Shown here piece after piece: positions 1-64,000 of a stretch of 64,000 nt of DNA. Numbering within the stretch: position 1 is the first letter of the stretch; every line of letters begins with the position of its first letter. Under the pieces are notes generated by a model that saw only the letters and a program-made list of their open reading frames with translations, was not told the DNA's origin and searched no databases. Both the position numbers and the translations under genes were made by a program. Source of the DNA: Methanococcus voltae (GTDB taxonomy: Archaea; AGJL01; Methanococci; Methanococcales; Methanococcaceae); assembly GCF_017875395.1 (NCBI RefSeq), contig NZ_JAGGMO010000007.1:1-64000 (forward strand), written 5' to 3'.

Positions 1-57
1 GGGGTGTAAGTGTCAAGGTTTTCCGAGGCATTAAGCCCGCTAATACTAATAGTTCAA
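1..57 (+). rRNA. 23S ribosomal RNA, 3' end (partial)
   Basis: The window opens inside the conserved 3' end of a large-subunit rRNA, recognisable from the stretch ending in taatactaatagttc, followed about 60 nt later by a 5S rRNA on the same strand. Most of the gene lies upstream of the window. The exact mature 3' end is uncertain by several bases. Its position marks the end of a ribosomal RNA operon. Confidence 0.8.
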
Positions 58-114
58 GTGATAAAAGATATTCTGGACACTTAAAGATATGAGAGTTTGT
101 GTCACATATTTTCT

Positions 115-233
115 TGACATAACGGTCATAGCGGAGGTGTACATCCGATCCCATTCCGATCTCGGAAATTAAGCCCTCCAGCGATTTCTTAAGTACTGCC
201 ATATGGTGGGAACAAGATGACGCTGTTAGTCAC
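115..233 (+). rRNA. 5S ribosomal RNA (rRNA-operon copy)
   Basis: The core (ccgatcccattccgatctc, then agccctccagcg) is characteristic 5S rRNA, and the ends pair: TGAC-A-TAAC at the 5' end with GTTAGTCA at the 3' end, leaving one bulged A. It follows the 23S end by about 60 nt and is followed by a T-run. It differs from the two tRNA-linked 5S copies near 54.4 and 54.8 kb at four compensated helix I pairs and in one loop, where it is one base shorter. Ends are set from the pairing and may be off by 1-3 nt. Confidence 0.93.
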
Positions 234-241
234 TTTTTTTT
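234..241 (+). terminator. T-run terminator after 5S rRNA
   Basis: A run of T residues follows the paired 3' end of the 5S rRNA directly. Oligo-T is the usual archaeal intrinsic termination signal. The same layout follows the other two 5S copies in this window. Confidence 0.5.
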
Positions 242-381
242 ATCTAATTTAATTAATTCGAGTTTTCTAGTATGATATGTAACTAATATGTTACATATGA
301 GTAGAAAAGTAGAATCAATATATTTTTATAGTTTTATAGACTAGTGTATTTTAATAATATACTATTATTATACTATATATC

Positions 382-622
382 AGGAAGCAAGTAAACTAGC
401 GACTATCCAATAGGAGGAAGCTCTGCCCACCCATAAGTGTAGGTTTCTGAGAAGAAACGAATGAATTATAGAAAGGATACAGTTTTAAAACAATGACGAT
501 GATTTTTGAGGAGTTTTAAAAGTACTGGTGAAACCGATTCATTTTACACGGGTGCAAGCATTAGCGCTTAGCTAAATGTCGCTTAAACTACAGAAGGCAG
601 GCTATAGTTTTCATGCTTCTTC
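382..622 (+). ncRNA. rnpB: RNase P RNA (archaeal, compact type)
   Basis: Catalytic RNA of RNase P, which matures tRNA 5' ends. The 5' strand of helix P4 (AGCTCTGCC near 418-426) pairs perfectly with the 3' strand (GGCAGGCT near 596-603) once one U is bulged out, which is the hallmark P4 bulge. The 3' element ACAGAAGGCAGG matches the universal conserved region V, and gaggaag is the conserved region I side. The ends form P1: ggaagcaagtaaacta near 383 pairs with tagttttcatgcttct near 605-620. An internal ggtgaaacc and ggtgcaagcat match conserved regions II/III. At about 240 nt it is short, as in Methanococcales. It lies between the 5S gene and polC on the same strand. Confidence 0.9.
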
Positions 623-831
623 ATTTATTTGAATTTATTTGGGACCTTTTTTTATTTATTTAGCTATTTTATAATTTATTTTGAAATGATATACCTATAT
701 ATAATTTTACTACATAATGTATACCTATATTAAAAATTTATACTAATTTTTTTACACAATCATAGTTTTAAATTATCAAAAAGTTATGATTTAAAATATA
801 ATTTAAGTTAGATTTATGGTGGGCCTTGAAT

Positions 832-3800
832 ATGTTGCATGTAAAAACATCAGAAGACATGAAAGATTATTTTGAAAATATATTGAAAGATGTAATGGAT
901 ACTTATGACGTTGCAAAATCATGTCGTTCTAAAAATTTGGATGTATTTAATGAAGTGGAGATACCTTTAGCAAAAGATATGGCAGATCGGGTTGAAGGTA
1001 TAGTTGGACCAAGTGGGGTATCTCAAAGGATTAGGGATTTAGTTTCGGCATATGGTAAGGAGCCAGCTTCTTTAGAAATTGCCAAAGAAATAGTGGAAGG
1101 TAAATTTGGCGAGTTTAAGGATGCCGAAAGCCCGCGAGATGCATTAGCGGAACAAGCAGTAAGGACAGCGCTAGCCGTAATTACAGAAGGTATTGTAGCA
1201 GCACCTTTAGAGGGTATTGCAGGCGTAAAAATCAAAAAGAATTTTGATAATACGGAATATTTGGCAATATATTTTGCAGGGCCGATTAGAAGTGCTGGAG
1301 GAACAGCGCAAGCTTTGGCAGTATTAGTTGGAGATTATGTTAGAAAAAACATGGGTTTAGATATTTACAAACCTATCGAAGATGAAGTAGAACGTTATGT
1401 GGAGGAAGTGGAGCTTCACCAATCTGAAGTTGGTAATTTCCAGTATTCTCCAAAGCCTGAAGAGATAAGAATTGCAGTTAAGAATATATCTGTAGAAATT
1501 ACTGGGGAAGCAACTGACCCTGTAGATATAAGTGGTCACAGAGATTTAGAGCGTGTAGAGACTAATCAAATAAGAGGGGGAGCTTTATTGGCTTTAGTTG
1601 AAGGTGTATTGTTAAAAGCCCCTAAAATTTTAAGACACGTGGATAAATTAAACATTCAAGGATGGGAATGGTTAAAAGACCTTAAAAATAAAAAATCAGG
1701 CGAAGACACCATTGGAGAAGAAGAAATCAATGACAATGAGAGCGAAGACTTTGGGTCAGAATATGCAGATGTAAAAATCGATGCCATTACTAAATATATT
1801 GGAGATGTAATTGCAGGAAGGCCTGTTTTTGCGCACCCTTCAGCAGTTGGTGGTTTTAGATTAAGATATGGCAGGAGTAGAAATACTGGTTTTGCTACAG
1901 ATGGATTCCACCCTTCTACTATGTATTTATCGGATGAATTTATGGCAATTGGTACGCAATTAAAAACAGAACGACCCGGTAAGGCGACTTGTGTAGTTCC
2001 CGTAGATGGGATAGACGCACCAATAGTTAGATTATCTTCAGGAAGTGTTTTCAAAGTAAAATCCCCAACTTTAGCTAAAAAATATAATTTGGAATTAAAA
2101 GAAGTTTCGGAGATATTATTTTTAGGCGATATATTGGTAAATTATGGTGATTTTTTAGAAAATAACCATAATATATTACCAAGTAGTTGGTGTATCGAAT
2201 GGTATGAGAAAATTTTGAAGTCTAAAAATATTGAATATGCTAAATTTTTTAAGGATTTCAATAACCCAACTCCTTCAGAGGCTGTTGAATTTGCCAAAAA
2301 AACTAATACTCCATTACACCCCGAATTTACATACCATTGGCATGACGTTTCAAAAGAAGATATATTAAAACTTATATATTTTATTTCAGAGGGTAAATTA
2401 TTAAGTTTTGATTTTATCCAATCACCAAATTCCCCTATTTCAAAATTATTTGAAAATGAGCAATATTTGGATTTCTATGACACAAATTGGAATTTAGAAC
2501 AGTTTTATGTTTTAAAATATGATGATGCTAATGAATATCAAAAATACTGTAAGAGATTACTAGAATTAATAGGTATACCTCATTTACTCCATCACGAAAA
2601 TAATACTAAATGTTTAATACTATTTGAATACGAGACTATTTTAGAATCTTTAGGTTTTGAAATAGTTAAAAAAGGTAATGATTATAATTTGTCAAATAAT
2701 AATCAGTATTATGTAGAAAATTTAAACATTTTAGAAGAATTTTCTGAATTAGATAATTCAAATGATAAAAAATCAATAGATGAGTTGAATGATAAGTTTA
2801 ATTTATCAAGAATATTGAATTCAATGCATTTAGTAAATTCACTGTCAAAAATACCTATAAAAAGAAATTGCTACGTTTATGTGGGTGCTAGAATGGGTAG
2901 GCCTGAAAAGGCAGCTTCAAGAAAAATGAAACCGCCAGTAAATGGTTTGTTCCCTATCGGTAATTCTGGAGGTATGGTGAGGCTTATAAATAATGCAATA
3001 GAGAATAATGCAAACGATGATTTGGATATATCTATTGGTACGTGTCCAAAATGTGGATTTTTAAGCGCTTATACAAAATGTCCAAAATGTGGCATTGAAG
3101 TTCCTTTAAAAAGAACTGCAAATGTTAGATTACCTTTAAAAGAATACTGGAAAATTGCATTATCGAATTTATCATTAAATAAAGCCGGTGACGTAAAATG
3201 TATTAAAGGTATGACTTCTAAAGATAAATTAATAGAACCTTTAGAAAAGGCTATCTTAAGGGCTTCGAATGAAGTTTACGTATTTAAAGATGGCACTACT
3301 AGATTTGATTGTACGGATGTACCAATAACACACTTTAAGCCTTCGGAAGTACACACGTCTGTTGAAAAGTTGCTGGAATTGGGTTATTCCTATGATATTC
3401 ATGGTAATAAATTAATAGACGATGATCAGATTTTAGAACTTAAGGTTCAGGATGTAATTGTACCTAAAAGTTGTATGGATTATTTCGTAAATGTTTCCAA
3501 TTTTATTGATGACTTATTGGAAAAATATTATGGAGTAGATAGATATTACAACATCTCAAAAGCTGACGAATTAGCAGGGCAATTGATCATAGGTATGGCA
3601 CCACACACTTCTGCAGGAATGGTTGGACGTATTGTAGGTTATAGTATAGCAAATGTTGGTTATGCGCACCCTTATTTCCATGCTTCAAAAAGAAGAAACT
3701 GCGATGGTGATGAAGACGCTTTCTTCTTACTATTGGATGCGTTTTTGAACTTCTCAAAAAAATTTTTGCCTGATAAAAGAGGTGGACAGATGGATGCACC

Positions 3801-4452
3801 TCTAGTATTAACAACATTGCTTGATCCGAAAGAGGTAGATGGTGAAGTTCACAACTTAGATACCTTATGGGAATATCCTTTAGAATTTTATGAGAAATCC
3901 ATGGATATGCCAACACCTAAAGAAGTAAAAGATTTAATCGAAACGGTTGACGATAGACTAGGTACTGAAAAACAATATGAGGGCTTAGGTTATACTCACG
4001 AAACTACACGTGTAGATGAAGGTCCTTTAGTATGCTCTTATAAGACATTAGGGTCGATGTTTGAAAAAACAACTGCTCAACTCGAGATAGGTAAAAGAAT
4101 TAGGGCAACAGATGAGCGAGATGTAGCCGAAAAGGTTATTCAGACACACTTTGTACCTGATTTAATAGGTAATTTAAGAGCTTTTTCGAGGCAAGGTGTA
4201 CGTTGCAAATGCGGTGCAAAGTATAGGCGAATGCCCTTAAAAGGGACTTGTAAAAAATGTAACAGTAAATTAATATTAACTGTTTCAAAAGGTGCAGTTG
4301 AGAAATATATGGATGTTTCTCAATCAATGGCTGAAAAATATGAGGCAAGCGACTATATAAAACAGAGATTAGAGTTAATTCGTGAGGGAATTGATAGTTT
4401 ATTCGTAAATGAAAGGAATAAACAATTTAGAATAGATGATTTCTTTAAATAA
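832..4452 (+). CDS. polC: DNA polymerase II (PolD) large subunit DP2
   Basis: Catalytic subunit of the heterodimeric archaeal replicative D-family polymerase. The Asp-rich active-site motif [10 protein letters not shown] lies near residue 956. Two zinc-finger cysteine sets are visible, CPKC...CPKC near residue 738 and CKCG...CKKC near residue 1125. At about 1,206 residues it is somewhat longer than the usual 1,100-1,150, mostly through a poorly conserved Asn-rich middle part (residues ~600-680). There is no intein at the active site, where some relatives carry one. ATG 832 is preferred over TTG 826 because ggtggg at 818-823 is then well spaced. The partner DP1 is encoded about 9.5 kb away on the other strand. 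Confidence 0.97.
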
Positions 4453-4600
4453 TTCAAATTTATTTTTCTTTTATTTAATTATTTTTTTAAATATTTTTAA
4501 AATAGTATGTGATATATAGTATACAGCTACGTTTATTTTTGATTTATATTATTGTACTAAATATAAGATTTAAAATTTAAAAATAAAAAAAGTTTTAGAC

Positions 4601-5722
4601 TTAAGAATACAAGTCTGATGGAATATTTTTATTATTTTGGTTAGTTAACCTATTTAACACTTCTTCAAAATCTTTTTCCGAAATTTCATCCAAATCTTCA
4701 ATAATGGCTTTATGTAGTAACGGTTTTAATAATTTTTCTTTCAATACTCTTCCGTTCATACCTTCTGTTTTTTTAATATATTTTTTGAAATCCACTTTAA
4801 CTTTTACAGGTAATTTTTTAGAGTATGTTTTTAATATTTCCAATCGTTCTTTTTCATCAGGTATTTTAAATAATATTTCTTCCTCAAACCTACTTCTAAC
4901 TGCTAAATCTAACATATCTGGATTATTTGTAGCTGCAATGGTTATTACTCCTTCATTTTCATGAATACCATCTAATTCGGTTAATAGCGCATTCACAACT
5001 TCCGATACATCTCCTCGTAATGATTGATAATTCCTACTTAATGCTATAGCATCTATTTCATCAATAAAGATAATACATGGTTTGTTTGTTGCAGCTTCTT
5101 CATATAATCTTTTTATAACTTTGGAACTATCTCCAACATGTTCCCCAATTAACTCAGTAGCCTTTATTAACTTTAAATTGCTTTCAGTTTGGGATGCCAA
5201 AGCTCTCGCTAACATAGTTTTCCCAGTACCTGGTGGACCATAGAATAATATATTTTTTGGCGACCATTCCCCAAATATTTCTGGTTTTTCCAAATATTTC
5301 ATTATTATTTTACATTTCTTTTTAGCTTGTTCCTGGCCTATAATTTCTTCAAAGTAGGTTTTTTTAACATTTTTAATTTCGTTTTGAATAGGCGTGTTTA
5401 ATTTGTATATTGTTTCTTTTGTTGTAATTTCCCCGTCTTTCGGGTATAGGGATAAAATTTTAAAGGCATAATCGGGAATAATACTATTATCGAATAAGTA
5501 ATCCCCTTCTTTGATTATTTCATTTTCCCATTGATCTCTAGCATAATGGTTAAATAATTTACCATCATCCACAGTAACTTTAATATTTTCCCCATTTATC
5601 TTAATTGGAAATCCAACAGGTTCTAAAATAACGTATTTAATACCTATGTTATTTTCTGACGGTTCAACAATTTTTTGAGGGTTTGATTTTAATTTAATGC
5701 TGTTAAATGTTATATTTTTCAT
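4601..5722 (-). CDS. AAA ATPase, 26S-protease-regulatory-subunit-like
   Basis: A 373-residue single-AAA ATPase. Walker A GPPGTGKT is at residues 162-169, Walker B ending IDE at 220-222, the sensor-1 Asn at 266-267 and an arginine-finger RSRF at 276-279. The first 120 residues are a separate beta-rich domain with no membrane segment. It resembles the methanococcal '26S protease regulatory subunit homolog' family (MJ1494 type), distinct from PAN. The ATG follows gaggtgtattt. The neighbouring divergent gene encodes a membrane-anchored SDH-class protease, so a role in ATP-dependent protein remodelling or degradation is plausible but is inference. Confidence 0.88.
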   Translation of the reverse strand: MKNITFNSIKLKSNPQKIVEPSENNIGIKYVILEPVGFPIKINGENIKVTVDDGKLFNHYARDQWENEIIKEGDYLFDNSIIPDYAFKILSLYPKDGEITTKETIYKLNTPIQNEIKNVKKTYFEEIIGQEQAKKKCKIIMKYLEKPEIFGEWSPKNILFYGPPGTGKTMLARALASQTESNLKLIKATELIGEHVGDSSKVIKRLYEEAATNKPCIIFIDEIDAIALSRNYQSLRGDVSEVVNALLTELDGIHENEGVITIAATNNPDMLDLAVRSRFEEEILFKIPDEKERLEILKTYSKKLPVKVKVDFKKYIKKTEGMNGRVLKEKLLKPLLHKAIIEDLDEISEKDFEEVLNRLTNQNNKNIPSDLYS

Positions 5723-6092
5723 AAATACACCTCATTAGAGGTTGGTAATTTTAAATTTTAGCTTATTATTTAAATTTTGGATAAATTTTAATAAATCTTA
5801 ACCTTGAACTATTTATTATATTTACTCTATTATATATAGATTGGCTAATTTGTAATTTGTATATTGTTTCTGTTATATTTGGATAGTATATTATACTAAT
5901 AAATTGATAATTTATTTATGATTTAAAATTAGAAATAAAATTATTAATATTACAATAACATATACTATAATTTGTTAACTCATAATTATAGAATTAATAA
6001 TATTTACAAATTAAATCTTATATTTATTCATACATTCATTCGTTTTAAATATTAATTGAATATTTAAACTACTTGTAAGTGAGATTGGGACA
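5723..6092. promoter_or_regulatory. Divergent promoter region, AAA ATPase / SDH protease
   Basis: About 370 nt of extremely AT-rich sequence separate two divergently transcribed genes, so both promoters must lie here. Several TATA-like stretches (for example ctattatatataga near 5826 and tcttatatttatt near 6016) are present, but I cannot assign one with certainty. No small gene or RNA is evident. Confidence 0.4.
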
Positions 6093-6974
6093 ATGATTGA
6101 TAATTCAATTTTAATATGGGTATTTTTTATATTTTTATTCATTTATCCGCAAATGATATTTAAATATCGATTATTACAGAGATATAATAAAATAAAGCAA
6201 CTAGAAGTTAGTAGGGGTTCTAGGGTAATTGTAATGATACACAGGCAAGAGCAACTTGCATTGTTTGGACTACCCCTCTATAAATTTATAAGTATAGAAG
6301 ATAGTGAAGAAGTTTTAAGGGCCATACGTTTAACACCTGATGATATGCCTATAGACTTAATATTACATACTCCAGGGGGTCTGGTTCTTGCAAGTGAACA
6401 AATAGCATCTGCTTTAATGGAACACAAGGCTAAAACAACTGTTATTATACCTCACTATGCTATGAGTGGTGGTAGCCTTATTGCACTGGCTGCTGACGAG
6501 ATTATAATGGATAAAAATGCAGTAATGGGCCCCGTTGATCCACAGATTGGTCAGTATCCTGCGGCTTCCATATTAAGTGTTCTAGATAAAAAATATATTT
6601 CAGAAATAGACGATGAGACATTAATACTGGCAGATATCTCTAAAAAAGCTATAAATCAAGTTAAAGACTACGTTTGCCATATTTTGAAAAATAAAGTTGG
6701 ATTAGAAAAAGCTAAACAACTTTCAGAAATCTTAGCAACTGGAAAATGGACGCATGATTATCCATTATATATTGAAAAGTTACAAAATTTAGGCGTTGCT
6801 ATAAATACAAAAGTTCCTGCAGAAATATATAATTTATTTGATTTATATCAACAATCATCAAACCAACGACCTTCTGTTCAATATATACCTGCCCCATATG
6901 GCTCAAATAAAGAGTCTAAAAAATCAAGTGAAAGTCTTGTCAAATCAATATCTAAACTGTTAAATACTAAATAA
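6093..6974 (+). CDS. SDH-family (ClpP-class) serine protease, membrane-anchored
   Basis: A 293-residue protein with one N-terminal hydrophobic segment (residues ~5-22) followed by a crotonase/ClpP-fold domain. HTPGG at 92-96 is the oxyanion-region motif and SGGS at 125-128 holds the predicted nucleophile Ser125, followed by the conserved MGPVDPQIG at 145-153. This is the DUF114/serine dehydrogenase proteinase family (MJ1495 type). The segment suggests membrane anchoring, and the sequence does not prove which side the domain faces. It is divergent from the AAA ATPase gene and is followed by a DUF192 gene 81 nt downstream. The substrate is unknown. Confidence 0.87.
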   Translation: MIDNSILIWVFFIFLFIYPQMIFKYRLLQRYNKIKQLEVSRGSRVIVMIHRQEQLALFGLPLYKFISIEDSEEVLRAIRLTPDDMPIDLILHTPGGLVLASEQIASALMEHKAKTTVIIPHYAMSGGSLIALAADEIIMDKNAVMGPVDPQIGQYPAASILSVLDKKYISEIDDETLILADISKKAINQVKDYVCHILKNKVGLEKAKQLSEILATGKWTHDYPLYIEKLQNLGVAINTKVPAEIYNLFDLYQQSSNQRPSVQYIPAPYGSNKESKKSSESLVKSISKLLNTK

Positions 6975-7055
6975 TATCATATGGTGATTTACATATTTCA
7001 CCATATAAATATTGTATCTTAAATCTAAAAAAAATTAATACAAAGGTATTTTTTT

Positions 7056-7475
7056 ATGAGCAATGTGAATAACGATTTTGAAGAGAACTACTACGAAAAT
7101 TTAAGTAATAATGTTATTAGAAGAGAATTTCCAAAAGTTACAATATTGGACAATTTAAATGAAGATATTGGGAAAAATGATAAGATTTTAAAAATAAATG
7201 GTAGAAATTTTAAAGTTTTATATGCCGATAACTTCATAGATAGGGCTCGTGGACTAATGTTTAAAGATATATTAGTTAATGAAGCGTTAATTTTTAAATA
7301 CGTGTTTAGAAAGATACATGTACACACTTATTTTATGAAATATCCGATATATGTAATCTTTTTAAATGATGGCAAGGTAGTTGATTTTACACATTTGAAA
7401 CCTTGGAGCACCTATCAATCCAAAGAATATTCAAATATGATGATAGAGTTTAAAGATGCAAGCTTTATTAAATAA
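7056..7475 (+). CDS. DUF192 family protein
   Basis: A 139-residue protein whose second half matches DUF192: ARGLMF near residue 64, a downstream AL-F pair, then HTYFMKYPIYVIFL near residue 88 and a DGKVV turn. The family forms a small beta barrel and its biochemical role is not established. The N-terminal ~45 residues are low-complexity, rich in Asn and acidic residues, and there is no clear signal peptide. It follows the SDH protease gene closely on the same strand, a gene order I recall from Methanocaldococcus (MJ1495-MJ1496), so the two may be co-transcribed. The ATG is preceded by aaaggt, a weak ribosome site. Confidence 0.8.
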   Translation: MSNVNNDFEENYYENLSNNVIRREFPKVTILDNLNEDIGKNDKILKINGRNFKVLYADNFIDRARGLMFKDILVNEALIFKYVFRKIHVHTYFMKYPIYVIFLNDGKVVDFTHLKPWSTYQSKEYSNMMIEFKDASFIK

Positions 7476-7491
7476 TTATTTTAACCTAACT

Positions 7492-8364
7492 TTACTTATT
7501 ACAGATTATTTTATCAACTGAAATAATAACATCTTTATTTTTTACTTTTAAGTTATTATCGTCTATTAAAATAATATCTCCATCTTTCACGTCACCTAAA
7601 ATATCTATTTCATAATATAATGTAGGATTTTCACAAATCCTGTCGATTGCAAGGTATTCGTCATAAAGTTTTAATTTTCCGTTTTTAATATGCCCTATTT
7701 CGCCTTGAGTAGCTATTTTTTTCTCAATAAGCATTAATTTTTGTACTTTAATTATTTGATTTTTTAAATCATTTCTATAATCTACTAATTCATCCAACTC
7801 TTTTGCAATAATTTTTTCTAAATTCACGTAGTTAAAGTTTGAGTATGAATCAACATCACTACTTGAAGAGGGGGCATCTATATTTGATAATATATTTTTA
7901 AAGAGTTTTTCAATTTTTAAAATATCGCCTGATTTTATTATATTTACGTTTTTTTGTAATTCAACCTGAACCAGACTTTTTAAATGTTTATTTCCAAAAA
8001 TTATAATTCCAGAGCCTTTTTTTAACTCCTTTTCCGTAATTTTATCATCAATTATTTTAACAAGTGCACAACTATTTTTTGATAGGTACATTCTTTTCCT
8101 TTTAGATTGATTGCTTATAGTCTTAACTTCCCCCATTAAACAACCGTCTAATTTTTTTACTTTATCCTGGGCATCTGTAATGTGTACATTTACACCATAT
8201 TCTAAAGCCTTTTCTTTTAATTCTTCATCATTTTTTAATTTTCCTTCGTAGAGTAGCGATTCTAATTTTTCCCTATTTCCTTCAGAACCTCTAAATAGGA
8301 TATTTCTTTTATCGCCTGCAATTGCAGAACCATTAGTTCCATAATAGCCAATAATAACGCTCAT
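7492..8364 (-). CDS. Connectase (DUF2121), proteasome-related protein ligase
   Basis: A 290-residue protein of the methanogen DUF2121 family, recently named connectase, which cleaves and rejoins polypeptides at a KDPGA-type site in the methyltransferase subunit MtrA. The N-terminus reads M-S-V-I-I-G...A-G-D-K-R. After Met removal, Ser becomes residue 1, with Asp17 and Arg19 in exactly the proteasome beta-subunit positions, and a Lys at 32 next to the usual Lys33. The length matches the roughly 290 residues of known connectases. The C-terminal half is a beta-rich domain without obvious motifs. The ATG follows ggtgatatc. The family assignment is from recall and from the N-terminal pattern; activity on MtrA is inferred. 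Confidence 0.82.
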   Translation of the reverse strand: MSVIIGYYGTNGSAIAGDKRNILFRGSEGNREKLESLLYEGKLKNDEELKEKALEYGVNVHITDAQDKVKKLDGCLMGEVKTISNQSKRKRMYLSKNSCALVKIIDDKITEKELKKGSGIIIFGNKHLKSLVQVELQKNVNIIKSGDILKIEKLFKNILSNIDAPSSSSDVDSYSNFNYVNLEKIIAKELDELVDYRNDLKNQIIKVQKLMLIEKKIATQGEIGHIKNGKLKLYDEYLAIDRICENPTLYYEIDILGDVKDGDIILIDDNNLKVKNKDVIISVDKIICNK

Positions 8365-8600
8365 GATATCACCAGGGGTATAAATTTCATACTATCTTAT
8401 ATTATCTTACACATTTTTGTTTTAACGTTTTAATAATTACTTTTATAATTTACATACTATTTTATAATATTAAAGTATTAGCTTATGTTATTGTAATAAT
8501 ACATAATATAGAATAATAAATAATAAATATTAAATACCATTATGATTATATTATCAAATAATACAATATTTAAAAATTTAGTTACTTAAGAGGGATATAT

Positions 8601-9026
8601 ATGGTAGACATGGATAGAATTAGTATTTCATTGCCCAAGAATCTTCTTGAAGAATTCGACGAAATAATACTTGAAAGGGGCTATGCAAGTAGAAGTGAAG
8701 CTATAAGGGATTCAATTAGAGAATATATTATAAAGCACAAATGGATAAGAAGCCTACATGGTGAAAGGTCCGGAACTATAAATGTGGTGTACGATCATCA
8801 TTCTACTGACGTAATGGAAAAAATAACCACAATTCAGCATGATTATTCAAAGATAATCGTGGCTACCATGCATATACACATGGACCATGACCACTGCATG
8901 GAAGTAATCATTGTTAGGGGAGATGCTAAAGATATAAAAGAATTAACTGATAAATTAACATCACAAAAAGGTGTTAAACAGGTAAAATTAACTGTGATGG
9001 TTCCTGGGGGCAATATACCGCAGTAA
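8601..9026 (+). CDS. nikR: NikR, nickel-responsive transcriptional regulator
   Basis: A 141-residue ribbon-helix-helix repressor. The N-terminal DNA-binding segment (ISISLPKNLLEEFDE, residues 7-21, then RSEAIRDSIR at 31-40) is followed by an ACT-like nickel domain. The metal ligands His80, His91, His93 and Cys99 have exactly the spacing of E. coli NikR His76/87/89/Cys95. Nickel is central to methanogens (hydrogenases, F430, CO dehydrogenase), so it probably represses nickel uptake genes, none of which lie in this window. The start follows gagggatatat; a second in-frame ATG four codons on is possible. It is monocistronic and divergent from the connectase gene. Confidence 0.95.
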   Translation: MVDMDRISISLPKNLLEEFDEIILERGYASRSEAIRDSIREYIIKHKWIRSLHGERSGTINVVYDHHSTDVMEKITTIQHDYSKIIVATMHIHMDHDHCMEVIIVRGDAKDIKELTDKLTSQKGVKQVKLTVMVPGGNIPQ

Positions 9027-9068
9027 TCAATTAATCCCTCATTTAATTTTTATTATTTAAATTATTAT

Positions 9069-9989
9069 TTAAATTATTAGTTCAAAACCTGCATTTTTAA
9101 TTTCTTTTTCTTTTTTATAAATTAAATCTTCAAATTCTTTTTCGAAATTTGAATCAATATACTTGGAAATTTTTAATGTATTCATAAAATTAACTGAGTA
9201 ATACGTCTTTTCATAGTATTTTGGAATTTCTACGACATGTTCTTTTTTCAAATATCGTACTAAACTATGATTTAAAAATAAACTATAACCTTCATCTAAT
9301 AAATCAATAGCATAAAATGGATTTTTAACTACTTTAGTTATTTTAAAATCAATTTGTTCCTGTTTTAATGTTTTCCAAACAATACGGTGAGCAGAATGGT
9401 GAATTCCAATCATATTTTTGTAATCAAACTTATCATTAATTTCTGAATTGTGGGCCATTACATAATAATCTTTTGCAATGGGAAATGGCTCTCCTTCTAG
9501 CCTATAGCTCCAATAAGGGTCGTCTATACCAACTACTTTAGTTAACCCTGAATTATATAATCTTAATATATTATCGAAGGAAGAAATTAATATATCTTCA
9601 AATAGTAATTTTCCAATTTCTCCACTAATGAAACCGCAAGCTACAAAAGGTTTTTCTGAAATTCGTTTATCTAATGAGGTATAGTATGATACAATACCTT
9701 CAGCTTCTTTTGATAAAGTACTTCCTGAAGGGGACGAATCCAGCAATTTTAGATTTAATTTAGATTCCAATCTTTTTATCTGAATATTTATTGAAGAAAC
9801 AGGGGTTTTTAATAATTCTGCCACTTTATGTTGAGATTTATGTAATTTTAATAGTTTTAAAATCTGCAATTGATTATTTGTAATTGTTTGATTATGATAT
9901 TTAAGTTGTATGGTAGGCGATAATTTATTATCTTGTAAACTGTCAGCATTTGATGACTTCTTATAATTCATAGGTATCTTTTCTTCCAT
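9069..9989 (-). CDS. LysR-like transcriptional regulator
   Basis: A 306-residue protein with a winged-helix N-terminal part (LQILKLLKLHKSQHKVAELL near residue 41, then ~ SINIQIKRLESKL) of LysR/ModE type, and a C-terminal periplasmic-binding-protein-like domain with the G-DDPYWSYRLEG and NPFYAIDLLDEGYSLF stretches. The first ~35 residues are an extra, low-complexity tail. ATG 9989 is chosen over TTG 10001 because gggcggt then sits as a ribosome site. Its effector is unknown; the ligand domain suggests a small-molecule or oxyanion sensor. The target could be the divergent HcgA-like gene 184 nt away or itself, which is inference. Confidence 0.75.
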   Translation of the reverse strand: MEEKIPMNYKKSSNADSLQDNKLSPTIQLKYHNQTITNNQLQILKLLKLHKSQHKVAELLKTPVSSINIQIKRLESKLNLKLLDSSPSGSTLSKEAEGIVSYYTSLDKRISEKPFVACGFISGEIGKLLFEDILISSFDNILRLYNSGLTKVVGIDDPYWSYRLEGEPFPIAKDYYVMAHNSEINDKFDYKNMIGIHHSAHRIVWKTLKQEQIDFKITKVVKNPFYAIDLLDEGYSLFLNHSLVRYLKKEHVVEIPKYYEKTYYSVNFMNTLKISKYIDSNFEKEFEDLIYKKEKEIKNAGFELII

Positions 9990-10173
9990 TATACCGCCCA
10001 ACTTTTAAAATTTGTACATTATATTATATATTGGTATATTACATTTTAATTTTGAAATAGAAATAGAAATAGATTAACAATATAATATTTATATAATATT
10101 TACATATTTTATTTTTTATACCTTATTAAATAAATTTTACAATATTTAATTATATTATCATAGTGGTGATTTT

Positions 10174-11262
10174 ATGAATTCAATAGATATTTTTGAAAAT
10201 TCGATTAAGGCTTATAAAATAACTGAGAAATATCATGGAAATTATGTTGGATTAGAACGTGCTCTATTTTTGGGCTGGTACTGTGAATTAGAAAATCCTT
10301 GTAAATTCTGTTATATGTCTACTCAAAAAGATAAGATTAAAGAACCGTTGAAAGCAAGAAGAAAATTAGAAACAATTCTTGCTGAAGCATCAATAATGAA
10401 AAGAATAGGTTGGAAGTTAGAGTTCATATCTGGCGGTTATGGTTATAAAATTGAAGAATTAAATGATATGATAGAAATGATAGCCCATATCCAAGGTTGT
10501 AAGCAATATTTAAATTTAGGAATAATAGACTTCGAAAAACTTAATTTAAACAATATCGAAGGTATTGTTGGAGCGATAGAGACTGTAAATCCTGAATTAC
10601 ATCAAAAAGTATGTCCTGGAAAACCCCTGGAAAATACAAAAGATATGCTTTTAAAAGCTAAGGATTACGATTTGAAAACCGGCATTACCATTATATTAGG
10701 AATGGGGGAAACTGAAGACGATATTGAGAAATTGCTACAAATGATTGAGGAATTGGATTTAAATAGGATAACATTTTATTCATTAAATCCTCAAAAAGAT
10801 ACAATCTTTGAACATAAAACTTCAACAACCACTTTAAATTATATGAACTGGGTTTCCCAGGTTAGATTGAATTATCCTAAGTTAAAGATAATTTCTGGTA
10901 CGTGGGTTGATAAGTTACCAAATATTGGACCTTTAGTTATGGCAGGTTCTAATATAATCACTAAATTCCCGTTATTTAGCATATATGGTACAAAATATGG
11001 CAAAACTGTTGAAAATGAAATAACATCAACGGGTAGGGAGCTTTTGGGAACTTTTTCAGATGTGGATGTTTTAAATTCTAAAAAAGAGCTTTTAAGTAGC
11101 CCTTATGTTAAAAATATTCTCAATGAATCATATCGTGTCGATAAAAACGTAGAAATTTCTGAAAAGAATTTAGCGATTTTAAAAGAAATGGATGTAAATA
11201 TAACTAATAAAATAGATAGTTACGTTAAAAAAACTACTAAAAATGCTATGAAATATATTTAA
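10174..11262 (+). CDS. hcgA: HcgA-like radical SAM protein
   Basis: A 362-residue radical SAM protein of the BioB/ThiH group. The cluster-binding cysteines are Cys37, Cys43 and Cys46, a CX5CX2C motif rather than CX3CX2C. This spacing is the hallmark of HcgA, which acts in making the guanylylpyridinol cofactor of [Fe]-hydrogenase (Hmd). Other radical SAM features are the FISGGYG strand near residue 90 and the ILGMGET stretch near 174. Unlike in relatives I recall, no hmd or other hcg gene is adjacent. The start follows a good ggtgatttt. A paralogue with another role cannot be excluded, so the gene symbol is tentative. Confidence 0.7.
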   Translation: MNSIDIFENSIKAYKITEKYHGNYVGLERALFLGWYCELENPCKFCYMSTQKDKIKEPLKARRKLETILAEASIMKRIGWKLEFISGGYGYKIEELNDMIEMIAHIQGCKQYLNLGIIDFEKLNLNNIEGIVGAIETVNPELHQKVCPGKPLENTKDMLLKAKDYDLKTGITIILGMGETEDDIEKLLQMIEELDLNRITFYSLNPQKDTIFEHKTSTTTLNYMNWVSQVRLNYPKLKIISGTWVDKLPNIGPLVMAGSNIITKFPLFSIYGTKYGKTVENEITSTGRELLGTFSDVDVLNSKKELLSSPYVKNILNESYRVDKNVEISEKNLAILKEMDVNITNKIDSYVKKTTKNAMKYI

Positions 11263-11458
11263 AAGCTAGAATTATGTTATATTATATTTTTAATATAATA
11301 AAATTTATTAATTTTTAAATCTAATCCATTAGGGATATTTTTATAATAAATTTATTTTTACAGATTTTTTATAATTTTAAAATCTAATATATTATAATCA
11401 ATTATTTAATATATGAGTATAGTATTATACTATAGTTATTAAACAAATTTGGGAAATC

Positions 11459-11959
11459 ATGAAATGCAGGAAAATAAATAACGAAGAAATAAGAACAGTT
11501 AAAAATCTACTTTCAAGATATATTGGTAAAAGTGTAGAAACTTTACCTTTTGACAATGTTTTGGTTGTAGGAAATGATTTAAAAAGATTGCAGTATGTAA
11601 GTGATGATATTTTAAAAAATATGTTTGAAAATGAATTATCTTACAAAGTAACCAGCATGGGAATTAATTTGGGCGTTTTGATAATCAAAAATGACAAGGA
11701 AAAATTTTCTCCATCTGTAGAGTGTTTAAATTTAATTTCAAAATATGTTACTAAAAATTATGTAGTTTTAAATGGAAAAGGGGAAGAAATGTTTCTTTAT
11801 GCAAAAGATGCTTTTGAATCATCTTTTGAAGAAATAAGCGGCGAAGGTAAACTAGTAGTTTTTAATAAAAATAGGGAATTAATAGGTATGGGTAATTATA
11901 ATGGTGAAATACTAGTTAATTTGATGGATAAGGGATGGTATTTACGAAATGGTGGATAA
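11459..11959 (+). CDS. PUA-domain protein, Nip7/UPF0113-like
   Basis: A 166-residue protein with an alpha/beta first half and a C-terminal PUA-type RNA-binding domain (NYVVLNGKGEEMFLYAKDAF near residue 99, then a glycine-rich GKLVVFNKNRELIGMG strand pair). The pre-PUA plus PUA arrangement resembles archaeal Nip7 homologues, which act in large-subunit ribosome biogenesis. It could be another PUA protein, as the family call rests on architecture rather than diagnostic residues. The start ATG 11459 follows gggaaatc, a moderate ribosome site. The next gene starts only 18 nt after its stop, so they are probably co-transcribed. Confidence 0.6.
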   Translation: MKCRKINNEEIRTVKNLLSRYIGKSVETLPFDNVLVVGNDLKRLQYVSDDILKNMFENELSYKVTSMGINLGVLIIKNDKEKFSPSVECLNLISKYVTKNYVVLNGKGEEMFLYAKDAFESSFEEISGEGKLVVFNKNRELIGMGNYNGEILVNLMDKGWYLRNGG

Positions 11960-11977
11960 TACTACATTAGGGATAAT

Positions 11978-12925
11978 ATGGAAAAAATGGCTAATTTAAA
12001 TAAAAATGCAGTAGAAAACAAAGATAATCTTATTAAATTCTCCAAAATGACTTCTAAAATACTTAAAGACATAATAAACATAGTTGATGAATATACGAAA
12101 GATATTATATTGGCAGAAAATTATGAAATTGAATTTAAAGGATTTAGTTTAACAGATGCTGATGGGCGATTACATAGAATACTAAGCATTTCAGATCTTG
12201 ATGAACTATATTCAAAAGAATACTTGAAAAATGACCAAATAACGCTAAATGGTATTGAATTGAAAACTGATGACCTAGACTCTGAAAAAGATATTTTAGA
12301 AACTTATTTTCAAAATAGGTCTTATAAGCTTAAAAACATAGATTTAAGAAATTTAGAGAATGGTTATATTACCATATACTTATCTTCAAAAAAATCTAAG
12401 AACTATCGGTTTAAAAAAGATGATAAATATACTGTTTTCCATAAGGACTTTAGTAATATTAGTGCGGAACATTTTGAAAGAGTTCTAAGGTGGAAAGATT
12501 TAGATTCTACGCAATTGGATGAGTTATTAAAATCTTTTGACGTCAAATGTGAAGAATTGCTAAATAACATTTCTGATACAACAGCTATTGGAGAATTAGA
12601 ATTGTATTTGGATTTATTCAATGATTTAGAGCATATAAAGAATGAAACAGTAGTTGAAAATAATAAGGTAGTTATATGGATACACCCGATATATTTATTT
12701 TCTGAAATCAACGTTTTAAAGGGTTTGATTTATTATGAACTGTTAGAATACGATAGTTCGCTAATTGAAAGTAAATATAGAATTATTTTTGAATATTGTA
12801 AAGAATATAAATTATTAATTGGTAAAAATTTGCATGTGATAGGAAAACTTAGGAAAATTGCAGACGATAAGAATGATTTAGAAACTATTGAAGAGATAGA
12901 TAAGATGCTTGTAGAATTAATTTAA
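11978..12925 (+). CDS. Conserved-looking protein of unknown function
   Basis: I do not recognise this 315-residue protein. It is soluble, acidic and mainly helical towards the end, with no signal peptide or membrane segment. Visible features are a DADGRLHRILSISDLDELYSKEYL stretch near residue 60, a beta-rich middle and a WIHPIYLFSEINVLKGLIYYELLEYD stretch near residue 228, which looks like a conserved helical core. No cysteine cluster or nucleotide motif is present. It starts 18 nt after the PUA gene with gggataat before the ATG, suggesting one transcript. It has good coding character and a ribosome site, so the gene is real although its function is unknown. Confidence 0.75.
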   Translation: MEKMANLNKNAVENKDNLIKFSKMTSKILKDIINIVDEYTKDIILAENYEIEFKGFSLTDADGRLHRILSISDLDELYSKEYLKNDQITLNGIELKTDDLDSEKDILETYFQNRSYKLKNIDLRNLENGYITIYLSSKKSKNYRFKKDDKYTVFHKDFSNISAEHFERVLRWKDLDSTQLDELLKSFDVKCEELLNNISDTTAIGELELYLDLFNDLEHIKNETVVENNKVVIWIHPIYLFSEINVLKGLIYYELLEYDSSLIESKYRIIFEYCKEYKLLIGKNLHVIGKLRKIADDKNDLETIEEIDKMLVELI

Positions 12926-13066
12926 CTAATATTTTTAGTTAATTTTTAACCCTACATTATTTTATTTTTTATCATTTTAGCATTTTTAATATTTTATTAA
13001 TTTTGAAGGATATTTTTAAAATTATAATTATCATTATTAGAATCATGGAGTTTTGCGGTGGATATT

Positions 13067-13831
13067 ATGAAAATTGGAAATGTAGAATCGTATTTAAATG
13101 ACATAATTAAAAAAGAAGGGGCTGCATATGCAGTATTAATCGACCCGGATGAGAAAAATTACGCTGAAATAGCTGAAAAAGTTAAGGATTATGCAGACGT
13201 TATAATAATTGGAGGTAGTATTGGAATATGTAATTTGGACGAAATTACTAAAAATATAAAAGAAATAACAAATCTTCCAACGATATTATTCCCTGGAAAT
13301 GTAGACGGAATCACGAAAGAAGCTGATGCACTCTTCTATATGACACTTATGAACTCTAAAAATACCTACTGGGCAATAACTGCACCTACTTTGGGCTGTA
13401 TTAAAATTAAAAAAGAAGGTATTGAGCCAATACCTATGGCATATATTGGAGTAGAACCAATTCAGAATACTGCAGTAGGTTATGTTGGTGAAGTAAATGC
13501 GATACCAAGTGCAAAACCAGAAATAGCTGCAATGTACTGTTTATCTGCATCATACTTCGGTATGAGATGGGCTTACTTAGAAGCAGGAAGTGGTGCAAAA
13601 TTCCCAATCGATAATAAAGCAATTGCTACTGCAAAGCATTTGGCAGATATAAACATAATCGTGGGCGGGGGTATTAGAGACCCCGAAACAGCTTTCGAAA
13701 AGGTAATTTATGGCGCAGATGTAATTGTTACGGGAACTTTAACTGAGGAAAATCCAGATGCTGTAAAAGAAATGAGAAATGCCATTAAAAAAGCAGGTTT
13801 AAAAAAATTAGAAAAATTAAATAAACTCTAA
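13067..13831 (+). CDS. Geranylgeranylglyceryl phosphate synthase
   Basis: Makes the first ether bond of archaeal membrane lipids by joining geranylgeranyl diphosphate to sn-glycerol-1-phosphate. It is a 254-residue TIM-barrel of the PcrB/GGGPS family. Clear motifs are AVLIDPDEKN near residue 22, the GGSIG phosphate loop near 51, LFPGNVDGI near 80, AYLEAGSGA near 169, and the C-terminal phosphate-binding GGGIRDPETA near 201 and VTGTLTEENP near 222. ATG 13067 is preferred over GTG 13058 because ggtgga at 13057 is then the ribosome site. It stands alone between the unknown gene and the convergent PolD small subunit gene. Confidence 0.95.
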   Translation: MKIGNVESYLNDIIKKEGAAYAVLIDPDEKNYAEIAEKVKDYADVIIIGGSIGICNLDEITKNIKEITNLPTILFPGNVDGITKEADALFYMTLMNSKNTYWAITAPTLGCIKIKKEGIEPIPMAYIGVEPIQNTAVGYVGEVNAIPSAKPEIAAMYCLSASYFGMRWAYLEAGSGAKFPIDNKAIATAKHLADINIIVGGGIRDPETAFEKVIYGADVIVTGTLTEENPDAVKEMRNAIKKAGLKKLEKLNKL

Positions 13832-13931
13832 TTACATATCAGTTATTATTTTATTTATTATTTTATTTATTATTCTATTAAATTATTTTATTTATTTTTG
13901 GATATGGGTATATTACTTTATTTTTATTATT

Positions 13932-15773
13932 TTAGACTAATTTAGAATTTACTTCGCCTTTATTCCATTCATACATTACATTACCCATATTTGACATATC
14001 CATGATTGGTACAATCGCAGGTGTTGGTGCAATTCCCATTTTTTTCTGGAATGACGTTTGTTCTTGGAATGTACCACTATTTACCATAACTACGCCTTTA
14101 TAATTACCACAGCCATTAATATGAATATGACCTGTATGGAATACATCAGGCTTTTTGTCAATAATTAGATAATCTTTTATTTCCGGGGCTATTGGGCATC
14201 TACCACCATATGTGGGGCATAAATGTCTTCTTTTTAACAGTTCTTTCATAATAGAGCAAGGATTTGTATATTGAGCCCCTGAGATTTGCCCTATCACATC
14301 ATCAAAACTTCTACCGTGATATAATAGGAAATCTAGTCCGTGTACATTTACTGAACAAGGATTTGCAACGAAAGTAACGTTTTCTTTAGGGAATAAGTCC
14401 CTTACTTCCTTGCTAAATGTAGGTTGAGGCTCTGCAGGTCTTAACGCGTCGTGGTTACCGGGGCATATTACAAAATGAATATGCTCTGGGACTTGTGCTA
14501 AGTAGTTTGCTACCTCTTCATACTGTGAAATAATATCTACTTCATATAAATCTTCTTCCTGACCTGGATATATCCCTACGCCATCTACCAAATCCCCTGC
14601 AATACTTACATATTTCAATTTACTTGCTATATTCTGTTCCTTAGAATTTCCAACGTCTCCATTGAGGAATCTTACAAATTTTTCAAAGGTTTTTGCCATA
14701 AATTCGTGGCTACCAACGTGAACATCGGATAAAAATGCAGTATATATCTCTTCATCAATTTTTTTTGTAGGTTTAACATCTACGTCTGGCCTATAGGTTT
14801 TATCTACAAACATTAACCTACCATCGGTACTAACGGTGCCTTCAAAACCCATAATTTCATCGAGTAAGATGTCCCCATATATCTCCTTATTATCAATTTT
14901 ATTTTTCATTATTAGGACTTTAAAGTCACCTTTCTGGTCTTCAATTTCGACCATCTTATGTCCATTTTTGGTGACATTTACATCAGAGATAATCCCCACT
15001 AAAAAGATTTTTTCGTTCTTTTTCGTGTATGCTTTAGTTAACGGATATGCCTTTTTTTGATATTTACGTTCAATAATAGTTTTTAAAGTTTCATATCTGT
15101 CTCTAAAGTATGTTATAAAGTCATCTAATGTACCTTCACAAGTTGAATTTCCCGTTACATCAGTATCTTCATATACCTGAACTTGAGTTTCGATGTCTTT
15201 TGAATCAAATTTAAAAGAAGAATTTACGCTTTTTCTTATTGATTTAATTTTTTCAAATCTTTCTAATCGATTTGCCAATTTTAAATCTCTTTGAATTTCT
15301 GCCTCTGTTTTTTCTTCTTCTGCAACTATTTCTTTTTTAGTTTCTTCAATTAATATTTTATCTTTGTTATTTTTTTCTTTATTTTGCAAAGTTTTGGGTG
15401 ATTCAACCGTTTTTTCAGGTTTATCTTGAATTTTTTCGTTCTTTATTTCAGAATTTATAACATCATATTCTTTTGATAATTTTTCATCTAAACTCGTTTT
15501 TGAACTTTTAACATCAATAGTTGTTTTAGAACCCATATAATATTTTAAAAAATCAAAGTTACTATATTCAGATACTACATCATTGACATCATTTTTTAAA
15601 AATAAATCCATAAAATGATTATCGAGTAATATAAAATCTTTTTTTGAATTTTTAAATTTAGATATTTTTGATATTAAATTTTCTAAGTCAACTTCTTTAA
15701 AACTTTTTAGACGATTATAACAAGAAGGTGAAACTAAAATCTCTAAATCTAGTAATAATTTAATTATATCCAT
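13932..15773 (-). CDS. polB: DNA polymerase II (PolD) small subunit DP1
   Basis: A 613-residue proofreading exonuclease and OB-fold subunit of PolD. The C-terminal calcineurin-like phosphodiesterase motifs are all present: SDVHVGSHEF, GDLVDGVG, CPGNHDALRP, YHGRSFDD and TGHIHINGCG. The middle carries an OB-fold (KIFLVGIISDVNVTKNGHKM). The first ~210 residues are low-complexity, Lys/Glu-rich and linker-like, as in other DP1s. The second in-frame ATG (15773) is chosen because ggggctaag precedes it, while the first ATG lacks a ribosome site. The primase large subunit gene lies just upstream on the same strand, forming a replication pair. Confidence 0.96.
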   Translation of the reverse strand: MDIIKLLLDLEILVSPSCYNRLKSFKEVDLENLISKISKFKNSKKDFILLDNHFMDLFLKNDVNDVVSEYSNFDFLKYYMGSKTTIDVKSSKTSLDEKLSKEYDVINSEIKNEKIQDKPEKTVESPKTLQNKEKNNKDKILIEETKKEIVAEEEKTEAEIQRDLKLANRLERFEKIKSIRKSVNSSFKFDSKDIETQVQVYEDTDVTGNSTCEGTLDDFITYFRDRYETLKTIIERKYQKKAYPLTKAYTKKNEKIFLVGIISDVNVTKNGHKMVEIEDQKGDFKVLIMKNKIDNKEIYGDILLDEIMGFEGTVSTDGRLMFVDKTYRPDVDVKPTKKIDEEIYTAFLSDVHVGSHEFMAKTFEKFVRFLNGDVGNSKEQNIASKLKYVSIAGDLVDGVGIYPGQEEDLYEVDIISQYEEVANYLAQVPEHIHFVICPGNHDALRPAEPQPTFSKEVRDLFPKENVTFVANPCSVNVHGLDFLLYHGRSFDDVIGQISGAQYTNPCSIMKELLKRRHLCPTYGGRCPIAPEIKDYLIIDKKPDVFHTGHIHINGCGNYKGVVMVNSGTFQEQTSFQKKMGIAPTPAIVPIMDMSNMGNVMYEWNKGEVNSKLV

Positions 15774-15870
15774 ACTTAGCCCCATTTTAGTAGTTATTTT
15801 AGCTTTTATTTTTAAATTCGCAATTATTTAATTTTAATTCTTAAGTCTTACTTCTTAATTTTTAATTCCA

Positions 15871-17028
15871 TTATTCGCTTTGCTTTTTTTCATCAGCGGT
15901 ACTTTTACTTTTAGAATGTTTATTAATATTGTAACAAAGATAATCTAATGGATGAGTGATTCCTTTAAGATTACAGATTGAATCTGGCCTACAATAGTAA
16001 TTAAGTCCTTTACCACCATCAATCTTCCAATTTTTACAATATTCACAATGTGTGATGTGATCGGTAACTTTATAGCCGATATTATGACTAATATAATATC
16101 TGGTTTTTTGAGTATCGAAGTCACCAACGGTGCTAAACATTGCTATTAGATCATCCATAAATTTCTCAATATCTTCTTCACTCGCAATGTCTGTGGCATT
16201 TTTGTTGCAAATTTCGCCATCTTCCAATGGTCTTACATTAGGATTCATTTGAGATACAAACCAGTAGACTACAAAACTACGTCTTGCATAATGGGATGGA
16301 GAACCTCCAGTTAATATATCATTTAAAAGCTCTCGTATACATGGAGGGTGCCATTCTTCAGGAATAACTCCATTAAATCCTTCATAATTTATTTTAATAC
16401 CTGTATCTGTATTAAATACTATTTTAACATCTTCTAAAGCTAATTCTATATATTCTTTAAAGAATATTTTTAATTCTTCAGAAATTTTTTTGGACTTTAT
16501 TTTTTGGACTGCTTCCTTCATTTCTAGCCTTATTTTCTCATAGAGATATGTTTGATAGATATCTTCGGGCAAGTATATGTAAACCTTGCTTTCTTCGTTT
16601 GATAGATCCATACGTTCCAAATGTAAGTCATTGTTATGTGAATTACTTGCTATTTTAATAAATGTCCAAATATCTATTTTATGCCCAAGCCCTGATATTT
16701 TAGGCTTAAATTCCCTTTTAGATAATTCTTCAGAAATTTTTTTAACATAATAGTTATTATATTTACTATACGAAATCATAATCAAAATTAAATAGTTTAT
16801 TAAAATATCTTTTGGGCAATCATAAGGGTTTACATCGTAAAATCTTTTAATATACTCGTAGTACATGTCATTATTCAATTCAACTGAATTTTCAATATTT
16901 TTTTTATTTTTTTCATCATTTTCAAAAAGTGATTTAAGTCGGTAATGAATAAGCTTTTTATTTTCATTTTTTTCTAACTCTTCAATTAGATTTAAGTTTG
17001 AAACTTCTTTTAATTTATCTAAAAACAT
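15871..17028 (-). CDS. priL: DNA primase large subunit
   Basis: A 385-residue regulatory subunit of the archaeal-eukaryotic primase, which helps start RNA/DNA primers with PriS. The C-terminal domain carries the iron-sulfur cysteines, one in HPPCIRELL near residue 230 and the others in the HCEYCKNW-YYCRPDSIC-YLCYN region near the end. The N-terminal part is helical. It ends in a short charged tail. The start ATG follows gtgattt. It sits about 100 nt upstream of the DP1 gene on the same strand, so co-transcription of two replication genes is likely. PriS is encoded 20 kb away. Confidence 0.95.
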   Translation of the reverse strand: MFLDKLKEVSNLNLIEELEKNENKKLIHYRLKSLFENDEKNKKNIENSVELNNDMYYEYIKRFYDVNPYDCPKDILINYLILIMISYSKYNNYYVKKISEELSKREFKPKISGLGHKIDIWTFIKIASNSHNNDLHLERMDLSNEESKVYIYLPEDIYQTYLYEKIRLEMKEAVQKIKSKKISEELKIFFKEYIELALEDVKIVFNTDTGIKINYEGFNGVIPEEWHPPCIRELLNDILTGGSPSHYARRSFVVYWFVSQMNPNVRPLEDGEICNKNATDIASEEDIEKFMDDLIAMFSTVGDFDTQKTRYYISHNIGYKVTDHITHCEYCKNWKIDGGKGLNYYCRPDSICNLKGITHPLDYLCYNINKHSKSKSTADEKKQSE

Positions 17029-17238
17029 CAAATCACTTGTAATTTTTATTTTTGTAGCTTTTTAAATTTTACTACTTTTAACCCTATATAATATACATTA
17101 CTTAATTTGTAAATTAATAATAAGTAGTATCTTAAAGTATTTTAAATTATTCAATACTTTTTTAGTTTAAATTAATCAACAATTTATTAAAAAATAATAG
17201 AAAAATATGTTATATTATCATTAACTCATTAGGGAGCA

Positions 17239-17670
17239 TTATTTTAATGTATTATATAATAATATTGAAGCTTCTCCGATAGGACCAATATTTACATCCA
17301 ATAAATGTCTAGGGCTACCATTTGCGGCTTCTATTTCTTTTAGGCTAAATCCTGAATTACTTCCGCAAAATACAATTAAATCTTTTTCCCCTATTTCTTC
17401 AAAATTAAGCTTTTCTTTACCTATATTGCTATTGGTTATCATTATAACGTTTTCAGGGTTTAGTAATTCTATTGCATCTTCTAAACCTTCCAAATACATT
17501 AAATTTTTATTATTTTTAATCGCCATTTTTTGAACTATTGGTACGCCATTCTGAGCAGCGGAACTTGAAGCTTTTGTAAATATGATGGTATTTAATCCCA
17601 TCCCGAAAACGACTTTTGCAAATTCTTCAACTTGTTTTGAGCTAAATGAGTTATGTAGTGCAACATACAT
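17239..17670 (-). CDS. SPOUT/SpoU-like methyltransferase-related protein
   Basis: A 143-residue small protein resembling the archaeal SpoU-like family (COG4080). The C-terminal half has the trefoil-knot style segments VFCGSNSGFSLKEIE near residue 99 and HLLDVNIGPIGEASILL near residue 122, which are the likely S-adenosylmethionine-binding loops. The N-terminal half has ALHNSFSSKQVEEFAKVVFGMGLNTIIF. The substrate RNA is unknown. The start follows an excellent ggtgataaa. It is flanked by the primase gene upstream and by the DNA methyltransferase on the same strand, which seems coincidental. Confidence 0.72.
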   Translation of the reverse strand: MYVALHNSFSSKQVEEFAKVVFGMGLNTIIFTKASSSAAQNGVPIVQKMAIKNNKNLMYLEGLEDAIELLNPENVIMITNSNIGKEKLNFEEIGEKDLIVFCGSNSGFSLKEIEAANGSPRHLLDVNIGPIGEASILLYNTLK

Positions 17671-17761
17671 TTTATCACCTTTAAAATTTTATCATAATGA
17701 GAATTATTCGTAAGAAATTATTATGTAAATTAATGTTATTTTTGTAATTTATCCTTTATTT

Positions 17762-19093
17762 TTAATCTTCTAAGCTTTTTAAGTATATATATACTTCTTT
17801 TGCAATGGCTTTTGACAATGTGGGAGGTACACTTTCGCCAACTTGGTTATATGTGGATGTTAAACCTCCTGCTAAGATATGGTAGTCTGGATATCCCATT
17901 AGCCGGGCTTGTTCACGAACAGTCAATAAACGCTGTTTATTTGGATGGATAAATCTACGCTGGCCCATAACTGTATCGGATATCTCGTTTTCGTCGAGTA
18001 AGATATAATTCTCTAGACTACCTTTTGAGGCCCTAAATTGAACCGCTCCAGACCCTACTTTTGTGTCTTTTAATTTTTTTGAAATTCTTTCTGGTAATGG
18101 GGATTGTTCTTTATTTAAATTTAATGAAGTTTTTTCATTAAATTCTTCAACATGGTTTTTAATTATATTATTGTTGTTATTATGCACTGTAAAACGATAT
18201 TCATCTTCTAATATATCTCTTACTATGACTTTATTTTCGCACCATTCTGGATTTAAATGTATATTTGAAACGATTATTCGCTTTCGGGCTGATGGATTTC
18301 CAAAATTTTCAGCATTGAAAACGTGGAAATATATTTTTTCATAGCCTACTTTTGCAAATTCTTGTTCGATACATTCCCATAATTGCCAATTAAGCATCCC
18401 TGGCACGTTTTCCATAACAAAAACTTTAGGTTTTAAGTCCCCTACCAGTCTAATATATTCCAAAACCAATCTCCCTAATTCGTCACTATATAATCTATCG
18501 TAGGGATTTTTTAATCTTTTAGGGTTTGCACCTGTGTATCCCTCACAAGGGGGGCCACCAATTAATAAATCAATCTTTATTTCGTTGTTTTTTGGCGTTT
18601 CAGAATTTTTATATACGTCTTTATTGCTTGTAATGTTATTATTATGATTATTATCTTTATCATTTATAAAATTTAAAATATCAATTGCATGAATTTCTCG
18701 AATATCTTCATTTATTATGGCAGGATTTAAGCTATTATAGTTATTTATTTTTTTAAATACCTCTATTTCTTCCTTTGACATAAAATTTTCAAGTTGAAAA
18801 TAATTTTCTTTTAATACATATTCGTATTTTCCATTTTTATAAATTCTTTCGTATATGCGTCCATTAAAATTCAATGCGTAGGAACTAACAGGATTTTCTT
18901 CAATTTCAACAGCAACCAATGGTTTAAATCCTTCTTCTACAAAACCTCGGGAGAATCCTCCACAACCACAAAATAAATCAACAAATTTAAAATGGTTTTT
19001 TTTAATATTTTTATCATTACTATTATTATCTTTAACAGGTTCGACTTTACTACTGCCCTTGGATGTATTTTCCAAACCACTTTTTGACATCAT
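17762..19093 (-). CDS. DNA (cytosine-5) methyltransferase, orphan
   Basis: A 443-residue C5 methyltransferase. Motif I FVDLFCGCGGFSRG is at residues 37-50, the catalytic Cys183 sits in motif IV GGPPCEGYTG, motif VI is VMENVPG, and motif VIII is SARKRIIVSN. The C-terminal motifs IX/X are RLLTVREQARLMGYP and NQVGESVPPTLSKAI. The recognition domain is between them and its target cannot be read. Residues ~148-170 and ~300 hold Asn-rich inserts unusual for the family. No endonuclease gene is adjacent, so it is an orphan, perhaps used for epigenetic marking. The start follows ggtgaaatt. Confidence 0.92.
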   Translation of the reverse strand: MMSKSGLENTSKGSSKVEPVKDNNSNDKNIKKNHFKFVDLFCGCGGFSRGFVEEGFKPLVAVEIEENPVSSYALNFNGRIYERIYKNGKYEYVLKENYFQLENFMSKEEIEVFKKINNYNSLNPAIINEDIREIHAIDILNFINDKDNNHNNNITSNKDVYKNSETPKNNEIKIDLLIGGPPCEGYTGANPKRLKNPYDRLYSDELGRLVLEYIRLVGDLKPKVFVMENVPGMLNWQLWECIEQEFAKVGYEKIYFHVFNAENFGNPSARKRIIVSNIHLNPEWCENKVIVRDILEDEYRFTVHNNNNNIIKNHVEEFNEKTSLNLNKEQSPLPERISKKLKDTKVGSGAVQFRASKGSLENYILLDENEISDTVMGQRRFIHPNKQRLLTVREQARLMGYPDYHILAGGLTSTYNQVGESVPPTLSKAIAKEVYIYLKSLED

Positions 19094-19158
19094 AATTTCA
19101 CCTTATACATAATAGATATAATATGGTATTTACATATTTTAAGATAGGGGTGAATAAT

Positions 19159-19602
19159 ATGAAAGCAAAGGAATTAACTTTATCTGAAAGTTATGATGTT
19201 TTGAGGAGTGCAAAGAAAATAGCTATTATAGGAGTTTCATTAAACGAGCGAAGAGTAAGTAATCGAATTACAAAAATCATGGTTGATTTAGGTTATGATT
19301 TATATCTGGTAAATCCAAAATATGAAGGTCAGAAGTTTGAGAATTATGATATATATCCATCTTTGGAACATTTAAAAGAGGATATAGGCTATTTGGATAT
19401 AGTCTGTGTATTTAGAAATCCAATATATATGGTAGAAGAAGCTAAAAAAGCCATTGATTATGGAGATTTTGGAGTATTTTGGATGCAACCTGGCACGGAC
19501 AGTGGAAGTGCAATAGATCTAATGCTGAGAAATAACCATAGTATTGTAAAAGAAAAGTGTATTGGAGTATTGGCAACTGATTTAAGATTAAAGAATATGT
19601 AA
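19159..19602 (+). CDS. CoA-binding domain protein (YccU-like)
   Basis: A 147-residue Rossmann-fold protein of the CoA-binding/YccU family (COG1832). The fingerprint is KIAIIGVSLNERRVSNRITKIM near residue 19, DLYLVNPKYEGQ near 43 and the late VFWMQPGTDSG near 107. In other organisms this domain resembles the CoA-binding part of succinyl-CoA and acetyl-CoA synthetases; the cellular role of the stand-alone form is not established. The ATG at 19159 is preferred over 19123 because ggggtgaataat is an ideal ribosome site. It is divergent from the methyltransferase gene. Confidence 0.88.
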   Translation: MKAKELTLSESYDVLRSAKKIAIIGVSLNERRVSNRITKIMVDLGYDLYLVNPKYEGQKFENYDIYPSLEHLKEDIGYLDIVCVFRNPIYMVEEAKKAIDYGDFGVFWMQPGTDSGSAIDLMLRNNHSIVKEKCIGVLATDLRLKNM

Positions 19603-19849
19603 TTCGCCATATTTTGCATTATGGTATACTATTATTTTTAAATAACTTTATCACTAATATTTTTGAAGTAATTTGTAATTGCCCTGTAATTTATCAAATT
19701 GGAATTTTTTAAAAAAAATAACTATATAATTAAGATGTTATATAGTCTATATATCAATTAAAATTTAAATTTATACGGTAATCTAGTAATTAATATGTTA
19801 TAGTATAATTTAAGACGTACTTAGATTATTGTCATATACGGTGATATGT

Positions 19850-21307
19850 GTGAAAAATATACTTAGAAGAGGAAGGCTTGGAAGTAATGTAAACGAAGAT
19901 GTAATGAAATATACTACAAGCTTAGAATTTGACAAAGAAATCTTTGAAAGCGATATATATTGCGATATTGCACACACAATAATGTTAACTCAGCAAAATA
20001 TTATTTCCAAAGAGCATGGTGCAATAATAGTTGAAGAATTAAAAAACATATTGTCTAAAGGTATGCAAAACTTGGATTTAGACCCGTCTCTCGATGACAT
20101 ACATATGGTTATTGAAAATGAGTTAATTAAGAAGGTAGGGGAAGATATTGCAGGTAGGATGCACACTGGTAGGAGTAGAAACGATGAAGTTGCAACAGAT
20201 TTGAGATTAGCCCTAAGAAAAAAGATTCTTGAAATAGTTGCAATGATATTGAAATTAAACAAAAGTCTTTTAAAAGTGGCTGAAAGTAACAAACATACTC
20301 TTTCTGTAGGATATACACACTTACAACAAGCACAACCAGTTACTTTTGGGCATCAAATGCTTAGCCACGTTTCAGCGATTGAAAGAGATATTTCAAGATT
20401 TTTAGATACTTATAAACGTGTAAATGTATGTCCTTTAGGCTCTGGAGCAATGGCAACTACTGGATTTAATATAGATCGAATTAAAACAAAAGATTTACTT
20501 GGCTTTGACGATATAATTAACAATTCAATGGATGGCGTTTCTTCAAGGGACTTTATAGCGGAAACAATGTTTGATATCTCCATGTTAGGAACTAATTTAA
20601 GCAAAATATGTGAAGAATTAATCGTATTTTCATCATGTGAATTTGGAACAATTGAAATAGCAAATGAATATACGTCTACATCTTCAATAATGCCTCAAAA
20701 AAAGAACCCAGATGTGGCAGAAATTTCAAGAGCAAAACTTTCAACTTTAAATGGGGAATTGGTAACTGTATTAACGATATTAAAAGCATTGCCAAATACT
20801 TATAATAGGGATTTACAAGAAATAAGCCCTCATCTTTGGAAAGTAACTGAAACAATTCTTGATACATTACACATGATTGAAGGAATGGTTTCAACTTTAA
20901 ACGTTAATGCTGAAAAAATGGAGAAATTAGCCACTGAAAATTATTCCACTGCTACAGAATTGGCTGATACATTAGTAAGGGAATGTGATATTGCATTCAG
21001 AATGGCTCACGGTATTGTAGGGGAATTAGTAAGAGATTCTATTGAAAAAAATGTTCCAATATCTAATATCATAAATGAAACTTTGGATAAATACGGATTA
21101 AATTTAAGTGAAGAATCTATTAAAAAAGCTTTAAACCCTATGGAAAATGTAAAACTTAGAAAAGTAATGGGCGGTCCTGCACCTAAGGAACTTGAAAGAG
21201 CTGTAGGTCATTTCAATTTAAAAATGGAATCTTATGAAAAAACAGTGTCTGAAAATTACTCTAATATAGAAAACGTAGAATTTAAATTAATTAATTACAA
21301 ATTGTAA
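19850..21307 (+). CDS. argH: Argininosuccinate lyase
   Basis: The last step of arginine biosynthesis, splitting argininosuccinate into arginine and fumarate. The 485-residue protein has the fumarase/aspartase superfamily signature SSIMPQKKNPD near residue 282, GRMHTGRSRNDEVATDLRL near 102, and the N-terminal RRGRLGSNV. A GTG start at 19850 is chosen because ggtgat at 19840-19845 is well placed, and the in-frame TTG at 19829 has none. It is monocistronic; ArgG, the preceding enzyme, is encoded near 35 kb on the other strand. Confidence 0.97.
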   Translation: MKNILRRGRLGSNVNEDVMKYTTSLEFDKEIFESDIYCDIAHTIMLTQQNIISKEHGAIIVEELKNILSKGMQNLDLDPSLDDIHMVIENELIKKVGEDIAGRMHTGRSRNDEVATDLRLALRKKILEIVAMILKLNKSLLKVAESNKHTLSVGYTHLQQAQPVTFGHQMLSHVSAIERDISRFLDTYKRVNVCPLGSGAMATTGFNIDRIKTKDLLGFDDIINNSMDGVSSRDFIAETMFDISMLGTNLSKICEELIVFSSCEFGTIEIANEYTSTSSIMPQKKNPDVAEISRAKLSTLNGELVTVLTILKALPNTYNRDLQEISPHLWKVTETILDTLHMIEGMVSTLNVNAEKMEKLATENYSTATELADTLVRECDIAFRMAHGIVGELVRDSIEKNVPISNIINETLDKYGLNLSEESIKKALNPMENVKLRKVMGGPAPKELERAVGHFNLKMESYEKTVSENYSNIENVEFKLINYKL

Positions 21308-21377
21308 TTAACTTTCATATTTTATTATTCTTTTTAATATTATTTTTCTATTTTTATAATTATTATTCCTATATTTA

Positions 21378-22592
21378 TTATTTACATTTAACGCTATTAA
21401 ACACGCCTTTGATAATTCCCGTGGCATAAGCGCCCTTTTTTAGATTGAATTCTAATGTAATTTTGTATTTTCCATTATTTAATTCGTCAGCTTTAAATTT
21501 TCCATATCTTACATTTTCAGGAATACTTAAAATTGGCCTATTGAAATTTCTAAATTTGCCTTTAATTAGATTATCGTCTGAAAAATCTTTAAATTTAAGT
21601 TTGTTTCTTTTTAAAACTATATTTATTACATTTACAAATTTTTCATCGATTTCAGATAAATTTTTATCTAATTTATCATATAATAACGGCATTTCTTTAT
21701 TTTTTAATTCTTCAAATAACGATTCATCTATTTTTGAGTAATACAATAACGAACCACAATCGTAATCAATATATATCCTATTTTCTTTATCCAGTACTTC
21801 TTTTAGGTATTCTTTTAAACATTCATTCCATAGGTAGCTTTGGTAAGCTGCTATAAAAAGGTCATTAAGCCTAATATCAACGTATTTATAAGCTTCTCTA
21901 TATTCCCCGGTATTTTTAAGCTTTTTTAAGATATTTACATACATTTTAGATTTAATATCATTTTTAATTACATATTGATAGCATTTATCCCAATTATTCC
22001 AGTTTTTGTCAATATATCTTTTTAAATCTTTTATTTTTTTATTTTCGCTTTTTCCATATTTCGTTAGTAATATTTTGAATATCTCTTCAAAATTATTTTT
22101 CAACATATATTCTATGATAAATTTCCTTTCAAAAACGCTTCCAAATCGCTGATTATCAAAATAGTTTGGTACCCCATATTCCAAATTTCTAATGTTATCG
22201 GCTATATCTAAGAAATAGTTTCTATCTATATTTCTTATCGTTATTTCAAAATGATTGCCTATTAAATCCCCTATTGTTAATTTATCCGCAGAATAACCTA
22301 TAAAAGTTAATTTTAGATTATCTTCTTTAATATCTACTTCGTATTCTGCAGGTACTGAGATGTACTGTTTTGTAATGGCATGCCTATCTTTTAACCCGCA
22401 ATATCCGATTTCTTTTAAGGGTATCTCTTGAGATTTTGAGATGTACGAGATTGCTTTTAAATTTTCCATATTTTTTTTACATAACTCGTATATTTTGTAA
22501 TTTTGTTCTGAAGAATTTTCGTCAGTTAAAATATTTTCTAGGTCTAATACTTCCTGGACTTTAAAATCTTCGGGCTTTTGTCTTAATTTCAT
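21378..22592 (-). CDS. truD: tRNA pseudouridine(13) synthase TruD
   Basis: Isomerises uridine 13 in tRNA. The 404-residue protein carries the TruD catalytic motif GLKDRHAITKQ at residues 66-76, with Asp69 as the catalytic residue, and the later PNYFDNQRFGS near residue 150. The C-terminal part has the NRPILSIPENVRYG strand and ends in LEFNLKKGAYAT. The start ATG follows gtgatatt. It is alone, convergent with argH. Several Lys-rich stretches in the middle reflect the AT-rich genome rather than a distinct domain. Confidence 0.94.
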   Translation of the reverse strand: MKLRQKPEDFKVQEVLDLENILTDENSSEQNYKIYELCKKNMENLKAISYISKSQEIPLKEIGYCGLKDRHAITKQYISVPAEYEVDIKEDNLKLTFIGYSADKLTIGDLIGNHFEITIRNIDRNYFLDIADNIRNLEYGVPNYFDNQRFGSVFERKFIIEYMLKNNFEEIFKILLTKYGKSENKKIKDLKRYIDKNWNNWDKCYQYVIKNDIKSKMYVNILKKLKNTGEYREAYKYVDIRLNDLFIAAYQSYLWNECLKEYLKEVLDKENRIYIDYDCGSLLYYSKIDESLFEELKNKEMPLLYDKLDKNLSEIDEKFVNVINIVLKRNKLKFKDFSDDNLIKGKFRNFNRPILSIPENVRYGKFKADELNNGKYKITLEFNLKKGAYATGIIKGVFNSVKCK

Positions 22593-22767
22593 AATATCAC
22601 TTATAATTCTACATAATTTTAGATAGTATTATTTCTTTTATTTTAACATATGATTAATCACTTAAAAAATAGTTAAAAATAGTTAAAAATAATACAAAAA
22701 TAAATTAAGAATAAAAAATATCCTATTTTATTTTAATTTTTAGTTATCTTATCTTTTATAATATTTA

Positions 22768-23889
22768 TTATTTTTCAATAATAGTTTCTTCAATTGACAT
22801 TCCAAAATGTCTTGCTTTATCTTCAGTTTTTACAATGATTTTGTCGCTTTCTTTTAAATCCACAACGGAAATATCTTTTCCTTTTTCACTTACCAACCTT
22901 ATAGTTTCTGCATTTTGTAATATAGTTCTTATTATTTCGCCTTTGTATTCTGCTTCTATGAGGTAAAGTGGTCTTTTTTCAATTTTTACTCTTCCAACTA
23001 TAACTTCTCTTGTTTCACCTTTCGAACTTACAGCAAGAACCTTGTCTCCAGCTTTTAGGTCGCTAAGGTATTTTGTTTTATTGTTCGGGCATAGTACGTA
23101 AGCATGAACTGGACCTGCATTAACTCGGAAGGGTCTCGTGGCCACATATTGATTTTCAACACTCTCAGCGTGCACTAAAAATAACGCTTTTGAGTATGAA
23201 CCAATTAGCATACCTTCGCCAATATTTAACATTGAACAAGTATCTATACAAACTCGGTCTCCACTACCAACAGTTTCAACCTTTTTTATTGTTGCAATAT
23301 CCATTTTTAATTTAGGTGAATTAAATGCTATAATTAATTCCGAGAATTTTTTTATTTCGTTAATGTCTTCTGATATCAAAGCTACGCCATCAACACCTTT
23401 TTCTAAAATTTCATAAGCTACTTCTGCATCCTTAACGCTTTTAACCAGAGAAACTATTTCTATTTTTGTATTGAACAAATCTGCTATTAGATTTTCTAAA
23501 GGAATTATAGTCCAATCTTTACCTTCTAAAATTACATAATCTATTAATCCAGACTTACTTAATTCTGAAGCCATTATTTCATCATTTTTCGACATTATTT
23601 TGATTAATACAGCTATTTTTTTATTGCTTTCTTTCTTTAAGTTTGAAAGTAGTTCTATATTTTCGTCTATTTTTTCAGATATATCTTCACTATCAAGTAG
23701 TAGTATATCCGAATTAGGATTTTTAGATATTATATTGATTTTTCCAAGCTTTTTTAGCATATTCAATTGTTCATCAGTTATTTTGGGTATTATTACAGAA
23801 TCTATCGAGCTTTCTAATGAATCTTTAACTGTTTCCTTAATTTCTTCCCATTCATTGTTAAATATATAAATAAATCCGAATTTTGCCAT
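22768..23889 (-). CDS. aroB': 3-dehydroquinate synthase, type II
   Basis: Archaeal alternative for making 3-dehydroquinate from an amino-deoxy-hexose precursor rather than from DAHP, replacing classical AroB (MJ1249 type). The 373-residue protein has the family features VGSGDRVCIDTCSMLNIGEGMLIGSY near residue 217, VATRPFRVNAGPVHAYVLCP near 258 and the C-terminal KARHFGMSIEETI. The start ATG follows ggtgacact. It supplies the aromatic amino acid pathway; the companion ADH synthase is not in this window. Confidence 0.93.
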   Translation of the reverse strand: MAKFGFIYIFNNEWEEIKETVKDSLESSIDSVIIPKITDEQLNMLKKLGKINIISKNPNSDILLLDSEDISEKIDENIELLSNLKKESNKKIAVLIKIMSKNDEIMASELSKSGLIDYVILEGKDWTIIPLENLIADLFNTKIEIVSLVKSVKDAEVAYEILEKGVDGVALISEDINEIKKFSELIIAFNSPKLKMDIATIKKVETVGSGDRVCIDTCSMLNIGEGMLIGSYSKALFLVHAESVENQYVATRPFRVNAGPVHAYVLCPNNKTKYLSDLKAGDKVLAVSSKGETREVIVGRVKIEKRPLYLIEAEYKGEIIRTILQNAETIRLVSEKGKDISVVDLKESDKIIVKTEDKARHFGMSIEETIIEK

Positions 23890-24221
23890 AGTGTCACCTA
23901 ATTATTTTTATCAATTTCAGCTAATTTTAATTTTATTTTTAACTTTATTTTAATTAATTAAAACTGCTTAATTAGTTTATATATTCATATATTAAATATA
24001 TAACCATTAATCTTAATTAATAAATCTAAGTTTTCATAATAGTATATATATTAAACAATACTATTTGTTATTAAATATTATCACAAAATGAAATGTATGG
24101 AATTTGTAATTTTTTATTACTTTCTTATTAAGTTATTACTAAATTTTATAAAAAAATCCAAAACGGTGCCTGTTAAAGGATAAGGTAAGATTTATCATTT
24201 TAAAAGTTTTTCGGGGTGTAA
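23890..24221. other. Intergenic region, no gene seen
   Basis: About 330 nt of AT-rich sequence separate dehydroquinate synthase from the RIO2 gene, both reading outwards. It should contain two promoters; ttagtttatatattcatat near 23974 is a candidate TATA element. I see no small open frame with a ribosome site and no RNA structure. Confidence 0.4.
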
Positions 24222-25133
24222 ATTATCGATAAATTATTGATTAATATAAAAGATATGGAAGATTTGGATTGGCGAATATTAAGGATAGTTGAAATATGCC
24301 TAAAAAATCACGAATGGGTGCCAATTCAAGAAATTGTTAAAAAGGCTAAATTGAACCAAAATGAAGTTTCCTACCGTATTTCAAGATTGATTCATATAAA
24401 GATGTTAAACTCATCTCAATATGGATATAGAATATCCCATTGGGGCTATGATGCTTTAGCTCTCGATACCTATTCTAAAAAAGATTTAATAGTGGGTATG
24501 GGCGGTAAAGTAGGAGTTGGAAAAGAAGGCGATGTATATAATGTATTATTGCCCGATAATAGGAATGCAGTTCTAAAATTCCATAAACACGGTAGAACTT
24601 GCTTTACTATGGGTAAGCGGTATAGAAATTACCTTGCAGATAAAAGACATATAAGTTGGCTTTATTCTTCCCGATTAGCTGCTGAAAAAGAGTTTGAAGT
24701 ATTAACTGCATTATATCCTATAGTAAAAGTGCCTGAACCTATCGCCAATAACAGGCATACAATTTTAATGGGTAAAATGGAAGGAACAGATTTAAAAAAA
24801 GCTAATTTACGTAGTTTAGGTTTAAATCCTGAAGAATTATTTGACGAAATAATCGAAGAAGTTAAGAAATCATATAAATTGGGATATATCCATGGGGATT
24901 TAAGTGAATTTAATATCCTAATTAATAGCGACGGAGATTTTGTAATAATCGACTGGCCACAGGTTATTGAAATAAACGATAATAAGTTTAAAATAGAAAA
25001 AATTTCTTCGAAAGATGTAGAATATGATGTAGAATATTATTTAAAAAGAGATATTGGTAATTTATTGCGTTATTTCAAAAAATATGGACTTAATAAAGAT
25101 TTGGATACGTTATACGACTATATTATTAATTAA
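24222..25133 (+). CDS. rio2: RIO2 serine/threonine kinase
   Basis: Atypical kinase/ATPase acting late in small-subunit ribosome maturation. An N-terminal winged helix (LDWRILRIVEICLKNHEWVP near residue 14) precedes the RIO kinase domain with the flexible loop, the catalytic loop YIHGDLSEFNIL near residue 221 and metal-binding IIDWPQ near 242. No ATG, GTG or TTG occurs with proper spacing: TTG 24237 is 18 nt from the ggggtg at 24213. ATT 24222 or ATC 24225 lies 3-6 nt after it, so a non-standard start is likely; I take 24222. The coding identity is certain, the exact start is not. Confidence 0.9.
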   Translation: MIDKLLINIKDMEDLDWRILRIVEICLKNHEWVPIQEIVKKAKLNQNEVSYRISRLIHIKMLNSSQYGYRISHWGYDALALDTYSKKDLIVGMGGKVGVGKEGDVYNVLLPDNRNAVLKFHKHGRTCFTMGKRYRNYLADKRHISWLYSSRLAAEKEFEVLTALYPIVKVPEPIANNRHTILMGKMEGTDLKKANLRSLGLNPEELFDEIIEEVKKSYKLGYIHGDLSEFNILINSDGDFVIIDWPQVIEINDNKFKIEKISSKDVEYDVEYYLKRDIGNLLRYFKKYGLNKDLDTLYDYIIN

Positions 25134-25381
25134 TTATTTACTTTTATTTTTCCTTTTTTTAATTTTATTGTATTGTACTGTATTTTATTTTTAAAATATT
25201 TTTAGATAATGTATTCTATTATAAAATTATGGTAATTAAAAATAGTTAACATTTAAATAATTACAGTGATATATATGTATTTATGTTTTTAAAAATTGAT
25301 GCTATTAATTTAATATATATGGACTTAAAAACTTACAATAAATTTATTTAATATATTGAGAAATAGGGAATAAGTGGTAAT

Positions 25382-25828
25382 ATGGAGTCATTTTTAACAG
25401 ACGTACAAGTAAAAGTTTTAGATTTACGTAAAAAGGGGCATACTCAAGATGAAATAGCAAAAAAGATGGGGACTAGTAGGGCCAATATTAGCATGATTGA
25501 AAAAAGGGCTAAAGAAAATGTCGAGAAAGCGAGAAATACTCTTAGTATCTATAGCGATATAATAGCACCCTCTAGAATCATAATACCTGAAGGTACCGAT
25601 GTTTTTGAGATACCTAAAATAGTATTTTCGAAGTCTGACGAAGACGAGATTCACGTAAGATATACCTCTCTAGAAATCATGGAGTTTATCAATCAAAACG
25701 CTAAAAAATACATAAGAAATAGGTTTGTAAAAGAACCTTTCATTGTTACGATTATGCAAACTGGAGAAATTTACATAACCTCAATCGATTCAGAATCAAA
25801 TACTGACGAAAATAACATGTTAAAATAA
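25382..25828 (+). CDS. tfx: Tfx family DNA-binding protein
   Basis: A 148-residue helix-turn-helix regulator of the archaeal Tfx family, originally found as a binder upstream of a molybdenum formylmethanofuran dehydrogenase operon. The HTH is [15 protein letters not shown] plus [20 protein letters not shown], residues 5-38, and the C-terminal domain has the [18 protein letters not shown] stretch. The start ATG follows gtggtaat. It is monocistronic. A regulator of methanogenesis genes is a reasonable idea given its relative, but no target can be seen here. Confidence 0.92.
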
Positions 25829-25923
25829 ATAATTTAATTTTATTTTTAGATTTACTAGTATTGACATATTTTAAAGTTAATTAGCTACCAAATAATAATT
25901 TAAAGTTCTAATTTGGAGATATA

Positions 25924-26970
25924 ATGAAAATAATAAATCAAATTCCTGAAAAGAATCTAATAAAAGTAATGCCTGAAAATTTAGATGATTTATGGCATTT
26001 ATCGAATATAATACAATATAGTAACGCTGTATCTGCGTTAACTGAGAGAAGAACCGAGGATAAAGGGGATAAATTAAGAGCTGATAGGGGTGTAAAAAGA
26101 AAGGTTTATTTGGGCGTAAAAGCTGAAAAAATATCATTTCACGAAGATACAAATCGTTTAAGGGTAAATGGCAAAATAATTCACGGACCTGATGATATTC
26201 CGCTTGGTTCATACCATACTATAGACATTGAACCATTGACTCAAGTTTCCATACAAAAAAATTGGAAACCCTGGGATTTAAAGCGATTAAAAGAAGCTGA
26301 AAACTCGTCTAAGAACCCTAAAATAGTAGTTGTAGTGTTGGACGAACACAATGCAAATGTATACGTGGTTCGAGAATATGGTGTAAAAGAATTAGCTGAA
26401 TTAAAATCGGGAATTTCTAAAAATTTAAGTTCTAAACAAAATGAACAAATGCGTTTTAGTTATTTTTCTGAAATTGCATCCATTATATCTGAGTTTTCGG
26501 GAAAAATACTGGTTACAGGAACAGGTTTTGCACGAAACAACTTCCAAAAGTATGTTTCTGAAAAATATAAGGAATTATCTCTGAATATAGTTGTAGAATC
26601 AAGTAATCATACTGGTAGATTAGGGCTACAAGAAATTTTAAAATCTGGTATAATTGATAGAATATATGGCGAAGCCCGTTTGAGTAAGGAATCACAATTA
26701 ATTGAAAAATTACTTGAAGAAATATCTAAAAAAGGGCTTGCAGCTTATGGTTTGGCAGATGTAGAAAATGCTTTAAATTATTGTGCAATTGAAAAATTAC
26801 TAATAACTGACGAATATTTAAGATCTAAAAGAAGAAATATCGAACAAATGGTAATTGAAGTTGAAAATTCAAATGGTGAATTGGTAGTTATATCTACAGA
26901 ACATGAATCAGGGAAGCAGCTTAAAGCACTTGGGGGAATAGCAGCATTATTGAGATTCCCTGTTGAATAA
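25924..26970 (+). CDS. pelA: Protein pelota (Dom34), mRNA surveillance factor
   Basis: Rescues stalled ribosomes together with aEF1A/ABCE1. The 348-residue protein has the N-terminal Sm-like domain (IPEKNLIKVMPENLDDLWHL at residues 7-26, and the ERRTEDKGDKLRADRGVKRKVYLG loop), the middle eRF1-type domain with VVVVLDEHNANVYVV, and the C-terminal domain with ALNYCAIEKLLITDEYL and STEHESGKQLKALGGIAALLRF. The start ATG follows ggagatata. It is about 95 nt downstream of Tfx on the same strand. Confidence 0.95.
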   Translation: MKIINQIPEKNLIKVMPENLDDLWHLSNIIQYSNAVSALTERRTEDKGDKLRADRGVKRKVYLGVKAEKISFHEDTNRLRVNGKIIHGPDDIPLGSYHTIDIEPLTQVSIQKNWKPWDLKRLKEAENSSKNPKIVVVVLDEHNANVYVVREYGVKELAELKSGISKNLSSKQNEQMRFSYFSEIASIISEFSGKILVTGTGFARNNFQKYVSEKYKELSLNIVVESSNHTGRLGLQEILKSGIIDRIYGEARLSKESQLIEKLLEEISKKGLAAYGLADVENALNYCAIEKLLITDEYLRSKRRNIEQMVIEVENSNGELVVISTEHESGKQLKALGGIAALLRFPVE

Positions 26971-27096
26971 TACTGGTAATAGTACTATTAATAGTAATAT
27001 CATAATAATACTAGTTAGTAATAAAATAGCAATAAGTTAATAAAATTTAAATTATTAAAAAAAATAAGTTTTAAAAATGTTTTAAAGAATATTAAA

Positions 27097-28188
27097 TTAA
27101 TTAATTAAAATATCTTTTCTATCTTTAATTTTCATTTTAGCTAATTTTGTAATCTCATCGGTATTAACAGGTTCTTTAACTTCGATATAGTTATTAAGAA
27201 CTGCTTTGTCAAATAAACCTTTACCCCAGTGATTTCTTAAGATAACTGTTGAAATACCTTCTGGCGAACCAACGTTACCAACAGATATATCTGAGGTGTA
27301 ACCTGTGAAATCTTTACAGTACATACAACCGGTCCTTACTAATTTTTCTAAATCTTTAATTTTGTAAGACTTTTTATCTCCATTATCTAACACAACAATG
27401 AATTTTCCTTTTTCAATGTCCATTTTTTTAATATCCCATGGATTAATGCCTTCTTTTTCTAACATTTCCATCAAAGGACCGTATTTCATTGTTTCATAGC
27501 AGAAAAGACCTATTTTAAATCTTATGGCTTTTTCAAATGGTTTTAATAAATCATTATTTGAGCTTGTTATCGCATTTAAAGAGTCCATAACACAAGGTGT
27601 ACCTATAACAGCTAATCTTTTAAGTTTTTTGTCGTAAACTGCTTCTCTTAATGCTTCTAATATTGGTACATTCCAGCTGTATCTGCTACCTGATGACTTA
27701 AGAACTTCTTCTTTTGAGGTGGCCAAATAAGATTCTGGTTCCATAGTCCATTTATCTTCGATCATAACGATTGCGCCATCTATTAAATCTTCATCAAAAG
27801 CTTCTGCTAATAATGCAGTTACAACACCCCCGCTTTGAACGGAACCATTGCTTTTTTTAGCTTTAGCTGTTTTTATTTCAATGAAATCCCCAATTGGAGC
27901 TTCAGGGGTTTTTTTAACTAATACGCCGGATGAAGTTCTTGGACAAGCATCGTAACAAGCACCACATTTTACATTGTAGTTTGTAACCTTACAAAAATCA
28001 AAAGATAGCGGCGATTCACTTGCATCTAATTTTCCACATTTTATTTGGTCACATCCAACTCGCATAGGCTCGTCTTCCATGAAAAATATGTTGTCGCAAG
28101 GACATACTGCAACACATGCTCCACAGCCTGAACAAGTTCCAATATCCCAAACTTCCTTTTTTAAATCTAAATATGATTTAGTAATCAT
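27097..28188 (-). CDS. F420 hydrogenase/dehydrogenase beta-subunit (FrhB) family flavoprotein
   Basis: A 363-residue protein with an N-terminal ferredoxin-like domain, CSGCGACVAVCPCDN near residue 19 and KCGACYDACPR near 75, followed by an FrhB/FdhB N- and C-terminal domain with the VLKSSGSRY, IGTPCVMDSL and GCMYCKDFTGYTSDISVGNVG motifs. FrhB proteins carry FAD and iron-sulfur clusters and exchange electrons with coenzyme F420. It is the last gene of a leftward cluster with the three glutamate synthase subunits, so it probably delivers electrons to that enzyme (inferred). The start follows ggtgttatc. F420 use itself is not proved by the sequence. Confidence 0.88.
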   Translation of the reverse strand: MITKSYLDLKKEVWDIGTCSGCGACVAVCPCDNIFFMEDEPMRVGCDQIKCGKLDASESPLSFDFCKVTNYNVKCGACYDACPRTSSGVLVKKTPEAPIGDFIEIKTAKAKKSNGSVQSGGVVTALLAEAFDEDLIDGAIVMIEDKWTMEPESYLATSKEEVLKSSGSRYSWNVPILEALREAVYDKKLKRLAVIGTPCVMDSLNAITSSNNDLLKPFEKAIRFKIGLFCYETMKYGPLMEMLEKEGINPWDIKKMDIEKGKFIVVLDNGDKKSYKIKDLEKLVRTGCMYCKDFTGYTSDISVGNVGSPEGISTVILRNHWGKGLFDKAVLNNYIEVKEPVNTDEITKLAKMKIKDRKDILIN

Positions 28189-28310
28189 GATAACACCTTA
28201 ATGGTAATTTTATTGCAATATTGATTTAAGTGCCAATAATATCTCTAAATATTATTTTATAATTTTAATCATTTTAAATCGTTTTAATTGTAATTTTTAA
28301 TTTGTCAATA

Positions 28311-29084
28311 TTATCTTATATCTGGAGTATATAATTTTTTAAATGGCCTACTTGAAATTGGAGCAATTTTTGTATAATTTGAATTTAGTAATTTATTTTT
28401 TATTTCGTCGCTGTAATTAAATTCATTGCAATAATCTTCAATATAATAGGTAATTTTTTCTAAATCTTCTTTTGTAAATTCTTTAATATCTGCAGCTACT
28501 CCTAGTTGACTTTTGTTAACTTTTCCACGTATGTATATTACTCCGCCGTGAATTCCAGTACCTAACATTGAATTTTTTACAAATTCGGTATCTTCAGATT
28601 GCATATTTAAATTTATAATAATGCCTCCTGCCATATATTCGCCTAAAAAGTCGCCTGCAGTTTCTCCAATTATTAAAACAGGTGTTTTACCTTTATATTC
28701 TTTCATATGTATGCCACTTCTATAGCCTACACTACCTTGAACATATAAAGAACCGCCTCTCATGGAATGACCTGTAGCATCACCACTGCTACCATGAATT
28801 ATAATTTTTCCTTCATCTAATGTATTTCCTGGAGCGTGATCAGCATTTCCATAAACTTCCACCCTGGGACCTTTCATGAACATTGCTAAGTCTCCACCAG
28901 GTATTCCATTTATAACTATTGTTAAGTTATTTTTGGAGATTCCATTTCCGATAAATCTTTGACCTAAAACATTATTCAACGTTATAAGTTCCAAATCTAG
29001 ATTATCTTTAATAATCTTATTTATCTGTTCATTTAGTTCTTTGTAGTATATACCTGAAGTATCTATTGTTACTTCTTTACTCAT
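28311..29084 (-). CDS. Glutamate synthase GXGXG subunit (domain 3)
   Basis: A 257-residue protein consisting of the GXGXG right-handed beta-helix that is the C-terminal domain of bacterial glutamate synthase large subunit. Repeats include GNGISKNN, GGDLAMFMKG, GNADHAPGNTL, GSSGDATGHSMRGG and GSVGYRSGIHM. It is thought to be structural. The start at 29084 is set by ggtgaaata, skipping eight upstream codons. It lies between the FrhB-like gene and the FMN subunit on one strand, consistent with the archaeal glutamate synthase order I recall from Methanocaldococcus. Confidence 0.92.
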   Translation of the reverse strand: MSKEVTIDTSGIYYKELNEQINKIIKDNLDLELITLNNVLGQRFIGNGISKNNLTIVINGIPGGDLAMFMKGPRVEVYGNADHAPGNTLDEGKIIIHGSSGDATGHSMRGGSLYVQGSVGYRSGIHMKEYKGKTPVLIIGETAGDFLGEYMAGGIIINLNMQSEDTEFVKNSMLGTGIHGGVIYIRGKVNKSQLGVAADIKEFTKEDLEKITYYIEDYCNEFNYSDEIKNKLLNSNYTKIAPISSRPFKKLYTPDIR

Positions 29085-29239
29085 TATTTCACCTTTGGTA
29101 TTAGGCAATAACTAAATTAGGATTTTAATATTGCAAAATCTTTAAAATCTTATTAATTACTTTATTTTTGGTAAATTCAAAATATTTGGTTAAATTATAC
29201 TATTAATTAATAATATAATTTAATATATTTTGATAGGAA

Positions 29240-30772
29240 TTACAAACCAGCTTGTTTTAATCCTAAAGCTTTTAATTCTACTTCATTAAGACCTATTCCT
29301 CTTAATCTATCCCTATTTCCTCTTAAACTTTCAATAGAGTTTATACCTGCAGCACCAAGTAATTCTTTAATTTCATGGGTCCAAGCACCAATTAAGTTTG
29401 AAACTCTATCTGCAGCTTCTTCAATCTCTAATCTTTCAACTAAGTCAGCTCTTTGAGTTGCAATACCCCAACAACATTTTCCACCGTAGCATCTACCACA
29501 AACTGTACAACCCATCGCAATCATTGCAGCTGTACCAATATATACTGCGTCAGCACCCAAGGCAATGGACTTAAATACATCAGCGGAGTTCCTAATACCT
29601 CCACTTGCGATAATACTTACTTTGTTTCTGTTTCCTTGTTCTCTTAGCCTATCATCTACTGCGGAAATAGCTACCTCTATAGGAATACCTACGTTATCAC
29701 GGAATACTTTAGGTGCAGCACCAGTACCACCTTTAAATCCATCAATTACAACTGCATCAGCATCTGAAGTGGCAATACCATTTGCAATAGCTGCTACATT
29801 ATGTACTGCAGATATTTTAACAAATACTGGCAATTTCCATCTTGTAGCTTCTTTTAAACTTCTTACAAGTTGTGCTAAGTCTTCAATTGAATAAATGTCA
29901 TGGTGAGGTGCAGGTGATATCGCATCTGAACCTTCTGGAATCATTCTCGTCATTGAAACTTCAGCCGAAACCTTTTCACCAGGCAAGTGTCCACCAATAC
30001 CTGGTTTTGCACCTTGACCTATTTTAATTTCAATTGCAGCTCCTTTTGAAAGATATTCGCTATTAACTCCGAATCTACCACTAGCAACCTGGGTGATTAT
30101 ATTGTCGGAATATTCGTATAAATCCCTATGGAGTCCACCTTCTCCAGTTCCCATAAATGTTCCACATCTTTTTACGGCTTTTGCCATAGCTTTGTGGGAA
30201 TTTAATGAAATAGCACCATATGACATGTGTCCTATCATTATGGGGGTATCTAATTTTAAATTAGGAGCTATTTTAGTTTTTAGTTTTGATTTTTTAACTT
30301 TTTTACCATCAATTTCTTCTTCAACATATTCAAATTCTAATTTTTCAGGTTTTGAACCAATATATGTTCTTAATTCCATAGGTTCCCTTAAGGGGTCTAT
30401 TGATGGATTTGTAACTTGACAAGCATCTAATACTATATTATCATAGTATATTGGGTAGTCTTTTGCGTTGCCCATGCCACTTAATAAAATACAACCTGAA
30501 TTAGCTTGGTTTAATACATCTTGTCTTGCTTCGGGGGTCCATACGGGATGTTTTCTACCTTGTGAGGGGTTTTCAATAATCGTAATCGCATCTCTAGGGC
30601 ACATTGATGCACATCTAAAGCATGAACCACATCTATTGTCGTAAGTTATGATTTTATCTTTTGATTTCCTGATAGCGTCCCAAGCACATTCTTTTGCACA
30701 TCTGCCACACAATATACATTTGTCATGGTCAATTGTAATTTTATATTTTGGTGGAACAGTTGATGGAATCAT
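29240..30772 (-). CDS. Glutamate synthase FMN-binding subunit (domain 2) with ferredoxin head
   Basis: A 510-residue central domain of archaeal glutamate synthase, which transfers ammonia to 2-oxoglutarate. The first 70 residues bind two 4Fe-4S clusters (CILCGRCAKEC and CGSCFRCASMC). The rest is an FMN TIM-barrel with GHMSYGAIS, GEGGLHRD, KIGQGAKPGIGGHLPG, DGFKGGTGAAP and a cysteine cluster, MGCTVCGRCYGGKC near residue 428, expected to bind a further iron-sulfur cluster. The start follows gggagtgaaaca. The enzyme is probably completed by the flanking subunits and the FrhB-like flavoprotein. Confidence 0.95.
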   Translation of the reverse strand: MIPSTVPPKYKITIDHDKCILCGRCAKECAWDAIRKSKDKIITYDNRCGSCFRCASMCPRDAITIIENPSQGRKHPVWTPEARQDVLNQANSGCILLSGMGNAKDYPIYYDNIVLDACQVTNPSIDPLREPMELRTYIGSKPEKLEFEYVEEEIDGKKVKKSKLKTKIAPNLKLDTPIMIGHMSYGAISLNSHKAMAKAVKRCGTFMGTGEGGLHRDLYEYSDNIITQVASGRFGVNSEYLSKGAAIEIKIGQGAKPGIGGHLPGEKVSAEVSMTRMIPEGSDAISPAPHHDIYSIEDLAQLVRSLKEATRWKLPVFVKISAVHNVAAIANGIATSDADAVVIDGFKGGTGAAPKVFRDNVGIPIEVAISAVDDRLREQGNRNKVSIIASGGIRNSADVFKSIALGADAVYIGTAAMIAMGCTVCGRCYGGKCCWGIATQRADLVERLEIEEAADRVSNLIGAWTHEIKELLGAAGINSIESLRGNRDRLRGIGLNEVELKALGLKQAGL

Positions 30773-30867
30773 TGTTTCACTCCCTTAAATTTTTTATTTT
30801 AATTTTTAATTTTTATTTTTACTTTAAAGTTTACTTTTATTTTTCGGTTTCTACACGTATTTTAAAA

Positions 30868-31953
30868 TTATTCTTCAAATCTTGCGATAGTCATCTTACC
30901 TGCATCTGGCATCCATACTCTATCTAATTCTGGACATATTAATCTAATTGCAGCTTCTTCACTAGATATAAATAATAAATCGTCCTTTTCTGCAGCTACG
31001 AGTGGTCTTAATTTAATTCTATCTGTAAATCCTAACATATCGTTTTTATCGTCTACTTCGCCGTTTGAGAAGACTAAACCTTGATTTGTACCTATCACAA
31101 TTGCAAATGGTCCGTTCATTGCAGCACCCGCATAGGTCATCCTAACAGCTTCGCATATTTTTCTTTTTTCATCATCCATATTATCTATATCTTTCCAAAA
31201 TCTTGGAGCTAATGCACCTATTACATATTCTATTGGTAATTTGTGTTTTCTAGATAATAAATCGAATAAATATGCTACAACTTCGGTATCGGTTAATAAA
31301 TTACACTCATATCCAAAGCTTTCTACATACCTTTTGTTTGTTCCGTAGCTTGTAATTTCTCCGTTGTGTACTACAGACCAGCCCAATAAATTAAATGGGT
31401 GAGCTCCTCCCCACCAACCTTTGGTATTTGTAGGATATCTAGCATGTGATAACCACATGTAGCCTTCATAGGTCTCTAATTTGAAGTATTTCGCTACTTC
31501 ATCTGGCCAAGCAGCAGCTTTAAATACTCCTAGGTTTTTACCACTAGAAAATATGAAAGCTCCATCAACCTTAGAGTTAACTTCAATTACCATTTCAACA
31601 ATCTTGTCTTCTTCGATTTCGGCATATTTTTCATCCATTTCATAGAAGAATCTCCAAGATATATGTTCTTTTTTGATAACTGAGTCATCTACAGGTATCT
31701 CTTCATCTTTTACAATAATCCCGTATCTTTGTAGTATTTCTTCAACTTTGGACTTTATTTGTGGGAAATCTACAGTATTGTCTATAAATACGTGAATTGC
31801 ATATTTGTCAGCATATTCTGGGTATATTCCGTATCCTACATAACCAGAACCTTCGCCATTACCTCTATCCCTTAAACTATCCAAAGCTTTGGCAATTTTA
31901 TCTCCTTTAATTAATCTACCTTTTTTACTCATAAAACCTATAATTCCACACAT
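30868..31953 (-). CDS. Glutamate synthase glutaminase subunit (domain 1)
   Basis: A 361-residue class II glutamine amidotransferase. Cys2 after the initiator Met (MCGIIGFM) is the N-terminal nucleophile; further motifs are the LSHARYPTN loop near residue 168, [17 protein letters not shown] near 180 and the acidic [13 protein letters not shown] near 218. It provides ammonia to the FMN subunit. It is the first gene of the leftward cluster, with ggaggatttt before the ATG and a TATA element just upstream. It should not be mistaken for a PurF-type enzyme, since no phosphoribosyl domain is present. Confidence 0.93.
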
Positions 31954-32298
31954 AAAAATCCTCCTTTTTTGGGTTATAGTAGTATGGATAATCTAATTTA
32001 TATACATTATCAAATATGGAAATCTATAAATCTATTGATTTATCTGATTTAAACATTTTGAAATGTTAAATTAAAGTTTAAAAAATTTATAAATTTAAAA
32101 TTTTGTGATTTTTGATATTCGTTATCTATGCTATTGTCATTATTATTAATTATATATGGTATTAAGTATAATGGATATTCAAATATATATAATAAATCCC
32201 TATTCTTTTAATGTTTTTGATTTAAGTTTTAAAAAATATATTAATATATTGAAAAAAATTAGTATATGTGATATAATTATAGGTATAAGTATATGTCT
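31954..32298 (-). promoter_or_regulatory. Promoter region of the glutamate synthase operon
   Basis: About 345 nt without a gene. On the minus strand a TATA-type element, gtatataaat near 32006-31996, lies about 43 nt before the first start codon and predicts a short 5' leader containing ggagga. I looked for GGAA-N6-TTCC, the NrpR nitrogen operator of methanococci, and did not find it. Confidence 0.5.
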
Positions 32299-33042
32299 TT
32301 ATAACATATTCATCCATTTATGAATTTGTGGTGTAAACATTACATCAACATACTTACCACAAAGCTCCATAATTTCAAATATCTTCTTTTGAGCAGGTGG
32401 TTTTATATCTAATCCTTCAATTGGAGTTATTGGCTGTATACATAGAGTTACATTACCTATTTTTGAAATATCTTTTGCAATTTTTTCTATTAGTTCATTT
32501 GACGTATCTTCGAATATTACAACTTTTGCATAGACTTCGGTACCGTTTTTATAAAGATTTGCAATCGTTTCAAGCTCTTTATCGTACAATTCTTCCCATT
32601 CTATAACTTTAGCTGTTTTATCAAAGTGTTCAGGTAATTTAATATCAATTGACGCATAATCATAGTAATCTGCATCTTTTACCGCTTCGGGAAACATACC
32701 ATTACTTTCTAAAAATGTTTTATATCCTTTTTCACGTAATTCTTTGGCATATGGTTCAATATATTTTGAATAAACTAAAGGTTCCCCTCCGGTAAATGAT
32801 ACTGCGAATAAATCTGGAGTTTTTATTTTTTCTATGTTTTCAACCAACTTTTCAGTTAAATCCGGGATTTCTTCAATAATTCCAGATCCTGAAATATATT
32901 CGACTTGTGGAATTCCCTTGCTAGTATTTGGTTCGTCGCAATATATACAATTTAAAGGGCATTTTTTAAATCTTACAAATATGAATCTTTTTCCGATGTA
33001 TTTTCCTTCGCCCATTATTGATGAAAAAACTTCTCTTATCAT
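32299..33042 (-). CDS. queE: 7-carboxy-7-deazaguanine synthase QueE
   Basis: A 247-residue radical SAM enzyme in the preQ0 route to archaeosine in tRNA. The cluster motif is CPLNCIYCD near residue 31 (CX3CX2C), preceded by MIREVFSSIMGEGKYIGKRFIF, the QueE-type substrate-binding start. The later SFTGGEPLVY near residue 88 is the radical SAM GGE motif. The ATG at 33042 is chosen because ggtgataata precedes it. It is not clustered with other queuosine-type genes in this window. Confidence 0.92.
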   Translation of the reverse strand: MIREVFSSIMGEGKYIGKRFIFVRFKKCPLNCIYCDEPNTSKGIPQVEYISGSGIIEEIPDLTEKLVENIEKIKTPDLFAVSFTGGEPLVYSKYIEPYAKELREKGYKTFLESNGMFPEAVKDADYYDYASIDIKLPEHFDKTAKVIEWEELYDKELETIANLYKNGTEVYAKVVIFEDTSNELIEKIAKDISKIGNVTLCIQPITPIEGLDIKPPAQKKIFEIMELCGKYVDVMFTPQIHKWMNML

Positions 33043-33287
33043 TATTATCACCTACGTCTAAATATAGTTTTATCGATTTTACACATATAATTTCCTGCTT
33101 AATAAGTATATTGATTATTTATTTAATTTTAAACCGTAATTTGCCGTTTTTTCATAATCTTTTAATTTTAAAAGGAGCGGCTTTTAAAAAATTTAGGTTA
33201 ATATATTTTACTACTTTAATTTCATACAACTATCTATATATACTATAAAGTCTATGAATTATTATTAAATCATCATGCAGTATGAAA

Positions 33288-33298
33288 TATATATAAAT
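33288..33298 (+). promoter_or_regulatory. TATA box for the TRAM gene
   Basis: The AT element atatatataaa lies about 90 nt before the TRAM start. It would place transcription near 33320 and leave a 5' leader of about 65 nt. Right at this point ctataa (33321-33326) and ttatag (33338-33343) could pair into a 6-bp hairpin. Support is positional only. Confidence 0.4.
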
Positions 33299-33385
33299 GC
33301 CAAATATAGGTAAATACAATCTATAATGATTCATGATTTATAGCATTACTTCAAATACCTAGTTGCATGGTGTAAAGGTGAAAAA

Positions 33386-33586
33386 ATGAACAGTGACAAT
33401 AAAATAATACCTGTTAAACAGGGAGAACAATACAACGTAACAATTGAAGACATGGGTAAAAGCGGAGACGGTATCGCAAGAATTGATGGATTCGTAATCT
33501 TTGTTCCTGAAGCACAAAAAGGAGAAGAAGTAGCTATCAAAGTTACCGCTATCAAAGAAAAATTCGCTTTTGCTGAAAAAATTTAA
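33386..33586 (+). CDS. TRAM-domain mini-protein
   Basis: A 66-residue protein that is nearly all TRAM domain (COG3269). It has VKQGEQYNVTIEDMGKSGDGIARIDGFVIFVP, with the conserved G-SGDGIA and the VFVP strand, then GEEVAIKV and KFAFAEKI. TRAM domains bind RNA, and single-domain TRAM proteins in methanogens have been proposed as RNA chaperones similar to cold-shock proteins. The ATG follows ggtgaaaaa. It is monocistronic. It may be abundant, as its codons look more regular than those of its neighbours (impression only). Confidence 0.92.
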   Translation: MNSDNKIIPVKQGEQYNVTIEDMGKSGDGIARIDGFVIFVPEAQKGEEVAIKVTAIKEKFAFAEKI

Positions 33587-33938
33587 TTTTTTCATCTATG
33601 AAGTGTGTTATAATTCAAATTACATATTAAATATGAATAAGATATTGCATTAATAACTGTACTATTCATAAATAATTGTGGTAATGTTGGGCATAACATT
33701 CTTCAATATTTAATTTTTAACCTATTTTGAACTTGCTTATCGAAGTAATGTTATTCATACTCTGTAATTAATTGTAAATAAATATATTGACAATATGTTA
33801 TATTGCATGAAGTTGTAAAAAAAATAATATAAAAGATTTATATTTAAAATAACTTTAAATAATACTTTAAAATTATATTATAATATTAAATAACTTATTA
33901 ATTTTAATTTTAGTAGATTATATATGCTATATCGTAAT
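33587..33938. other. Intergenic region, no gene seen
   Basis: About 350 nt of AT-rich sequence between the convergent TRAM gene and the cysteine-cluster gene. I see only T-rich stretches that could end transcription. No open frame with a ribosome site and no recognisable RNA was found. Confidence 0.5.
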
Positions 33939-34319
33939 TTATTCTTCGTTAATTGTTCTTAAGTCTTTTTTTGAGTTTCTAATTTTTTCATATATCTTTG
34001 GTTCTTGATAATGTTCAACGTGGGCTACATATGGACAATCTTTTGGTAGTGCTTTTACTAAAATAGCTTCCATCATCGATAAACAACCTTTTTCGTTGTG
34101 GAACCTTTCTTTGTATATATTACATCTTTTAGTCTCTAAGTTTAGATGTTTGCAATATACTACGTTCATTTTTTCGCCTTCATAATCTTCATAGGCGTGT
34201 ACAATACAACATCTCCCGCATTGCTTGCAAATTTCATCGGGAAAAATAGTTTCGCTTATATTTATTGAATGATTTTTATCGTAATTTATAGAACTTCTTT
34301 TTAAAATTTTTGAATTCAA
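33939..34319 (-). CDS. YkgJ-family cysteine-cluster protein
   Basis: A 126-residue protein with the family cluster CKQCGRCC near residue 31, followed by spaced Cys residues (VYCKHLN, RCNIYKERF, GCLSM and DCPY). The motif suggests a metal or iron-sulfur site, of unproved function. A TTG at 34319 is the likely start since ggtgaaaag immediately precedes it. The charged C-terminus (KIRNSKKDLRTINEE) is not conserved as far as I can tell. It is alone, between the TRAM gene and argG. Confidence 0.85.
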   Translation of the reverse strand: MNSKILKRSSINYDKNHSINISETIFPDEICKQCGRCCIVHAYEDYEGEKMNVVYCKHLNLETKRCNIYKERFHNEKGCLSMMEAILVKALPKDCPYVAHVEHYQEPKIYEKIRNSKKDLRTINEE

Positions 34320-34586
34320 CTTTTCACCTGAGTTAATAATACCTTAAATAGCATCATATTATAATAGTTTATTAGCCGGGGTAAAAAAGATAATTATGAA
34401 ACTAACGCGTGATATGAACTTTAAAATTAAAAATTTTAAAAAATTACGCATTACAACATCAAAAAAATATTATTAAATTAAATTTTTAAATTTAAAAAGT
34501 ATAATATGTATGATATTGTTTTAATAATTAATTTTCGCAATATTTTACAATTTTAGCTACTAATTAATTATTATTTAGCAATTATC

Positions 34587-35786
34587 TTATTTTTTAAGAC
34601 CTTCAAATATTGCAGCTTGAAGACCGTGGAATTTAACCATGCCTACAATTTCATTTTGGTCCATTTCTTTATTTTCAAATGAAACCATTTCTTCATTGTA
34701 AATAGCGTCAGGACTGTTTCTTCCTACAATTCTTAAAGAACCTTTGTATAATTTAACTTTTACAATACCGTTCATTCTTTCTTGTGTTTTATCAATGAAA
34801 GCGTCTAAATCTGCTTTTAAAGGTTCATGCCAGAGACCTCTGTATATTAAATCTGCATACATGAAATCTACTGATTCTTTAAATTTGATTTCTTCACGGG
34901 TTAATACAATTTGTTCAAGAGCTTTATGGGCATTTATGAGTAAGAAAGCACCGGGGCATTCATAGTTTTCTCTTGATTTTAAACCTAAAATTCTGTCTTC
35001 TATGATATCTACTCTACCAACTGCATTTCTTCCCGCAATTTCGTTTGCTTTTCTTATTAATTCAACAGGTTCCATTTCTTCATCGTTTATTTTAACAGGA
35101 ACGCCTTCTTTAAATTCGATTGTAACTACTTCTTCTTCATCTTTAGCTAATTTTGGAGTTGTGGTCCATGCGAAGCATTCTTCTGGAGTTTCATACATTG
35201 GGTCTTCGAGTACTCCACCTTCTATACTTCTACCCCATAAGTTTTCATCGATACTGAAAGGTTTTTCAAGGTCTACTGGTACGGGAATACCTTTTTCCAT
35301 TGCATATTCAATTTCTTCAGTTCTTGTTAAGTTTAAATCTCTTATTGGTGCTACAATTTCTATTGAAGGAGTTTTAGCTCTCATAACTGATTCAAATCTA
35401 AACTGGTCATTTCCTTTTCCAGTACATCCGTGTGAAATTGCTGATGCGTTTAATTTTTCTGCAAGTTCTGCAATTTTAACAGCTATAAGCGGTCTTGCTA
35501 AAGCTGTTGATAATGGGTAACCTTCGTACAAAGCGTTAGCCTTAATAGCTCTAAATATGTAATCTTTTGCAAATTCTTCTTTGGCATCAATAGTGTAATG
35601 CTCTAAAACACCGAATTTTTTAGCTTTTTCTTCTGGTTCAATTAAATCTTCAGCAGGTTGTCCTACATCAACAGCAACTGAAACCACGCTGTAATCATAT
35701 TTGTCTTCCAATAATTTTAAACAGCAACTTGTATCTAATCCACCAGAGTATGCTAATACTGCGATTTTCTTGTTTTCGTTTTCCAT
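34587..35786 (-). CDS. argG: Argininosuccinate synthase
   Basis: Condenses citrulline and aspartate with ATP in arginine biosynthesis. The 399-residue protein has the P-loop-like [15 protein letters not shown] near residue 9, [10 protein letters not shown] near 40, [15 protein letters not shown] near 115 and the [10 protein letters not shown] segment. The ATG at 35786 follows ggtgattat and removes 13 upstream codons. It is monocistronic, and argH lies at about 20 kb on the other strand. Confidence 0.97.
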
Positions 35787-35931
35787 ATAATCACCAATAT
35801 TTAATCTAGTTTTAAATAATTCCATATGATTTAATTATTATACTTAGTATAATTATTTTAAGTTATTTATTATTCCATTAGTTTATTATGTATTTATATC
35901 TTTCATTTTCATGTATTTTTTTATTATATTA

Positions 35932-36948
35932 TTAATTTTTACATTTTTGAAATTCATTATACATTATTTTTGCAACAGCATAGCTTGGCGTGGCCAAACT
36001 TACGTCTTTATCGTATAATTCCGTGATTGATTTGATATTATATTTTGACTCTAAAGTATCTGTTAATATTTTTTCCCCAAGTCCTGTGATAATAACATTT
36101 GATAACCCATATTTTGAAGAAACAGCGGATACATTATTGTCTATTAATTTTTTCCATACTTCATAGTATTCCTTTGCAATTTGTATGCCTTCTTCTTTAG
36201 ATATTTGATTTAAATCAGCACATAATACTTTTGATATTCTAATTAAACTATCATCTACACTTGTAGATTTACCATCTGCAGTTTCACAGGTGTAGTCGCT
36301 TTCCGATATTTTATTCATTATAATGGATACATCTCCTGTAATTGCAAAGTATTCTGAAGATACATTCGATAAAGTACCTCTAAAATTAATTTGATTAGCT
36401 AAAAAGGATAATGGAGTTCTTAAAGTTCCAACATACAATAATTCGTTGTTCATTAACCTTTCTAAATCATTATCATTAGCTAAAACCTTGCCATTTTTTA
36501 TAGGTATTATATCTGTAGTGGTGGATCCCATATCAACAAATACGCAATTTTCATCAATTTCTTTTATAAATTCGGCTGTAGCTCTCCAATTAGATGCTGA
36601 AACGCGCATATGATTATTTTTAGCTTCTTCAACACTTATAAAATTCCCTTCAGTATCAAATACTGCAATGTTTTCAACAGGTATTTTATCAGCATATGCC
36701 TCTAAAACTGCGTCAAGTATCGCAATAACCCCTTCTTCTTTTGTAGCATAGGAATCTGCTAGTTCAGCAGTCATAACCAATGCTACTTTAAAATCAGATT
36801 CTGGGCAATTATTTTTGAGAACTTCGGTTAATCTATGATTTTCTTTCCACATTGGTAAATATATATGTTTTATACTATGTTTACCATTTTCCTCAATTTC
36901 TGTTATTTTGGTATTTGCTCCGCCAATATCTACGCCAATAATTTTAAT
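35932..36948 (-). CDS. mfnF: MfnF-type hydantoinase/oxoprolinase family protein (methanofuran biosynthesis)
   Basis: Resembles MfnF, which couples the tyramine-glutamate and aminomethylfuran parts of methanofuran. The Hyd/HyuA-like core has VFVDMGSTTTDIIPI near residue 137. The N-terminal phosphate loop GVDIGGANTK (near residue 5) lies upstream of the first ATG (36852). The frame is open to a TAA at 36963-36961 and contains no ATG, GTG or TTG, yet gaggg sits 6 nt before an ATT at 36948. I therefore take ATT as the start, giving 338 residues. Starting at the ATG would delete the loop. Confidence 0.85.
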   Translation of the reverse strand: MKIIGVDIGGANTKITEIEENGKHSIKHIYLPMWKENHRLTEVLKNNCPESDFKVALVMTAELADSYATKEEGVIAILDAVLEAYADKIPVENIAVFDTEGNFISVEEAKNNHMRVSASNWRATAEFIKEIDENCVFVDMGSTTTDIIPIKNGKVLANDNDLERLMNNELLYVGTLRTPLSFLANQINFRGTLSNVSSEYFAITGDVSIIMNKISESDYTCETADGKSTSVDDSLIRISKVLCADLNQISKEEGIQIAKEYYEVWKKLIDNNVSAVSSKYGLSNVIITGLGEKILTDTLESKYNIKSITELYDKDVSLATPSYAVAKIMYNEFQKCKN

Positions 36949-37196
36949 AAAAATCCCTCTTTAAACTTCACTGAATTATGGTTATACTTACATTCTAATA
37001 TATTATTAATTATTTTAAATATTATGATAATTAGTAGACTAATATATTTATGAAATATATAAAACATTATATAATTTAAAAGATATATCAAATGTTTAAC
37101 TAAAATTTTATCCATATGTTATACATAAAAATAATAATTTGCAATATGGAATAATAGCTTATTAAATTCTTTAAATTCTGTTAAGATTGATATATT

Positions 37197-38312
37197 ATGA
37201 AATCAGTACCTCAAACCCAAAATTTAGATTCTAAAAATGATTCGAAGGATGAAAATTCCCTATTTGGTGAAATATCTAATTTGTATAGTGAATACTTTAA
37301 ATATGCGATAAAACGAAAGTGGTTAGAAATACCAACAGATTTACCTCATAGGGAGATAGGTTTTGGCATCACAAAAAAAGTAGATAATCGTAACATATGT
37401 TTCGAGAACAATATTGATTACTTAAAATGGGTGCTTAAAAACTCTCCATTTCATTTGTATAAGTCATTATCCTACATGGAACATCCTGAAAATATGGGGG
37501 GTGCTAATCAAAAGAAATTATTTAGGCGAGAAATAGCATTTGATATTGATACACATAAAACCGAGAAATGTAAGCACGACGAAAATTGGTTATGCGAACA
37601 TTGCCTAGAAGAAGCAAAAAATCAAACTCTTATTTTAATTGACGAATACTTAATTCCATTTTTCGGATTTTCTAAAAATGATTTAAAAATAGTTTTTTCA
37701 GGTAATCGGGGATATCACATATATATTGACCCTAAAGATGAGCAAATAAAAGAAGAAATTGAACATTGGGGTAAAAATGAGCGTAGATACTTTATCGAAT
37801 TTATATTGGGTAAAAATTTAAGTTTAAATCATATGGGAAGTGCTTGGAAGACAATTTTAACGAATCAGTTTAAAAAGAATAAATTTCCAATTAAATCATT
37901 TAAAAATACAAACAACTGGGATAAGGAACTTAATAAAGCCACTCGGGAAAAATCAAAACCTTTACTATTAGATATAATAAATAAAACTAAAAATAGATTG
38001 GAACTGGATGAAAAAGTAATGGACGATGACATTAGGCTTTTAAGAACCGTTGGTTCATTACACGGCTTCACTGGATTCATGGTTAAAGAAATAAAGTATG
38101 ATACCCTATCAAATGGTTTTTTCGAACCGTTATCTGACGCAGTATTTTCAGAATTTTCCAAAACTTATTATGATATACAAATAAATACTGCTATTGATGA
38201 AGTTACTATTAAAAATGAGCAATATACTAAAGAAAGTAAAGAAGTTCCGGCTAGTTTATTGTTATTTTTATATGGGCACGGAATAAATTTTGAAATTTTG
38301 GAAAAATACTAA
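37197..38312 (+). CDS. priS: DNA primase small (catalytic) subunit
   Basis: A 371-residue archaeal-eukaryotic primase catalytic subunit. It has the REIAFDIDTH motif near residue 116 with the two catalytic Asp residues, a zinc-binding HDENWLCEHC stretch after it, IVFSGNRGYHIYI near 167 and RTVGSLHGFTGFMV near 282. It lacks a visible Shine-Dalgarno site (gatatatt before the ATG), so translation may be leaderless. The first ~24 residues are a variable tail. It is alone on this strand; PriL is near 16 kb. Confidence 0.96.
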   Translation: MKSVPQTQNLDSKNDSKDENSLFGEISNLYSEYFKYAIKRKWLEIPTDLPHREIGFGITKKVDNRNICFENNIDYLKWVLKNSPFHLYKSLSYMEHPENMGGANQKKLFRREIAFDIDTHKTEKCKHDENWLCEHCLEEAKNQTLILIDEYLIPFFGFSKNDLKIVFSGNRGYHIYIDPKDEQIKEEIEHWGKNERRYFIEFILGKNLSLNHMGSAWKTILTNQFKKNKFPIKSFKNTNNWDKELNKATREKSKPLLLDIINKTKNRLELDEKVMDDDIRLLRTVGSLHGFTGFMVKEIKYDTLSNGFFEPLSDAVFSEFSKTYYDIQINTAIDEVTIKNEQYTKESKEVPASLLLFLYGHGINFEILEKY

Positions 38313-38448
38313 TCTAATTTTTTTAACTTTTAATTTTTAATAGGCTAATATTCTAATTTTTATATTCTCTTTTTAAAACTCAAACATTTTTAATATAATT
38401 TACATTTATATATTTAAATTTACAGATATATACTTCTAAAATAAAAAG

Positions 38449-38521
38449 TAGCCCGGCGCGGATTCGAACCGCGGTCTCAGGTTCCAAAGACCCGAATGAT
38501 TGGCCTCTACACTACCGGGCT
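38449..38521 (-). tRNA. tRNA-Gln (anticodon UUG)
   Basis: On the minus strand AGCCCGG pairs with CCGGGCT as the acceptor stem, with discriminator A. The anticodon stem CGGGT/ACCTG closes the loop CTTTGGA, giving anticodon TTG. The T arm GCGG-TTCGAAT-CCGC is intact. No CCA is encoded. It is divergent from the tRNA-Thr gene 136 nt away, with TATA-like sequence between them. Confidence 0.95.
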
Positions 38522-38576
38522 ATATTGCATAACGAAGTTTTGATATTTTTAACTAACTTCATAATAGGAATGGCAT

Positions 38577-38628
38577 TTATTATATATAAATGTTTCTATA
38601 GGCTAGTCATCGAAAACTATATATAGTT
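38577..38628. promoter_or_regulatory. Divergent tRNA promoters
   Basis: Between tRNA-Gln and tRNA-Thr two TATA elements are visible: tttatatata on the minus strand (near 38590-38581) and ctatatata on the plus strand (near 38616-38624). The plus-strand box is about 35-40 nt before tRNA-Thr. Their spacing fits archaeal promoters with a short leader. Confidence 0.5.
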
Positions 38629-38657
38629 AAAATGTCTTATTGAAGTAAGATGTTAAT

Positions 38658-38731
38658 GCCTCAGTGGCTCAGCCTGGTAGAGCGCCTGCTTGGTAAGCAG
38701 GAGGCCGCGGGTTCAAACCCCGCCTGAGGCT
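38658..38731 (+). tRNA. tRNA-Thr (anticodon GGU)
   Basis: Acceptor stem GCCTCAG/CTGAGGC with discriminator T, D arm GCTCAGCCTGGTAGAGC, anticodon stem CCTGC/GCAGG around loop TTGGTAA (anticodon GGT), and T arm GCGGG-TTCAAAC-CCCGC. No CCA is encoded. A T-run follows directly and probably terminates the transcript. Confidence 0.96.
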
Positions 38732-38843
38732 TTTTTTAATATACGACAAAAGAATTTATTAATTTAAATATATTGATGCTATTTTTAAATACGTTATTTT
38801 AAAGAAAATTAATACTTAAAATAGTAAAGTTAAAAAGATATGA

Positions 38844-39809
38844 TTATTTAGAAAATTTCCAATAATCTTTTAAATTGTTTATTCCATTACTCTTTAGAAG
38901 TTTTTTATCAAATTCATTCAACGGATATTTTTTAAATGGTGGTATGGAACTTCCAGTTTTTGAATATATATGCCCATTTTTAGCTTTTGCTGCTAGATAT
39001 TTACCTGCATCTTCCCTGATAATTATATTACCATCCTTCATATCCGAGCCTGTGAAATCTGCTGTTTTTCCATTTACTATAACTGTACCCCCTCTTAATA
39101 CTGCACCTGTATTTTTACCTGCATCTCCATTAACGATAACTTTACCCTTTTTCATTAAAATGCCCGTACTTAAATCCACATTACCTTCAACAGTTATGAT
39201 GTAATCTTCGTCAAGTCTAGCTCCAACAGTATCTCTAAGTATCTTATCAGAAATTATTAAATTTTCAGATATTATTTTATTGGGCTTCAATATCTTGTAG
39301 CCTTTGGCATTTCCATTCTTTAAGAAATCAGTAATTGATACGAACTTTTTGTAGTCTTTAATATCGCTTTCAATTTCGATTATATTACCCACTGGCTCTT
39401 TAATTTTATACTTTTTACTCTGGTAGATTACACCAGAAACCATGCTTATGCCACATCTTGTGTCGATATCTCCGTTTATAATAACAGTACCTACATTAAT
39501 AGTGTCCCCTGTGCCCCCAAAATACTTTAAATCAGCACCCAGTGAACTACAAAATCTTTTCCCAACATTCCCTTCAATAATTATAACATTTTTTGGGTTT
39601 TTTATAAATTCAACTAATTTTTTGTAAGATATGTTAGAATTTGGCGTTATCTCATGATCCTCATCAAAATTACTTTGCCATTTAAAATTGTATGTAAAAT
39701 CCAATAAGCAATTTAATGGTTCAGATAGTTTAATGGTGAGTATATTATCGCTTTTGATGTTTTTTAGGTAATTTTCAATAGTTTTTTTTGATTTTAAAAA
39801 GCTAAACAT
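38844..39809 (-). CDS. FwdC/FmdC-like GXGXG protein
   Basis: A 321-residue protein whose C-terminal half is a GXGXG beta helix like subunit C of formylmethanofuran dehydrogenase, with [42 protein letters not shown] and [13 protein letters not shown] repeats. Its N-terminal half contains a second, looser set ([33 protein letters not shown]). No other fwd/fmd gene is nearby, so it is a stand-alone paralogue of unknown role. The start follows ggggatatt. It is close to tRNA-Thr in a convergent arrangement. Confidence 0.8.
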
Positions 39810-40203
39810 AATATCCCCATTATATCATTTATTATAGTCAACATAGTCCATATTATTTTTATATTCTTTACACCATATACCCTTTTTGATATGGTTTTGA
39901 AACATATGGTATATACCTTATACATTATTTGAACTATTTTTGTGAAATTTTGCAAAATAGAGTTATTTCATATGAATTAAATATTACTTTTAAACAGCCA
40001 AATTTGGCATTCATATAGCATACTAATAATTAATACCTTTGAGCAGTTAAACAAATTTATTTAAAAAAATTAATAACGTACATTAATAAATTTAATATGT
40101 TTTTAAACTATACAATATACTGTTAATTAAAAGTAAAATAAAAATAATCTATAAAAAAATAGTAGATAAAAAAATAGGTTTATTTTTTTAAATTAAAAAT
40201 ATA
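39810..40203. other. Intergenic region with inverted repeat, no gene
   Basis: About 390 nt of AT-rich sequence separate the FwdC-like gene from the end of hmgA, both on the minus strand. It should carry the FwdC-like promoter. Near 39882-39916 the sequences ccatat and atatgg recur as inverted copies (tacaccatatacc, gatatgg, catatggtatatacc), which could be an operator. I see no gene. Confidence 0.35.
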
Positions 40204-41472
40204 TTATCTTCCTAACTCAGAATGTGCTTTTGCCAAATGTCCTGCTGCTAAAGCACCAATTAACGATAATTCACCTGCTAAAACTGTTGAAGCAACTATT
40301 TCTGCAAATTTTTTGCTGTTTCCGTTACCTGAGCACCCTAATATTTTTAAGCATTCTTGCTGGGTTTCAACTCTAGTACCGCCACCGATGGTCGCTACTG
40401 GTACATCTGGCAATGTAACTGAGAAATATAATCCATCTTCTTGACATTCTGCAGTAGTTATTCCCATACTACCTTCTACAACATGTGCAGCATCTTGACC
40501 AGTAGCTAGGAATAAAGCACCTATTATATTGGCAAAGTGAGCGTTAAATCCTAAAGAGTTTACAATTGCAGAGCCTATTAAATTTTTATTTGTATTTACA
40601 TATTCAATAGCTTTTGATGTAGTTTTTAAGTATTTGTTTACCATTTCTTCGGTTAAAAATACTTCTGCTACTATACTCTTACCTCTGCCTTCTATTAAGT
40701 TAATTGCTGATGGTTTTTTATCTACACATACATTACCACTTAATGCAACAGTACTTATTTTAACTTCCATTTTAGCCATTTCTTCCTCTAAAAGAGTGCA
40801 TATTCTTTCAGTAGCTATAGTAACCATATTCATACCCATTGCATCGCCTGTAGTGAAGCAGAATCTAGGGTAGACATTTTTTCCAACAATTATAACTGGC
40901 GATACATCTATTAATTTACCATGTCTTGTTGTACTTTCCGCAACTTCTTTTATTTTATCGAAGTTTTTTTCAATCCAATTTTTTAATTTTAAAGCGTCAG
41001 AGACTGATTTTGTAGCAATAATTGGTGCACGAGTCATTTTATCTCCAATTACCCTAACGGTTGAGCCCCCACATTTTGATATGATACTACAACCCCTATT
41101 TATGGAAGCAACTAAAGCACCTTCTGTTGTAGCTAAAGGTATTTGAAATTCACCTTCTGCATATTCTCCCTTAACAATCAAAGGACCTGCAAAACCGAGA
41201 GGTACTTGAACAGCACCTATCATATTTTCAATGTTCTTTTGCATGGCAGGTTTTTCATCAATTGTATAATGACCAATATGTTCTGTTTTTACATCGGATA
41301 ATTTTTCAAGGTATGATCTCCTAACTACAACCGCATTCTTTTCACCAATTAACTTATCCAATTGGTAGACTTTTAATTCCTTTTTAATTAATTTTTCAAC
41401 CACTTCTTCAATTTCCTTGGAAGTTAATTCTTTGAATTCATCGTTTTTACTTTTAATTTCGTTACTGTTCAT
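40204..41472 (-). CDS. hmgA: Hydroxymethylglutaryl-CoA reductase
   Basis: Class I enzyme reducing HMG-CoA to mevalonate for archaeal isoprenoid lipids. The 422-residue protein has the family motifs [17 protein letters not shown] near residue 81, TTEGALVAS near 114, TGDAMGMNM near 206 and ATGQDAAHV near 311, with a His in [10 protein letters not shown] close to the C-terminus as the catalytic His. It starts 11 nt inside the end of hemA with ggtggaaaa as ribosome site, so it is translationally coupled to the upstream gene. Confidence 0.96.
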
Positions 41473-42673
41473 TTTTCCACCAGACAGAGTTAATAAGCTT
41501 ATCTTTTGAAGTATTGCATGAGTAATTTACATAATCGTGAGAAATTTTTTTAGTAAGTGATTTTGAGAAATTTTTAAATATTTCTTCAGCTTTTTGAGGG
41601 TTATTTTTTACCAATTTTATGGCTTTATTTAATTCTTTAACTCTAATTTCTTCTAAATAATTATTTAAATCTTTTAATATTTCTTCTATATCTAATTTTT
41701 CAAGGTTTTTAAGTAGTACATCATACTCTTGATTTATAATATTATGTACTTTTGGCATTTCTTCCATTCTTTTCTTCAAATTAGTATCTGAAACTTCTCT
41801 TAGATTATCAATTGTATACAATGTTATACTTTCAAGCTCTGAAACACTTTCTTCTACATCACGAGGGTTCGCTATATCCACTATAATCTTTGCACCTAAT
41901 GACTTAGAATTTTGGATATCTTCCAAATCTTTTTTATGTAATATTGTGTGTGGGGATGCAGTGGCACATATAATCACATCGCTGTAATTTATTGCTTCCT
42001 TTAATTTGTCAAAATTAATTGCAATACCTTTTAATTCCTTTGCAAGTCTTTCTGCACGTTCATATGTACGATTTGATATTATAACTGCTTTTATATTCTT
42101 TTCAGCTAGTGTTTTAGCAACTAATGTTCCCATTTCGCCCGCTCCAATTAATAAAATATTCTTATTTTCCAATCCAAAGTTTTTTTCTACTAATTCTAAC
42201 GCTGCGCTACCTATGGATACACTACCTTCATTTATCTTAGTTTCTGCCCTGACTCGTTGTCCAACATGGATTCCTTTTAAAAATACTAGTTCTAGGTATT
42301 TAGTACATTTTCCTTTTTCTTTTGAGCTTTGTAAGCTTTTTTTAATCTGTCCTAGAATTTGGTCTTCCCCTATAACCATTGATTCGATACCACAAGCTAC
42401 ATTTAGAAAATGTATAATTGATTCCTTTCCCCTAATAACTTCAAAATTTTTGAATTCTTCGATTAATTTGGCTATATATTGGTCATTGTTTAAGCCTTTT
42501 TTACATTCCTTCATACATTGGTATTGTAAGTCATCAAAATAGATTTCTATCCTATTACAGGTTTGAACTAATACACAATGTTTATGTTTTTTATAAAATT
42601 CCTCTTCATCTTGTCTTAATTTTTCCAATTCATCAATAGAAAAAGATTTATGGTCTGCTTTAAACAATAACAT
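41462..42673 (-). CDS. hemA: Glutamyl-tRNA reductase
   Basis: The first step of tetrapyrrole synthesis (glutamyl-tRNA to glutamate-1-semialdehyde), needed here for F430 and B12-type cofactors. The 403-residue protein has the catalytic Cys39 in [28 protein letters not shown] near residue 90, NAD-binding [13 protein letters not shown] near 175, and the C-terminal dimerisation helices. The start ATG follows gggtgtatgt. Precorrin-2 dehydrogenase lies 53 nt upstream on the same strand and hmgA overlaps its end, so the three are likely one transcript. Confidence 0.95.
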
Positions 42674-42726
42674 ACATACACCCAGTAGTTTTATAAAAAT
42701 GAAATATGATTATATTATTTTTTTAA

Positions 42727-43407
42727 TTATTTATTTTTATTTTTAGAATATTCATTTATTAGATTTAAAATCTTTCTTTTAAAATTTTCATCATTAAATG
42801 CCAATTCTAATATTTCTTTCCTACCTGATTGATTTTTAAAAATATTGGTATCACATACGGGGTTATTTTCATTTTTAATTTTATTTTCCGTTTTATCATT
42901 ACTTTTCAATAATTTCCGAACTTTTTCTTGAATTTCAATTTCTAATTCATTATCCGTTAGATAATTCTGAACTAACTTTCTAATTTCTCTAGCAATTAGG
43001 GGACTTTTGCCGCCAGTATAAATGGAAAAACAAATATCGTCCTTTTTATAATACGCAGGAATAATAAAATTTATTTCTGATTCAAAGGTGGATGAAGAAA
43101 TCATTTTTTTTAGATTTTTTGAAATTTTTACAATTCTTTCGTTATTTTTTTTATCTATCGAAGTTACAATTATATCATATTTTTTTATTAAATCTTCTAA
43201 CTCTTGATCTGTTAGTTTAGTGATATCACAATTTTTGTATGATATATCTTTGTAGGCGTACTCTTCGGATATTTCTACGTTTTCAAGGGAATAAATATCA
43301 ATTTTTGCACCACCTTCTAATATTTTTGATATTCTTCGTTTTGAAACGTCCCCGTATCCAAAAACTGCTACATTAAAGTCTTTTAAATCTAAAAAAAATG
43401 GTATCAT
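42727..43407 (-). CDS. Precorrin-2 dehydrogenase (siroheme/F430 pathway)
   Basis: A 226-residue homologue of the N-terminal part of CysG/Met8, oxidising precorrin-2 to sirohydrochlorin. It has the NAD-binding stretch VAVFGYGDVSKRRISKILEGGAKIDIY near residue 13 and CFSIYTGGKSPLIAREIR near 122, which is typical of the family. The extra C-terminus after residue ~160 is low-complexity and helical. Sirohydrochlorin is the branch point to F430 and siroheme, which fits the neighbouring hemA. It lacks a strong ribosome site at the chosen ATG. Confidence 0.9.
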   Translation of the reverse strand: MIPFFLDLKDFNVAVFGYGDVSKRRISKILEGGAKIDIYSLENVEISEEYAYKDISYKNCDITKLTDQELEDLIKKYDIIVTSIDKKNNERIVKISKNLKKMISSSTFESEINFIIPAYYKKDDICFSIYTGGKSPLIAREIRKLVQNYLTDNELEIEIQEKVRKLLKSNDKTENKIKNENNPVCDTNIFKNQSGRKEILELAFNDENFKRKILNLINEYSKNKNK

Positions 43408-43522
43408 ACTATCTATCTTTTTAATTTTACATTTGTTTTGTTTTATAATTTGTAGTTAATAATTTTTAAGTTTTTAGTATTAATTATTTTTGAAATGTTT
43501 TTTATAATTCTTTATTATTTTT

Positions 43523-44692
43523 TTATTTTTTATCTTCATTATTTTTATTCGGTAAATATAACTGCTCATATAATTTAAGAGTCTCTTCAGCGTTATTTTT
43601 CCAAGAATAGTTTTTTGAAATAGTATATCCATTATTACCAAATTCTTCTCGTATATTTGGATTTTCAATAAATTTTGCCATAAATTCTGCTAAAGAAGTG
43701 CTATCCTCTGATTCTACAATATATCCGTTATGATTTTGTTTTATCAATTCAGGTATTCCTCCAACTGAGGTACCTATAACGGCTTTTTGACATGCCATAG
43801 CCTCTAATAATACAATCCCCATTCCTTCGGATTTGGAGGGTAAAACCAAAAAACTGCAATTTTTAATCAGTTTGGAGACGTCAAGCTGATCTTTTTGCCC
43901 CAATATTTCTACATTTTTTAAATTATTCTTTTTTATTACATCTTTAATTTCATTTAGTAGTTTTCCGCTTCCTACTAACTTATATTTAAAATTGGATTCA
44001 TGCCCCATTTTTTTGTTTACTAAAGCAATGGCTTCAATCAGTGTTTTTATGCCTTTTTGCTCTACAAATGCACCAATGAATAGTCCATAATTTTCATCAG
44101 AGATTTTTTCGTTGTTAAAAATGTTTAAATTTATTCCATTGTATATTTTTGTGACTTTTGAAACATTATTTTCTTTTTGAACTTCTTTTTTTAAGTATTC
44201 ACTTACACATATTATTTCATTGCTATTTTGAATAGCGTATTTGAAAAATGGTTTTCCAACGGGATTTTTTGATAACTTCATAACGTCACTACCATGTAAC
44301 GTTAAAATATGGGGAATATTGTACTTTTTACTTAATTTGGCGCCCAGGTATCCTTGAGGGAACGCATAATGGCTATGTATTAAATCTATATTGTGGTTTT
44401 TTATTATTTTAGAGCCTATTTTGTAACCTTTTAGGAAATATGTTGGACCCCTTAATTTTTTAACATGTGGGACGTTATGAATAATTACGTTTTCCACATC
44501 ATTTTGAAATTCTTTTGTTTTAGCTTTATAGTTTAAAATATGAAATTCTATTTCTGAAGTATTCAGCTTATTGGAATTAACACCGTAATTATTTTCTTTT
44601 ATCAATAGATTCATATTTTTTATTAGATTTTCAACATGTATTGATATACCACCCGGGTAGGGGTGATATATTGCAGGAATTAAGACTTTCAA
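43523..44692 (-). CDS. Glycosyltransferase family 4
   Basis: A 389-residue retaining GT-B glycosyltransferase. The N-terminal domain starts MKVLIPAIYHPYPGGISIHVENL, the nucleotide-binding domain has LYNGINLNIF-like KIYNGINLNIF near residue 181, and SEGMGIVLLEAMACQKAVIGTSVGGIPELI near 289 carries the EX7E motif. Donor and acceptor are unknown; surface-glycan or S-layer/archaellin glycosylation is possible. The start appears to be TTG, with ggtgatttt before it. It is in tandem with precorrin-2 dehydrogenase but without obvious functional link. Confidence 0.9.
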   Translation of the reverse strand: MKVLIPAIYHPYPGGISIHVENLIKNMNLLIKENNYGVNSNKLNTSEIEFHILNYKAKTKEFQNDVENVIIHNVPHVKKLRGPTYFLKGYKIGSKIIKNHNIDLIHSHYAFPQGYLGAKLSKKYNIPHILTLHGSDVMKLSKNPVGKPFFKYAIQNSNEIICVSEYLKKEVQKENNVSKVTKIYNGINLNIFNNEKISDENYGLFIGAFVEQKGIKTLIEAIALVNKKMGHESNFKYKLVGSGKLLNEIKDVIKKNNLKNVEILGQKDQLDVSKLIKNCSFLVLPSKSEGMGIVLLEAMACQKAVIGTSVGGIPELIKQNHNGYIVESEDSTSLAEFMAKFIENPNIREEFGNNGYTISKNYSWKNNAEETLKLYEQLYLPNKNNEDKK

Positions 44693-44899
44693 AAAATCAC
44701 CGTCTGGTTAATCTACGTACAATATGTGTTATTATATTAATCTCATAATAATATGTTATTTTATTATTAAAAGATATACAAAATAATTTCTAAATATACT
44801 TAGTTATCGAATAAACGTAAAAATAAAGCTAAAATAAATTTAAAAATAAAATGTAAGATAGTTTAAATCTATTTTTTAAAATTATAAATAGATTATTTT

Positions 44900-45496
44900 T
44901 TATTTTTTAGGTATATTATTTTTCCATTTTACAAATAAATAGTGTTTTTGAGGTTCTTTTAGCTCTTCTTCAATTCTTTGAGCAATCACTTCTACAATAT
45001 TATGTTTATGAACTCTTTTTTCAAAATCCGTAAAATTTTCAAATGGCTTTTTTTCTCGTTCTTCTATTATCTTCCACATGGCAGTTTTACCGATACTTGG
45101 TAATATCTGTAAAGAATGTAACCTAGGGCTTATTGCATCACAACTATTTAAAAAATCTATAAATCTATTTTCCTGATTAAAAATTGATTCTTTTATTACA
45201 TGAACCAACTCTAATTTAGCGGTTCTAGACAATTCTTCGTATTTTAGCATTTTTAACACATGACTTACCTTTTCACGATTATGTTTGCCAATGTATAATT
45301 TTTCCGCTAAATCAATATCTACATCATCTTTTAACTCTAATTCCATTAATACAAAGTTTTTTTCACCAAAGGCTTGAACTAATCCCTTTTTCTTATAGTC
45401 AGGTCTGGTGTCTTCACTACGCCCATAAGGTAAAAAATCTAGTACATACGCGTAATCCTCAAATTCTCTTTTGTAATTTTTACGGGTTTTTTGCAT
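44900..45496 (-). CDS. DUF655 family RNA-binding-type protein
   Basis: A 198-residue protein of the archaeal DUF655 family (COG1491). It has the N-terminal strand YAYVLDFLPYGRSED near residue 16, an OB-like core, and a helix-hairpin-helix segment LQILPSIGKTAMWKIIEEREKKPF near residue 130. The family is tied to ribosome or transcription genes, and here it follows rpoF and rpl21e in the same direction, which is the conserved archaeal order L21e-RpoF-DUF655. The start ATG follows gggggcaaaat. A 315-nt AT-rich gap separates it from rpoF. Confidence 0.9.
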   Translation of the reverse strand: MQKTRKNYKREFEDYAYVLDFLPYGRSEDTRPDYKKKGLVQAFGEKNFVLMELELKDDVDIDLAEKLYIGKHNREKVSHVLKMLKYEELSRTAKLELVHVIKESIFNQENRFIDFLNSCDAISPRLHSLQILPSIGKTAMWKIIEEREKKPFENFTDFEKRVHKHNIVEVIAQRIEEELKEPQKHYLFVKWKNNIPKK

Positions 45497-45811
45497 ATTT
45501 TGCCCCCATTAAGCAACTCTATGATATTTTTTTACCGTAGTTATGATTAATATTTTAATTTTTAGTAAAATAATATATTATTTATCTTTGTCGAAGCATA
45601 AAAATGTATTGATTAATCTAGATAGATTGAAAAATATAAAAATATAAAAATATACTGCCATAACAATATACTACTAAAAAAATATTATAAAATATTATAA
45701 AATATTATAAAATATGTTAAAAAAAGTTTTACGCCTTGCAAATTTATATTTAGCAATTTACTTTAAAATAATATCACAAAATAGATTTGTAAATTAATTA
45801 TTCATATTTAT
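45497..45811. other. Intergenic region with short tandem repeat
   Basis: A 315-nt gap between rpoF and the DUF655 gene. It contains a perfect 10-bp tandem repeat, unit aatattataa, three full copies at 45681-45710 and a half copy to 45715. No gene or RNA is evident. Confidence 0.5.
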
Positions 45812-46135
45812 TTAGATTAATTTACAGATTGCGTCTAATATAGCCTCTGAATTTTCAGGAGCATCTTTTTTATAGAATACTGCTTTTAAATCTTCCATAT
45901 CAACAGGTAGTATATCTATAACCTTTATAGCATCTTTTTCATCTAAACCTAAATCCATAAGTTCTTTGTATAACTCTTCAGCTTCTTCTTTTGTTAATAC
46001 TGAAAATTTGTTTAAGTAATCTAATGCACAGCCATTTTCATATGACATTTCGTCAATAACTGCTCTCGCGTTCATGATTTCTGTAGCGTTAGCAATTGTG
46101 GTGTATTTTTCAGCCAATAGTTTTTTACCAATCAT
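45812..46135 (-). CDS. rpoF: RNA polymerase subunit Rpb4/RpoF
   Basis: A 107-residue protein of the RNA polymerase stalk, pairing with Rpb7/RpoE. It has the typical IGKKLLAEKYTTIANATEIM start, then a helical SYENGCALDYLNKFSVLTKEEAEELYKELM domain and the C-terminal IDILPVDMEDLKAVFYKK. The start at 46135 (Met5 of the longer frame) is preferred because ggtgaacag lies directly before it. It lies downstream of rpl21e on the same strand. Confidence 0.93.
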   Translation of the reverse strand: MIGKKLLAEKYTTIANATEIMNARAVIDEMSYENGCALDYLNKFSVLTKEEAEELYKELMDLGLDEKDAIKVIDILPVDMEDLKAVFYKKDAPENSEAILDAICKLI

Positions 46136-46245
46136 TCTGTTCACCAAAATTAAAAATCCGTAAATTTAAATCGTTACAATATAATTAAAAAAATAAATGA
46201 AATATTTAGATATTTAGTTTAAATATGTAGTTTTAATTAGTTAAA

Positions 46246-46539
46246 TTATGCTTTTGATTCTCTCAAGTGTTGAGGTCTTGCGATGATATCTTTGTATTTT
46301 CCACCATCTTTAACTTTAACTAAGTATGAACTACCTCTTTGAGCAACAATTTTTCCAGTTTTACCGTGGAATTTAGGGTGTGGCATACCTTTTTGTACTG
46401 AAGGGTCCAATACAACGTGAACGGTTTCTCCCACTTTGTAAACTTTTAAAGCTCTTGTTAATGGGAATAAACCTCTTTGTCTAGGGTGTTTTTGTAATTT
46501 GTATCTTGTTTTGCTTCTAAATCCTTCGCTTTTTTGCAT
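46246..46539 (-). CDS. rpl21e: 50S ribosomal protein L21e
   Basis: A 97-residue archaeal-eukaryotic ribosomal protein. It has the typical SEGFRSKTRYKLQKHPRQRG start and VHVVLDPSVQKGMPHPKFHGKTGKIVAQRG middle, ending in the RPQHLRESKA tail. The start follows gaggagaaact. It heads a transcription unit with rpoF and probably the DUF655 gene, an archaeal gene order known to me. Confidence 0.97.
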   Translation of the reverse strand: MQKSEGFRSKTRYKLQKHPRQRGLFPLTRALKVYKVGETVHVVLDPSVQKGMPHPKFHGKTGKIVAQRGSSYLVKVKDGGKYKDIIARPQHLRESKA

Positions 46540-46857
46540 AGTTTCTCCTCGCTGTTTCTATATAAACTTATTTAATCCAATAATTTAAAATATTGGGTCC
46601 ATATTGGCGTCATATTCTAAATCTATCCTAAATCAATTTTTAGAATTTTATTTAGGATTTTGATTAATAACGAATTAAACATGAATAGTATGACCATGAT
46701 TAATATATCTTTTTACATATATATTTTACATATATATAATTATTCCTATACATCCATTAATAATTTACGTTATTATATTTTCTGTGCTATAATTTGTACT
46801 AATTATAATTTTTAATATTTATATTTTTTTCAAAAATTTTAAAATCTAAAAATATGT
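46540..46857. other. Intergenic region upstream of rpl21e, no gene
   Basis: About 320 nt between rpl21e (minus) and the end of the Pus10 gene (minus). It must contain the rpl21e promoter. The sequences caatattttaaaata-like and tcctaaatc/gattttagga-like inverted repeats occur, but I could not assign a function. No frame with a ribosome site was found. Confidence 0.35.
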
Positions 46858-48369
46858 TTAGTAATTTGCAGGATTGTCTTCGTCATGAACATCCATAACT
46901 GTAAGTAGTTTACAGTAGCAAGGAACTTCTAAAATTTCAGATATTGAGGGTTTAGTTCTTCCTTCATCCCCACTTATTAATTCTTTAATATATAGTCCCC
47001 CATCACAGTAAACAGTCAATTTAAATGATTTTTTATCGATTGGCTCACACCAGGCTTTATAAACATTTCTAACTCTGACTAAATCTGCACGTCTGTGTGA
47101 GACTCTGTGTGGTGTTCTTTGGTCGATTCTTAAATTTTCAAGCTTTTCAGATAATTCGTTAATCCTTTCTTCTTCAAAATTATAGTTTTCTATTTCATCT
47201 TCAACTATTGAAACTAGAGCGCAGTAAGTTTTTGTATGGGGTTCGTTTTTGAAGAACCTTACGTCGTTTTTTACACCATATTCTAAATTTGATATTTCTA
47301 CGCCTTCACTTTTATTTACTTCTTCCGTAATCTTTCCTAAATCCATTTTTCTAACTTTTGGCTCTTTTATTTCTATGACGAAAGGCCTACCATTTCCAAG
47401 CATTTTTACATCTATATCTTCACGTCCTGCGGCGTGTAAAGCTTCCCCACTGCCTTTAGCGATTTTCATCACTGGTTCAGCTATTATTTCTTCAACAGAG
47501 GTCGGGTATTGTTTACCTGTGAAATTACATTTTTCACAGCCTTTGCCTCTGCAACTTCTACAATCCCAATGGCTTTGGGGAATTCCTCTTTTTGTTTTCT
47601 TATACCTACCTTTAATAAATATTGGGTTTATTTGCAAGTATATTTTTTGGTTGTATGGGTTTACCATGACTACAATATCGGGAGTTTCCTTATCAACAGG
47701 CTTTTTCAACTTATTCGTTAAAATTTTTCCTAGTTCCCTACCAAATTCATTTCTTAAGCTTTCCATATTGCTTTCGTTAAAGTTAACTTCTAAATCCTTC
47801 TCTAGTTCTTTCATTCTTTTTGGTAATCTGGTGCCTATTAAAAATTTATCAAACTCATATTCTGAAAGGGCTTCTACGATTTTGTCAGATATTTCTTCAA
47901 GATTTTGGATATTAAATACATCCTTACACCAAGGACACTTTTGTTCGGGTGTTAGGGGTATATCACTAAAGCTTTCTTCATCTTCCTCAGTCTCATCTTT
48001 ACTTTCATCTTTACTCTCTTCATCAATTTCATCTTTTAACAATTCTTCGATAATATACTCGTTTTTAATTCCATTTAAACCGGTTTTTCTTAGAATTGTT
48101 AAATTTTTTTGAATTTCATATATTTCTTCATCAATTTTTTTTATTTTTTCTTCATCACTTTCAGATAATGGTGTTTGAGTGGATGCTTCAATAATAGTAT
48201 TTTTTTCTTCAAATAATTCTTTGAGTTTTTTTTCAAAGTTCATTGCAATAACGGTTTTTATTGAAGTTCCCCTGTCTTTGTTACCCATTCTCATTAATTT
48301 TGCGTAAATTCTGCCGTAACATCTATTACATAAGTTATATTTTTGTAATATTTTGTTTTCATAGTCCAT
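46858..48369 (-). CDS. pus10: tRNA pseudouridine synthase Pus10
   Basis: Makes pseudouridine at tRNA positions 54 and 55 in archaea. The 503-residue protein has an N-terminal zinc-binding CNRCYGRIYAKLMR and CPWCKDVF pair, a THUMP-like middle, a second cysteine set (CRSCRGKGCEKCNFTGKQYP near residue 275), and the catalytic AAGREDIDVKMLGNGRPFVIEI near residue 310 with the catalytic Asp. The acidic insertion near residues 100-145 is lineage-specific. The start follows ggtggaatt. Confidence 0.94.
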   Translation of the reverse strand: MDYENKILQKYNLCNRCYGRIYAKLMRMGNKDRGTSIKTVIAMNFEKKLKELFEEKNTIIEASTQTPLSESDEEKIKKIDEEIYEIQKNLTILRKTGLNGIKNEYIIEELLKDEIDEESKDESKDETEEDEESFSDIPLTPEQKCPWCKDVFNIQNLEEISDKIVEALSEYEFDKFLIGTRLPKRMKELEKDLEVNFNESNMESLRNEFGRELGKILTNKLKKPVDKETPDIVVMVNPYNQKIYLQINPIFIKGRYKKTKRGIPQSHWDCRSCRGKGCEKCNFTGKQYPTSVEEIIAEPVMKIAKGSGEALHAAGREDIDVKMLGNGRPFVIEIKEPKVRKMDLGKITEEVNKSEGVEISNLEYGVKNDVRFFKNEPHTKTYCALVSIVEDEIENYNFEEERINELSEKLENLRIDQRTPHRVSHRRADLVRVRNVYKAWCEPIDKKSFKLTVYCDGGLYIKELISGDEGRTKPSISEILEVPCYCKLLTVMDVHDEDNPANY

Positions 48370-48588
48370 AATTCCACCAATAAATAGTCCTGTAAATCAT
48401 GATAATTAATACGTAATTATATTATAAGTTAGTACGATATACTATAAAATATTATAAAATATTATACAATATAACGAGATATTATAGTATATTAATTTAG
48501 CATATTGTAATAATAAAATAAAAAAAATTGCGTAATTAAAAATTTGTAAACTTAAATTTATTAAATTTATTAACCTAATCAGTTACTC

Positions 48589-48612
48589 AATTAACCAATT
48601 AACCAATTAACC
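48589..48612 (+). repeat. 8-bp tandem repeat upstream of endoQ
   Basis: Three perfect copies of AATTAACC, followed by a degenerate AGTTAATT, lie about 30 nt before the EndoQ start. It could be slippage-prone promoter sequence or chance in AT-rich DNA. Confidence 0.6.
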
Positions 48613-48638
48613 AGTTAATTTAAAGTATTTGTGATAAA

Positions 48639-49820
48639 ATGATAGCAAACATCGATTTACACCTACATTCAAAATATTCAAAAGGAACCTCTAAATTCAT
48701 GAGTATCGACAATATTGTAAAATATGGGAAGTTAAAAGGTCTAGATATAATCGGAACTGGGGATTGTTTAAATCCAAAATGGTTGGATGAAATAAAAAAC
48801 CATTTGAATGATAATTTGGTATTGACAACAGAGGTGGAGGACAAATTTAGAGTTCATCACTTAATAATCTTGCCAAATTTGGGTCAAACCACTGAATTAA
48901 TAAATTATTTTTCAAAGTATTCTAAAAATATAAGTTACGAAGGTAGGCCAAATGTTTCATTAGATGGTAAACAAATAATGGATATGGTAAAGGATTTGGG
49001 TGGTTTAATAGGTCCTGCACATGTTTTTACACCCTGGACTAGTCTTTATAAAACATACGATTCAGTTTATGATTGTTATGGTAAAAAACCAGATTATATC
49101 GAATTGGGATTATCTGCAGATACTGATATGGCAGATATGGTTGAAGAATTACGAGATATACCTTTTTTAAGTAATTCTGACGCTCATTCCTTTTATCCAC
49201 ATAGGATGGGTAGAGAATTTAATCAAATGGAAATCTCAAATGTTGGAGATGTGGAACATAACTTTGAAGAAGTTAAAAATGCAATAAAAAATAATAAAAT
49301 AGTTGCTAATTATGGATTAGACCCTAATTTGGGTAAATATCATACAACAGCGTGTACTAAATGCTACTTAAGATATGATATTGACGATGCAATTAAATTT
49401 AAATTTAAATGTAAGGAATGTGGCGGTACTATAAAGAAAGGAGTGCTAGAACGTTCTAGGGAGCTTTCTACCGATAATAAAGTAATTCATCCAGATTTTA
49501 GGCCCACTTATCATAAAATAATACCTTTGGCTGAAATAATATCATTTTCAATAGATAAAGGCGTAAATACAAAATCTGTTCAAACTTTATACGGCGAATA
49601 CCTAGATAACTTTAAAAATGAAATTGAAATACTCACAAAATCTAATATAGATGATTTGAAAGCCATACACGAGACTGTGGGACAAACAATAGAAAAATTT
49701 AGGGATAATACTATAAACATATATCCTGGCGGCGGTGGGGAATATGGTTATATATCTAAAAATCCTGTGAAACTCAAAAGATATGAGCAAAAAACCACAT
49801 TGGAAAACTGGATGAGATAA
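48639..49820 (+). CDS. Endonuclease Q (PHP-domain DNA-repair nuclease)
   Basis: A 393-residue PHP-domain nuclease of the archaeal EndoQ/TIGR00375 type, which nicks DNA 5' of deaminated bases such as uracil and hypoxanthine. It has the metal-binding IDLHLHSKYSKGTSKFMS at residues 5-22, IIGTGDCLNPKW, GPAHVFTPW and SNSDAHSFYPHRMG motifs. A zinc ribbon, CTKCYLRYD...CKECGG near residues 235-260, follows, as expected. The start follows gtgataaa. The function is assigned by family. Confidence 0.88.
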   Translation: MIANIDLHLHSKYSKGTSKFMSIDNIVKYGKLKGLDIIGTGDCLNPKWLDEIKNHLNDNLVLTTEVEDKFRVHHLIILPNLGQTTELINYFSKYSKNISYEGRPNVSLDGKQIMDMVKDLGGLIGPAHVFTPWTSLYKTYDSVYDCYGKKPDYIELGLSADTDMADMVEELRDIPFLSNSDAHSFYPHRMGREFNQMEISNVGDVEHNFEEVKNAIKNNKIVANYGLDPNLGKYHTTACTKCYLRYDIDDAIKFKFKCKECGGTIKKGVLERSRELSTDNKVIHPDFRPTYHKIIPLAEIISFSIDKGVNTKSVQTLYGEYLDNFKNEIEILTKSNIDDLKAIHETVGQTIEKFRDNTINIYPGGGGEYGYISKNPVKLKRYEQKTTLENWMR

Positions 49821-50070
49821 TAGTATTGCCATTAAAAAAATACTTTTAATTTTTTTACCTTTTATTTAATTTTTTATTTTTAAATTAGCTTTAAATGTTG
49901 TTTTAGTTTTAGTTTTAAGTTTAATAGTATAATTTACGACTTTAAAAAAAAATAGAATTTAAAAATATAGTGAATTAAAGTATATCTAAAAATAATTATT
50001 AGCTAATTAACTAACTATTAATTAATTAGCTAATTAATTAGTAATCACTTTTAACATTATATTTTACTAT

Positions 50071-50247
50071 TTATTGTTGTTTTATACATTCAACAGGACA
50101 TACGTCAGCGCAATCTCCGCAATCGTTACATTTACCAGCGTCAATAACTGCTTTACCATCGTCCATTTCTGAAATTGCTTCAACAGCACATACAGGAACA
50201 CATGCCCCACATGCAATACATTCGTCAGCGTTTACAGTGTATACCAT
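50071..50247 (-). CDS. 2x[4Fe-4S] ferredoxin, 58 residues
   Basis: A short gene read directly from the sequence. Translation begins MVYTVNADECIACGACVPVC and continues with a second set KCNDCGDCADVC, then PVECIKQQ and stop. Both cluster-binding CX2CX2CX3C motifs are intact. The ATG is preceded by ggtgatatt. It is probably a general low-potential electron carrier for methanogenesis or synthetic enzymes. It stands alone between endoQ and the antiporter gene. Confidence 0.96.
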   Translation of the reverse strand: MVYTVNADECIACGACVPVCAVEAISEMDDGKAVIDAGKCNDCGDCADVCPVECIKQQ

Positions 50248-50508
50248 AATATCACCAATAGTTTAGCTTATTATTTTTATATTTATTAGTTATTTAGATA
50301 ATAATATATATTGTATTATATTAAATACCATTTTACTATAAAAGAATAATGATTTAATTTAACTTATAGCTTACGAGGTTTTTATTTACTATATCTTATA
50401 ATTTTTTCATAGTTTTAGAATCTTAGATATAATTTGAATATAGTATGGTCTTAAATTATACCATACCATATCGTACCATTTATTAAGCAAATGGTTCTGG
50501 AGTTATTT

Positions 50509-51687
50509 TTAATTTAAAGTACATTCGTCTTTAAAAGCCCATTTTAACAATGGAGGAGTTATTAATATTGAAACTGTAATAAATATTAGCGTAGCTGCAA
50601 TAAATTTTGGAACATTACCTTCTGAAATAATACCTGCATTAACTGCAACCATTAAATTTATAAGGGCTATTTCTGCACGAGGTATTGACCCGATACCCAT
50701 CTGTAACGACTTTTTTGTGTTCCAACCCATAAGTTTGGCCCCTAATCCTCTACCTACAACTTTACTTATCACTGCCACAACAGTAAGGATCACTGCTAAG
50801 CTTAGGGCATCGTAATTTCCAAAAACACCCAAGTCTAAACTAGCACCCGTATATACGAAGAATAAAGGTATTAAAAAACTGTAACCAATGGTTTTTACAT
50901 CGTTCATTACTGCTTTACCCTCTGGAGTTTTTGAAAGGATTAAACCTGCTAGGAAAGAGCCTTCAATAGCTGCTTCGAACCAATTTTCTGCAAGGAATGA
51001 GAATATAAACAACAGAGCTAATATAAACGAAAGAATCCCTCTTTGAACATGCAATTTTTCGGCAAATGATATATATTTTCCAATAAGTTTCCAACCTATA
51101 AATCCAATAATTACAAATAGTCCTAGTTTACCAAATAACGAAGTTAAGTCGCCCATTCCTACTACAAAGATTATTAACATAATTCCTAAAAAGTCGTCCA
51201 TAATACTTGCACTCAATGAAGCATAACCCACATCTGTTTTTAAAACACCTAAATCCATCATAACACGAACTGTAAGGCCAATACTAGTCGCAGTTAGTAT
51301 AACACCCGCAGCGAATGCTTCTTGGGATGGATAGCCCACTGAGACTAATGCAAGATATCCCATGACCAAAGGAAATAAAACACCAAAAACTGTGGATACA
51401 GTAGCTATTGCACCGGTTTTTTTAACTTCAGCGATGTTAGTGTCTAAACCACCTAGAAATAATAAGAATATAATTCCTAATTTTGATAAAAATTCAAATA
51501 TTTCATTATTATGTAATGTAAGATGGTTTCCATCAATAAATCCGAAGTATATTAAATTTCCAAGAAACATACCCATTAATATTTCACCTAATACGCCAGG
51601 CAATTTTAATTTTTCCATAAAATGGTCGCCTAATTTTCCCGCAATTAGTGAAATGCCCAGGGTTAATAAAACCCAGCTGTAATCCAT
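50509..51687 (-). CDS. CPA2-family Na+(K+)/H+ antiporter
   Basis: A 392-residue polytopic membrane protein of the Kef/NapA (CPA2) family with roughly 12 hydrophobic segments. Key elements are KLPGVLGEILMGMFLGNL near residue 29, FLLFLGGLDTN near 75, TATSIGLTVRVMMDLG near 131, ASIMDDFLGIMLIIF near 160 (the conserved Asp-Asp ion-binding pair), and the SIPRAEIALINLMVAV segment near 338. No cytoplasmic RCK/TrkA domain is attached. ATG 51687 follows ggtggttcaa. It may maintain sodium or pH balance, important for the sodium-based energetics of methanogens. Confidence 0.92.
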   Translation of the reverse strand: MDYSWVLLTLGISLIAGKLGDHFMEKLKLPGVLGEILMGMFLGNLIYFGFIDGNHLTLHNNEIFEFLSKLGIIFLLFLGGLDTNIAEVKKTGAIATVSTVFGVLFPLVMGYLALVSVGYPSQEAFAAGVILTATSIGLTVRVMMDLGVLKTDVGYASLSASIMDDFLGIMLIIFVVGMGDLTSLFGKLGLFVIIGFIGWKLIGKYISFAEKLHVQRGILSFILALLFIFSFLAENWFEAAIEGSFLAGLILSKTPEGKAVMNDVKTIGYSFLIPLFFVYTGASLDLGVFGNYDALSLAVILTVVAVISKVVGRGLGAKLMGWNTKKSLQMGIGSIPRAEIALINLMVAVNAGIISEGNVPKFIAATLIFITVSILITPPLLKWAFKDECTLN

Positions 51688-51944
51688 TTGAACCACCGGT
51701 ATATATAAAATTTTTTAGTTTTTTATCTTTTTTATCTTAAATTTATTTAACAATACAATATATTTCTGTATTTTAAAGATTTTATACTATAATTTACCAT
51801 ATGGGAATTACACACATATGGGATATTAATTTATCAAAAATAAAAACGGTACTAATACCAATTTAAACCTGTTTTAAACCATGTAACAACATTATAATAA
51901 TATTAGGGGGATATATGAGTAATCAAATACTGTTGGACGATTCA

Positions 51945-52439
51945 TTATTCTCCACAATTGGTGGAAAACATACATAAATCCATAAATTGCCTAATTAATA
52001 TTTTTAAACTAATTTCTCCAACTAATTTATTATTATCATCAACTACTCCGATAATTTGGACTTTATACTGTTCCATTTTAGTTAAAACTTCTAGAACCGT
52101 ATTATTTTGATTAATAGTTAATGGATTTGGTTGTAATATCTCTTTTACAGTGTTTGCGCCACCAATAATTGATTTTAATATGGATGTTGAACTTCCCATA
52201 TAAATTTTGTGTTTACTGGGGGGCAACAGAAAATCTATTACATCTAGATATCTGATGATACCCTCTAAATTGTTATCATTTTTTGTATCAATCACCCAAA
52301 CGTGATGCCTTGTTCTTAATAACTTCAATACGTCTAAAACGGAATTATTTATACAAACTATGGGCATTTCGTCTTTAGTAGGCATTATATCTTTAATTTT
52401 TAGGTGATGATATTTTTTTAAAGCAGTGTCGATTTCCAC
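51945..52439 (-). CDS. CBS-domain pair protein
   Basis: A 164-residue protein built of two CBS domains, which usually bind adenosine ligands and sense energy state. The first half has IKDIMPTKDEMPIVCINNSVLDVLKLLRTRHHVWVID, and the second VKEILQPNPLTINQNNTVLEVLTKMEQYKVQIIGVVD-NKLVGEIS. A GTG at 52439 is chosen as start because ggtgatatt directly precedes it. The partner is unknown. It is alone, between the antiporter and pdxS. Confidence 0.88.
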   Translation of the reverse strand: MEIDTALKKYHHLKIKDIMPTKDEMPIVCINNSVLDVLKLLRTRHHVWVIDTKNDNNLEGIIRYLDVIDFLLPPSKHKIYMGSSTSILKSIIGGANTVKEILQPNPLTINQNNTVLEVLTKMEQYKVQIIGVVDDNNKLVGEISLKILIRQFMDLCMFSTNCGE

Positions 52440-52778
52440 AATATCACCTTTATAAAATAACATCTACTACACTATATGTCGTAGTAATTAATATATTTTT
52501 AGATTAATTATTTTGATATTTTGGCGTAGTTAAATCCGCTAAATATTCACTATAATTAATTTTTTATATTTGGATATATATTGATAAATTAGAATAGTTA
52601 AAATAATCATAATTAACTTTGAAATTTAACCTTTAAATGTATATATTAAAGTATATAATATAGTACATTATATTTATTTTCTGAAAATATGTTAAAAAAT
52701 ATTGTTCATAAATTTAAATCAAATAAATGATATAACAAAATGTTAAAACAGAAAAATAATAACAGCAATGGTGAAATA

Positions 52779-53684
52779 ATGAGTAAAAAACTTGTTGGTA
52801 CTGACGTACTTAAAAGAGGATTTGCAAAAATGGTTAAACACGGCGTTGTAATGGATGTTACAAATGTTGAACAAGCAAAAATTGCAGAAGAAGCTGGTGC
52901 TACTGCAGTTATGGCATTAGAGAGAGTTCCTGCAGATATAAGAGCACAAGGCGGCGTTGCAAGAATGTCAGACCCTGAAATGATACTCGAAATAATCGAT
53001 GCAGTTTCAATCCCTGTAATGGCAAAGGCAAGAATCGGTCATGATGTAGAAGCTCAAGTTTTAGAATCATTAGGCGTTGATATGGTTGACGAAAGCGAAG
53101 TTTTAACACCTGCAGACGAAGTAAACCACATCACTAAAAAGGCTTTCACAGTACCTTTTGTATGCGGTGCAAGAAACTTAGGCGAAGCTCTTAGAAGAAT
53201 TGATGAAGGAGCTGCTATGATAAGGACAAAAGGAGAAGCAGGAACTGGAAACGTTGTAGAGGCTGTAAAACACATGAGAGCAATGAACGAAGGTATTGCT
53301 AGAGTTGTAGGTTACTATGAAATGGGTTTAGATGCTGAATTAGTTCAATTAGCAAGAAATGAGTTGAAAGTACCTATCGACTTAGTTTACGAAGTTGCAA
53401 AATTAAAAAGATTACCTGTAGTTAACTTTGCAGCAGGGGGAATTGCTACGCCTGCAGATGCAGCTTTAATGATGCAAATGGGCTGCGATGGTGTATTTGT
53501 AGGTTCAGGTATCTTTAAATCGGGAGACCCTGAAAAAAGAGCAAAAGCTATTGTAGAAGCTACATACAACTACGATAAACCACAATTAATTTCAGAAGTA
53601 AGCAAAAACTTAGGCGAACCTATGGTGGGTATAAATATTGAAGAAATACCTGAAGAGCAACTTTTAGCGAAAAGAGGTAATTAA
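52779..53684 (+). CDS. pdxS: Pyridoxal 5'-phosphate synthase lyase subunit PdxS
   Basis: Makes PLP from ribose-5-phosphate, glyceraldehyde-3-phosphate and ammonia supplied by PdxT. The 301-residue TIM-barrel has [18 protein letters not shown] near residue 10, [41 protein letters not shown] and the C-terminal [34 protein letters not shown] 52779 follows ggtgaaata, and 13 upstream codons are omitted. PdxT is not in this window. It has an AT-rich promoter with tatataatatagta upstream. Confidence 0.97.
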
Positions 53685-54001
53685 TTAAACCTTTTTAATT
53701 AAACCTTTTTAATTTGTTTTACATTAATTTAATTTTTTTATATATTTAATTTTAATTTTACAAATTTATTTTTTAAAAAATGCTATAAAAAATAATAAAC
53801 TAGCAAACTAATAAAATAATAAATATCATAAATATCATAAAATAATGATAGTAGCACATAATGAAGTCACAAATACATAAAAATTATAAATTATCCTTAT
53901 TTATAATAATATTCAAATATATATAAATTTAATTTTATAAATGATGGAAACATTTATATACTATAATGGTGTTAGTCATTGTGCAAGTAAAATAAAAGAT
54001 T
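53685..54001 (+). promoter_or_regulatory. Promoter region of the tRNA/5S cluster
   Basis: About 315 nt without a gene. A TATA box tttatata at 53953-53960 is followed at 53982-53988 by tgcaagt, the box B motif I recall from Methanococcus stable-RNA promoters, placed about 22 nt downstream at the probable start of transcription. tRNA-Thr begins at 54002, giving a leader of about 20 nt. The upstream part is plain AT-rich DNA. Confidence 0.75.
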
Positions 54002-54075
54002 GCCTCAGTGGCTCAGCCTGGTAGAGCGCCTGACTTGTAATCAGGTGGTCGGGGGTTCGAATCCCCCCTGGGGCT
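54002..54075 (+). tRNA. tRNA-Thr (anticodon UGU)
   Basis: Acceptor GCCTCAG/CTGGGGC (with one U-G pair) and discriminator T; anticodon stem CCTGA/TCAGG around CTTGTAA, giving anticodon TGT; T arm GGGGG-TTCGAAT-CCCCC. It is the first gene of the stable-RNA cluster. No CCA is encoded. It shares the 5' half with tRNA-Thr(GGU) at 38658. Confidence 0.96.
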
Positions 54076-54111
54076 TGAGTTCTTAGGCAATAGACTTAAG
54101 ACTTTTTACTT

Positions 54112-54188
54112 GGGCCTGTGGGGTAGCCTGGTCATCCTTTGGGATTTGGGATCCTGAAACCCCAGTTCGAATCTGGGCAGGCCCACCA
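54112..54188 (+). tRNA. tRNA-Pro (anticodon UGG)
   Basis: Acceptor GGGCCTG/CAGGCCC with discriminator A, followed by an encoded CCA (54186-54188). Anticodon stem TGGGA/TCCTG around loop TTTGGGA gives anticodon TGG. T arm CCCAG-TTCGAAT-CTGGG. It is the only tRNA in this window that encodes CCA. Confidence 0.94.
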
Positions 54189-54250
54189 TTTACTTTAATA
54201 CATAGGAATATCATTAGGAATAGCGTATCAGAAGCATATCCAAGAATTAT

Positions 54251-54324
54251 CCCGCGATAGTTCAGACTGGTAGAACGGCGGACTGTAGATCCGCATGTCG
54301 CTGGTTCAAATCCGGCTCGCGGGA
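54251..54324 (+). tRNA. tRNA-Tyr (anticodon GUA)
   Basis: Acceptor CCCGCGA/TCGCGGG with discriminator A, and the C1-G72 pair expected for archaeal tRNA-Tyr. Anticodon stem GCGGA/TCCGC around CTGTAGA gives anticodon GTA. T arm GCTGG-TTCAAAT-CCGGC. No intron is present in the anticodon loop and no CCA is encoded. Confidence 0.96.
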
Positions 54325-54329
54325 CTCTT

Positions 54330-54403
54330 GGGCCCGTAGCTTAGTCTGGTAGAGCGCCTGGCTTTTAACCAGGCGGTCGAGGGTTCGAATCCCTTCGGGC
54401 CCG
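54330..54403 (+). tRNA. tRNA-Lys (anticodon UUU), copy 1
   Basis: Acceptor GGGCCCG/CGGGCCC with discriminator G, anticodon stem CCTGG/CCAGG around CTTTTAA (anticodon TTT), T arm GAGGG-TTCGAAT-CCCTT. No CCA is encoded. The 5S rRNA begins about 11 nt downstream, so the two must be cut from one precursor. An identical copy is at 54706. Confidence 0.96.
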
Positions 54404-54413
54404 TTTTAGCTGT

Positions 54414-54533
54414 TGATACGGCGGTCATAGCGGAGGTGTTCCATCCGATCCCATTCCGATCTCGGAAATTAAGCCCTCCAGCGATTTCTTAAGTACTGCC
54501 ATATGGTGGGAACAAGATGACGCTGCCGATCAC
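54414..54533 (+). rRNA. 5S ribosomal RNA, tRNA-linked copy 1
   Basis: The 5S core is identical to the copy at 115-233 except in helix I, one base pair region and the loop gtgttccatcc (11 bases against 10). The ends pair as TGAT-A-CGGC with GCCGATCA, one bulged A. The T-run after it and the close tRNA-Asp indicate a processed operon. Ends are set by pairing. Confidence 0.93.
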
Positions 54534-54545
54534 TTTTTTTATTAT

Positions 54546-54620
54546 GCCCTGGTGGTGTAGCTCGGCCTATCATACAGGACTGTCACTCCTGTGACTCGGG
54601 TTCAAATCCCGGCCAGGGCG
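54546..54620 (+). tRNA. tRNA-Asp (anticodon GUC), copy 1
   Basis: Acceptor GCCCTGG/CCAGGGC with discriminator G, anticodon stem CAGGA/TCCTG around CTGTCAC (anticodon GTC), T arm CGGG-TTCAAAT-CCCG. It starts about 12 nt after the 5S rRNA, right after a T-run. An identical copy follows at 54922. Confidence 0.96.
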
Positions 54621-54680
54621 CTTTATATTTAGTTTGAAATATAAATTCTACACTATTTAGAATACAAATGTCATAAGCAA

Positions 54681-54686
54681 TATATA
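54681..54686 (+). promoter_or_regulatory. Possible TATA box before second tRNA-Lys
   Basis: The unique 78-nt spacer between the two repeats contains tatata, about 25 nt before the second tRNA-Lys. It could allow the second copy to be transcribed separately. No box B motif is present, so this is a weak call. Confidence 0.3.
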
Positions 54687-54705
54687 CGTACTATTCGTTA
54701 GACTT

Positions 54706-54779
54706 GGGCCCGTAGCTTAGTCTGGTAGAGCGCCTGGCTTTTAACCAGGCGGTCGAGGGTTCGAATCCCTTCGGGCCCG
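54706..54779 (+). tRNA. tRNA-Lys (anticodon UUU), copy 2
   Basis: Identical to the tRNA-Lys at 54330, with anticodon TTT and all stems intact. No CCA encoded. It is the first gene of the second block. Confidence 0.96.
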
Positions 54780-54789
54780 TTTTAGCTGT

Positions 54790-54909
54790 TGATACGGCGG
54801 TCATAGCGGAGGTGTTCCATCCGATCCCATTCCGATCTCGGAAATTAAGCCCTCCAGCGATTTCTTAAGTACTGCCATATGGTGGGAACAAGATGACGCT
54901 GCCGATCAC
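54790..54909 (+). rRNA. 5S ribosomal RNA, tRNA-linked copy 2
   Basis: Identical to the 5S at 54414, with the same helix I and loop. Followed by a T-run and tRNA-Asp. It makes three 5S genes in this window. Confidence 0.93.
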
Positions 54910-54921
54910 TTTTTTTATTAT

Positions 54922-54996
54922 GCCCTGGTGGTGTAGCTCGGCCTATCATACAGGACTGTCACTCCTGTGACTCGGGTTCAAATCCCGGCCAGGGCG
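54922..54996 (+). tRNA. tRNA-Asp (anticodon GUC), copy 2
   Basis: Identical to the tRNA-Asp at 54546. All stems and the GTC anticodon are intact. It is the last gene of the cluster. Confidence 0.96.
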
Positions 54997-55306
54997 CTTT
55001 CTGTGTTTTAGAGTCTAAGGACTTATTTTTTATAATTTCTTTTTATTTATCTATATTTGATAGTTAACTTCGTTTTTGATATTGATATTGATATATGATC
55101 GTTTTTTTTATCAAAATTTATTATTTAGATATCTATACGCCTATAATGTCTTAATATTCTATTATTTTAATACTCTAATTTTAATACTCTATTTTGTATA
55201 TTTCAAGATATTTAAGTTTGGCATTTTATTTGAAAATCTTCTAATAAGCTTAGTTTTAAATTAAAAATCAAAAAACTATATATATTTTTAAAAATAACTT
55301 ATTACT
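54997..55306. other. Intergenic region, no convincing gene
   Basis: A 310-nt gap after the tRNA cluster. It contains a 62-codon open frame (55076-55264) rich in Ile, Leu, Phe and Tyr, but it has no ribosome site and reads like AT-rich noise, so I do not call it. The TATA box of the HD gene is at 55277-55286. Confidence 0.5.
55277..55286 (+). promoter_or_regulatory. TATA box of the HD phosphohydrolase gene
   Basis: The box tatatatatt is centred 25 nt before the ATG at 55307, and no Shine-Dalgarno site lies between them. This spacing puts the transcript start at or near the ATG, which indicates a leaderless mRNA. Confidence 0.6.
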
Positions 55307-56752
55307 ATGGAAAAATCAAAAATTATACGGGACCCAATCCACAAAGATATAAAGATTAAAGAATCGGAAATTTCGATAGTAGACACCGAAAATTTTCAGA
55401 GACTTAGGAATATTAAGCAAACAGGATTAACATGCTTAGTTTACCCTAGTGCAAACCATACACGATTTGAGCACTCTCTCGGTACGATGTACGTAGCAGG
55501 CGAAATGGCCAAAAAATTAGATAGTACAAACGTAGATATTAATTTAATTAGAATATTAGGACTTTTACACGATATAGGGCATCCTCCATATTCTCACACT
55601 TTGGAAGTAAATAATTATGATCATGAGTATTATACAAAACAGAAAATAAAAAAGATGGACTTCGAAAACTACCAAAGTAAAGAAGTTCTCGAATCGTATA
55701 ACTCTAAGGGTCTCATTGGTAAATTAATTCACGGAGAAATGGATTCTGATAGAATGGATTATTTAATAAGGGATAGCTATCATACTGGTGTAGCATACGG
55801 TTCTATAGATATACATCGTATAATAAGCTCAATAACTGATTTTGAAGATTCTAATTCCTTGGGCATCTTAGAGAAGGGAGTTTCAGCGATTGAGTCCTTA
55901 CTTATCGCTCGGTATCAAATGTACCCTACTGTTTATATGCACCCCGTTTCTCGTATAGCGGAATGTATGTTAAAGAATGCCACGTTGGACATTTTAAAAG
56001 ATGGAACTATAGAAAATAAGGATTTATCAATAATGGATGACATTGATTTAGTATCTACTCTTAGAAACTCTGAAGGTTATGGTAAGGAATTAATGAAGAT
56101 GTTGGATACTAGAAATTTATTTAAAAATATCGCTACGTTTCCATATCGGGAATTAAAACCTTTAGAGATATATAAATTGATAAACTTGACAGAATCTAAT
56201 TTGGCAGTTCTTGAAGAATTATTGTATGATAAAATGGGATTTAAACTATATTTGGATATCCCTAAACCTCCTAAAATTGTTGAAAACAAAGTCCCTGTAT
56301 TGATAAATGGTAAAAAACATAGATTAGATGAAGTTTCGCCATTAGTTCAAAATTTAAAAGTTGCATATAAAAAATCCTGGAATGTACGTGTTTATGCAGA
56401 ACCGAACAACATCTCCAATGAAAATATTCAAAATCAAAAATATAATATTAAAAATTCGCCATATGAATTAAAGAATATCATTTATGATCTCATCGATGAA
56501 TATGAATTAGTCAACGAATCAGAATTATTCGATAATAATTCTATAATAAACATTTTGTCTGAAAATTCGGTTGTAAAAGGCTATTCTACATTTATGGCAT
56601 ATGCAAAAAATAAAGGTTTAAGTGAGGCAATTCTATCTTCTGAATTACAAAAACTTTTGTTTTCCGGAATGGTTAAGAAACGAACCGTACAAATGGGCGG
56701 TATCTATAGATATGATTATAAATTAGTCGATGAATCCATTATATCACGATAA
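55307..56752 (+). CDS. HD-domain phosphohydrolase (dNTPase-like)
   Basis: A 481-residue protein. The N-terminal half is an HD phosphohydrolase resembling dGTP triphosphohydrolases: ANHTRFEHSLGTMYVAGEMA near residue 49 (first metal His), LGLLHDIGHPPYSHTLE near 85 (the HD pair) and HGEMDSDRMDYLIRDSYHTG near 142. The C-terminal ~150 residues are a separate alpha/beta domain with a helical C-terminus. The substrate could be dNTPs or a nucleotide signal. It appears leaderless, in contrast to most genes here. Confidence 0.88.
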   Translation: MEKSKIIRDPIHKDIKIKESEISIVDTENFQRLRNIKQTGLTCLVYPSANHTRFEHSLGTMYVAGEMAKKLDSTNVDINLIRILGLLHDIGHPPYSHTLEVNNYDHEYYTKQKIKKMDFENYQSKEVLESYNSKGLIGKLIHGEMDSDRMDYLIRDSYHTGVAYGSIDIHRIISSITDFEDSNSLGILEKGVSAIESLLIARYQMYPTVYMHPVSRIAECMLKNATLDILKDGTIENKDLSIMDDIDLVSTLRNSEGYGKELMKMLDTRNLFKNIATFPYRELKPLEIYKLINLTESNLAVLEELLYDKMGFKLYLDIPKPPKIVENKVPVLINGKKHRLDEVSPLVQNLKVAYKKSWNVRVYAEPNNISNENIQNQKYNIKNSPYELKNIIYDLIDEYELVNESELFDNNSIINILSENSVVKGYSTFMAYAKNKGLSEAILSSELQKLLFSGMVKKRTVQMGGIYRYDYKLVDESIISR

Positions 56753-56784
56753 ATTGAGATATTTGCTATGAAATTATGCTTGAA

Positions 56785-58281
56785 TTATACTATAGAGCTT
56801 CTATATATTATTAAATAATTATTTTTATCATTTAAAAGTCCTAAATCACTTAAATCCTGTTCATTAATTATTTTTTTGTCTGTTATTAATTTATAGGTCA
56901 TATATTTATCCTCAAATTCGCAACTAGTCTTTTTATTATGCCAAATATTAAATAATTCATTTCCTAACTCGCCTGATAAATATATGTTTATTGGATTATT
57001 TTGGAAACGTTTTTCGGTAGCTTCAAACTTTTTAGAACTATTAATATTATCAAATAGTTTTAAAATCTGTTCAAACAGTTTTTCCGCATTTATTTCCTCA
57101 CAAGTACACCCAAAATCCCCTCCTATACATATTATCGGATTTTCAAAAGTTTCAATAAAATCTACTATCGAATTAGATATTGATTTTATATTTAATCCAG
57201 GATTGGTATTTTTTAATATATTTTTAGCTATTAATTCCATTCTATTTTTTAATTCAAAAGATTTAATCCTTTTAATAATATCCTCTGAACTCATCATATT
57301 CCTACAAATTTCGTAGCTTAAAATACCATTTTGAATGTGATGTACTCCAAAAATTTTTTTATCAAACTCGAAAACATGATTAATTTTATAATCTTTCATT
57401 TCCATATTATCATATTCAAATTTTAATGGATATTTTGATATAATTTTTAAATTAGGTGGTTTATCATCTATTAAATTTAGATTTAAATTTTTAATATTTA
57501 ACGATTCTATCTCATTCTTGTAGGTTTTAAACAGTTCTTTTAACATGTAGCAATTTTCTACAAATTTTAGTGTATCTAATTTCACTTTTGCAGTTCTTAA
57601 ATTTTTTGCGATGTCGTATTCTTCTAAAATGTTTGTAATCAGTCCAAATTTTGAATACACAAGACCTAGTGATATTTCAAATACGAAATAATCATATTTT
57701 GGTAGTTTTCCGTTTTTCTTTAAGTTATTTAAAATGTTTAAAACTTCCGTAGGTGTTATTGACCCTTTATTACTATTATGCAAATATACGCTATATTTAT
57801 CTGATAAAATATGATTAATTAATTCAGATGTGGATGTTTTACCTTTTACCCCAGTTATGGTAATTATTTTAGGTTTTATATCCTTATATTTTTTATTTAT
57901 TATTTCAGAAACTGCTTCATGGAAAGTTTTAAATTTAATATCTATTGCGCAATGTACTGGGGCTATAACTTCTTCAAATTTTGAATAATCAAGTCCGTTT
58001 TTTAAATTAGCTATTATTTCTAAATCTGGATAAAATTCTTTTAATTTATTATATTTTTGATATATTTCTTTATCTTTATCTGAGAATGAATTTATTCCGT
58101 TTGAAGACGATAATTTATTTAATTTGTTAATTTTTCCATAAATATCCCATATTACTATGTTTCTAGAATATTTATCATCTTTATTTGACAGATATTCTTC
58201 TGCAATATCCAAAGCACCATGATTTACATCGATAATCAGTGTTCTTTTTTTACTTTCCTTTTTTTCACTTTTATTTAAAAT
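56785..58281 (-). CDS. cfbE: Coenzyme F430 synthetase CfbE (Mur-ligase family)
   Basis: The last step of F430 synthesis for methyl-coenzyme M reductase, an ATP-dependent thiolactone/ring closure. It has the Mur-ligase P-loop ITGVKGKTSTSELI near residue 140 (numbering from 58281) and Asn-rich, AT-driven inserts. The N-terminal TLIIDVNHGALDIAEEYL, conserved in relatives I recall, lies upstream of the TTG at 58212. The frame holds no ATG, GTG or TTG between a TAA at 58299 and this stretch, but ATT 58281 follows ggggtgataaa perfectly. I start there, giving 498 residues. Family assignment is by motif and N-terminus. Confidence 0.8.
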   Translation of the reverse strand: MLNKSEKKESKKRTLIIDVNHGALDIAEEYLSNKDDKYSRNIVIWDIYGKINKLNKLSSSNGINSFSDKDKEIYQKYNKLKEFYPDLEIIANLKNGLDYSKFEEVIAPVHCAIDIKFKTFHEAVSEIINKKYKDIKPKIITITGVKGKTSTSELINHILSDKYSVYLHNSNKGSITPTEVLNILNNLKKNGKLPKYDYFVFEISLGLVYSKFGLITNILEEYDIAKNLRTAKVKLDTLKFVENCYMLKELFKTYKNEIESLNIKNLNLNLIDDKPPNLKIISKYPLKFEYDNMEMKDYKINHVFEFDKKIFGVHHIQNGILSYEICRNMMSSEDIIKRIKSFELKNRMELIAKNILKNTNPGLNIKSISNSIVDFIETFENPIICIGGDFGCTCEEINAEKLFEQILKLFDNINSSKKFEATEKRFQNNPINIYLSGELGNELFNIWHNKKTSCEFEDKYMTYKLITDKKIINEQDLSDLGLLNDKNNYLIIYRSSIV

Positions 58282-58309
58282 TTTATCACCCCTACATTAT
58301 AAAAGATAA

Positions 58310-59173
58310 CTAGCACTTCATACGGTTAATTAAGCATTTTGCTATTATTTCGTCAGCATTAACGCCCAACTGTCTAAAACCTTTAGTTCCTGGTGCCGTA
58401 TTTACTTCTACAACGTTATAATCATCATCTTTAGGTAATAAATCTACGGCCATAATGTCCCCTTTCATTACTTCAGCACATTTTAATGCTAATTCTTCCA
58501 CTTCTGAATTGATGGTTAATTCTTCAATTCCTCCACCTTTGTATAGGTTTGTTATATAATTGTTGCTTATTCTCCTATAACCACCTATAACTTGACCATC
58601 AACTACTAAAACTCTCATATCTTTGTATAATCCAGTTTCGGGGTCTTTAAAATCTATATATTCTTGTATTATCTTACTTTCCCACATCGAATTTTTTGAC
58701 ATTTCTCTTAATTCTTCATCATTTTGTGGTTTTTCTACTTTCATACCACATTTTGAGAACGAATTTTTTAAAATTAAAGGATATTCCATATCATTTTTAT
58801 TTATAAATCGTACTGCATCGTCATAATCCCTGATAAGAGCTGTTTTTGGTACTTTTATTCCCTTTTTATTTAAAATTTTAATGGTTTTAAATTTATCGGA
58901 GGAATTATATATGGTAGATAATGGATTTACGAATTTATAGTCTTCTTCCTCTAAATTTTTTAATACCTGCCAGGAATATAATGTTAATCTATCAAGATAA
59001 TCTCCAATTCCACATCTGGAGTGTATTAAGTCTGTTTCTATTTTAAAACTATCATCTACCAATAAGTTGTTTTCTGAAAGTAGTAATATTTCACAAGATT
59101 GTCCAAGTCTTTCTACTGCATTTTTTAAGGCATATATTGTGGAACCACCCTCTGCACATACGATTGTTATCAT
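58310..59173 (-). CDS. RimK-type ATP-grasp glutamate ligase (MptN/CofF-like)
   Basis: A 287-residue ATP-grasp ligase. It has LILKNSFSKCGMKVEKP near residue 137, IIQEYIDF near 166, DMRVLVVDGQVIGGYRRIS near 184 and AVDLLPKDDDYNVVEVNTAPGTKGF near 249. RimK-type enzymes in methanogens add glutamate to tetrahydrosarcinapterin (MptN) or to the F420 tail (CofF). I cannot tell which it is. The start follows aagggataaa. It lies 29 nt upstream of the proposed cfbE start on the same strand, linking it to coenzyme synthesis. Confidence 0.85.
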   Translation of the reverse strand: MITIVCAEGGSTIYALKNAVERLGQSCEILLLSENNLLVDDSFKIETDLIHSRCGIGDYLDRLTLYSWQVLKNLEEEDYKFVNPLSTIYNSSDKFKTIKILNKKGIKVPKTALIRDYDDAVRFINKNDMEYPLILKNSFSKCGMKVEKPQNDEELREMSKNSMWESKIIQEYIDFKDPETGLYKDMRVLVVDGQVIGGYRRISNNYITNLYKGGGIEELTINSEVEELALKCAEVMKGDIMAVDLLPKDDDYNVVEVNTAPGTKGFRQLGVNADEIIAKCLINRMKC

Positions 59174-59408
59174 TTTATCCCTTTTAATCAGTTTTGTTAA
59201 TATATTGTTCTTCTTTTATTGTATTTTATAATATATTGGTTATCATGATTAATGATACAATATGAACTATATAATCTTTTTTATAATTGATTAAACATTA
59301 AATGCCATGTTGAAATTATACGATAAATTTTAAAAACAAATAATTATTGCACTAAAATAAAAAAATGTTAAAAAAGTTTATAAAATGTTATTAATGATTA
59401 TTATTCTT

Positions 59409-59435
59409 ATTAGTATTATTAGTATTATTAGTATT
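59409..59435 (+). repeat. 9-bp tandem repeat
   Basis: Three perfect copies of attagtatt lie just downstream of the site-2 protease stop codon. A short slippage-type microsatellite with no clear role. Confidence 0.6.
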
Positions 59436-59446
59436 ATTATTTTAAT

Positions 59447-60574
59447 TTAGATAAATGAATAAATTATTACCACAATTATGAGTAGCCAAATCAATGAGCC
59501 GATTGAATGTAGTACTTTGTCATTTATAACGTAGGATAATCCATTAGCGATATGGTCGGTAATTCGACTATTACCTAGTTCTCGTATTGTATCGGGGAGT
59601 GATACCCAAATATGGTAACCATCCAATGGTATTGCAGGTAATAAATTAAATATTGCCAATAATAAATTTAGCATAAATGACCAATATATTATATTTATGA
59701 GTAAATTTACATAACCTGAAGTTACAGCCATTATTCCAATTTTTCCATCAGAATCCGTCGTTATATTATAATCTATCATTTCATTGCTTCGTATAACTAC
59801 AATATTTGAACTCATATTAGGCTTTAATTTGCTCGCTTCTTTTTGGAATTCTCCCAAAGAATTTATTTTGACACCGTTGATTGAGTATATTGTATCGTTA
59901 TCAAATAATACGCCATCAGCAGGACGGTCCTCTAATACATTGGATATTGTAATATCACTATCCAATGACGTTCCCCAAGGTAAAGCAAAGAGGAATAATA
60001 AGGCAAGTATCAAATTAGACATGGGTCCTGCAGCTGCTACGGAACCACGCACTCTTTTAGCAGAATTTTGATATTCTTCCGTAAATTCTACAAAAGCACC
60101 CAATGGTATTCCTAAGGCTAATAATATACCAGTACTTTTTATTTTTTGATTGAATGACCTAGCTACAATACCATGAGCTAGTTCGTGAATTGTAATTCCT
60201 AATCCAAGTGCGATAATTCCTGCAATCCATGGTATTGTATTCCCAAATAACATAATTACAGGTGTTGCTGCTTCACGTTCAATGCTTCCATTAATTACGC
60301 CCAGCGAGGACATTAAATAATTTACAAATGCGAAAATACTTATTAACACTGCAAGAGGTATCGATAATGTAGATAACCACTGCCAAAATTTGTATTTTCC
60401 TACTTTATCAATAAATTTTAATCCTATTTTCGTTTTTAAAATACCAAATACGAAATACGTTTTTAATTCATAGTTCAATTTTAAGTCATATTTTTCTTTA
60501 AATTTATCTAAAGTTAGTAATAGTATCCACAACAGTATGAATATTATTAAAACCATGTTTTGTGATAAGTCCAT
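59447..60574 (-). CDS. Site-2 protease (M50 family) with PDZ domain
   Basis: A 375-residue intramembrane metalloprotease. The zinc motif is GITIHELAHGIVARSF near residue 128, and the second metal ligand is in NLLPAIPLDGYHIW near residue 314. Between them is a PDZ-like domain (RPADGVLFDNDTIYSINGVKINSLGEF). About six hydrophobic segments are seen. It could release transcription factors or trim membrane proteins, as in other archaea, but no target is evident. The start follows ggtgtagaa. It heads the minus-strand run towards the ATP-grasp gene. Confidence 0.93.
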   Translation of the reverse strand: MDLSQNMVLIIFILLWILLLTLDKFKEKYDLKLNYELKTYFVFGILKTKIGLKFIDKVGKYKFWQWLSTLSIPLAVLISIFAFVNYLMSSLGVINGSIEREAATPVIMLFGNTIPWIAGIIALGLGITIHELAHGIVARSFNQKIKSTGILLALGIPLGAFVEFTEEYQNSAKRVRGSVAAAGPMSNLILALLFLFALPWGTSLDSDITISNVLEDRPADGVLFDNDTIYSINGVKINSLGEFQKEASKLKPNMSSNIVVIRSNEMIDYNITTDSDGKIGIMAVTSGYVNLLINIIYWSFMLNLLLAIFNLLPAIPLDGYHIWVSLPDTIRELGNSRITDHIANGLSYVINDKVLHSIGSLIWLLIIVVIIYSFI

Positions 60575-60913
60575 TTCTACACCTTATCTAGCTTAAAGTC
60601 TAATAATTAATATTGTATACCTATTTTAATAATTTAATATTTTAAATCTTGGTTTATTACCTATATGTACTTTGGTATATTATTCGATCAATATTAAAAT
60701 AATTAATAATTAACTAATTATTTGATAAAATTACATTGAAGATTAAAAATAAATCATACATATATAAAGTAAAATATAAAATATAAAAAATAAAACCGAA
60801 ATATATGAAAATAAAAATAAAAGGAATATATTAGGTATAATTATAATCGCATATGATATATTGTCTAAAATATACTAAAAATCACACCTAAGAACTTTTA
60901 ATGAATTTTTGAA
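60575..60913. other. Intergenic region, no gene seen
   Basis: About 340 nt of AT-rich sequence upstream of the site-2 protease gene and beyond the stop of the XTP pyrophosphatase gene. It should hold the protease promoter (cctatatgtactttggtatatt near 60660). No other gene or structure is recognisable. Confidence 0.4.
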
Positions 60914-61501
60914 TTATTCTAAATTTAAAGAATCAATATAATTCTTAAAGTTAACAAAAGCATTTTTTCTATGTGATATATCACTTTTTTCTTCAGGTAA
61001 CATTTCTGCAAATGTTTTTTCGTGATTTTTAGGTATAAATATACTATCGTAAGCAAAACCATATCCATTTGATTTTATTTTGTAGGAGATGGTGCCTTCA
61101 ACTGTTCCCGTGAATGTTTTAAGTTCTTTGCCGTTATAGTATCCAATAACTGTTTTAAAATATGCGTTTCTTTTTTTACAGGTACCTAGTAATTTTAAAA
61201 TACCTTCATTTCCAAGGGTCATTTGAACAAATTTAGAGTATGTTCCAGGGAATTCTCGTAACGATTCTATGAATAATCCACTGTCTTCTACAATTATGCC
61301 TGAACCATCTTTGGATATCTTTTTATTTAACGTATATTTGTCATAAACGTATTTAGCTCCATATTCAGCTACTTCTTCAAGAGTACCTTGTAATTCAGGA
61401 TATGGTATCTTCAACTGTTCTATTTCATATTTTGAATTTTTTAGAATTAGTTTAGCTTCGTTAACTTTGTTCATGTTTCCCGTAGCAAATAATAATTTCA
61501 T
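60914..61501 (-). CDS. rdgB: XTP/dITP pyrophosphatase (HAM1/RdgB)
   Basis: Cleans deaminated purine nucleotides from the pool. The 195-residue protein has [17 protein letters not shown] at residues 4-20, [22 protein letters not shown] near 67 (the catalytic Asp) and [23 protein letters not shown] near 145, with SHRKNA at the end. ATG 61501 follows ggtggaaat; ten upstream codons are dropped. It pairs functionally with EndoQ in handling deaminated bases. Confidence 0.95.
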
Positions 61502-61691
61502 ATTTCCACCATAGTCCTTAAAATATTCCAAATTAATTAAAAAATATTACCAAAATATAATAGTATTACAATGTATTTAAACATTGCATAGTTCTCTCTA
61601 AGTAATAATAAATTTAAAAATAAAATAAAAATAAAATTAAAAAAATAGGGGTTGCTATATAATAGCATTTGATTACTTATTTAACAATTAT

Positions 61692-63872
61692 TTAATAGTT
61701 GTAATTTTTGCGAATTATTCTCAATGAATTTAATATTGCGAGTACGGTAACACCTACATCTGCAAAAACGGCTTCCCACAACGATATAATACCTAAAATA
61801 CCCAAGTTTATGAATAGTATTTTGATACCCAATGATAGAATTATGTTTTGATATACTATTTTTTTCGTGAATTTTGATATTTTAACTCCTTTTATAATAC
61901 TGGCCATATCATCGTTTGTGATTATTATGTCGGATGCTTCAACTGCTACATCACTACCTAAGTTACCCATTGATATTCCAACATTTGCTCGCCTAATAAC
62001 TGGTGCATCATTAATACCATCGCCTATAAATGCTATTTTATTATTTGATGACATTTCTTCAATAATATTTAATTTATCTTCCGGTAATAATTCATAATAA
62101 TAACCATCCATATTTAAACGTTTAGCTACGTTTTCTGCTACTTTTTGGGTATCTCCTGTTAATAATAAATTTTTAAAACCCATACTAGATAATTTAGAAA
62201 TTGTTTCTAGAGATTCTTCTTTTAATCTATCTTCTAAGCTATAATGACCCATATATTCATTATTTAATCCTACGAATACATTTGTAATATTATTATTTAT
62301 TTTTGAGTCATTAATTTCGATATTGTACATTTTTAATAGTTTTTCATTACCTATTAAGAAAATATTTTCATCATCTTGTTCCGAATTCATATGTCTAAAT
62401 TTTAAAATCATTCCTTTTCCAGAAATTTCTTCAGTTGATTCTACTTTTATTTTTTTACTAAGTAATTTAATGAATATATCATTCGGTAAATTATTTTGTT
62501 TATTTTTATCAAATATTTTATTTTCATAATATTTGCAAATTGCAATGGCTAAGGGATGATTTGAATTTTTTTCAGCCAAATTTGATAAATAATTTAATTT
62601 TAAAATGTCCTGTTCCTTTAAATTTCCATTACTTAAACTAAATTTGGATACTTCAAATTTACCATATGTTAAGGTACCTGTTTTATCATATGCAAAAGTA
62701 TCTACTTTTGTTAGTTCATCCACATAGTTCGAACCTTTTACGAGGATTCCTTCTTTTGCAAGCCTTCCGATACTTGAAAAGTAACTCAACGGAACTGAAA
62801 GTACCAAAGCACAAGGACAGGATATTACAAGAAGTATTAGGGCTTTATTTATCCAAGAATAGTCCCCATATAGTATTATCGGCACGACTGCAATCAATAA
62901 TGATAGTCCAACTACGAAAGGAGTATAATATTTTGCAAATGTTGTTATAAATTTCTCCGATTTTGATTTCCGGATATTTGCAATTTCTATTAAATCCCTA
63001 ATTTTTGAAATCATAGAATTACTATACTCTGTTGTAACCTTTATTTTCAATGGTTTTGCTAAATTTATGGAGCCAGAATATATTATATCATCAGTGGATA
63101 CCTTCTTGGGGAAGCTTTCACCAGTTATTGCGGACGTATCTACGTTAGAATTACCTTCTACTACTATTCCATCTAGAGGTACCTTTTCCCCAACTTTTAC
63201 GAGGATTGTATCTCCAACATCCACTGTATCGGGATTTACTTTTTTGGGTTCTCCATCAATAAGTAAATTGGCATAATTAACTTTTAAGGAAACGAGTGAG
63301 TTAATCGATTTTTTTGAATTATTTAGGGCTTTTTCTTGAAGATATTCGCCAATGGTGTATAATAGCATTACTGCAACCCCTTCGGGGTATTCTCCAATAA
63401 AAAATGCACCTAAAGATGCGATAGTCATAAGGAAATTTTCATCAAATATATTGCCATGTGTAATATTTGTTATGGTTTTTGAAATTACAAATCGACCTGC
63501 TATTAAATACAAGATAAAGAATCCAATAATGGCCATATTATTTGTTAAATAGCCCGAATAGTATGTAAATATTAATATTAAAAATAATGTACTCATTAAA
63601 CTTAATTCTATTATTTTTCTTTTGTCATTATCTTCAGTTTCAACTTCATTATTATTGGTGTTACTTTCATCTATTTTTATTAATTTTACGCCTTTTTCTA
63701 CTGAATCTATAATTTTTTGCACTTTTTCAGTATCAATTTCTTCATCAAATACGTATAACTCAAAAGTTGTTAAATTCATAGTAGCTGAGGGATATAATTC
63801 TTTTATTTTTAATTCTATTTTAGACGCACAGGCAGAACATTTTAATCCTTTCAAGTGATATTTTAATACCAT
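61692..63872 (-). CDS. Heavy-metal translocating P-type ATPase (Cd/Zn/Pb-like)
   Basis: A 726-residue P1B-type ATPase. A single N-terminal metal-binding domain carries GLKCSACASKIE at residues 9-20. Eight membrane segments follow, with the ion-site SCPCALVLSVP near residue 349, the phosphorylation motif DKTGTLTYG near 395, and TGDTQKVAENVAKRL and GDGINDAPVIRRA in the ATP domain. The absence of a long His-rich or second metal domain and the SCPC motif suggest efflux of Zn, Cd or Pb; the actual ion cannot be read. The start is ATG 63872, with gagatgaaacc upstream. It is the last gene of the window. Confidence 0.93.
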   Translation of the reverse strand: MVLKYHLKGLKCSACASKIELKIKELYPSATMNLTTFELYVFDEEIDTEKVQKIIDSVEKGVKLIKIDESNTNNNEVETEDNDKRKIIELSLMSTLFLILIFTYYSGYLTNNMAIIGFFILYLIAGRFVISKTITNITHGNIFDENFLMTIASLGAFFIGEYPEGVAVMLLYTIGEYLQEKALNNSKKSINSLVSLKVNYANLLIDGEPKKVNPDTVDVGDTILVKVGEKVPLDGIVVEGNSNVDTSAITGESFPKKVSTDDIIYSGSINLAKPLKIKVTTEYSNSMISKIRDLIEIANIRKSKSEKFITTFAKYYTPFVVGLSLLIAVVPIILYGDYSWINKALILLVISCPCALVLSVPLSYFSSIGRLAKEGILVKGSNYVDELTKVDTFAYDKTGTLTYGKFEVSKFSLSNGNLKEQDILKLNYLSNLAEKNSNHPLAIAICKYYENKIFDKNKQNNLPNDIFIKLLSKKIKVESTEEISGKGMILKFRHMNSEQDDENIFLIGNEKLLKMYNIEINDSKINNNITNVFVGLNNEYMGHYSLEDRLKEESLETISKLSSMGFKNLLLTGDTQKVAENVAKRLNMDGYYYELLPEDKLNIIEEMSSNNKIAFIGDGINDAPVIRRANVGISMGNLGSDVAVEASDIIITNDDMASIIKGVKISKFTKKIVYQNIILSLGIKILFINLGILGIISLWEAVFADVGVTVLAILNSLRIIRKNYNY

Positions 63873-64000
63873 GGTTTCATCTCAAGGTTTTATTTTTAAT
63901 TATCGTCATTTATTTTTAATTCTATTTTATTTTCTTTTTATTTTTTTATTTTTTTATTTTTTAGTAATTTTTTCAAGTATTTCGCATATTTTTAAGTCTT
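63873..64000. other. Window edge, upstream region of the P-type ATPase
   Basis: AT-rich sequence containing a T-rich run near 63930-63965 on the plus strand. It should contain the ATPase promoter. No gene is visible before the window ends. Confidence 0.4.

Follow-up and report, generated by a model that had tools for sequence, protein, structure and literature searches.

Candidate AUU start codons behind strong Shine-Dalgarno sites in cfbE and other genes of Methanococcus voltae

The coenzyme F430 synthase gene cfbE of Methanococcus voltae seems to start at an AUU placed behind a strong Shine-Dalgarno (SD) site, and initiation at this codon is the best-supported explanation for its start. The gene lies in the window, a stretch of 64,000 nucleotides (contig NZ_JAGGMO010000007.1, positions 1 to 64,000), whose genome (G000) was compared with six other Methanococcus genomes (G001-G006). 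Very probably the cfbE start belongs to a minor set of AUU and AUC (rarely AUA, perhaps ACG) starts that evolution has retained in Methanococcus. An AUU start had been proposed for cfbE by an earlier sequence-only reading, and this is borne out by an SD in the usual register, the lack of any other usable standard start and an SD followed by AT(T/T/C) in three species. The features are collected in Table 1.

Table 1. Positions of the features discussed. Plain numbers are window positions; other entries carry their contig or locus.
Feature	Position	Strand	Remark
cfbE, coenzyme F430 synthase	56785..58281	(-)	498 aa counted from AUU
cfbE AUU start codon (ATT)	58279..58281	(-)	ATT in G005, ATC in G006
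cfbE SD site GGGGTGAT	58285..58292	(-)	register 5, dG -11.8 kcal/mol
TTG, first standard start triplet of cfbE frame	58210..58212	(-)	inside conserved NHGALD block
cofF, gamma-F420-2:alpha-L-glutamate ligase, upstream of cfbE	58310..59173	(-)	ordinary ATG; TIGR04443 517 bits
mfnF	35932..36948	(-)	338 aa from AUU; NF040623 (MfnF) 529 bits, match to profile 1-323 beginning at residue 2
mfnF AUU start codon	36946..36948	(-)	also ATT in G006; ATG in G005
mfnF SD-like GAGGG	36955..36959	(-)	register 5
RimK-family ATP-grasp gene	G000:C1:293708-294628 (L095:13708-14628)		ATT start; tally entry C1:293678
Lrs14/Sta1-like regulator	G000 C1:22637		ATT in three species
Lipoprotein	G000 C1:191511		ATT/ATT/ATC in G000/G005/G006
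tpiA, triosephosphate isomerase	L228:844-1506 (G000:C4); L269-L275		ATT or ATC start in seven genomes

The cfbE frame (58296-56785, minus strand) opens after the TAA at 58299-58297 with TGT AGG GGT GAT AAA ATT TTA AAT, and the AUU lies 28 nt from the end of cofF. The frame continues with AAA AGT GAA AAA AAG GAA AGT AAA AAA AGA ACA CTG and then with ATT ATC GAT GTA AAT CAT GGT GCT TTG. From stop to stop it comprises 503 codons, of which the earliest ATG is codon 250, and when the whole frame was read no ATG, GTG or TTG was found upstream of the TTG at 58212. Residues 2-14 counted from the AUU are LNKSEKKESKKRT, and the predicted N-terminal peptide region of the product is LNKSEKKESKKR. The NCBIfam profile NF033197 (F430_CfbE) scored 313 bits against an equivalog cut-off of 250, and its positions 1-376 match the product from residue 15 (AUU = 1). 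A start at the TTG would cut into the CfbE domain because the profile begins at residue 15 and because the (I/V)D(V/I)NHGA block, IIDVNHGALD in the window protein, is common to 21 CfbE orthologues. The TTG had already been placed within a conserved stretch by the sequence-only reading, and it is indeed the earliest ATG, GTG or TTG of the frame. The Mur-ligase P-loop GVKGKT and the GGDFGCTCEEI motif are intact, and PF08245 scored 27 bits (cut-off 24). By family score and motifs the window protein can be assigned to CfbE, with a predicted activity of forming F430 from seco-F430. It exceeds the CfbE of other Methanococcus by about 100 residues, which, like the rapid divergence of cfbE in this clade, is unusual for a single-copy cofactor gene.

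The ATT was observed to lie 5 nt from the last G of GGTG, a spacing referred to here as register 5 and the canonical one in this genome. Register 5 was found in 132 of the 190 strong-SD first-ATG sites in the sampled 27% of G000, in agreement with the earlier claim that the spacing is that of most ATG genes. The calculated stability of the duplex between the cfbE leader and the 16S tail (Table 1) exceeds that of 98% of first-ATG genes; the tail, GGATCACCTCCT, was observed in G001 and G004.

The start region is retained in two relatives, where cfbE reads GGGGGCGATAAA ATT TTA AAT in G005 (80% identical) and GGGGGTGAAATA ATC TTA AAT in G006 (64% identical). Neighbouring genes show identities of about 95% and 87% to the same two genomes. 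Both relatives also carry an extra in-frame ATG 10-13 codons past the AUU or AUC (GAA AGT ATG GAA AAA and GAA AAT ATG GAA AAA, respectively), and G006 additionally has a GTG three codons past its AUC. Conservation of AUH (AUU, AUC or AUA) in these two genomes is therefore no proof of its use, and the codon may act there as an additional start. In the window genome the downstream ATG is replaced by AAA (ATG GAA AAA in G005, AAA AAA AGA here), and a CTG without an SD is the sole remaining alternative. The codon comparison gave no synonymous excess between the AUU and the downstream ATG of the relatives. In G001-G003 the ATG stands directly before the conserved block, so that the AUU column is not aligned with the ATG of these orthologues. 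The extra N-terminus, whose absence from homologues had been named as evidence against the proposal, is thus present in G005 and G006 and absent in G001-G003. Only three closely related species carry this 14-residue extension, and two of them have an alternative in-frame ATG; on sequence comparison cfbE is therefore not the cleanest case and ranks behind tpiA, the ATP-grasp gene and mfnF.

The start codon of tpiA was found to be ATT in G000, G005, G006 and G001 and ATC in G002, G003 and G004, in each of the seven species behind GGTGAT or GGCGGTGGT. In six of the seven species the interval from the upstream stop to the N-x-K motif was found to hold no ATG, GTG or TTG, and the earliest standard codon lies 12-62 codons on, past this motif; in G002, codon 5 is a GTG. 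The N-x-K motif holds the catalytic lysine of TIM, and the N-terminus of the product matches the solved archaeal TIMs 2h6r and 1hg3. As no standard start precedes N-x-K in these six species, a non-standard start must serve tpiA. For mfnF an AUU start appears even better supported than for cfbE: the sequence in G000, G005 and G006 is AGAGGGATTTTT AT(T/G/T) AA(A/G) ATT ATT GGC, which upholds its earlier designation as a second AUU case.

Altogether, at least six more AUU starts appear to be present in the window genome, in mfnF, the RimK-family ATP-grasp gene, the Lrs14/Sta1-like regulator, two lipoproteins and tpiA. These were drawn from the sampled 27% of the genome together with genome-wide pattern matches, and in G000 all of them, like cfbE, have the SD in register 5. 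The ATT of the ATP-grasp gene in G000, G005 and G006 aligns with ATG AAG ATT GGA in G001-G003 and ATG AAA GTA GGA in G004, and the next standard start lies 63-78 codons past the AUU. The product of this gene scores under the MptN, CofF and LysX cut-offs. Codons 2-19 of the regulator differ from those of G006 by four synonymous changes and no amino-acid change, and no standard start was found ahead of codon 20 in G006; translation must therefore begin upstream of codon 20. Likewise, no standard start was found ahead of the lipobox of the lipoprotein at C1:191511 in G000 and G006. The regulator and this lipoprotein, as well as cfbE and the ATP-grasp gene, each have AUU or AUC in both G005 and G006. 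The second lipoprotein, an ABC solute-binding protein whose start in G000 is GAGGTGTTTTT ATT AAA AAA, is a weaker case because five of the seven species have an in-frame GTG within the SD that could serve instead. A connection with methanogenesis cofactors, as suggested by the sequence-only reading, holds for cfbE and mfnF and is not the rule, as the same type of start is found in tpiA, the lipoproteins and the regulator.

Related sites were also seen in the other genomes. An adenylate-kinase-like gene (IAITGTPGVGKST) of G001 (C1:1195329, minus strand) and G006 (C1:260386) carries ATA in register with the SD and lacks an ATG, and ATA ATG stands at this site in G000 and G005. An EamA-like gene has AUC in G004 and ATG in G001, and the ribB-like gene of G004 has an AUU candidate start. 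A bioD-like gene of G001 (C1:1164483, in L182) has ACG behind GGTGAT at a codon that is ATG in four relatives; this ACG is possibly a start codon or possibly a sequence variant. Rejected as AUU-start candidates were apt (C1:71941), which has an ordinary ATG at codon 10, the frame at 2412, which is antisense, and candidates with an ATG just downstream of the AUU.

Start codons were tallied over sampled coding ORFs having a strong in-register SD and no standard start upstream or adjacent. For G000 this gave ATG 179, TTG 30, GTG 6 and ATT 4 (cfbE, the ATP-grasp gene, the regulator and the lipoprotein at C1:191511), and no other codon occurred more than once. Among strong-SD starts in the sampled parts of G000, G005, G006, G001 and G004, TTG was observed about 3-5 times as often as GTG. 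An enrichment test was restricted to ORFs whose next 7 or more codons held no standard start and which had an exact SD run of at least 5, counted by ortholog group; tallies and test alike were drawn from Methanococcus genomes only. Of 13 ortholog groups, 8 had an isoleucine codon at the register-5 strong-SD site (p = 5e-4, background 17.5%), and at the ten other registers isoleucine codons accounted for 12 of 74. With the SD run raised to 6 they made up 5/5 at register 5, and with the run lowered to 4 the excess faded to marginal (17/65 groups, p = 0.05). The earlier suggestion of searching for frames with an SD before ATT, ATC or ATA did return further genes from the 27% sample and the pattern matches. 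As a bare pattern, GGTGATN{2,4}ATT was no more frequent genome-wide than in the reversed control (50 vs 65); the signal appears only when SD-ATT is tied to ORF starts. Extrapolated from 5 genes in 27% of the genome, AUH starts would make up roughly 1% of genes and, when the strong-SD rule is applied to both, occur at about the frequency of GUG. The corresponding estimate from five genes in 504 kb is roughly 20 per genome, with a wide error.

Translation of cfbE might instead begin at the CTG at 58239-58237 (ACA CTG ATT ATC GAT, giving MIIDVNHGALD), with the SD and AUU surviving as a remnant or acting as a weak additional start. This CTG coincides in position with the ATG of cfbE in G001-G003, and its use would give a CfbE equal in length to that of other Methanococcus, with no need for a clade-specific extension. 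However, CTG is itself non-standard and has no SD, whereas the SD before the AUU ranks in the top 2%, and the SD-AUU pattern of the other genes would be left unexplained; we regard this start as improbable. A sequencing or assembly error hiding a true ATG might be suspected in a draft of 15 contigs. The sequence-only reading judged such an error unlikely, and it is refuted in practice because independent genomes carry the same codons: ATT in G005 and ATC in G006 at the cfbE site, ATT in two genomes for mfnF, and ATT or ATC in seven for tpiA. Its probability is next to nil.

The unusually fast evolution of cfbE (80/64% identity to G005/G006; 101 non-synonymous vs 62 synonymous changes to G005) would fit a decaying gene that has lost its ATG and is translated little or not at all. 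Decay is nevertheless very improbable, since cfbE is required for F430, is present only once and keeps 498 open codons, intact motifs and a profile score above the cut-off. A regulatory role would add to AUU initiation rather than replace it: weak starts could make expression follow the stringency of start selection, as set by the level of aIF1 or aIF1A, comparable to infC and IF3 in E. coli. The retention of AUU or AUC in tpiA across seven species without drift back to AUG speaks for such a role. Against it, the AUU genes share no function, aIF1 has an ordinary ATG, and the strength of most of the SDs points to compensation, not to down-tuning. Overall we consider this role unlikely.

Under the preferred reading, the AUU at 58281 would serve as the start of cfbE translation. 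A strong helix between the SD and the 16S tail would set the AUU into the ribosomal P site, where the initiator Met-tRNA (anticodon CAU) would base-pair at codon positions one and two and the mismatch at the third would be tolerated. Two tRNA pairs are possible with AUU, AUC or AUA, and the remainder could come from a strong SD placed in exactly the right register; the protein would then begin with Met. We infer the insertion of Met, the tRNA used, the mechanism of tolerance and the protein level. No initiator tRNA gene was found in the sampled stretches. Furthermore, aIF1 begins with an ordinary ATG (MPEICPICGLP) behind GAGGTG in all seven species, where it showed no unusual features or sign of autoregulation. 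An autoregulated start of the infC type does not fit cfbE, which encodes no initiation factor.

In archaea, aIF1 is the start-discriminating factor (PMC6237735, PMC8211752). It is conceivable, though doubtful, that the third-position check at initiation is relaxed in Methanococcus, with AUU, AUC and AUA selectively kept as a regular class and the AUH of tpiA fixed genus-wide by stringency-set expression. Belinky et al. (2017) found a single AUG-to-AUU switch among 61,358 ancestral AUG starts over 36 genome triplets (PMC5622118), and this rarity counts against an AUU class, although annotations rarely allow AUU. The best reading of the sequence comparisons is that SD-driven initiation at near-cognate AUH forms a regular minor start class in Methanococcus that annotation has missed. 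Gene finders limited to AUG, GUG and UUG would truncate the products of well-studied genes such as tpiA and cfbE and misplace their starts, and M. maripaludis would offer a natural, genetically tractable system for the third-base check in an archaeon without IF3. No earlier report of AUU or AUC starts in Methanococcus was found in a search that covered few subscription journals.

Escherichia coli infC and pcnB initiate at AUU, and infC is autoregulated through IF3. The Methanococcus starts would resemble these in being SD-led AUU initiation by initiator Met-tRNA. The E. coli cases are bacterial and isolated genes, whereas here AUU, AUC or AUA is kept across species in several unrelated genes of an archaeon; to our knowledge, archaea are without IF3. 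Compared with its family (NF033197), the window CfbE shares the score above the cut-off and the conserved motifs, and its clade differs by the 14-residue N-terminal extension, internal insertions and the putative AUU start. A review of archaeal initiation gives AUG, GUG and UUG as starts (PMC7531240); GUG and UUG are likewise SD-dependent near-cognate starts in the same register, but their mismatch is at the first base and that of AUH at the third. In yeast, the single-mismatch codons AUU, ACG and UUG are used at a low level, and stringency is set by eIF1, of which aIF1 is the archaeal counterpart (PMC6898956). In contrast to yeast, initiation in Methanococcus would involve no long-range scanning, the SD helix would set the position, and the starts belong to main ORFs, not upstream ORFs.
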